Positions 1 through 39,033 of a stretch of DNA of 39,033 nt are shown here, piece after piece. Within the stretch, counting starts at the first letter, position 1. Each line of letters opens with the position of its first letter. The DNA comes from an uncultured Clostridia bacterium (GTDB lineage: Bacteria > Bacillota > Clostridia > Christensenellales > UBA1242): the NCBI GenBank assembly GCA_947625165.1, contig CANQNH010000006.1, positions 1-39,033 on the forward strand, given 5' to 3'. A program made the translations under genes and the position numbers. The notes under the pieces are model-generated. The model was not told the DNA's origin. It did no database searches and saw only the letters and a list, made by a program, of their open reading frames with translations.

Positions 1-201
1 TGCTGCCAAGAAATCGGTGATGCCGCTAACTCGCAAGAGTGCCACAGCGATGAGAATTGATGCGATGAATGGGAAAATCTCCACCACAAGTTTGATTGCG
101 CCTTTTGCACCCTTGACAAAATGGTCGTAGGTGTTGATGCGTTTGAAGATGCAGTAGATGAAAAGAAGTATGAAAATTATTGGCAAGATATATGCGCTCA
201 T
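1..201 (-). CDS. spmB: Spore maturation protein B (SpmB), N-terminal part, runs off window start
   Basis: Reverse-strand translation from ATG at 201: MSAYILPIIFILLFIYCIFKRINTYDHFVKGAKGAIKLVVEIFPFIASILIAVALLRVSGITDFLAA; SpmB/nucleoside-recognition (Gate) type, adjacent to spmA. Confidence 0.85.
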   Translation of the reverse strand, partial: MSAYILPIIFILLFIYCIFKRINTYDHFVKGAKGAIKLVVEIFPFIASILIAVALLRVSGITDFLAA

Positions 202-340
202 AAGCCCCTTTAAAATTGGTGATGTTCATAAATAAATTGTTGTTTTGCTTTCTATTTTCGAGTTTTTTAATTTTTATGCTTTTTCAAAAATGCCATGGTT
301 TGCATTTTTTTTTCGAGTTTTTCTTGCTTTAACCCGTTTT

Positions 341-934
341 TTATGATTTTTGGGGGAATTTTTTCGCTTTTTTGATTTTTCTTATAACTTTATCAATCAA
401 ATAAACCAATGTTATTCCCAAAACCGTGGTGCAAAAAGTGACGATAAGTGTTGGCAGAATGATGTCGGCAGGGCTTGTTGAACCTGTGCTTGTACGCAAA
501 CCTATTATTGTTGTTGGCAAAAGTTGTATGGAAGTTGCGTTGATGACAATCAGCATTATCATTGCAAAATTTGCTTTTCCGCTGCCATCATCAAGTGCTT
601 GCATTGATTTTATGCCCATCGGCGTTGCGGCGTTTCCAAGACCAAGCATATTTGCGGACACATTCAAAGCAATCAGTTTTTGCGTTTCGGGATTTTCAAC
701 ACGAAAGATTTTTTTTATCAGTGGTCGCAAAAGTTTTGCCAATTTTTCGCCCAATCCACTGGCATCAACAAGTTCCATAATGCCCAGCCAAACTGCATAG
801 ACGGCACAAAGTTCAATGCAAAGTGACAAAGCGCTTGTGGATGCGGACACCATCTCGGTCAAGACGGCTCCGGGATTTGTGATGAGCAGAACGAGTATGC
901 TTGACAGCATCATAAAAAGCCAAAAAGTGTTCAT
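341..934 (-). CDS. spmA: Spore maturation protein A (SpmA)
   Basis: 197 aa, motif LNVSANMLGLGNAATPMGIKSMQ typical of SpmA; followed by spmB. Confidence 0.9.
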   Translation of the reverse strand: MNTFWLFMMLSSILVLLITNPGAVLTEMVSASTSALSLCIELCAVYAVWLGIMELVDASGLGEKLAKLLRPLIKKIFRVENPETQKLIALNVSANMLGLGNAATPMGIKSMQALDDGSGKANFAMIMLIVINATSIQLLPTTIIGLRTSTGSTSPADIILPTLIVTFCTTVLGITLVYLIDKVIRKIKKAKKFPQKS

Positions 935-1090
935 AGAAATATTTATGCGAAAAAGGTCGAAAAAAGAGCAGGTTTCAAAAAATTCTTCAATTTAAACAAG
1001 GTTGAGTGAAAGCAAAAATATTGAAAAAACATTCAAATTTTTGACAATTTGTGTGTGGTTTTGTTATCATAAAAACGATTGAGGCGAAAA

Positions 1091-1963
1091 ATGAAGTTGT
1101 TTGATGCACACGCACACTTGACAGACGAACAGTTTGCGGATGATTTGGACGAAGTGATAAAAAATTTTGAGGATGCCGAGGTTGAAGGAGTGATTTCCGC
1201 GGCCTATGATTTTTCTTCTTCGCAAGAGGCGGTTGCGCTTGCGGGCAAGAGGAAAAATGTGTTTGCAACGGTTGGCATTCACCCAGAAAATGTTGTCAGT
1301 GATTTTTGCGATGAAAAGTTTTTGAAAGTTGTGGTTGAAAGTGGCAAAATTGAGGAAGAATTCAAAAATTTTGAAGAAAATTTTGAAAATATGCTTGAAA
1401 AACTTGAAAAAGTTGCAAAAAACGAAAAAGTTGTTGCAATCGGAGAAATTGGGCTGGATTATCACTTTTTTGACAACAACAGTGACGAAGAAATTGCTTT
1501 TATGAAAAAGATGCAAAAATTTGCATTTGAAAAACAAATTCAACTTGCAAAAAAATTGAACTTGCCAATTGTGGTGCACAGCAGAGATGCGATGGGTGAC
1601 ACTTTGGATGTTTTGCGGAAAAATTCGCTTGCAAGGCACAGTTTGCTGCATTGCTATGGCGGAAGCCTTGAAAGTGCAAAAGAACTTATGAAACTTGGCT
1701 ATTCTTTTTCGTTTGGTGGGGTTGTGACCTTCAAAAACGCAAAAAATGTTCAAGAAGTTGTTGCAAATTTGCCATTGGAAAGGATTTTGCTTGAAACAGA
1801 TTGTCCATATATGAGCCCAGAGCCTTTTCGTGGCAAACGAAATGAGCCAAAAAATTTGGTGTATGTTGCTGACAAAATTGCAAGATTGAAAAATTTGACG
1901 ATTGAGGAGGTTGCAAACCAGACAACGCAAAACGCAAAAAAATTGTTTGGATTGAAACTTTGA
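1091..1963 (+). CDS. tatD: TatD family metal-dependent hydrolase/DNase
   Basis: MKLFDAHAHLTDEQF..., VAIGEIGLDYHF, PIVVHSRDA, LLETDCPYMSPEPFRGKRNEP motifs; likely start at 1091. Confidence 0.92.
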   Translation: MKLFDAHAHLTDEQFADDLDEVIKNFEDAEVEGVISAAYDFSSSQEAVALAGKRKNVFATVGIHPENVVSDFCDEKFLKVVVESGKIEEEFKNFEENFENMLEKLEKVAKNEKVVAIGEIGLDYHFFDNNSDEEIAFMKKMQKFAFEKQIQLAKKLNLPIVVHSRDAMGDTLDVLRKNSLARHSLLHCYGGSLESAKELMKLGYSFSFGGVVTFKNAKNVQEVVANLPLERILLETDCPYMSPEPFRGKRNEPKNLVYVADKIARLKNLTIEEVANQTTQNAKKLFGLKL

Positions 1964-1965
1964 GG

Positions 1966-2880
1966 ATGAAAGATATGAGCGAATTTGTTTTTAAGAAAAA
2001 GTTTGGGCAAAACTTCATTTCAGACAAAAATTTACTGCAAGCAATTGTGAATGATGCAGGAATTGGTCAAGATGACTATGTTTTGGAAATTGGTGCTGGT
2101 GCAGGAAGTTTGACGCAAGTGCTTTCAAAACAGGCAAAAAAAGTTTTGTCATTTGAAATTGACAAAGACTTGGAAGATGTTTTGCGGGGGTTGAACCTGA
2201 AAAATGTCCAATTTGTTTTTCAAGATTTTATGGATGTTGATATGCCCGAAATTGAAAAAGAACTTTTTTCGCAGAAAGAAAAACCAAATTTTGAAAAAAC
2301 AACAAAATCTGAAAAGTTGCAAACTTTTGATGAAAAATGCGAAAAAAATGCGAAAAAATTGCAAAAAAATGACAAAAATGATGTTTTTTTTGAAAATAAG
2401 ACTTTTAAAGTTGTTGCAAATTTGCCTTATTACATCACCACACCAATCATTTTCAAGTTGTTGGAAGAAAGCGAGCATTTGAGTTCGCTGACCATTATGG
2501 TGCAAAAAGAAGTTGCACAAAGAGTTTGTGCGAAAGCCGGCGGCAAAGATTATGGCATTCTTTCCGTTATGACAAATTTCTATGGAAAAGCAAAGATAAC
2601 GAGAATTATTGGGCGACAAAATTTTTATCCCGTTCCAAATGTTGACAGCGCGCTTCTTCACATTGAAATTGAAAATTTGCACAAAAATGTTGACAAAAAA
2701 TGTTTTTCTGAGTTTGTGAAAACTTGTTTTTCTATGAGAAGAAAAACTTTACTGAACAATCTTTCCACAAAATTTTCAAAAGATGTTTTGAAAGAAAAAC
2801 TTGGAGCGGAAATTTTGTCGCGAAGAGCGGAAACCTTTTCTTTGGACGAACTTTTGAGCATTTTTCAATCGCTGAAGTGA
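1966..2880 (+). CDS. rsmA: 16S rRNA (adenine1518-N6/adenine1519-N6)-dimethyltransferase RsmA/KsgA
   Basis: FGQNFISDKNLL, VLEIGAGAGSLT, FKVVANLPYYITTPIIFKLLE motifs; Lys/Glu-rich insert before the NLPYYI motif. Confidence 0.93.
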   Translation: MKDMSEFVFKKKFGQNFISDKNLLQAIVNDAGIGQDDYVLEIGAGAGSLTQVLSKQAKKVLSFEIDKDLEDVLRGLNLKNVQFVFQDFMDVDMPEIEKELFSQKEKPNFEKTTKSEKLQTFDEKCEKNAKKLQKNDKNDVFFENKTFKVVANLPYYITTPIIFKLLEESEHLSSLTIMVQKEVAQRVCAKAGGKDYGILSVMTNFYGKAKITRIIGRQNFYPVPNVDSALLHIEIENLHKNVDKKCFSEFVKTCFSMRRKTLLNNLSTKFSKDVLKEKLGAEILSRRAETFSLDELLSIFQSLK

Positions 2881-2885
2881 CGAAA

Positions 2886-3053
2886 TCATTTTTTGAGATG
2901 CTTGAAACGGCAATTTATCAGTGTTGAAAGAGAACAAGAAATCTGATTTATGAGATTTCTTAGTTCCTCCAATTGTTGCATATCCAAGCCTTTTGCAAGT
3001 TCCATCGCAATTGAGGTTGCAAAAAGCACCAATTCTTCATCAGTTTGTGCCAT
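2886..3053 (-). CDS. Small conserved-looking protein (55 aa), possibly DUF6774-like
   Basis: Reverse strand ATG at 3053: MAQTDEELVLFATSIAMELAKGLDMQQLEELRNLINQISCSLSTLINCRFKHLKK; below the length cutoff of the supplied ORF list; pattern resembles short DUF6774 proteins. Confidence 0.55.
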   Translation of the reverse strand: MAQTDEELVLFATSIAMELAKGLDMQQLEELRNLINQISCSLSTLINCRFKHLKK

Positions 3054-3320
3054 ATAAATATATATTGTTTTATTTTCTTATTTGACATATATGCATTCTG
3101 AGAGTTATGTCGTTTTGTGAGATTTTTGATGCTTTTTCAAATATCTTTCTTTATTTTATTTTATTTTGTTGATTTATTTTATTGACAAATATTTGCTCTT
3201 TTTGACTGGGAGAGGAGTGTTGTTAGGGCTGATGGCTCTTTTTTTTGTTTGATTTTTGTTTGGAAAAAGTTCCTTCGACAAAAAAAATAAAAAAATTTTT
3301 AAAAATTTTGGCAAAAATGT

Positions 3321-3349
3321 TTGACTTTTGTTTTTGATGTGCATATAAT
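3321..3349 (+). promoter_or_regulatory. SigA-type promoter of the hrcA heat-shock operon
   Basis: TTGACT (3321-3326) - 17 bp - TATAAT (3344-3349), immediately upstream of CIRCE. Confidence 0.85.
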
Positions 3350-3353
3350 ATTG

Positions 3354-3380
3354 CTAGCACTTGCAAGTCGAGAGTGCTAG
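3354..3380 (+). promoter_or_regulatory. CIRCE operator (HrcA binding site)
   Basis: CTAGCACTT-N9-GAGTGCTAG matches the CIRCE consensus TTAGCACTC-N9-GAGTGCTAA; followed by hrcA. Confidence 0.93.
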
Positions 3381-3406
3381 CAAACTTGTTTAAAGGTTTT
3401 AATTTT

Positions 3407-4384
3407 ATGGAACTTTCCGAAAGAAAAATCAAAATCTTGAATATCGCTGTTGAGGAGTTTATCAAAGACTCCGCTCCAATCACGAGCGGTTCGGTGAAGG
3501 ACAGCACGGCGCTGGGCGTCAGCACCGCAACACTTCGCGCAGAACTCAATGCTTTGGAGGCTATGGGGTTTTTGAAACAACTTCACACTTCGGGCGGGCG
3601 CGTTCCAACTGCACAAGGCTATCGGTTTTATGTGCAGAATTTGCTGAAAAACATCAAGGCAAGCAATTCCGAACTTCAATCTGTGCGCGAACTTATCGCA
3701 AATCGCACTCAGAATTTGAACGAAATTGTCAGCGGAATTGCAAAACTTGTCAGCAAGGCAACCAACCACCCAACAGTTGTGCTTGTCAACGGAATTGAGA
3801 ATTTGATTTTGCAAGAGTTTAAGATTGTTCCGCTGCTGGACGAAAAATGCTTGGTGCTTATTGGCACGAACTATGGCTACATCACCCAGCAACTTGATAT
3901 TGCTGCCTCAGCCAAGAGTTGCGAAGATGCTTCAAACTATTTGACCAAATATTTCAAAGGTGAAAGTGTTGGCTTTTTGATTGAGAACATCGACCAATTC
4001 AAGAGAGGAATGAGCGGCGAAATCAAGGCATTTCAAGCAGTGGTGGACAATGTTATTTTGGGGTTGACCAGGCTGAACAAACAAAAACTTTTGAATGTGC
4101 AGGCGGAGGGAGTTGTTGATTTGGTGGACAATTCCGCTGATGAAGCCAAACGAGTGCTGAAAACGTTGAACAACGAGAATGAACTTATCGAAGTTTTGGA
4201 CGGAAATGAGAAAGAAATCTCGGCTGTGATTGACGAGGAAAAGTGCTCGGTTGTGAAAGCTCCGATTTTGGTTGGTGGCAAACAGGTGGCATCTATTGGC
4301 GTGTTTGGCCCGCAAAAAATGGACTATTTGAGTGTTGCGTCTGCGCTGAAAGTGGTTGTTGAACAACTTGAAAAAGGAGAATGA
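3407..4384 (+). CDS. hrcA: Heat-inducible transcription repressor HrcA
   Basis: MELSERKIKILNIAVEEFIKDSAPITSGSV...STATLRAELNALEAMGFLKQLHTSGGRVPTAQGYRFYV; downstream of CIRCE. Confidence 0.95.
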   Translation: MELSERKIKILNIAVEEFIKDSAPITSGSVKDSTALGVSTATLRAELNALEAMGFLKQLHTSGGRVPTAQGYRFYVQNLLKNIKASNSELQSVRELIANRTQNLNEIVSGIAKLVSKATNHPTVVLVNGIENLILQEFKIVPLLDEKCLVLIGTNYGYITQQLDIAASAKSCEDASNYLTKYFKGESVGFLIENIDQFKRGMSGEIKAFQAVVDNVILGLTRLNKQKLLNVQAEGVVDLVDNSADEAKRVLKTLNNENELIEVLDGNEKEISAVIDEEKCSVVKAPILVGGKQVASIGVFGPQKMDYLSVASALKVVVEQLEKGE

Positions 4385-5142
4385 AAGTGACAAAGAAAGA
4401 GAAAAACATAAAAAAAGACAACTTTGAAAACCTTGAAAATGGTTGCGAAAGTGAAGAATGTGCTTGCGAAGAAGGCTGCGGCTGTGGAGAAGAGCATTCT
4501 CACAAAAAGTGTGGATGTGGTGAAGAGTGTTCGTGTCCGCCAGAATGCGGATGTCATCGAGGCGAAGAATGCACTTGCGGACCTGACTGCAAATGTCGAG
4601 AGGGCAAAGATGGATGCACCTGTGGGCAGTGCGAGTGTGACGATGGATGCGATGACGAATGCGATTGCGGGTGTGAGAGTGACAAAAAAGACGAACCGAG
4701 TGAGTGCTGCGCCGAAAAGAAAACCGTGCAAGCGGAGGAATATTTGGCGATGGCACAGCGGCTGCAGGCGGATTTTGACAACTATCGCAAACGCGTTGCA
4801 GACCAACTTGAACGAGAGCGGCAAGAGGGTGCAAGAAGTGTGATTGAGGTGTTTTTGCCTTGCCTTGACGCATTTAAGGAGGCAAAGAAGAGCATCACAG
4901 ACGAAAACATCTTGGCTGGGTTTAATATGGTTGAGAACAAAATCTTGGACGCTCTTGGCACACTTAAAGTTGAGAAAATCAATTCAATCGGACAACATTT
5001 TGACCCGCATCTTCACAATGTCATCGCGGTGCTTTCTGACCAAAGCAAAGAAAATGACACCATTTTGGAGGAATATCAATCTGGCTGGATAATGAATGGC
5101 AAGGTGATAAGGTATGCAAAAGTTGTCGTGAACAAAAAATAG
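4381..5142 (+). CDS. grpE: GrpE nucleotide exchange factor with Cys-rich metallothionein-like N-terminal extension
   Basis: ATGA overlap with hrcA; C-terminal part EYLAMAQRLQADFDNYRKR...GQHFDPHLHNVI...GWIMNGKVIRYAKVVV is GrpE; residues 22-110 contain 25 Cys. Confidence 0.95.
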   Translation: MKVTKKEKNIKKDNFENLENGCESEECACEEGCGCGEEHSHKKCGCGEECSCPPECGCHRGEECTCGPDCKCREGKDGCTCGQCECDDGCDDECDCGCESDKKDEPSECCAEKKTVQAEEYLAMAQRLQADFDNYRKRVADQLERERQEGARSVIEVFLPCLDAFKEAKKSITDENILAGFNMVENKILDALGTLKVEKINSIGQHFDPHLHNVIAVLSDQSKENDTILEEYQSGWIMNGKVIRYAKVVVNKK

Positions 5143-5338
5143 TTCAAAATTAAAAAACGAAGAAAAAAAGATGCAAAAAAGCTAAAAATTTAATAAAAAA
5201 ACATAAATTTAAGCAAAAATTATTGAAAAATCCAAAAAAAGTTGAAAGATTTTAAAACAAATCAAAAAATCCAAAAAACGAAAACAAAAACAAAATAAAA
5301 ATTCAAAAAACAAAACAATAAAAAAGGAGAACAAAAAA

Positions 5339-7180
5339 ATGAGCAAAATTATTGGTATTGACCTTGGAACAACAAACTCTTGCGTGGCAGTTATGGAGGG
5401 CGGAAAACCAACCGTCATCGCAAATGCAGAGGGTGACAGAACAACCCCTTCTGTTGTGGCTTACACAAAAGAGGGCGAAAGACTGGTTGGTAAGGTTGCC
5501 AAAAGACAGGCAATCATCAATCACGAAAACACAATTCTTTCAATCAAGAGAGAAATGGGAACAAACTTCAAAGCAAAAATGGGCGGAAAGGAATATTCCC
5601 CACAAGAAATTTCTGCGATGATACTTTCAAAATTGAAAAGCGATGCTGAAAGCTATCTTGGCGGACCTGTCACTCAGGCTGTCATCACCGTGCCTGCCTA
5701 TTTCAACGACAGTCAGCGTCAGGCAACAAAAGATGCCGGAAAGATTGCTGGGCTTGAAGTTTTGAGAATTATCAACGAGCCAACTGCCGCCGCACTTGCC
5801 TATGGGCTTGACAAGGGCGAAAATCAAAACCAAAAGATTTTGGTCTATGACCTGGGCGGTGGAACATTTGATGTTTCCATTCTTGAAATTGGCGACAATG
5901 TGTTTGAAGTTTTGTCAACAAACGGAAACACCAGACTTGGTGGAGATGACTTCGACAATCGTATCATTGATTTCTTGGTTGAAGAATTCAAGAGCAAAAA
6001 TGGCGGAATGGACCTTTCACAAGACAAACTTGCAATGCAGCGTTTGAAGGATGAGGCAGAAAAGACAAAGATTGACCTTTCTTCAAAAACAATGGTCAAT
6101 GTTTCAATTCCATTCATCACTGCTGATGCAAATGGTCCAAAACATTTGGAATGCGAACTTACACGCGCAAAATTTGATGCTCTCACAGAAGATTTGGTGA
6201 AAGAAACCATTGAGTGCTGCGAAAGAGCCTTGAAAGATGCAAAACTTTCAAAATCACAAATTGACAAGGTGATTTTGGTGGGCGGCTCAACAAGAATTCC
6301 TGCTGTTGTTGAAGCAGTGAAGTCCTTCACCGGAAAAGAGCCATTCAAAGGCATCAATCCAGATGAGTGTGTTGCCATCGGTGCAGCAATCCAGGCAGGC
6401 GTGTTGGCTGGAGAAGTGAAAGATGTTCTTCTTCTTGATGTCACACCACTGTCACTTGGAATTGAAACTTTGGGCGGAGTGTTCACAAAACTTATTGAAA
6501 GAAACACAACCATTCCAACAAGAAAATCACAAATTTTCTCGACTGCTGCCGACAATCAACCAGGAGTTGATATTCACGTTCTGCAGGGTGAAAGAGAGTT
6601 TGCGGCTCAGAACAAAACACTTGGAAGATTTCAACTTTCCGACATTCCACCTGCACCAAGAGGAGTGCCACAAATTGAAGTGACATTTGATATTGACGCA
6701 AATGGAATTGTCAAAGTTTCTGCAAAAGATTTGGGAACAAACAAAGAGCAGAACATCACAATCACCGCTTCTTCAAACTTGAAAGAAGAGGACATTGAAA
6801 GAGCCATCAAAGAGGCCGAAGCACACGCAGAAGAGGACAAAAAGCGCAAAGAATTTGTTGAAACAAAGAACAATGCGGACAATATGGTTTATTCTCTTGA
6901 AAAACTTTTGAAAGAAAATGGGGACAAGATTTCTGCCGAGGACAAAAAGCGCCTTGAAGACGAAATTGAAAAGGCAAAGAAAGAGTTTGAAAGTGACGAC
7001 ATTGAAGTTGTCAAAAAAGAACTTGACGAACTGACAAAAGTTTCGAATGAAGTTTTCACAAAAATGTATCAAAACGCAAATCCAAATCAAAATGCAGGCA
7101 GTGGTGATGCTGGCAACGGAACAGGAAGTGGAACAGGAAGTGGAACAGACGGGAATGACCCAGATGTGACAATCGAGTGA
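5339..7180 (+). CDS. dnaK: Molecular chaperone DnaK (Hsp70)
   Basis: [43 protein letters not shown]; full-length 613 aa Hsp70. Confidence 0.98.
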
Positions 7181-7181
7181 A

Positions 7182-7506
7182 AAACTGCGCTGATGCTCGT
7201 TTTCGTGCAAAAGTTTGCCCGAAAAGCATCGCCCTGACGCTTGTTTTTCACTCCGTGCCGCCAAACGAAAGCCGTTTGCAAAGCAAAGCGGCTTTGCGGC
7301 AACTCTCTTGCGAAGAAAGTCTTCGCGGGAGATGAAGTGAAGCTTTTGAAACTGCGCTGATGCTCGTTTTCGCGCAAAAGTTTGCCCGAAAAGCATCGCC
7401 CTGACGCTTGTTTTTCACTCCGTGCCGCCAGACGAAAGCCGTTTGCAAGGCAAAGCGGCTTTGCGGCAACTCTCTTGCGAAGAAGGGCTTTGCGGGAGAT
7501 GAAGTG
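7182..7506. repeat. Two-copy tandem repeat, period 167 bp, no indels apparent
   Basis: AAACTGCGCTGATGCTCGTTTTCG...GGGAGATGAAGTG at 7182-7339 and again at 7349-7506; both ends offset by exactly 167 bp; internal inverted repeats. Confidence 0.95.
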
Positions 7507-7559
7507 GGAGTTTTGTTTCAAGATTGTTTTCGTCAAAAAAGAGCAAAGGAGGTTTTCAA

Positions 7560-8111
7560 ATGGCTGAGCCAGAAAAAATGACATTGGGAGAACTTTTTTC
7601 CACATTCAAAAAAAGTGCAAAGCGTTTGGAACTTTTGCAGGAATATCACATTGAAGGGGATGAGTGGACGATTTTTCAAAAATTTGTCAACGGGGAAACC
7701 TGTTTGTCATATCCTGAACTTGAAGAGTGGAAACAGCAAATTTCTGATTGGACGAAACAAGGCAGAACGATTGAAAGGGTCAGACTTTTGAAAAGTCCAC
7801 TTTCAGACTATTTGAAATATGAAATCCTTGAGGGCTATGCTCCTTGCGATGCTTTTGGGCAGAAAATCTATTTTGTTTCCGAAAAACAACTTGAAGAGGT
7901 CGTTGGAAAAAGGAAACTGAAAGATTTTTGGATTTTTGATGACAAATATGTTTTTGAAATGGACTATGACAAAAACAACAACTATTGCGGTGGCAGGTTG
8001 GTTGACGGCGCGGAAGAAAAAGCGATTTATCAGAAGTTGCGCAAAAAATCGCAACCTTTGGAAAAGGTTTTAAGGCAAATTCGTTTGCAAAAAACGGATG
8101 TAAAATTGTAA
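7560..8111 (+). CDS. DUF6879 family protein
   Basis: FKKSAKRLELLQEYHIEGDEWTIFQKFVNGE...GRTIERVRLLKSPLSDYLKYEILEGYAPCDAFGQKIYFV...KDFWIFDDKYVFEMDYD matches the recalled DUF6879 pattern; RBS AAAGGAGG upstream. Confidence 0.72.
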   Translation: MAEPEKMTLGELFSTFKKSAKRLELLQEYHIEGDEWTIFQKFVNGETCLSYPELEEWKQQISDWTKQGRTIERVRLLKSPLSDYLKYEILEGYAPCDAFGQKIYFVSEKQLEEVVGKRKLKDFWIFDDKYVFEMDYDKNNNYCGGRLVDGAEEKAIYQKLRKKSQPLEKVLRQIRLQKTDVKL

Positions 8112-8120
8112 AATCAGACT

Positions 8121-8615
8121 ATGAAAAAACTTTTGATTGTGGATGTTCAGAAGGGATTTTTGAACGAGGATTGCAATTTTGTGGTGAAAAGGATTGAAAA
8201 TTTGCTGAAAGAGGGCAATTTTGACCAAGTTGTTGCCACAAAATTTGTCAACAAACAAAACAGTGCATATGTGGAATTTTTGGATTGGCGTCAACTTTTG
8301 ACTGACGACGAGAAAGAAATTGCTTTGAAGTTGCCCAAAAACGCAAAAATTGTGGAAAAAACTTCATACGCTTTGGAGGAAAAAGACTTTCAAAAACTGT
8401 TCAAAACGGGCGATGAGGTTTTTGTTTGCGGGCTGGATTTTGATGCTTGTGTGCTGGCAATTTGTTTTCAACTTTTTGACCACAAAATTCAGCCAAAAGT
8501 TGTTTTGGATGCGGTTGCATCGCACTCAGAAAATCCAATGCCAAGGGATGTTTTTGAGAGGTTGTGTCGCAGAAATTTTGGTGAGGAAAGTCTGATTGAA
8601 AAATTAAAATCATAA
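8121..8615 (+). CDS. Isochorismatase-like cysteine hydrolase
   Basis: [13 protein letters not shown] (catalytic Asp), VEKTSY (Lys), [21 protein letters not shown] (nucleophile Cys) motifs. Confidence 0.85.
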
Positions 8616-8637
8616 AAAAAATAAAAGGCAAAAATCT

Positions 8638-9765
8638 ATGGCAGGAAAGGACTATTATGAAATTTTGGGGGTGAGCAAGAGCGCTGACGCTGACGAGATT
8701 AAGTCGGCTTATCGCCGTTTGGCAAAAAAATATCACCCAGACCTTAACAAAACGCCTGAAGCCGCTGAAAAATTTAAGGAAATCAATGAGGCCTATGAGG
8801 TTTTGGGTGACGAGAAAAAACGTGCAAACTATGACCAATATGGCTCTGCGGACGGGCCACAGTTTCAAGGTGGTGGCTTTGGCGGAGATTTTTCTGGTTT
8901 TGGTGGTGGCTTTGGCGGTTTTTCCGACATTTTTTCGGACATATTTTCGGCGTTTGGCGGTGGCGGAAGTGGTCCGCGTATGCAGCAGCGCGGCGATGAC
9001 ATTGTGATTTCAATGCGCCTTTCTTTTGACGAGGCGATTTTCGGCGTGGAAAAACTGATTTCTTTCAACCGAGTTGAAACTTGTTCGAAGTGCAACGGCA
9101 CGGGCGCAAAAAATGGCAGAGAGTTCACCACTTGTCCGGACTGTAAAGGCTCGGGAAGGGTGAGAATTCAACAAAACACAATGTTTGGCACAACAATCAG
9201 AGAGAGTGTTTGTCCAAGATGCAGTGGCACGGGCAAGATGATTAAGGAGCGTTGTGAAGAGTGTGGCGGAAAAGGTTGTAAGCGTGTTCCGGCACAGGTG
9301 CGAGTGAAAGTGCCTGCTGGGATTGATGATGGTCAAACAATCCGAATGCGTGGAGAGGGAAATGCCCCTGCTGGACAGGGAATTTCTGGCGATTTGAACA
9401 TCAAAGTGACAGTTGGGCAGCATCCAATTTTCAAGCGTGTTGGCACGGATTTGCTTTTTGACCTTTATGTTCCATTCACAACCTGTCTTTTGGGCGGAAA
9501 GGTGGAAATTCCGCTGACAAGAGGCACGAAAGTCATTGATATTGATGCTGGAACGCAAAATGGAACAGTCATTCGCGTGAAAGGTAAAGGCGTGAAGGTG
9601 CTCAATCGTGAGGCGTATGGCGACCTTCTTGTGACGATTAAGAGCGAAATTCCAAAATCACTCACCAAAAAGGGAAGAGACCTTTTGAAAGAACTTGAAG
9701 CCAAGTTTGACGAAAATGACTATCCAAAAGCAAAAGAATTCAAAGGCAAGATGAAGAACTTGTGA
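8638..9765 (+). CDS. dnaJ: Chaperone DnaJ
   Basis: J domain [39 protein letters not shown] region, four CxxCxGxG-type zinc motifs. Confidence 0.98.
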
Positions 9766-9858
9766 GCATCTTTTTAAAACTTTCAAAACTGGGCAAAAAG
9801 ATGTCAAAAAAGTGTGAAAAAAACGCGGGAAATTTTCTCAGAAATTGTGAAATTTCTC

Positions 9859-9889
9859 AAAAGTGGGGTATTGACAACCCACTTTTTTT
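9859..9889 (+). terminator. Intrinsic terminator downstream of dnaJ
   Basis: AAAAGTGGG (9859-9867) / CCCACTTTT (9878-9886), 10-nt loop, T-run to 9889. Confidence 0.75.
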
Positions 9890-9899
9890 GTGTTAGAAT
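9871..9899 (+). promoter_or_regulatory. SigA-type promoter overlapping the terminator hairpin
   Basis: TTGACA (9871-9876) - 17 bp - TAGAAT (9894-9899). Confidence 0.78.
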
Positions 9900-9924
9900 G
9901 TTGATGTGAAAAGGAGAAACACAA

Positions 9925-10386
9925 ATGACACAAGAAAGAAAATTGGAAAAATTGGAAAAGAAATTTAACAGAAAGATTGCTTTTTTTGAAAAAAAATTGA
10001 CAACTGCATACAGACGCGGTGACGCACTTGGATTTCATCTTTATGAAAGTAGAATTCAGGCTGTTGTCAACACCTATTTGGACAAACGCGCAAAAATTGA
10101 GAAATGCCAAGGATATATGGTGAATGTTGAGATTGGTTTTGCCAATCACAGTGCAAAGATTGATGTTTCGATTGAGCCGGGGAACGCTGTTGAATGCACA
10201 TTTGACGAATTTGCAGAATTCTTTAAGGAATATCAACTTTCTGAGGGAAAAGAAAAATCTGCTGAAAGCAAAGGCGTGGACAAGGCTGAAGAAAACTCTG
10301 CAACCGTCAAAGTGGAAGAGGATAGATCAAAGGAAAATGCCGATGGTAAAGCTTCTGTAAAAGAGACCTCAAAAGAAAAAGAGTGA
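9925..10386 (+). CDS. Hypothetical protein with charged coiled-coil-like N-terminus and low-complexity Lys/Glu tail
   Basis: Own promoter, GGAG RBS and downstream terminator; MTQERKLEKLEKKFNRKIAFFEKKLTTAYRRGDALGFHLYESRIQ...; no family recognised. Confidence 0.7.
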   Translation: MTQERKLEKLEKKFNRKIAFFEKKLTTAYRRGDALGFHLYESRIQAVVNTYLDKRAKIEKCQGYMVNVEIGFANHSAKIDVSIEPGNAVECTFDEFAEFFKEYQLSEGKEKSAESKGVDKAEENSATVKVEEDRSKENADGKASVKETSKEKE

Positions 10387-10459
10387 GGCAAAAACAAGAG
10401 AGAACCTTCAAAGAGCAAAAGAGGGCAAATCTTTTGAAAAAAGAAAAACTTGAAAAGAC

Positions 10460-10491
10460 GGATTGGAAGAACAAATTCCAATCCTTTTTTT
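10460..10491 (+). terminator. Intrinsic terminator
   Basis: GGATTGGAA-GAACAAA-TTCCAATCC-TTTTTTT. Confidence 0.92.
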
Positions 10492-10510
10492 GTTACCGCT
10501 TGAAATTATT

Positions 10511-10538
10511 TTGACTTTTTGCGTTTATGGTGTAAAAT
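10511..10538 (+). promoter_or_regulatory. SigA-type promoter upstream of pgk
   Basis: TTGACT - 16 bp - TAAAAT. Confidence 0.7.
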
Positions 10539-10559
10539 AGACTTAAAGTGGGTGAGATT

Positions 10560-11729
10560 ATGAAAAGAACAATAAGAGATTTGAAAGACATCAAAGGAAA
10601 AAGAGTTTTGCTTCGTTGTGACTTCAATGTGCCACTTGACAACTGGGGCGACATCCTCAACGCCAACCGTATTGAAGCAGCCTTGCCAACAATCACATAT
10701 TTGACACAGCAAGGCGCAAAATTGATTGTTTGTTCTCACCTTGGCAGACCAAAAGGCTATGACAAATTTCTGTCGCTTTTTCCAGTGGCGGTCTATCTTA
10801 TGAAAACCTTTCCAAACAAAGTGAAATTTTGCAGTAAGGTGGTTGGCCCGGAAGTTGATTTGGCAATCTCAAAACTCCACGATGGCGAAATCTTGGTGCT
10901 GGAAAACCTGCGCTTTGAAAAAGGCGAAGAGGAAAACAGCCCAGCTTTTGTCAAGGAGCTTTGCAACATTTGTGACATCTATGTTGACGATGCCTTTGGC
11001 GTTGCTCACAGAAAACAGGCGTCAAACTATGGCATTGCTTTGAAAAAGCCAAATGCGATGGGCTTTTTGATTGAAAAAGAATTGGAAGTGTTTGACAAAG
11101 CATTCAAAAAACCTGCTCATCCGTTTGTGGCAATCTTTGGTGGGGCAAAGGTGGACGATAAACTCAACCTCATCAACAATGTGATGGGAATGGCGGACAC
11201 AATCGTCATCGGGGGCGGAATGGCCTACACATTTTTGCAAGCCGAGGGCATCAGCGTTGGAAACAGCATATGCTCACACGAACTTGTCAATGATGCCAAA
11301 GAAATTTTGGAAAAAGCGAAAGCAAAGGGCATCAAAGTTTTGCTTCCGATTGACCATATTGCCGAGGCTGACGGCAAAGTGAAAACTGTTCGTCAACCAG
11401 AAATTGAGGGCAATTTTGCGGGGTTTGATATCGGCCCAAAAACAATCAAAATGTTCACATCAGAAATCCTCAACGCAAAACAAATTATGTGGAATGGTCC
11501 TGTGGGGAAATATGAGGACAGAAGGTTCAAAAAAGGCACAGACAAGGTTGCCCAAGCCGTTGCAAAAAGTGGAGCATATTCCATTGTGGGCGGCGGCGAC
11601 AGTGTGAGTGCTGTGGAAGCGGCCGGTGTTGCAGACAAAATCAATCATCTTTCCACAGGCGGCGGAGCAAGTTTGAAACTTATGGAAGGCAAGGTGTTGC
11701 CGGCGGTTGAAGTTATTGACACAATCTGA
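10560..11729 (+). CDS. pgk: Phosphoglycerate kinase
   Basis: GKRVLLRCDFNVPLD, CSHLGRPKG, VDDAFGVAHR, FGGAKVDDK, WNGPVG, STGGGASLKLMEG motifs. Confidence 0.98.
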   Translation: MKRTIRDLKDIKGKRVLLRCDFNVPLDNWGDILNANRIEAALPTITYLTQQGAKLIVCSHLGRPKGYDKFLSLFPVAVYLMKTFPNKVKFCSKVVGPEVDLAISKLHDGEILVLENLRFEKGEEENSPAFVKELCNICDIYVDDAFGVAHRKQASNYGIALKKPNAMGFLIEKELEVFDKAFKKPAHPFVAIFGGAKVDDKLNLINNVMGMADTIVIGGGMAYTFLQAEGISVGNSICSHELVNDAKEILEKAKAKGIKVLLPIDHIAEADGKVKTVRQPEIEGNFAGFDIGPKTIKMFTSEILNAKQIMWNGPVGKYEDRRFKKGTDKVAQAVAKSGAYSIVGGGDSVSAVEAAGVADKINHLSTGGGASLKLMEGKVLPAVEVIDTI

Positions 11730-11810
11730 CTTAAAACACAAGTTTTTGTCAAAAATGGATTTATGGCGCGTGTCGGCATAATAAAAAAGTAAAGACATAA
11801 GGAGAAAAAT

Positions 11811-12575
11811 ATGAAAAAACTCATCGTTGCAAACCTGAAAATGAACACCACTCCAAGCGAGTTCAAGACCTACGCAATGACCATTGCAACCAAAGCGAAA
11901 GGGTCAAAAAACAATATTGTTGTTTGCCCACCATTCACACATTTGGCGGTTGCAAAAGAAATTTTGACTTCCAGCAAGGTTTCATATGGCGCACAGAATA
12001 TGTCTGCCGAAGAAGAGGGCTCTTTCACGGGTGAGGTCAGCGCAAAAATGGTCAAAGATTTGGGCGCGGAATATGTCATTCTTGGACACAGCGATGTGCG
12101 AAACAAATTCAAAGAAACTGACAAACTGATCAATCGAAAAATCAAAACTGCTCTTGCAAACGGGATCAAGGTGATTTTGTGTGTTGGCGAAAGTTTGCAA
12201 ACAAGAGAAAGCAAGCAGACGCAAAATTTTGTTCGAAAACAACTTGATGACGATTTGAAAGGCATCTATGAAAACGAACTTGAAGGCGTCATCATTGCCT
12301 ATGAGCCTGTGTGGGCAATCAGCACAAACAAAACATCGTCAAGCAAAGGCATCACAAACAAAGACATCTCAAAAATGGTTGAGGTGATAAGAAAAGAAAT
12401 TGAAGCACAGTTTTCCGCAAAGGCTGCAAAGAAAATCACTGTTCTTTATGGCGGAAGCGTGGGTCTGAACAACTATAAAAAAATTCTTTCCAACGAGAGC
12501 ATTGATGGTGCGCTTATTGGGGCAGCAAGTTTGGATGTTGACGCATTTTCTGTGATTGCAAGAGAGAACTATTGA
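11811..12575 (+). CDS. tpiA: Triosephosphate isomerase
   Basis: VANLKMNTTPSE, YVILGHSDVR, IIAYEPVWAI, YGGSVG, GALIGAASL motifs; His-to-Asp type change in the classical GHSERR context. Confidence 0.95.
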   Translation: MKKLIVANLKMNTTPSEFKTYAMTIATKAKGSKNNIVVCPPFTHLAVAKEILTSSKVSYGAQNMSAEEEGSFTGEVSAKMVKDLGAEYVILGHSDVRNKFKETDKLINRKIKTALANGIKVILCVGESLQTRESKQTQNFVRKQLDDDLKGIYENELEGVIIAYEPVWAISTNKTSSSKGITNKDISKMVEVIRKEIEAQFSAKAAKKITVLYGGSVGLNNYKKILSNESIDGALIGAASLDVDAFSVIARENY

Positions 12576-12627
12576 AAAAATTAAACAAAACTGAGAAAAA
12601 ATTTGGGATTTGAGGAAACGACAAGGG

Positions 12628-13731
12628 ATGAACCATATTGCACTATATCGAAAATATCGACCAAAGACATTTGATGAGGTGATTGGGCAGGACCATATCA
12701 CCAAAACGCTTCAAAATCAAATTATGAACAATCAAATTGGTCATGCCTATCTTTTCACGGGCACAAGAGGCACGGGGAAGACAAGTGTTGCCAAAATTTT
12801 TGCCAAGGCTGTCAACTGTCTTTCACCGGTGAACGGCTCGGCGTGTGGAGAGTGTGAAAATTGCAAGCGGCTGGAACAGGAAAACGACATTAACATCATC
12901 GAAATTGATGCTGCATCCAACAACAAAGTTGACGATATTCGTCAAATTCGCGAAAAAGTGAAGTTTATGCCTGTTGGCGCAAAATATAAGGTCTATATCG
13001 TTGACGAAGTGCATATGCTGTCTGACAGCGCGTTCAACGCACTTTTGAAAACTTTGGAAGAGCCACCTCCATACATCATTTTCATTCTTGCCACAACAGA
13101 GGTGCACAAATTGCCGCAAACCATACTTTCGCGCTGCGTGAGGTTTGACTTCCGGCTTGTCAGCGTTGACGAACTTTGCAAGCATCTTGCAAAAGTTTTT
13201 GACAAAGAAAACATCACATATGATGCCGACAGTTTGAAAATCATTGCAAATGCGGGCGAGGGCAGCGTGCGTGACACTTTGTCGATTGCGGACAGCATTT
13301 CGGCATATTCTCAAGGGCAAATCACAAAGGAAAAAACATTGCAAGTTTTGGGGACAACCGACATCGACTTGACGCTTGAATTTTTTGAAAAGATATATGA
13401 AAAAGAACTTGGCGGCGTGCTTTCATACATCGACAAAATCGAAAAAGAAGGCAAAAATTTGGCAGTGTTTGCAAAGGACCTTTCTCGTCACGCAAGAGAT
13501 TTGCTTGTTTGCAAAAGTTGCAAAAACGCAAACGAAATTTTGAATTTGACAGATGATGTTTTTGAAAAGTTTTCTGCTCAGGCGGAGAAGTTTGCGGAAA
13601 AAGATTTGATAAGATATATGCAAGTTTTTTCAAGTGCGGAGAGCGAACTGAGATACACACTTTCGGTGAGACTTTTGCTTGAAACCACTTGCTTGAACGC
13701 CATTCTTGGCTTTGACGCAAAAAAAAACTGA
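12628..13731 (+). CDS. dnaX: DNA polymerase III subunit gamma (0-frame product of dnaX, 367 aa)
   Basis: MNHIALYRKYRPKTFDEVIGQDHI, GTRGTGKTSVAKIFAKAVNC, CGECENC, KVYIVDEVHMLSDSAFNALLKTLEEPP; ends at TGA directly after A9 tract. Confidence 0.95.
   Translation: MNHIALYRKYRPKTFDEVIGQDHITKTLQNQIMNNQIGHAYLFTGTRGTGKTSVAKIFAKAVNCLSPVNGSACGECENCKRLEQENDINIIEIDAASNNKVDDIRQIREKVKFMPVGAKYKVYIVDEVHMLSDSAFNALLKTLEEPPPYIIFILATTEVHKLPQTILSRCVRFDFRLVSVDELCKHLAKVFDKENITYDADSLKIIANAGEGSVRDTLSIADSISAYSQGQITKEKTLQVLGTTDIDLTLEFFEKIYEKELGGVLSYIDKIEKEGKNLAVFAKDLSRHARDLLVCKSCKNANEILNLTDDVFEKFSAQAEKFAEKDLIRYMQVFSSAESELRYTLSVRLLLETTCLNAILGFDAKKN
13719..13731 (+). promoter_or_regulatory. Putative dnaX -1 frameshift / transcriptional slippage site
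   Basis: GCA AAA AAA AAC TGA: A9 (13719-13727) containing slippery heptamer A-AAA-AAC followed by stop; -1 frame open to 14060. Confidence 0.75.
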
Positions 13732-14060
13732 AAATTGAGGTTGACAAGACAAAACTTTCGGCAAGCAATGTTTGGGGAAAAGTGGTGTTGTTTTTGAAAG
13801 AACATCATAAAGTTGCCTTGCACGTTGCTTGCGGTGACATCACAAATGCACAAATTGAGGGCGGAGATTTGGTGATAAGGACAAGCGACGCTTTCCTTGT
13901 GGATGTTCTGGAAAACGGAAAGAAAGACATTGAGGCCGCATTGCGCTGGCAAGGACTTGACCTTTCGTTCAAAGTTGTGAAGTTTGAAAGTGTCGAACAA
14001 AAAATTGAAAAGGACATCAAAAAAGTTAAAAATTTCTTTTCAAATGTTGAGTTTGAATGA
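13728..14060 (+). CDS. dnaX: DnaX C-terminal (tau-like) extension read in the -1 frame: LKIEVDKTKLSASNVWGKVVLFLKEHHKVALHVACGDITNAQIEGGDLVIRTSDAFLVDVLENGKKDIEAALRWQGLDLSFKVV...
   Basis: Contiguous -1 frame from 13728; content resembles the C-terminal domain of Firmicutes DnaX; predicted fusion 12628-14060 is 477 aa. Confidence 0.75.
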   Translation: MKIEVDKTKLSASNVWGKVVLFLKEHHKVALHVACGDITNAQIEGGDLVIRTSDAFLVDVLENGKKDIEAALRWQGLDLSFKVVKFESVEQKIEKDIKKVKNFFSNVEFE

Positions 14061-14210
14061 AGAGTTAAAAATCAAATTTTCCAAGCAAATATGAAAAATG
14101 AAAAATAAAAAAATGAAAAATCGCAAAAATTTTGATAAAAAACGCGAAAAAAATGCAAAAAACTTGAAAAATTATAAAATTTAATCAAAAAAGAGAAAAG
14201 GAGAACAAAA

Positions 14211-14525
14211 ATGGGATACGGATTTGGTGGCGGCTTTGGCGGACAAAATATGCAATCACTTATGCGTCAGGCACAAAAAATGCAAGAAGATATGAAGAGA
14301 ATTCGCGAGGAGATTGACGCAACGGAATATCATTCGTCAGTTGGTGGCGGAATGGTTGAGGTGACCTGCCTTGGAAACAAAACAGTGAAGTCTGTTCGCA
14401 TCAAAAAAGAGGTTGTTGACCCTGATGATGTGGAAATGCTTGAAGATTTGGTTGTGAGCGCGTTCAACGACTGCATCAAACAAATTGTTGAGGACGAACA
14501 AAGAAAACTTCCAATGGGATTGTGA
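14211..14525 (+). CDS. ybaB: YbaB/EbfC family nucleoid-associated protein
   Basis: MRQAQKMQEDMKRIREEIDATEYHSSVGGGMVEVTCLGNKTVKSVRIKKEVVDPDDVEMLEDLVVSAFNDCI; between dnaX and recR. Confidence 0.95.
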   Translation: MGYGFGGGFGGQNMQSLMRQAQKMQEDMKRIREEIDATEYHSSVGGGMVEVTCLGNKTVKSVRIKKEVVDPDDVEMLEDLVVSAFNDCIKQIVEDEQRKLPMGL

Positions 14526-14526
14526 A

Positions 14527-15120
14527 ATGAACGATTTTGAAGAGCCGATTGAGAAACTGATTGAATATTTCAGAGCGCTGCCCGGCGTGGGATATAAAAC
14601 CGCACAGCGCTATGCTTTTTTCATCATTGAAAACAGCAAAGAGGCGGCACAAAATTTTGCAAATGCAATTTTGGATGTGAAAAATAAGGTCAAACTTTGC
14701 CAAGAGTGTGGAAACTACAGCACCAACGACATCTGCAAAATTTGTGAAAGACGAAACAAACAGTTGATTTGCGTTGTCCAAGAGCCAAAAGACATTGTTT
14801 CAATGGAAAAAGTGAAAAGTTATGATGGGGTCTATCACGTGCTGTTTGGCTGCATAAATCCTCTTGAAAACAAGGGGCCAAATGACATCAGAATAAAAGA
14901 ATTGCTTGCGCGAGTGCAAAAAAACGATGTCAAAGAAGTGATTATGGCAACAAATCCGGATGTTGAGGGGGAAGCAACCGCGATGTATATCGCAAAACTG
15001 TTGAAACCTCTTGGGGTCAAAGTGACCAGACTTGCACAGGGCATCTCCATTGGCAGCGACATTGAATTTGCCGACGAGGTCACTTTGGAAAAGGCACTGA
15101 AAAGCCGACAAGAAATTTGA
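14527..15120 (+). CDS. recR: Recombination protein RecR
   Basis: EKLIEYFRALPGVGYKTAQRYAFFII; CQECGNYSTNDICKIC zinc finger; Toprim VIMATNPDVEGEATAMYIAK. Confidence 0.96.
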   Translation: MNDFEEPIEKLIEYFRALPGVGYKTAQRYAFFIIENSKEAAQNFANAILDVKNKVKLCQECGNYSTNDICKICERRNKQLICVVQEPKDIVSMEKVKSYDGVYHVLFGCINPLENKGPNDIRIKELLARVQKNDVKEVIMATNPDVEGEATAMYIAKLLKPLGVKVTRLAQGISIGSDIEFADEVTLEKALKSRQEI

Positions 15121-15292
15121 CGCACTATTGTGTTCTTAGTTGTCTTAAATTTAAGATTAAAGAAATCCTTGAATAAAGAAAACATAAAATTCAACTTCAA
15201 AAAAGCTGTAAATACAACTTTTTTGAATAAGAAAATAAAAAATAAAAAAAAGAATGTGCTGTTTTGGGACAGCATAAAAGAAGGAGGGCAAA

Positions 15293-15889
15293 ATGACAAA
15301 GGAAGAATTGATGGCTGCACTTTTGAATATTCGTGCAGAAAGTTGGGAAATGAGGGTGAACGAAATCCCTGAAAAATATCAATCAACAATCAATGAAGCA
15401 ACAGAATACTATTTAAAAACAAAAGACGAAGATGTGATTTTGGGGATTATTGGGGCGTGCCGAGATTATATAACTTTTGGCTCAATTCCTCTTTCCACAT
15501 ATACGCAAAAAGCATTCAGGCAAAAGGCATACCTGGCAAATCCTCATATTTTGGATATGGACAAAATCAGCACTGACGAACTTCAAGATTTGAAGGACAA
15601 TTTGCAAAATTTCAAAGGAACGGTTGAAATGTTTTATGGTAAATCATCTGAAGAGGAAGTTTCCAAGTTGATTGAAAAAGACATTGAATTTAAAAAATCG
15701 AAAGAAATCAGAGAAGAAAATCGGAAGAAATATGATGCAAAAGCACCAAAAGCATACAGTCCTTATGGCGCACAAGTGAGCACCAGCGAGCATAAAGATG
15801 GAAGGAGGGCAACAACTTCCACATATGTCCAAAAAGGTGGCGCGATGACGCGAGATGCTGTTTACGGTGGCAGAAATTTGAAAAATTAA
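15293..15889 (+). CDS. Hypothetical protein (198 aa)
   Basis: Strong RBS AAGGAGG, intact ORF, followed by intrinsic terminator; no family recognised. Confidence 0.75.
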   Translation: MTKEELMAALLNIRAESWEMRVNEIPEKYQSTINEATEYYLKTKDEDVILGIIGACRDYITFGSIPLSTYTQKAFRQKAYLANPHILDMDKISTDELQDLKDNLQNFKGTVEMFYGKSSEEEVSKLIEKDIEFKKSKEIREENRKKYDAKAPKAYSPYGAQVSTSEHKDGRRATTSTYVQKGGAMTRDAVYGGRNLKN

Positions 15890-15896
15890 GCAAAAG

Positions 15897-15916
15897 AGCG
15901 TGATGAACGCTTTTTT
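15897..15916 (+). terminator. Intrinsic terminator
   Basis: AGCGT-GATGA-ACGCT with T-run TTTTTT. Confidence 0.7.
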
Positions 15917-15969
15917 CTTTACTTTTTCATATTTTTGTGCTAGAATGTTCCCAAAACAATGGAGAGAAA

Positions 15970-17817
15970 ATGAGTATCAAAAAAGAGATCTATCAAATTT
16001 TGTGCGATGCGGTCAAGGGCTTGGGAATTGATGCCGAAGGGCTTTCTGTTGCATTCTCAAACAGACCGGAGCTTTGCGACTATCAATGCAATTTTGCGAT
16101 GATGTGTGCAAAGCGCCTGAACGAAAAACCGTTTGATTTGGCCGAAAAAATTGTGAAAAACATCAAAAAAACCGAATTTTTTGAATTTTTGGCAGCAAAT
16201 CCGGGATTTATCAATGTGAAAGTGACGGACAAAGCACTGTCAGAATTTTGCAACGATGTTGCTGTGGACAAAAATCTTGGCATTGAACAAGTGTCGAAGC
16301 CAAGGTTGGTTTTCTTTGACTATGGCGGCGCAAATGTTGCAAAAGAACTTCACGTTGGGCATTTGCGTTCTCCAATCGTGGGTGAGGCGCTGAAAAGACT
16401 TCATTTTGTCAGAGGTGACAGAGTGCTTTCTGATATGCACTTGGGAGACTATGGCTTGCAAATGGGGTTGACTGTTTTGCAACTGAAAATTGACGGCTTT
16501 TTGGATGCCTTTTTTGAAAAAACGCAAAAAAATGATGAAAAAAGCGCAAAAAAAAGCGAAAAAAGTGTTGATTTTTCAAAAATTCCGCTTGAAAATGTCA
16601 CTTTGGATGTTTTGAATGATGAATATCCAAAAGCATCAAAACGCAAAGATGTGGATGAAGAGTTCAAGAAAAAAGCGGATGAAATCACGCTGTTCATTCA
16701 AAAAGGAGTTGAGCCATATTACACAATCTATCAAAAAATCCGACAACTTTCTGTTGTGGAAATTTTGAAAAACTATAAACTTCTCAACTGCGAGTTTGAC
16801 TATACTTTCGGCGAAAGTGATGCGCAGGACTATATTGACGACACAATTCAAATTTTTGTTGACCGAAAACTTGCCCGTGAAAGCGAGGGTGCGCTTGTTG
16901 TGGACGTTGCACGAGAGGGCGAGCATATTCCAATCCCGAAAAAGAGCGAGGACGAGCCTCAACGCTTTAAAAATCCAATGCCACCGGCAATCATCAAAAA
17001 GTATAACGGCGGTGACCTTTATGCCACCACGGACATCGCAACTGTTGCGATGCGAAACGAAAAAGATGTCCCAGATGAAATTGTTTACATCACCGACAAG
17101 CGTCAAGACACACACTTTGAGCAGGTGTTCAGGTGCTGCAAACTTGCGGGCATCTCTCCTGAGGGGCAAAAACTTGTGCATATCGGCTTTGGAACGATGA
17201 ATGGCAAGGACGGAAAACCATTCAAGACGCGCTCGGGCGATGTGGTTCGGTTGAAAGATGTTGTTGGACTTCTTATCGACAAAGCAAGTGAAAAACTTGC
17301 CGCAAATGGCATCAAAGGAGATGCCGAACTTGCCAGAAAAATTGGCGTTGGGGCGATGAAGTTTGGCGACCTTTCCAACACACTTGAAAAAGATTATGTT
17401 TTTGACATTGAAAAGTTTTTGTCGTTTGACGGAAAAACGGGGCCATACATCCAATACACTATTGCGCGCATCAACTCCATTTTGTCAAAGGCAGGTTTGT
17501 CACAGACGGGGCGTGGGCAGCAAAATGGCGGCCTTTGTGTTGACATTCAAACTGTCGAAGAGAAAAATATTGCCCTTGCGATTTTGAAACTTAACTCTGC
17601 CTACCAAGTGTCATATGACGCATATTCTCTCAACTCGCTTTGTCTGGCAACATTTGAACTTGCAAGTGCATTTTCAACATTCTATAACAATCACAAAATT
17701 TTGACTGAGCAAAATGAGAAGAGAAAGAAATCTATGCTTGCAATTTGCCTGCTTGTCAAGAAGTGTCTTGAAAAAGCACTTTGGACACTTGGGATTGACA
17801 GCGTTGAAAAGATGTGA
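15970..17817 (+). CDS. argS: Arginyl-tRNA synthetase
   Basis: DYGGANVAKELHVGHLRSPIVGEALKRL (HIGH motif), DKRQDTHFEQVF, GFGTMNGKDGKPFKTRSGDVV; C-terminal DALR region. Confidence 0.96.
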   Translation: MSIKKEIYQILCDAVKGLGIDAEGLSVAFSNRPELCDYQCNFAMMCAKRLNEKPFDLAEKIVKNIKKTEFFEFLAANPGFINVKVTDKALSEFCNDVAVDKNLGIEQVSKPRLVFFDYGGANVAKELHVGHLRSPIVGEALKRLHFVRGDRVLSDMHLGDYGLQMGLTVLQLKIDGFLDAFFEKTQKNDEKSAKKSEKSVDFSKIPLENVTLDVLNDEYPKASKRKDVDEEFKKKADEITLFIQKGVEPYYTIYQKIRQLSVVEILKNYKLLNCEFDYTFGESDAQDYIDDTIQIFVDRKLARESEGALVVDVAREGEHIPIPKKSEDEPQRFKNPMPPAIIKKYNGGDLYATTDIATVAMRNEKDVPDEIVYITDKRQDTHFEQVFRCCKLAGISPEGQKLVHIGFGTMNGKDGKPFKTRSGDVVRLKDVVGLLIDKASEKLAANGIKGDAELARKIGVGAMKFGDLSNTLEKDYVFDIEKFLSFDGKTGPYIQYTIARINSILSKAGLSQTGRGQQNGGLCVDIQTVEEKNIALAILKLNSAYQVSYDAYSLNSLCLATFELASAFSTFYNNHKILTEQNEKRKKSMLAICLLVKKCLEKALWTLGIDSVEKM

Positions 17818-17991
17818 GATTTAAAAAAGCGGTTGTCGGCGATGTTCCGAATGGGCGATCTTTTTCAAAATGTTATCTTATTCAACGGCTTATATAAAAT
17901 ATATAACAAATGTGTGTCCAAATCGTCAGACGCCCGAAAATATCGCAAGAAAAAATAATCGAAAAAAAATAAAAAATTTTTGAAAAAGGTC

Positions 17992-18020
17992 TTTACAAAT
18001 TCAAAAAATTGTGTTATGAT
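17992..18020 (+). promoter_or_regulatory. SigA-type promoter
   Basis: TTTACA - 17 bp - TATGAT. Confidence 0.65.
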
Positions 18021-18060
18021 ATGGACAGTTGAAACAACAAAAACACACGGAGGTGTCATT

Positions 18061-18240
18061 ATGAAAGTTATGATTGGTGAGATTTACAAAAATCGAGCAA
18101 CCATTTTTACAGCAGATGAAACAATCAGTGGAAAATCTTTCCCTGTTAAAGAAGCAACTATTGGAGAAATCCAAAAAGTTAAAACACCCTTGACACGCGA
18201 AGAAAAAGAAAACTGGAGTTCTCGCATTCTGGGGAAATAA
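18061..18240 (+). CDS. Small hypothetical protein (59 aa)
   Basis: MKVMIGEIYKNRATIFTADETISGKSFPVKEATIGEIQKVKTPLTREEKENWSSRILGK; promoter, GGAGG RBS, terminator downstream. Confidence 0.7.
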   Translation: MKVMIGEIYKNRATIFTADETISGKSFPVKEATIGEIQKVKTPLTREEKENWSSRILGK

Positions 18241-18285
18241 GTTTGAAACCGCTTAAAAAAGTTTTTTGGTGGCAAAAATTTGAAA

Positions 18286-18315
18286 AAATATCGAGAAAAT
18301 TCGATATTTTTTTTT
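18286..18315 (+). terminator. Intrinsic terminator
   Basis: AAATATCGA-GAAAAT-TCGATATTT followed by T-run. Confidence 0.85.
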
Positions 18316-18380
18316 AATTTTATTTTGTATTTTCGGTTTCTTGTGATAAAATAGTGTTGAATATGTGATGTGGAGTGCTT

Positions 18381-18659
18381 ATGAAAGAATATCAGTTTTT
18401 GTATCCAGCAATTTTTGTCAAAGACGAAGAGGACGGCTCTTATCAGGTGATTTTCCCAGACTTGAACATATACACTGACGGCAAAAACCTTTCGCGTGCA
18501 TATCTCTATGCAAAGGATTTGTTGAGAGTTTATTTTTCTTATGCTCTCAAATATGAAACCGATTTCAACCGTCCAAGCAAGTTGGAGGAACTTCTTCCAA
18601 AATGCAAGAAAAACGAAACTGTGATGTATATCGATGCTGTTGTTGAAGCAGAGGAATGA
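18381..18659 (+). CDS. HicB-like (type II antitoxin family) protein, no adjacent HicA
   Basis: YPAIFVKDEEDGSYQVIFPDLNIYTDGKNLSRAYLYAKDLL resembles the HicB partial RNase H fold pattern. Confidence 0.7.
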   Translation: MKEYQFLYPAIFVKDEEDGSYQVIFPDLNIYTDGKNLSRAYLYAKDLLRVYFSYALKYETDFNRPSKLEELLPKCKKNETVMYIDAVVEAEE

Positions 18660-18678
18660 TTTGGCAAAATGCAAAGTT

Positions 18679-18704
18679 GAGAGGGTTTGTCCCTCTCTTT
18701 TTTT
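18679..18704 (+). terminator. Intrinsic terminator
   Basis: GAGAGGG-TTTGT-CCCTCTC-TTTTTTT. Confidence 0.93.
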
Positions 18705-18801
18705 GTGATTTTTCTTGCACGAGCGGAGAAGTTTGCAGAAAGATGTGAAGATTTTGTGTTAAGGCGCTCTTGAAAGCACTTTTAAAAGGGGTCTAAAAAA
18801 G

Positions 18802-18885
18802 GCGTTGTTTTAGGCGCTATCAGAGATGCTATTTGAAGTGCTATCAGAGGTGCTATTTGGGGTGCAATATTAGGCGCTGTTTGAA
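18802..18885. repeat. Degenerate 12-bp tandem repeat, about 7 units
   Basis: gcgttgttttag|gcgctatcagag|atgctatttgaa|gtgctatcagag|gtgctatttggg|gtgcaatattag|gcgctgtttgaa. Confidence 0.8.
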
Positions 18886-18957
18886 AGGTTTGAGGAAGGC
18901 TTTGGGCGGAGCGAAGGCGGTTCTCTTTTAAAAAGCAGAAAAATTTTGCGAAAACTC

Positions 18958-18987
18958 TTGACTTTGTTTTCGTTTGTGTGCTATATT
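18958..18987 (+). promoter_or_regulatory. SigA-type promoter of rpmG-secE-nusG
   Basis: TTGACT - 18 bp - TATATT. Confidence 0.7.
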
Positions 18988-18991
18988 ATTC

Positions 18992-19024
18992 CTGACACTA
19001 CCGCTTGCGGGTGTTAGTTTTTTT
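18992..19024 (+). terminator. Terminator-like hairpin in the 5' leader of rpmG (putative attenuator)
   Basis: CTGACAC-ta-CCG-CTTG-CGG-GTGTTAG followed by TTTTTTT, starting about 5 nt after the -10 box. Confidence 0.6.
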
Positions 19025-19039
19025 GTTAGGAGAAAAATT

Positions 19040-19201
19040 ATGGCAGCACCAAAACGCAAAATCATCACTTTGGAATGCACAGAATGTCACGAAAGAAACT
19101 ATTCGACCGAGAAAAACACTTCTGCCAATGCTGAAAGAATTGAAATCACAAAATTCTGCCCAAGATGCAACAAACGCACAAAACATAAAGAAACAAAATG
19201 A
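19040..19201 (+). CDS. rpmG: 50S ribosomal protein L33
   Basis: [47 protein letters not shown]. Confidence 0.95.
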
Positions 19202-19219
19202 GTTTTAAGGGGTTTTTGT

Positions 19220-19594
19220 ATGTCTAAGAAGCAAAAAAAAGTTGATGCCAGCCTCACAGAAAAGGAAGATTTGAAAAAAGACCAAATCTCCCAAGGTGTT
19301 GTGAGTGACGCCGACAATCAAAAGAATTCAAAAAAGAATTCTGCTGATAAGAAGGCGGGCGATAATAAAAAGAAAGATAAAAAAGACAAGAAAAACAAAA
19401 AAGAAAAGAAAGGTGGTCTTGTGAAAAAGACCAAAGAAACTGTGTCCGAACTTAAAAAAGTGACTTGGCCAACTTTTGCTGAGGTTGTCAAGAAAACGGG
19501 CATTGTTATTGCTTTTGTCATCATTTTTGGACTTTTCCTGTTTGGCGTCAACACTTTGCTTGGCTATCTTGTTGGCCTGTTGCAGATTGTTTGA
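19220..19594 (+). CDS. secE: Preprotein translocase subunit SecE with Lys-rich N-terminal extension
   Basis: ETVSELKKVTWPTFAEVVKKTGIVIAFVIIFGLFLFGVNTLLGYLVGLL; between rpmG and nusG. Confidence 0.95.
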   Translation: MSKKQKKVDASLTEKEDLKKDQISQGVVSDADNQKNSKKNSADKKAGDNKKKDKKDKKNKKEKKGGLVKKTKETVSELKKVTWPTFAEVVKKTGIVIAFVIIFGLFLFGVNTLLGYLVGLLQIV

Positions 19595-19635
19595 TGCTTC
19601 GGGCTTTTTGAGAAACAATTTAAGGAGTTTTGTTT

Positions 19636-20172
19636 ATGGAATACATCTATTCGAGCGAACCAAAATGGTATGTTCTTCACACATTTTCCGGCTATGAAAA
19701 TGTTGCAAAAGACAACCTTGAAACTGTTGTGAAGAAATTTAACTTGCAAGACAGGATTTTTGACATTATCATTCCAGAAGAAGATGTGATTGAAGAAAAA
19801 AATGGAAAAAAGAAACTTGTCACAAGAAAGAGTATGCCGTGCTATCTCTTGGTGAAGATGATATATGGCGATGACCTTTGGCACAACATCACAAACACTC
19901 GCGGCATCACAGGCTTTGTTGGCCCAAAAGGACGACCTTTGGCGCTCACAGATGAAGAAGTGATGAAAATGCGTCTTGAAAAAATCAAGGTTGAAACCGA
20001 TGTTGCTGTTGGTGACAAGGTTGAAATCATTGAAGGCCCTCTTGACAAGATGATTGGAACGGTTGTTGCAGTTAATGCGGAAGCAGGCATTGTCACCGTG
20101 ACGGTTGAGATGTTTGGAAGAGAGAACAATGTTGAACTCTCGTTTGAACAAATCCACAAAGTGCAACAATAA
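19636..20172 (+). CDS. nusG: Transcription termination/antitermination protein NusG
   Basis: KWYVLHTFSGYENVAKDNLE; GITGFVGPKGRPLALTDEEV; KOW region VGDKVEIIEGPLDKMIGTVV. Confidence 0.97.
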   Translation: MEYIYSSEPKWYVLHTFSGYENVAKDNLETVVKKFNLQDRIFDIIIPEEDVIEEKNGKKKLVTRKSMPCYLLVKMIYGDDLWHNITNTRGITGFVGPKGRPLALTDEEVMKMRLEKIKVETDVAVGDKVEIIEGPLDKMIGTVVAVNAEAGIVTVTVEMFGRENNVELSFEQIHKVQQ

Positions 20173-20222
20173 AGGGTTTTGAAATTTTGATAAGAGATTT
20201 TGAAATTTTGAATTGATATTTC

Positions 20223-20251
20223 TTGAAAATCAAACGATTTTCATCTAATAT
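20223..20251 (+). promoter_or_regulatory. Putative promoter upstream of rplK
   Basis: TTGAAA - 17 bp - TAATAT; spacer contains the inverted repeat GAAAATC-AAAC-GATTTTC. Confidence 0.55.
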
Positions 20252-20332
20252 TGTCCGTTATGACACTAAACTGACAAATCATTGTGGGAGGATTGTTGCC
20301 AAAATCCGTTCACCACATTAGGAGGTAAGAAA

Positions 20333-20758
20333 ATGGCAAAGAAAGTTAAAGCAGTTGTCAAATTGCAACTTGAAGCGGGAAAAGCCACTCCGGGACCACC
20401 AGTTGGTTCTTCACTTGGGCCTCACGGCATCAACATCGGAGCGTTCGTTAAGGAGTTTAACGACAAAACCGCTGCTCAAGCAGGATTTGTTATTCCTGTT
20501 GTGATAACCATCTTTGAAGACAGGTCTTTCACATTTGAGTTGAAAACTCCACCAGCAGCAGTGCTTATTAAAAAGGCTATCGGTCTTGAAAAGGGCTCTG
20601 CAAAACCAAACAAGCAAAAAGTCGGAAAAATCACCAAAGAGCAAATCAGAAAGATTGCCGAAACAAAAATGCCTGACCTCAATGCAGAGAGCATTGAAAG
20701 CGCGATGTCAATGATTGCTGGCGCTGCAAGGTCGATGGGCGTTGAAGTGGTTGATTGA
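20333..20758 (+). CDS. rplK: 50S ribosomal protein L11
   Basis: [56 protein letters not shown]. Confidence 0.98.
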
Positions 20759-20772
20759 AGGAGGCAAGTGAG

Positions 20773-21456
20773 ATGAGAAAGGGTAAAAGATATGTGAAAT
20801 CTCTTGAAAGTTTTGATAAACTTGCTTCTTACGATGTTGCAACTGCAATCGACAATGTTTTGAAAACTTCAACAGCAAAATTTGATGAAACAATTGAACT
20901 TCACGTTCGTTTGGGGGTTGACGGTCGTCAAGCAGACCAGCAAGTTCGTGGGGTTGTTGTTCTTCCAAACGGAACAGGAAGAAATGTGCGCGTGCTTGTG
21001 ATTGCGCGTGGTGACAAGGCAGATGAGGCAACAAAAAACGGCGCAGATTTTGTTGGCGCAGAGGAAATTGTTGCAAAAATCAATGGCGGATGGCTTGATT
21101 TTGATGTCTGCATCACAACTCCAGATATGATGGGTGTGGTTGGAAGAATTGCCAAAATTCTTGGGCCAAAAGGCTTGATGCCAAACCCAAAGAGCGGAAC
21201 TGTGACAACAGATGTTGCAAAAGCAATTCGCGATGTCAAAGCCGGAAAGGTGGAATATCGTTTGGACAAAACAAACAATGTTCACGTCATCATTGGAAAG
21301 AAGAGTTTTGGGCAACAAAAACTTCTTGAAAACTTCCAAACTGTTATGGATGCAATCGTAAGAGCAAAGCCAGCCGCAGCAAAGGGTCAATATGTCAAGA
21401 GTGTGACTTTGGCATCAACAATGGGACCTGGCGTTAGGGTGACATACAACGTTTAA
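20773..21456 (+). CDS. rplA: 50S ribosomal protein L1
   Basis: [27 protein letters not shown]...; [20 protein letters not shown]. Confidence 0.98.
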
Positions 21457-21726
21457 GATTTGGGGCAGATGAGTGTCAAAAAACCAAGTGTTTTGAGAAA
21501 CGGGCGGATTGCTCTTGAAAGCAGGAGGGGTTTTGATGCAAAAGTCTGCTTCTTGTCTTTAATTTTGACAATTTTGGGCAGCAAAAATCGGAAATTTTTG
21601 GAGAAAAGAGGAACGAAAAATGCCATATCGGCAACTTTTCGACAATAAAAGTGCTTTTATTCTTACATAGAAATTTGGTGCCTTCGCAAAATATTTGTAA
21701 ATTTCGCCGACTTGTGAAATTTTTGT

Positions 21727-21756
21727 TTGACTTGCTTGGCGTTTTTGCGTTAGAAT
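21727..21756 (+). promoter_or_regulatory. SigA-type promoter of the large surface protein gene
   Basis: TTGACT - 18 bp - TAGAAT. Confidence 0.65.
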
Positions 21757-21797
21757 ATATGTGTTATCATATATACAAACAATTTAGGAGAGGACTT

Positions 21798-24700
21798 ATG
21801 AAAGTGAAAAAACATTCAATGCTTTTTAAAGGAATTGTGATGGTTGTTGCTTTTATGCTGACAGCACTCTGTTTTCCTGTCAAGGAACTTGTTGCGTTTG
21901 CTGATGAAACGGCAACGGACTACAATTTCCTGACAATCGGTGACGGCACAAAAGAGGTTGAAACTGTTGTCAACCGCGGTGCAGAATACACAATTCCAAG
22001 CGCATATATTGGCGGAAATTCGAATTTAAAAATCGGTGACACGTCAAAAAATGAAACAACTGACAGTAATTCGGATGGACAAATTTTGACAGCATCCAGC
22101 GTGAAAGTGACATTCAATGATGAAGTTGACGAAGATGGCAAACTGAAAGAAATTGAAGCACCTGAGGGCAAATTTGTTGCAAGCAGACTTGGGACATACA
22201 CCATCACATATTCATACACTTTCTATGCTGCAGAGGCTGACAAAAGCACAGCAGTCACAAACAGTCACCAACTGAAAGTGAAGAGTGTTCTTTCATCTGC
22301 ATCATTTGATTTGACAGACCCAGATGTCATCTTCCCAGAGGTTGTTGACCTTACTGTTGAAGGTGCAAAAGAAACTGTTGAGGGCGGCGAAAAGCCAAAA
22401 GATGTCTATCTTCCAACTCCAAAAATCACAGGCGAGAATGGAAAGGACGTCCCTGTGAAAGCATATAAATCACTTGATGCTGCAAAAGCAACAGAGGATG
22501 CAAACTTTGTTGTTGTGACAGCAACAGGCGGTGTCAACAACAAAGCGTTTGAGGTTTCAGAAAAAGAAGAAAAACTCTATGTTGACGGCTCAAAGTTTGA
22601 GGCAAAAACAGGGGAAGCGCCTTCCGAATTTGGTGCAGGGACTTACACAATCAAATATTCATACTACACCCGCACAAAAAATGGAGAGAGTTGGGGTGAA
22701 CCATACTTTGTGACATCAACAACAAAATCATTCAAGGTCTATAATGACAAAAACAATCCATACTACAAAAACTTCAATGAAATCACACTTGAACTTTCAA
22801 AAGATTGGGTTGACAACGGCAAACGCGGTGAAGAAAGCTCTCTTCCAACAGCAATCGGCGTGACACCAAAAGATGCCACTCCAAACGGTGAAAATGTTGC
22901 TGTGTCATACAAAGTGCAAGTGCTGTTCAAAGAAAAGTATGGTGACAAGGACTATGCTCCAATCACAAAAGAGGTTTATGACAAAACCACTGATGCAGAT
23001 GGAAACGAAGTTGACATTCTCAAAGAGGAAGATGGACAACTCTATTTGGCAGACCCAACAAAGTTCACACCGCTGCAAGATGGCTACTACACTTTCATCT
23101 ACACCATCACAGACTTCTATGGCCACACTTATTCTTCACCAAAAGGCGTTTATAAATTTGATGATGTGAAGGATGAAAAAGAGCCAACACCTGTGCTTTA
23201 TGACGCATCACAATATGCAGGAACAACCGACTATGCTGACAAAGAGCATAAAGACGAAAGCCACAAACTGAAAACTTATGCCACATCCAATGGCGTTGTT
23301 GTTTATGCAATCGGAATGAACGACAATGTTTCCAAAACCAGCGAGGCTGTTGAAGGACCTTTGGCTGAGGGCGAAGAAAAAGGCAAAGTCAGACTGACAA
23401 GAAAGATTATGCGCGGTGCAGAAACTGTGCTTGAAATCAATCAATACAACAGATTTAACCTTGTGTTCAACTATCGCAACTCTGCAGCCTACAAGGCATA
23501 TGAAAACTTCCTCACAAACAACTTCCTTGTTCGCAAGGCAGTTTCAGAGGATGCAACACTTGTTGGTTCAACAGTTGAAGAAAAAATCACAACCAACACA
23601 AAAATGCTTGAATGGCTTCAAAAACACAACTATTTGATTGTTGTTGACAATGCCAATGCCGAGAAAATTTATGAAATTTTCAGTGCCGAAGGCGAAAACT
23701 TCTTTGACAGCATTGAAAGCGTGAAGAATGCCGGAAGCGAAATCCCACAAGAGCAAGCAGACCACGATGCCGCAGTTGCCGAGGCAAAAAAGAACGCTGC
23801 AATCGCTTGGCTCAAATCTGAAGATGCAGTTGCAAAGGGTTTTGGCTACATCGACACTGACGAAACATTTGGCGCAGACGAGGCAGACAACGGAACAGGG
23901 CGCGACAACTATTATATTCACTATATCGCAGTTGACGCTGCAGGAACAACAGGTGATGTTCCATATGACATCAGCATTGTTCTTCAAGAAAACGAGGAGC
24001 AAGCACCTGAAGTCAGATTTTCAACAACACTTCAAAAAACCTATTTGCCAAATTCTGTTGTGACATTCAATGTTCCAACAGCAAGCGACAATCGTGACGC
24101 AAATATGCAAGTTGTCACACTCTATCGTTTTGTGAATGGCACAAATCAGCCTGTGAAGGTTGAAGACAAAAACACAACTGAAGGCGAAGTGAAAGGCATC
24201 AGTTTGACATCTCTTTGGACAGACATCAATGGAAAAAGAGTGAAAGGAATGCTTTTGACAGACACCTACAAAGCATATCACGGTGAAAGCGCAGATGGTT
24301 ACATCGATTTGACAGACGCAGACGCAACATCTTACACAATCGACCTGAAAGAAGGCGGAACGGACGCCGTTGGACTGCAAATTTTCTGCTATGCTTATGA
24401 TGATTGCGGAAATGTTGGAATTTATGCTGAAACAATTTCAATTCTCAACTCTGAGGACAACAAAGCACCACAATTTGTTTCCGCAGAAGCACCAAAGGGG
24501 GCAGAATATTCTCAAGATGAAGAGATTGAACTTCCAACAATCACTGTTCAAGACGATGCAATCGGATTTGTTGACTATGAAGTGAAACTTTTCCACATTG
24601 AAGATGATGGAACAGAAACAGAGTTCAACAATGTTATTGACACTCATATTGTCAGCCGCAGAACTTGGGCTCAATCCAAGTCTGGTGAACTGAAACTTTA

Positions 24701-26255
24701 TGCAGGAAGATTTGTTGCATCAGCATCTGGAAAATATCAAGCAAGAATTTCAGTTGTTGACAGCAAGAAAAACACAATTGTTTACTTTGCAGATTATTAT
24801 GTGAAATCAAGAGTTTTGTCTTCTTCAGTTGAGGTGCGCTCAACTTTGGAAAAGAACCAAACTGTTGAACTTTACAAAGACACAGTTCTCATCCCAGACC
24901 CAACAGTGACCTATTCAATCGACAAGAGTGTGACATACGACATCTTCAAGGCAAATTCAGACCTTTATGATGCAGGCAAGACAGACCCAGAAACTTATCC
25001 AAATTCAAGATATAACAGCACTGATTGGGTGATTTATGGTGTTGATAGCAACGGAAAAGCATATGACTATGACACCAAAAACGGAATTATGGGTTCGCTG
25101 ACACCGAAAGAGGCAACAACCTATGAAATCCAATACACTGTCAACTTCACAGTTTATGACTTCAAGAAAGTGACCTACAAAGACGGCACTGAAAGTGAGG
25201 GCTATGACGGCGGCTACTTCACATATACAGAACAACCAAAACTCAAGATTTACACTGTTGACGAAAACACGTTCTATGTTGTTTACGCAAACGGAGAAAC
25301 AAAAACATTCACCGTTGTCAGAGAAGGCGAAGACGTGAAAGCATATGCTGATGGTTCTGTGATTGAGGATGGCAGCAAAACAAACTATGGCATCAATGAT
25401 GTTGACCTCAAACAATGGTTCAGAGATATTCAATTCCTTCAAGTGAAGAGTGATGTCTATCGCATTGAGGCAAAAGACACAACTGCTCCAACACTGAAAC
25501 CTTATGACTATGTTGAACACATTGACATTGATGATTTGAAAGACCCAGAAAAATATAATATGAAACTTGACATCTATGGTATTCAAAGTGATGATGAAGA
25601 CATTGATTGGTCAAGATCAGTTGTCACAGTTTCTGGACAACTTGCAGATAAAACAAACATCAGCCCTGTGGAATATAAAGGCTCGTTTGAAACAAAAACT
25701 TACACTTTCACAACTGATAAGGATGCAACATACACAATCAACTACACTGTTTATGACAAGAGCGGCCTTAGCACAAGCAAGGACTATTATGTGACAGTTG
25801 GTGATGCTGTTCCACCAGAGTTCCACTTCCTCAAAGATGACTTTGTCAAGGAAACCTACAAACTTGAAGAAGTCAGCGGAAGCAATCGTTTGACAATTGA
25901 CCTTAACGATATTGAAGTTCTTGACAATTCGACAACGATTGATGCAGACGTTGATGTCAAACTCTATCGCGGTGATGACGAAATCAAACCAGACGAAAGT
26001 CCAAATGCTGATGTTCTCAAATTCAACATCACACAAACAGGAAACTACACTTTGACTTTTGAAACTCGCGATGCCGCTGGAAACAAACAGACTTATGAAA
26101 AGAAATTCACTGTTGAAGAAAAAACACAAGACACTCAGATGGTTTATCAGACTGTTGGAACAATCTTGATTGTCATCTCAGTTGTTGTGCTTGCAGGTGT
26201 CATCATCTACTTCATCGTTTCCAAGGTTAAACTTGACAAAGAGTTGAAGAAATAA
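21798..26255 (+). CDS. Large secreted/membrane-anchored surface protein with Ig-like repeats (1485 aa)
   Basis: Signal peptide MKVKKHSMLFKGIVMVVAFMLTALCFPVKELVAFA; repeated beta-rich DxxGN-type segments; C-terminal TM helix TVGTILIVISVVVLAGVIIYFIVSKVKLDKELKK; GGAG RBS. Confidence 0.85.
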   Translation: MKVKKHSMLFKGIVMVVAFMLTALCFPVKELVAFADETATDYNFLTIGDGTKEVETVVNRGAEYTIPSAYIGGNSNLKIGDTSKNETTDSNSDGQILTASSVKVTFNDEVDEDGKLKEIEAPEGKFVASRLGTYTITYSYTFYAAEADKSTAVTNSHQLKVKSVLSSASFDLTDPDVIFPEVVDLTVEGAKETVEGGEKPKDVYLPTPKITGENGKDVPVKAYKSLDAAKATEDANFVVVTATGGVNNKAFEVSEKEEKLYVDGSKFEAKTGEAPSEFGAGTYTIKYSYYTRTKNGESWGEPYFVTSTTKSFKVYNDKNNPYYKNFNEITLELSKDWVDNGKRGEESSLPTAIGVTPKDATPNGENVAVSYKVQVLFKEKYGDKDYAPITKEVYDKTTDADGNEVDILKEEDGQLYLADPTKFTPLQDGYYTFIYTITDFYGHTYSSPKGVYKFDDVKDEKEPTPVLYDASQYAGTTDYADKEHKDESHKLKTYATSNGVVVYAIGMNDNVSKTSEAVEGPLAEGEEKGKVRLTRKIMRGAETVLEINQYNRFNLVFNYRNSAAYKAYENFLTNNFLVRKAVSEDATLVGSTVEEKITTNTKMLEWLQKHNYLIVVDNANAEKIYEIFSAEGENFFDSIESVKNAGSEIPQEQADHDAAVAEAKKNAAIAWLKSEDAVAKGFGYIDTDETFGADEADNGTGRDNYYIHYIAVDAAGTTGDVPYDISIVLQENEEQAPEVRFSTTLQKTYLPNSVVTFNVPTASDNRDANMQVVTLYRFVNGTNQPVKVEDKNTTEGEVKGISLTSLWTDINGKRVKGMLLTDTYKAYHGESADGYIDLTDADATSYTIDLKEGGTDAVGLQIFCYAYDDCGNVGIYAETISILNSEDNKAPQFVSAEAPKGAEYSQDEEIELPTITVQDDAIGFVDYEVKLFHIEDDGTETEFNNVIDTHIVSRRTWAQSKSGELKLYAGRFVASASGKYQARISVVDSKKNTIVYFADYYVKSRVLSSSVEVRSTLEKNQTVELYKDTVLIPDPTVTYSIDKSVTYDIFKANSDLYDAGKTDPETYPNSRYNSTDWVIYGVDSNGKAYDYDTKNGIMGSLTPKEATTYEIQYTVNFTVYDFKKVTYKDGTESEGYDGGYFTYTEQPKLKIYTVDENTFYVVYANGETKTFTVVREGEDVKAYADGSVIEDGSKTNYGINDVDLKQWFRDIQFLQVKSDVYRIEAKDTTAPTLKPYDYVEHIDIDDLKDPEKYNMKLDIYGIQSDDEDIDWSRSVVTVSGQLADKTNISPVEYKGSFETKTYTFTTDKDATYTINYTVYDKSGLSTSKDYYVTVGDAVPPEFHFLKDDFVKETYKLEEVSGSNRLTIDLNDIEVLDNSTTIDADVDVKLYRGDDEIKPDESPNADVLKFNITQTGNYTLTFETRDAAGNKQTYEKKFTVEEKTQDTQMVYQTVGTILIVISVVVLAGVIIYFIVSKVKLDKELKK

Positions 26256-26272
26256 GCAACTTGTTTGAAAAC

Positions 26273-26304
26273 AAAAAAAAGACCAAAAATTTGGTCTTTT
26301 TTTT
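26273..26304. terminator. Bidirectional intrinsic terminator between convergent genes
   Basis: AAAAAAAA-GACCAAA-AA-TTTGGTC-TTTTTTTT. Confidence 0.92.
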
Positions 26305-26508
26305 CGTCTTGAAAACAGTCATCGCCACTTGAAAACAGTCGTGTTCAATAGGAAGTGTTGCCAAGATGTTTTGCAAAAGGATTGTCTGGTTGTTTTGTTT
26401 TCTCTTTGTCTTAAACTTATCTTCTGCCCTTGAAAATCTCGAACAAACGCTGACAATTGATGTTGCGTTCTTAGGTGGGGTGTGGCTTTTGCTGTCTGCT
26501 TATATGCA

Positions 26509-29500
26509 TCACTTAACTGAAATTCGTTTTCTCAGTTTGATGATGATGACAACCACTGCAATCACCACAAGAACCGAAATCACAATCGCGATGATTGATG
26601 CGGCGTTCATTGGGTCTTTCTTGACAACTTTGTAGGTGAACAACAAGTTTCCGCTTGGGGCAATCAGTTGAACATAGTATGTTCCTTCCGTGTTGATTGT
26701 CATTGAAAGTTCTCCGCTTGATGCTTCGTTGATGGCAATCTCATCGCCAAAGTAGGAATATCCATTCTCAAGTTTCCTCAACACGCGCAGTGAGCATTCG
26801 CCCATTTCTTTATAGATGTTTGCCTGATTGAACCTTACGGTGATTGGGTCAGTTGTTGTTGCTCCTTCGCCAACCGAAACGCTGATTGATGCTGTGCCAA
26901 CTTTGATGGAAATTTTGAAGGTGAAACGTTGATGAACAGCATCTTGTGCAAATTGTGTGTCTCCAGTGTTGACTGTGATGAAGTATGTTCCTGCTCCGGT
27001 TTTTTCATCCAAATAGGACAGTGGGAGTGAGGTGATGTAGGTCTTTCGTGAGGTCACATAACTGCCAAGTCCAGTGCTTTCGTTGACCACATATTCGCGC
27101 ACTGTCTTGGTGATTGTTTCAACATCCAGCAAGCGAACAAGGTCATTTGTTATGTCATCAAATTGTTGCTCGGTTTCTTCGCCAACAACTTTCAGCACTT
27201 GTTCAACATAATAGTTTGGATATTTGTTGACAATGTATGAGAATTTGTTTTCGTTTGCATTTATGATTGAGAATTGATAGGTTTCTTGCCTGATTTGTCC
27301 ATCACCGGTGTTGCTTGTCGCCAGGAAGGTGATTTCATAGAAGCCCGGTTGGTCAAACACATATTGTGCATTTGATGAGCGGAAATCTTCGCGCGCATAT
27401 TCAACTCCGTTTCGTTTGACAAGATAGTGCGAATTTTCTGAGTTTTCAGGGTCAGCATAATAAAGCACTGGGCGGCCTTCAAGAGTGTAGAAATCTGTCA
27501 AAGTTGATTGGTCAATGTTGATTGTCACACTTCCGTTGTAAACCGCTTGTTTGATTGGCAGTGATGTTTCCTGTTGGTTTGTCAGCGGATTGGTGTAGGT
27601 CACTGTGAACGGCACATCTTTCAAGAAAATGTAAGTGAATTTCTCTGTTTGCCCATCGCCAAAGCGTTGCATATTTCCAGCGGCGTCCCTCAGGGAGAGG
27701 GAGTATTTTCCAGAATAGTTGAGGTTGGTGTAGAAATAATCTCTGCCTTCTTCTGTTTTGGAGTACACGGTTGGGGTAAATTTGACCCCATCTTTTTCAA
27801 CAATCAAACTTATTTCATTTTCAGGAATGCCATAATATTTTGACCATTGCAGTTGCACGCGCTCCAAATTTTCATCTGAAACAACAAGTTTCTCGCTGGT
27901 CATTCGCAATTCTGTGTCGGCAAAGTTTGAACTTCTTCTTGTTCCAATTGCAAAAAATTCGTCAACAAAGTCATCTCTGTCAGGAATGAATGTGATGATG
28001 ATTTCTGTCCTAAAGCTTGGTTTTATGCTTTCGTCACTTGTTTCAATCACCCATTTCTTGCTGGTCACCATTCCATCGGCGCTGTCCCATCTATCGTCTG
28101 TTTCATACGCAATCAGGGACTGCTCGTTGTTGACTTGAACGCTCACTGAAGAACGATCGTCATAACTGAGGTTGACAATATAGTGATTTGGATTGAGTTC
28201 GCCATTTTTTGCTTTGAATGGTTGTTTTGCGCGCTCAACAATGGCTGTCACGCCGTTGACTGTTTTTTCAACCCAATATGTGACTGCAAGCGAGGTCAGG
28301 TTGAATTCAAGAATTTGTTCGTCTGGCACAATGCCAAAAACATATTCCGAATTTGCCTTTTTGCCGTCTGGCCACTGCTGCAACCACTCTTCGTCATACC
28401 AAATCTTCAAGAAATATTTTTGCATTTCGTTGGTTGTGCTTCTTATTCTTGTGCCGGACGCTATTGGTGTCCAATTTTCTCTGTCCGTGCTGATTGAGAA
28501 TTTCACAGGTGGGAGATAACTGTTTTCGCTTTCGCCAAGATTGTATTGCACACGCACTTCGGAATAATAACCCATATTGCTTGAACCTTGGTCGTTCAAT
28601 ATGTCTTGTGTGATGTTCTTGTTGTTGGCATCTGTGAGTTTATATTGATTTGTTCTGTTCACTTCGTCAGTTGCATTGCGGGTTGGAAGTTTGTTATACA
28701 ATTTGAAATATATGTTCTTCACCCATTCGCCAGTCACGTCACCATTGAGTTCATAAAGTTTCAGCACAACTGTGAAGTCATAGTTTGATATGGCGTTTTT
28801 CGTCTGGAATGTGATGGTTGATGTGCCATCTCGATTTGTTTCAGGCGGGCTTTGAACAACATTCGGCAATGTTTCATCCTCTGTGCCATTGATGATTTCC
28901 GCAGCAACAAGGTTGTATTTCTCACGATTGTAAGTGTATTGCAAGAAGTTTTGAGTGATGTAGTAAAATCTTCCTTCTGGCTCATAGAGATAGTAGTATA
29001 TGTCATACATTCCGCCTTGCGAAGCAATCTCTCTGTCCGCATCAATCACAGCTTCACGATATATATGAATTTCGCGATAGTGCTGACCATAGTTGTCCCA
29101 AAAATCATAAATAATCCACGTGTTCGGTGCAAATTGTTTCTCTGGATTGAGTTCGAAGTTCAGTGTTGCTCCGCTGCTGTCAACCAAAATGTTGAGGTTT
29201 TCATCCGTTCTCCAAATGTCCATATATCCAAGCGGATTTTCCTGCTCAAACAAAACTTCATTGCCTGAAGCGGTTTTTCGGCTGATTTTCAAATGTGTCA
29301 GATAAAGGCTTGGGGTTGTTGTGCTTTGAATTTCAGCATCTGTCACTTTTGCAAAGCGGATGAACTCTCTGTCTTGCTGGTCGGTTGTTTGCGCTGTCAG
29401 TGGAACATCGCTTATGTTGAGATAGAAATCCACAACGCGCGCAGTTTGTCTGTCATAAATTGCAAACGACATCTTTTTGTGACTGTCGAAGTTTGACGGC

Positions 29501-32500
29501 ACAAGTGATGCCAAATCAACTGTTTCGCTGACAGAACCGGTGTACAGGCGATAACCTTTCGGGGTTGAAAGCACTGTCAGGGTGATTGGGCGGTTGTTTT
29601 CGTCAAAGGTGTGGACAAGCATTTGTGCCCAAACATCGCCAAAGAAATTCAGTTTTTCAAGTTTGAAGCCGGAGTGAGAATATATGTTGTTTATTGCGCC
29701 TGCGCGGCTGGCAACAAGGTTGAATTCTTTGACAGTGTATGCCTTTGTCACAAGGCTGCCTGTTGTTTCATCTTCTTCCTCATCAGGAACTGTGTAGGTG
29801 AACAATTCCAGACTTTCGTCAGCACGGGAGGAGATGAAGATGGTGTATATTGAGCGATTGCCAGCAAGGTCAGTTTCAACCACTTCATAATAGTGCCCTT
29901 CCTCCAAAATGGAAACCTCATCAACAGGACTGAACCCATTTATCAGTGGCGCGCTTGCATCAGTTTCTTGCTCATAGTTGTTGTCATATTTTGTGTTGTT
30001 GAAGTCGCGAATGTAGGTGACATAATCTTGTGAATTTTTCAGTTTTTGCAGATAGGTTGAAGAAACATTGTAGGAATAATATGCAAAAACAGAATCTGTT
30101 TTGTTGCTTGTGTTGAAAGATGTTTCGTCCAAAGAATCTGCTTTCTGGCCATTTGCTTTCTTATAGTCACGAAGTGATGCTTTTGTCATTGTTGGAATCA
30201 TATTTCCACTCAACGAGTCATCCACAAGTCCCTCAACATTGTCGCTTGGAGCGGAAAGGTCAATCTTGATTTTCTTTGTGATTTTGCTGTATAGATATCT
30301 TCCGTTGGTGTCTTTTGCTGTTTCATAGTTTTGATATTGCATTGTGATCAGCACTTCGCCGCCGTTGCGATAGACATTCAATTTTTGCTCAGCAAAACTC
30401 AAAATTCCCGCCCAAGTGGAGTTGCTTTGCAGTTCTGGTGTTTGGCTCCAGAAGCGTTTTCCACCATCTTCAGCAGATGTTGTGGTTGTTGTCCCGTTTG
30501 CTGTGAAGGTGATGGCATCTTGGTCAATTTCTGCCATATATTTGTTTGCAGATGCTGCCCAAGTGAGTGTGACTTCGCTTTGGTTGGTGTAGTATGTTGT
30601 GATGCCGTTTTCAACAGTGGAGTTGAGCGCCTCGCCATTTTTTGCCTGCACTTCAAAGTCAGGAGTTGACGATGTGACCACAAATTTGAAAACAAATGTC
30701 TGGTCAAAATTGAAGCCTGTTTCTGTGTTGTCGTTGAAATGCGTGCCAAAGCGATTTTGATATATCTTCACATAATAATCGCCAGGAGCGGTGATGATGC
30801 CAAATTCTTGCGTGTTTGAACTTGCAGAATAGAATTTCAAGAAACCATTGTTTGCCACAGCAGAATTTTCAATTGGGTTTCCATTGCTGCTCGTGATGAT
30901 TGCATTGCTTTCATTTGTTTTTGCAACAAGATTTTGTTGTAAGAGCCCATCTTTATATATTTCCGCATAGAGAGCAAACTCTTGAACAACAATTCTGTCA
31001 TTTTCATCTTTTTTGAAGTTGTTGACATCTCCATTGTTTTCAACGCTGAAATCATAGGAGGCATCGGCCACGTTCTTTTGAACATATTTGGTGTATTTAA
31101 ACTGTGGAACATAGACATTCACAGGCAGTTTGTTGGTTGTCACAACAGGTCGCAGATTATTTGGATCGTTGTTATAGGTTGAAGTGCCGTCAGTGTTGCC
31201 TTCTTCACTGTTTGGGAATGTCACAACGAGGTCGGTTGTCACCTTGTTGTCATAACTTGCAACAAAGATGTCGCCGCCCACCATACTTTCAAGCGGGCCT
31301 CCATCATACGACTCGGCGCTTGTCACAATGCCATAATGGTCAACGTAGAACACATAGGTGAATTGATAGGCGTCTTTTTCGTTGAAAGTATAGTTGTCGC
31401 CAAGTTTGTATGTTCTTGTGATTTCATATTTTCCCGGAGCGGTGTAATTTGCACTTGAACGAATTGGCGCTTCAAAAACCTCCTCGTTTGCTGTGAACTC
31501 AAAGGTTTGCTCTTCCGCATCTTTTGAGAGGGAGTAATAGTGGAAATCGGTTGGCTCGCCTTTGACATCCAGTGTGTCATATGTCGGAACATAAGCCCAA
31601 TATTTCATTGTGACACTGTCAACTTCCGTGCGTTTGTCGCCTTCAGAGAAGGTTGTGACAGGTTTGAATGAAACATACAAAATCTTTTTGACGCCAACAG
31701 GGCCAATATATGTTGTCAGCCAAGTTTTGCGTTCGTCATCCTCGGCAACGCCCTCTTCGGTTATCACGGAATCAAGTGCAACGGGGGTGTCGTTGTTTTT
31801 GTATGAGATTTTAAATTCTGATGTGTCAAAACTGATTGTGATTGCTTGTGTTGCGCTGTAATATTGGGTGTATAAAATGTTTTCGCTGGAATTATAGCCT
31901 GTTGTGTTGGAATAGTCGCGAATCCAAATCTTGAAGGAATAGCGTTTTTCTGCCACAAACTCTTTTTTGTATGCATTTTCCAGCCGTGTGTGTGTTCTGT
32001 GGTCGTTGTCGATGTAGTATGCCACATTGTTGATTGGAACTGCAACGTAAAGGCCAGTGTAGGAATCAATCAGTGTTGAGCCTTCGCCTTTGGTTATGTT
32101 GGAAGAAATTGTGATGTTCTTGAAGAAAGACTGTTTGAACAATTTTTCATACAGCAGTTCATAAATTTTTCGCTGCAACTGCTTGTCTTTGTCTTGGAAG
32201 AATGGATCACCAGACAGCATCTCATCTGTTATCTTTGAAGGGTCTTCAACGTTGTTGGCAAAAAGTGATGTGTTGAAGTTTGCAATGTAAATCAGTTTGT
32301 GTGTGCCCCAATAGAGCGTTGAATTTTTGTCGATTGGTGTGTTGTAACTTGGCAGATAGTATTGATTGTCTTTGATTGCAAACATAGGCTTTGTGTCATC
32401 AATCACAAAAACATCAAGAGTATAGTTGCCTGCTTGGTCAAACACTTCAACAAGATAGAGCCCAGCATCAGAAAAGACTGCATCAGACGGGATGTTTGTC

Positions 32501-35013
32501 AATGGCTCATCCTTTGTGTTTCTGGCATAAGGTGTCCAATCGTTGTTGCTTGTGGACATATTCAAAACCTTGTTGATTGGCATATAGTGGAAATCTTCTT
32601 CATCTTCCAACAGCCGACCAAGAAGCTCGGACAGGTTTGGTGTGTTGTAGTATTGTTCATCAACAAACGGGAAGTAGCGATAATATGCCGAAGTTTTTGC
32701 GCCGCTTGCTTTTTCATCCCACGAAAGCACAATGTTTTGATTTGTGAACACTCTGTTTGGTTCAAGTGTGTCAAGCACAACAATCGAGGAATAGGTTTCT
32801 TCAACCGTTCTTGCAGAAATTCCTTTGTTTCCCATTGATGTGATGTCCATCGAGTCAATGGTGAATGTTTTGGTTCTCAAAACGCCATTTGTGTTTGATA
32901 TGCTTGTGTTTGATGGCATCTCTGAAGAATAATACAGGCGCAGGGTGAATGTGGCATTCAGGTCTTTGCTCAAAACAACTTTTCCTTCTTCCTCGTTTTG
33001 CTCTGCGCACAAAACATCAAGCGATTTTCCTCTGTCACCCAAAAACTCGTCTAAGTATCTCTTGTTGACATAGTCATATGCATAAATTTGGATGGTCACA
33101 TCTTTGTTATAGGCATCACCAATGGTTGTGTCTGTGATGATGACATCTTCATTCACGAAAGAGCCCGTGAACACAAGATTGCCAGACTTTGTTTCGGTTT
33201 TCCACTCTGGGAGGTCGTTTTCAATCTCAAAGAAGAAAATTTGATAGAAAACTTTTGAAAGAGCAGGAGGAGAAGTGTAACTTTCATAATAGTTTTCAAA
33301 AGTGTATGGAATTATGTATATGTATTTTCCCGTTCCGCTCTCGGTGGTGTTGTCATAGTCACGCACATAAAGGTCTTCGCCTTGCAGTTTAAGTGTGTCG
33401 CTGCCACTTGTTGCAAGGGTTGAGCCAACAAGCTTTCTTGTTGAGAGGATGTAACTCTTGTTGACAGAATTGTTGACAAGTCTGGCGTTTGTTGTCATTC
33501 TGATTGGCGCTTGGTTGGTGGAAATTGGTGTGTGTTTATATGCATCACCCTCTTTCTCATTGAGGAATTCCAAGACGTTTGACAAGTTGAATGTTGTTTC
33601 GCCATTGTCCTGTGTGTATTCACTTTTGGAATTCAGAAATTCACTTGTCACATCGGCGCTGTCAAGGAAAGTTCCAATATCCTTTGGAGTGCCATTCTCA
33701 TCAACAAGGTCGAGTGTTTTCAAGTCTCTTGACGGGCGAGTGTTGTTCTCGTCAGGCTGGGCATCATAGTCAACATAGGTTGCTTGATAGCCAAACATAA
33801 ACACCACAACTTCACGTGTGTTTTTTGACAAGCCGGCAATGTCATATTTTTGGATGGATTGTTCTCCGTCACCAACAATATGAATGGCGTTGAATTTTAT
33901 GGTGTATTTTCCAATGTCGGTGAAATAAAGTCGCACAAGGCTGTTGGAGTAGGTCACATATTCAACAAGTTTCTGTTTTTCAAGCAAAACAGGCTTCTCT
34001 TTCCTGTCGGCAGGGTCAACATTCAGTTTCAAGCTCATCTGCGGAGTTGTGGTTGCGCCAGGCACTTCCTTTGAAATCTCCACTTCAAAGCGACGGCAGT
34101 CGTATTGTATGTATGGCACAGAATTTTGTTGTTTCAAAGTGCTTTCCGCTGCCGAGTTGATTTTGGAAGAATAGTTGCTGTAAAGATAATATGCAGGCTC
34201 GTTGATGCCAGCGATGTTCAATTCGTGGTCAAAAGCGCCTTTTGTTATCACCGGTCGGTTTTGTGAGATGTAGTTCGTTTCGTCAACAACAAAAAAGGTG
34301 TAGTTGATTGTGACTGCTGTGGTTGGTTCAAAATCGCTTTGCTCTTCTTCGGCATCCGTTCTGCCATTTGTGCAAGTGAAAAGCACCATGGTCACTTGGA
34401 GGTTGTAAATTCCCTCTTTGTTGAGGCGGCCACTGTCATCGGTGATTTTGTATTCATAGTTTTCTGTGCCAGAATTGCCAAGCACCATACGGAAGGTGTT
34501 TGGCCTTTGTCCGCCATTATAGTTTGAAAATTGAGAAGAACTGTGTGTTATGAAAGTCTTTCCCAAAGAGGTGAAATTTTCTTCTTGGTCTTCCCCATTG
34601 ATGAAAAGGGAAACATCTGTGACATCATAGAAATAGAACAAATTTGATTCTGGGTTGGCAACATCTGGATAGTAAACAAAGTTGTAAACATCGTCGCCAT
34701 TGCCTCTTGTTGCACCATTTGTTTTGAGAGAGAGTTCAAGTCTGTTTGATTGTTCTTCACCACGAACGAACACAAAAACATCGTCATCAATGAAAGAGGC
34801 AGGGTTGTCCACCCAAGCATCACTTTGGAAAATCTGTTCTTTCTTTGAAAAAGTTTCGTGAAGATTGTTTTCCGGCAAAGTTTCTGAAACAGTGTTTTCA
34901 GCGAAACCAATTTCCTCCTTGAAAGAAAAAAGTGTTGCAAGACCTGCACTCAGCAGGCATATCGACAAGAACAATGTGAAAACATTTTTAAACAAGACAT
35001 TATATCTTTTCAT
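26509..35013 (-). CDS. Giant surface protein with tandem Ig-like domains (2834 aa)
   Basis: ATG at 35013: MKRYNVLFKNVFTLFLSICLLSAGLATLFSF signal peptide; many EVFDQAGNYTL / ETDLAGNRSIYT / LRDAAGNMQRF segments; C-terminal TM IIAIVISVLVVIAVVVIIIKLRKRISVK; uninterrupted frame. Confidence 0.88.
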   Translation of the reverse strand: MKRYNVLFKNVFTLFLSICLLSAGLATLFSFKEEIGFAENTVSETLPENNLHETFSKKEQIFQSDAWVDNPASFIDDDVFVFVRGEEQSNRLELSLKTNGATRGNGDDVYNFVYYPDVANPESNLFYFYDVTDVSLFINGEDQEENFTSLGKTFITHSSSQFSNYNGGQRPNTFRMVLGNSGTENYEYKITDDSGRLNKEGIYNLQVTMVLFTCTNGRTDAEEEQSDFEPTTAVTINYTFFVVDETNYISQNRPVITKGAFDHELNIAGINEPAYYLYSNYSSKINSAAESTLKQQNSVPYIQYDCRRFEVEISKEVPGATTTPQMSLKLNVDPADRKEKPVLLEKQKLVEYVTYSNSLVRLYFTDIGKYTIKFNAIHIVGDGEQSIQKYDIAGLSKNTREVVVFMFGYQATYVDYDAQPDENNTRPSRDLKTLDLVDENGTPKDIGTFLDSADVTSEFLNSKSEYTQDNGETTFNLSNVLEFLNEKEGDAYKHTPISTNQAPIRMTTNARLVNNSVNKSYILSTRKLVGSTLATSGSDTLKLQGEDLYVRDYDNTTESGTGKYIYIIPYTFENYYESYTSPPALSKVFYQIFFFEIENDLPEWKTETKSGNLVFTGSFVNEDVIITDTTIGDAYNKDVTIQIYAYDYVNKRYLDEFLGDRGKSLDVLCAEQNEEEGKVVLSKDLNATFTLRLYYSSEMPSNTSISNTNGVLRTKTFTIDSMDITSMGNKGISARTVEETYSSIVVLDTLEPNRVFTNQNIVLSWDEKASGAKTSAYYRYFPFVDEQYYNTPNLSELLGRLLEDEEDFHYMPINKVLNMSTSNNDWTPYARNTKDEPLTNIPSDAVFSDAGLYLVEVFDQAGNYTLDVFVIDDTKPMFAIKDNQYYLPSYNTPIDKNSTLYWGTHKLIYIANFNTSLFANNVEDPSKITDEMLSGDPFFQDKDKQLQRKIYELLYEKLFKQSFFKNITISSNITKGEGSTLIDSYTGLYVAVPINNVAYYIDNDHRTHTRLENAYKKEFVAEKRYSFKIWIRDYSNTTGYNSSENILYTQYYSATQAITISFDTSEFKISYKNNDTPVALDSVITEEGVAEDDERKTWLTTYIGPVGVKKILYVSFKPVTTFSEGDKRTEVDSVTMKYWAYVPTYDTLDVKGEPTDFHYYSLSKDAEEQTFEFTANEEVFEAPIRSSANYTAPGKYEITRTYKLGDNYTFNEKDAYQFTYVFYVDHYGIVTSAESYDGGPLESMVGGDIFVASYDNKVTTDLVVTFPNSEEGNTDGTSTYNNDPNNLRPVVTTNKLPVNVYVPQFKYTKYVQKNVADASYDFSVENNGDVNNFKKDENDRIVVQEFALYAEIYKDGLLQQNLVAKTNESNAIITSSNGNPIENSAVANNGFLKFYSASSNTQEFGIITAPGDYYVKIYQNRFGTHFNDNTETGFNFDQTFVFKFVVTSSTPDFEVQAKNGEALNSTVENGITTYYTNQSEVTLTWAASANKYMAEIDQDAITFTANGTTTTTSAEDGGKRFWSQTPELQSNSTWAGILSFAEQKLNVYRNGGEVLITMQYQNYETAKDTNGRYLYSKITKKIKIDLSAPSDNVEGLVDDSLSGNMIPTMTKASLRDYKKANGQKADSLDETSFNTSNKTDSVFAYYSYNVSSTYLQKLKNSQDYVTYIRDFNNTKYDNNYEQETDASAPLINGFSPVDEVSILEEGHYYEVVETDLAGNRSIYTIFISSRADESLELFTYTVPDEEEDETTGSLVTKAYTVKEFNLVASRAGAINNIYSHSGFKLEKLNFFGDVWAQMLVHTFDENNRPITLTVLSTPKGYRLYTGSVSETVDLASLVPSNFDSHKKMSFAIYDRQTARVVDFYLNISDVPLTAQTTDQQDREFIRFAKVTDAEIQSTTTPSLYLTHLKISRKTASGNEVLFEQENPLGYMDIWRTDENLNILVDSSGATLNFELNPEKQFAPNTWIIYDFWDNYGQHYREIHIYREAVIDADREIASQGGMYDIYYYLYEPEGRFYYITQNFLQYTYNREKYNLVAAEIINGTEDETLPNVVQSPPETNRDGTSTITFQTKNAISNYDFTVVLKLYELNGDVTGEWVKNIYFKLYNKLPTRNATDEVNRTNQYKLTDANNKNITQDILNDQGSSNMGYYSEVRVQYNLGESENSYLPPVKFSISTDRENWTPIASGTRIRSTTNEMQKYFLKIWYDEEWLQQWPDGKKANSEYVFGIVPDEQILEFNLTSLAVTYWVEKTVNGVTAIVERAKQPFKAKNGELNPNHYIVNLSYDDRSSVSVQVNNEQSLIAYETDDRWDSADGMVTSKKWVIETSDESIKPSFRTEIIITFIPDRDDFVDEFFAIGTRRSSNFADTELRMTSEKLVVSDENLERVQLQWSKYYGIPENEISLIVEKDGVKFTPTVYSKTEEGRDYFYTNLNYSGKYSLSLRDAAGNMQRFGDGQTEKFTYIFLKDVPFTVTYTNPLTNQQETSLPIKQAVYNGSVTINIDQSTLTDFYTLEGRPVLYYADPENSENSHYLVKRNGVEYAREDFRSSNAQYVFDQPGFYEITFLATSNTGDGQIRQETYQFSIINANENKFSYIVNKYPNYYVEQVLKVVGEETEQQFDDITNDLVRLLDVETITKTVREYVVNESTGLGSYVTSRKTYITSLPLSYLDEKTGAGTYFITVNTGDTQFAQDAVHQRFTFKISIKVGTASISVSVGEGATTTDPITVRFNQANIYKEMGECSLRVLRKLENGYSYFGDEIAINEASSGELSMTINTEGTYYVQLIAPSGNLLFTYKVVKKDPMNAASIIAIVISVLVVIAVVVIIIKLRKRISVK

Positions 35014-35404
35014 AAAAATACCTCTCTCAAAATTCAAAATTATTTTAGCACAAACCGAAACAATTTCAAAACAAAAATAGGATATATTTATATAAATTTA
35101 TTATATATAAAATAACATATATCATACACACAAAATTTTGCAAAACAAAGATTTGCCAAAAACATTTTTCTGCCATATTTTTACGAAGAATAAAATAAAT
35201 CAAAAAAATAAGAAAAAAATCAAAAAAATATGTTTTTTAATGTTTTTTTTGCATTTTTTATTTATTTTTTTTATATTTTTTATTTTTTAATATTTTCAAT
35301 GATTTTTTTTATGTTTTTTTTGCATCAAAAAAGTTGACATTTTCAGCGCTCCAAAATTGTCTTTTTTAGCGCGCAAAAATATTTTTTCTTATTGCGGGCA
35401 AACT

Positions 35405-35983
35405 ATGTTTGTGAACTTTTTGAAAAACCTTTTGTTGTATGTCAGCGCCTTTGTGCCAATGTACTTTCTGATTTTCGTCAAGCTTTGTGTGGAGATTGCA
35501 AATCAGAACTTGTCTTTCAATGTGCTGAACACTCTCAATTTTGTGACGCTGCTTTTGCTTATGACGGCGGGCATTGTTGGGCTTTTGTGGAATGTCAAGT
35601 TTTCAACCGACAAATCGGTCAAAATCACGATAATCTCAAAACAAAACATCACCGACAAGCATTTTTTGGGTTATTTTTCCCTTTTTGTCTTTTTTGCAAT
35701 TCCTCTTGACTTGTCACTTGTCAGTGCATATTGTGTCTATCTTCTGGTGCTTGTGATGATTGGAATTGTCTATATCAACAATTCGCTTTATTACATCAAT
35801 CCGCTTTTGAACATCCTTGGATACAAATTTTATGACATTGAATATAATGAAGAAGGCAGCACGGAAAAGAAAAGTGCAAAAATTTTCTTTCGTGGTGAAC
35901 TTTCAGCCGAAGGTCAAACCGTTTGGGCGAATGTCAAAAACAGGCATTTTTGCTTTGTGGACAAAAAGCATAAAGACTTGTGA
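35405..35983 (+). CDS. Multi-pass (about 4 TM) membrane protein of unknown function, possibly KwaA-like
   Basis: Four hydrophobic segments then YINPLLNILGYKFYDIEYNEEG and hydrophilic C-terminus; similarity to the KwaA family is by topology/pattern only. Confidence 0.6.
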   Translation: MFVNFLKNLLLYVSAFVPMYFLIFVKLCVEIANQNLSFNVLNTLNFVTLLLLMTAGIVGLLWNVKFSTDKSVKITIISKQNITDKHFLGYFSLFVFFAIPLDLSLVSAYCVYLLVLVMIGIVYINNSLYYINPLLNILGYKFYDIEYNEEGSTEKKSAKIFFRGELSAEGQTVWANVKNRHFCFVDKKHKDL

Positions 35984-36162
35984 ATTTTTGCAAATTTTCA
36001 AAAAAACAGCAAAAAAACATCTTTTTTATTGTTTTTTGCAACAAAAATTTGATTTTTTTGAATGTTTTGTGCTATACTGGCGCGGTGCTGTGTGGCAAAG
36101 GCTGGAAAAAATCCGCTTTTGCAAATTGATTTTGACAGCAAAAATTTTCTATGGGAGAACCT

Positions 36163-36795
36163 ATGTATTCAACAGAAAAAGAAAGAGCAATATCCGAAAA
36201 AAAGATGATGTTTGTTGCGCAACTCCATTTCAAGCATATCGAGCCGCTGTTGTGGAGTATGAAGGGCAATGCTGGCATTTTGAATTTTGTCAGTGATCAC
36301 TTTGTCACTGACAATCTTGATATTTCACAAAGGGTCAGCCTGCAAAAGAAGGAATATTATGACATCATCGACCAACTTTCAAGTTTTGGGGAATGGAAGA
36401 TGAATGCGCAAATGCAAGAATATGTCTATGTTGTTGCCTGCAAATTGATTAAGCCGGCATTGAGATATGGCTATGTTGATGAGGCTTTGAGGCTTTTGAA
36501 GATTTTGCAAAACGAGAAGCTGACGGGGGACAGGGCAAAAAGCACTGAACTTGAAGCCTTGGCACAAGATGTTTTGCTTGAGAGTGTTTCGGCATATGGC
36601 GAGCGCCACATCAGAGAGGGGCGCGAGCATTTGAAAATCTGTGCAAACAAAATTATGGCAGATGCCATTGCGGGAAAGTACGGAAACTTGAAAATCTCTC
36701 CAAAAAGTCTTAGAGATGCTTATGAAAATCCGGAGACGCATTGTTTTGTTTCCAAAGAAAGAATTAAAAATTCGCAAACAGCAATGAAAAAATAG
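36163..36795 (+). CDS. Hypothetical protein (about 210 aa), predicted helical
   Basis: GGGAGA RBS, MYSTEKERAISEKKMMFVAQLHFKHIEPLLWSMKGNAGILNFVSDHFV...; no family recognised. Confidence 0.65.
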   Translation: MYSTEKERAISEKKMMFVAQLHFKHIEPLLWSMKGNAGILNFVSDHFVTDNLDISQRVSLQKKEYYDIIDQLSSFGEWKMNAQMQEYVYVVACKLIKPALRYGYVDEALRLLKILQNEKLTGDRAKSTELEALAQDVLLESVSAYGERHIREGREHLKICANKIMADAIAGKYGNLKISPKSLRDAYENPETHCFVSKERIKNSQTAMKK

Positions 36796-37129
36796 GGCAA
36801 AAAGTGAAAGAAGCCTTATTTTTTTGCTTTTTTTTGTTTAAAATTCTGTTTTTTATTGGGACTTTGTTTTTGCTGTGAGGCTTTTGTGTTTTTTGCAGTG
36901 TGTGGGCGATGTGTTTTTATCTTGAAAGGAACATTCCTGAGGGCTAATAAAAGGTTTAGAGGGGCTATATGGGGCTATATAAAGATGTTATTTATATAAC
37001 CATTCTGTATATAATATTAAAGCCTTTCACAGATTGATTATACATATATAATAGAGCGTTTTTTGCAAAAGTGCTTTAAAACAGGAAAAATTTTTTGTTA
37101 AGGAAAATTTGAAAATTTTGTTTTTTTTG

Positions 37130-37157
37130 TTGACAAATCCCCCCCCCGTGATATTCT
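37130..37157 (+). promoter_or_regulatory. Promoter with C9 homopolymer in spacer (candidate phase-variable promoter)
   Basis: TTGACA (37130-37135), spacer AATCCCCCCCCCGTGA (16 bp), TATTCT (37152-37157). Confidence 0.7.
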
Positions 37158-37175
37158 TTGAGTGAGAGGTGAATT

Positions 37176-37709
37176 ATGAATAAAGGTTTAAAATTTGTTT
37201 TGGTGACGCTTGGCATCCTTGTTTTGCTTGGCGGTGGTTTCTGTGGGGGATGGTTTGTGAGAGGGTTTTTGAGTGAAAAAAGTGGCTATGTCGGGAAAAA
37301 CTATTCATATTCTGAAATTAAGGAGGAATGGGAAGCAGGAACAACAGCATCTGACAAACAGGCACTTCAAGAAAAGCTTGGCATTGCAAGGACAAGCCTT
37401 ATGCAAGTTTATCAAGGTATGGTCATACAATTTGAGGCTTCGGAAAAGGGTAAAATGAAAATATCCAAAATGGATGGGGGTGGAACTTTTGAAACACGCA
37501 CAATCGCTTGGAAGCAAGTTGGCGACAAAATCTCTGTTTCTGTCTATACGGGAGATGACGGGACACATTCGGACTTTACATTCCATATTTTTGAGGATGG
37601 ACTTCGCTTTGATGCACTGTCGGTTATAAGTGGGTATGAACAATATCCAAAACTTGCACATCTTTGGGTGGTTTTCATTCAATCAGCAGCAGGCATTGAA
37701 AATGTATAA
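37176..37709 (+). CDS. Membrane-anchored extracytoplasmic protein of unknown function (177 aa)
   Basis: N-terminal TM/signal anchor KFVLVTLGILVLLGGGFCGGWFVRGFL, soluble beta-rich C-terminal part; GAGAGG RBS; terminator downstream. Confidence 0.75.
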   Translation: MNKGLKFVLVTLGILVLLGGGFCGGWFVRGFLSEKSGYVGKNYSYSEIKEEWEAGTTASDKQALQEKLGIARTSLMQVYQGMVIQFEASEKGKMKISKMDGGGTFETRTIAWKQVGDKISVSVYTGDDGTHSDFTFHIFEDGLRFDALSVISGYEQYPKLAHLWVVFIQSAAGIENV

Positions 37710-37718
37710 TGAAAAATG

Positions 37719-37749
37719 GACTTGTCAAATTTGTTGGCAAGTCTTTTTT
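37719..37749 (+). terminator. Intrinsic terminator
   Basis: GACTTGTC-AAATTTGTT-GGCAAGTC-TTTTTT (one wobble pair). Confidence 0.85.
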
Positions 37750-38185
37750 ATTAGAATTGTTTTATCTTTGTGATTGTTTTTTTATGATTTCTTTCTTTTG
37801 ATTGCTTTGATTGGTTTTGGTCAAGATTGGTTTTTTGTGATTGCTATTCCTTATGATTTTTTATGTTGAAGTGTTTGATTGAATTTTTGTCAAGATTGCT
37901 TTTCTTTGCGATTGTTCTTCCTCAAAGATTGCTTTTCTTTTGTCAAAAGCATTCCAAATTTTTGGGAAACGGGCTGAGATTGGGGGCAAAAATTTGCCCG
38001 TTCAAAACAAATTTTGGGAGTGTCTTCAAACTTTTTCAAAAAAATTTTAAAAATTTTTCAACTTTTTTTTGCCTTAAAAACAGTCATTTTTGCGAACACA
38101 CGGCAAGACGCCCCAGCATTTTTTAAGTTTCCTAAAAAATCTTCAAAAAATTTTTAAAAAAATTAAATTTTTTTTGAAAAAACTG

Positions 38186-38215
38186 TTGACAAATGTTTTT
38201 TCAATATGTTAGAAT
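38186..38215 (+). promoter_or_regulatory. Promoter for the 23S rRNA transcript
   Basis: TTGACA (38186-38191) - 18 bp - TAGAAT (38210-38215). Confidence 0.75.
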
Positions 38216-38313
38216 ACGAATGCTGACGCACTGAGGGGCGAGGAAATGAAAAGCAATTTTCCTTCCAGCCAAACAGTGAAGAGGTGTTGAACGGTGGTTC
38301 AACGGTCGGCAAA

Positions 38314-38328
38314 AGTTCTTTGACAACT
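38314..38328 (+). promoter_or_regulatory. boxA-like antitermination element in the rRNA leader
   Basis: AGTTCTTTGACAACT resembles boxA motifs of Firmicutes rRNA leaders/spacers. Confidence 0.6.
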
Positions 38329-38513
38329 ACATATTTTGAAGATAAGTCAAATATTATTACGAGTTATAACTTTTGCGAGAATGACAAAATCATTCTTGCC
38401 AAAAAAATAATGTAATACGAAAATATTTGCATACTTAAATTAAAGTCGAGTAAAGAGTGCTTTTCCTTATATAATAGGAAGAGCAATCGTGAAAATGCTA
38501 AGAAAATCCAAAT

Positions 38514-39033
38514 GATAAAGCTACAAAGAGCATATAGGGGATGCCTTGGCACTAGGCGCCGATGAAGGACGTGATAAGCTGCGATAAGCTGCGGTGAGGT
38601 GCACATAACCTGTGACCCGCAGATTTCCGAATGTGGAAACACGCACTGTTAATACGGTGGCATCATTACATCAATTCATAGTGTAATGAGGGGAACCCGC
38701 TGAACTGAAACATCTAAGTAAGCGGAGGAAAAGAAAGTAAACAAACGATTGTGGGAGTAGTGGCGAGCGAAACTGCACGAGCCCAAACCAGAGGTAGAAA
38801 TACCTTTGGGGTTTAGGATTGACAACATAGACCGTGAAAGGTAGGTGAAGATTTCTGGAAAGTTGCACAACAAAGGGTAATAGTCCCGTAACCGAAATCT
38901 GACACGGCTTAGTCAAATTCCAGAGTAGCACAGGACACGTGAAATCCGGTGTGAAGACGCGAGGACCATCTCGTAAGGCTAAATACGACCTAGTGACCGA
39001 TAGCGAATAGTACCGTGAGGGAACGGTGAAAAG
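38514..39033 (+). rRNA. 23S ribosomal RNA, 5' part (runs off window end)
   Basis: GATAAAGCTACAAAGAGCATATAGGGGATGCCTTGGCACTAGGCGCCGATGAAGGACGTG...GATTTCCGAATG matches the conserved 5' end of bacterial 23S; 5' boundary approximate. Confidence 0.95.

Follow-up and report, generated by a model that had tools for sequence, protein, structure and literature searches.

The GrpE protein encoded in the window, i.e. the whole stretch of 39,033 nucleotides that was analysed, carries a long cysteine-rich N-terminal arm that is probably a tethered metallothionein: a cytosolic metal buffer and sink fused to GrpE, whose function would reside in the module and not in the exchange activity. Judged from sequence, this reading is given a probability of roughly 60%. 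The gene is found in the order CIRCE-hrcA-grpE-dnaK-dnaJ (Table 1), a setting that agrees with its identity as grpE. The products of hrcA, dnaK and dnaJ contain 3, 5 and 10 Cys, respectively. Directly 3' of dnaK and ahead of the next ORF lie two tandem copies of 167 nt that are 94% identical (7182-7515). Elsewhere in the window, two very large ORFs (21651-26255, plus strand, 1534 aa; 26509-35037, minus strand, 2842 aa) resemble repetitive, secreted surface proteins that are anchored to the membrane at the C-terminus, and are large for a 1-Mb genome.

Table 1. Features of the heat-shock locus and of the grpE gene, in window coordinates
Feature	Position	Strand	Remarks
CIRCE-like operator	3354..3380	+	inverted repeat, 3 mismatches to TTAGCACTC-N9-GAGTGCTAA; 0.01 expected by chance
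hrcA, heat-shock repressor	3407..4384	+	TIGR00331, 190.5 bits, slightly below the cut-off of 197.2
grpE	4381..5142	+	253 aa; ATG start overlaps the hrcA stop codon (ATGA)
N-terminal 21 residues of GrpE	4381..4443	+	Lys/Asn-rich, upstream of the first Cys
Cys-rich, metallothionein-like arm	4444..4710	+	GrpE residues 22-110; CxCxxxCxC; predicted disordered
Linker and GrpE core	4711..5139	+	long helix 108-171, helix 175-194, C-terminal beta domain
dnaK	5339..7180	+	TIGR02350, 946.8 bits, above cut-off
dnaJ	8638..9765	+	TIGR02349, 419.6 bits, above cut-off; usual zinc-finger cysteines

For residues 22-110 the first-pass annotation had given 25 Cys, mostly in CxC and CxxxC spacing, and 3 His, and the recount agrees exactly. 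Cysteine makes up 25 of the 89 residues of this block (28%), steps of +2 (11 times) and +4 (6 times) to the next Cys dominate, and a single extra Cys is found outside of it at residue 161. The CxCxxxCxC pattern occurs four times in the window, every time in the GrpE arm, against 0.34 expected occurrences. The block is devoid of I, L, V, M, F, Y and W, the few hydrophobic residues of the arm (e.g. NFENL) being confined to the first 21 residues. The in-frame fusion to a normal GrpE core is likewise confirmed, with PF01025 covering residues 112-252 (E 1.5e-34, 119.5 bits, cut-off 25.8) and the GrpE chains 4ani and 3a6m as the best solved relatives; the GrpE chains matched in the PDB also include 1dkg. 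AlphaFold2 modelling with a 13-sequence alignment predicts with confidence the long GrpE helix, which begins at residue 108, the only secondary structure ahead of it being a three-residue turn. Residues 1 to about 107 thus form a predicted disordered arm (pLDDT about 31-57 for residues 1-110), a prediction that is silent on folding around metal. The arm shows the metallothionein class traits of 15-35% Cys, CxC-type motifs and few or no aromatic residues. It departs from the trait of a small free-standing protein, being fused to GrpE, and most other carriers of the array described below are large proteins too. Another ORF, of 139 aa and with a TTG start, overlaps the arm in a different reading frame (4424-4843, plus strand) and most likely arises as a side effect of TGY codon repetition.

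The genus of the source genome consists of uncultured Clostridia with genomes of about 1 Mb, and the named relatives are metagenome-assembled genomes (MAGs), many of them out of rabbit, deer and goat gut samples. Genus and family refer in all counts to group codes and not to named taxa, and as the genomes are apparently assembled from metagenomes, the absence of a carrier from one of them may reflect a gap. GrpE was recovered from 102 of the 112 genus genomes; four assemblies rated as 97-98% complete (G029, G091, G098, G103) gave no GrpE match, which may mean that grpE was lost or that it falls into a gap of the assembly. The 102 arms range from 26 to 138 residues and from 0 to 33 Cys (median 14). 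A look at GrpE of related Clostridia had been proposed as a check on the arm, and at least eight Cys were found in 80 of the 102. The in-frame Cys-rich arm is common to more than 80 species, which rules out a frameshift or assembly artefact. Furthermore, the spacing is far from random: the genus arms contain 579 CxC steps compared to 203 in shuffled arms, an almost threefold excess, and 44 adjacent CC pairs compared to 269, a sixfold avoidance. Together with the motif count in the window, this rules out a chance origin of the pattern.

The Cys codons have also changed less than the other codons of the arm. Across 24 close pairs, nonsynonymous change affects 9% of Cys codons versus 27% of other arm codons (p 2.5e-15), where the count over all pairs may be inflated by the alignment drawing Cys onto Cys; in the six pairs that align free of gaps, the Cys codons show 3 nonsynonymous and 14 synonymous changes, compared to 36 and 34 for the rest (p 0.015). 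This indicates that the Cys are under selection with the rest of the arm drifting. An acidic disordered tail that expanded neutrally as low-complexity sequence, accumulating Cys without function, would agree with the quick changes in arm length and with the Cys-free acidic arms that occur in the same genus. Nevertheless, such an origin is highly improbable given the purifying selection on Cys codons, the strong spacing bias, the use of both TGC (14) and TGT (11) in the arm, and the presence of the same array on unrelated proteins.

In two lineages of the genus the arms are rich in His and Asp, with 24 His in G006 and 28 in G092, and such compositions would fit metal ligands. These variants also bear on the proposal that the Cys block is a thiol or oxidant buffer, scavenging oxidants, electrophiles or sulfide species without bound metal. 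The high Cys content of presumably abundant cytosolic proteins is compatible with this, as is the anaerobic gut habitat presumed from the gut origin of the named relatives. However, the His-rich arms, the regular CxCxxxCxC spacing with Asp, Glu and His, and the avoidance of CC all suit metal ligands more than a simple reserve of thiols, and the buffer is an improbable account of the arm.

Within the family, an arm with at least five Cys is found in at least one species of about 22 of the 35 readable genera, a tally in which the start codon is uncertain for some of the negatives. The strict pattern of five Cys is present in 27 of the 197 genomes of the family and in 0 of 399 genomes sampled across the phylum, which disfavours the array as a general trait of Clostridia, with the proviso that only about 14 of the 399 belong to the same class. 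The view that GrpE elsewhere mostly has an acidic tail poor in or free of Cys holds for the other families of the order, which have ordinary arms with the exception of L183 (6 Cys). GrpE arms with 4-6 Cys were seen in other Clostridia (L066, L070, L079, L094, L111, L183) and may represent attenuated forms of such an arm. A profile built from the arm only (A1) was insensitive and missed known arms. Regarding the origin of the arm, the best phage GrpE matches span the core only and a phage origin was rejected. Horizontal acquisition of a known metallothionein was also rejected, as none of the metallothionein family models of Pfam and NCBIfam match above cut-off. The SmtA-type model PF02069 gave no match at E up to 10 to the window arm and five other arms, and the plant PEC model PF02068 reached sub-threshold values of E 0.11 for one arm and 0.0047 for the tail of a YtxH-like protein.

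The array is not restricted to GrpE. The CxCGDDCxC array also occupies C-terminal tails, namely those of trigger factor in genus g26 (L295-L298), of an unnamed protein in g27 (L299-L301) and, in the source genus, of a diaminopentanoate-dehydrogenase (DAP-dehydrogenase)-like oxidoreductase (L256, L257, L259, L264, L270). In Jag/KhpB (L278) it lies in the linker. The arm of GrpE contains no Cys in the trigger-factor carriers G200, G537 and G620, in the g27 carriers G547 and G630 (G615 being unreadable) and in the Jag carrier G514. Where the dehydrogenase tail carries 12 to 16 Cys, as in five genomes of the genus, GrpE has 1, 1, 1, 2 and 6 Cys. The remaining species have shorter dehydrogenase tails with mostly 3 to 9 Cys, the source genome having 6 Cys and 4 His. 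That the module sits on other housekeeping proteins, mostly where GrpE is free of or poor in Cys, suggests that the function belongs to the module itself. Similar CxCGDDCxC tails were seen on a YtxH-like protein and on DUF1292 proteins in other families of the order (L212, L214, L218), and the module may therefore be wider than the family.

The number of Cys on GrpE is negatively correlated with that on the dehydrogenase tail (Spearman -0.29, p 0.015; PGLS p 0.045). On the tree, five independent pairs are available, of which one to two run in the expected direction, and the sign test is not significant. A strong trade-off between carriers is not upheld with so few independent events, and the correlation is no more than suggestive of a trade-off between GrpE and the dehydrogenase tail. 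About 12 genus genomes have at most two Cys in the arm, and in several of these (G011, G104, G119) a replacement carrier was not found. G524 violates the one-carrier rule by having Cys arrays on GrpE and on a second small protein (L292). A trigger factor array was absent from the checked genomes outside g26. In the source genome no other convincing CxC array was found, the remaining pattern matches lying in hydrophobic or Trp/Phe-rich noise frames, and no free metallothionein with the CxCxxxCxC pattern was seen. The trigger factor gene of this genome (G000:C24:897-2153, L497) contains two in-frame TAA stops and is either broken or affected by an assembly error. For the family as a whole, whose genomes are small, the odds are about even that its main metallothionein capacity is a portable CxCGDD-repeat module attached to housekeeping proteins at their disordered ends or linkers, with the carrier switching in evolution (mostly GrpE, otherwise one of the four proteins above) and usually one main carrier per genome.

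The distribution over carriers also bears on the claim of the first-pass annotation that metal or thiol stress is coupled to chaperone cycling through the arm. In such a metal- or redox-gated GrpE, metal or oxidation would compact the arm and alter the action of the N-terminal tail on the DnaK substrate-binding domain, so that the chaperone cycle responds to the stress. The arm sits at the right place, as in E. coli and M. tuberculosis the disordered GrpE N-termini compete for the substrate site of DnaK, and the release of substrate requires them (PMC12915176, PMC10803776). Furthermore, the share of genera with GrpE as the carrier may exceed chance. However, the module is also present on proteins unrelated to DnaK and missing from GrpE in a number of genus species, residues 22-110 offer no hydrophobic residue for DnaK to bind, and both arm length and Cys number vary widely in relatives. 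A gated GrpE is for these reasons rather unlikely, and the proposed coupling is not supported; regulation specific to GrpE may exist in addition to the function of the module. The claim of a metal-binding module finds good support in the sequence: by composition, spacing, the lack of aromatic and aliphatic residues and the selection on Cys the arm looks like a metal-thiolate module, and its distribution suggests a portable tag that sequesters metal more than a sensor specific to GrpE.

The tethered metallothionein is favoured here since binding of soft metals by the module explains most economically why it occurs on several unrelated proteins, why its Cys are under selection and why there are His-rich variants. 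The disordered chain would fold around soft metal ions through the thiolates of CxCxxxCxC and some His; the metals bound would most likely be Zn, Cd or Pb, and possibly Cu(I). The metal-loaded arm could then act as the buffer and sink, with the carrier being of little importance beyond its abundance or inducibility. HrcA/CIRCE regulation should raise the level of GrpE upon protein damage, which would make GrpE a good carrier, and damage caused by metals would presumably be included. The source genome also encodes an ArsR/SmtB metalloregulator whose N-terminus contains the motif CKCVNCDC and whose gene adjoins that of a Cd-family P1B-ATPase (C8, L410, 3436-5899, minus strand). Such an ATPase scores above cut-off in 43 of the 112 genus genomes, and fewer GrpE Cys are found where it is present (Mann-Whitney p 0.009; PGLS p 0.046). 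This weak association would fit a partial exchange of efflux for sequestration.

Metal-binding tails on chaperones are known in a few cases, e.g. HspA, the GroES of Helicobacter pylori. HspA is the closest precedent by analogy, with no homology claimed, since it is likewise a part of the heat-shock chaperone machinery with a flexible Cys/His-rich extension that most family members lack. This extension binds metal and stores nickel, and its deletion lowers cellular nickel and increases nickel sensitivity (PMC5116745 and references cited there). The extension of HspA is C-terminal, short and dominated by His on a GroES core, whereas the GrpE arm is N-terminal with a long CxCxxxCxC array. In addition, an exchange of carriers is suggested for the CxCGDD module, whereas none is reported for HspA in the literature consulted. 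SlyD-type chaperones are folding factors with a disordered metal-binding C-terminal tail. SlyD is unrelated to GrpE, and its nearer parallel is the trigger factor of g26, a PPIase-chaperone with a Cys tail.

No description of Cys-rich GrpE arms was found in the open literature searched. In core fold, gene order and operon the protein is like ordinary GrpE (PF01025), but its N-terminal arm of about 107 residues differs from the short-of-Cys acidic tail of most others. Metallothioneins are known as small free proteins. The arm resembles those of the SmtA (PF02069) and plant PEC types in its Cys content, its CxC motifs and a Cys block without aromatics, whereas period-6 CxCGDD repeats and fusion to housekeeping proteins set the module apart. 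If the proposal is correct, a clade-wide and fast-evolving metallothionein arm on GrpE, a disordered module that is able to sit on different, unrelated proteins with its function presumably intact, would represent a new organisation of a metal buffer.
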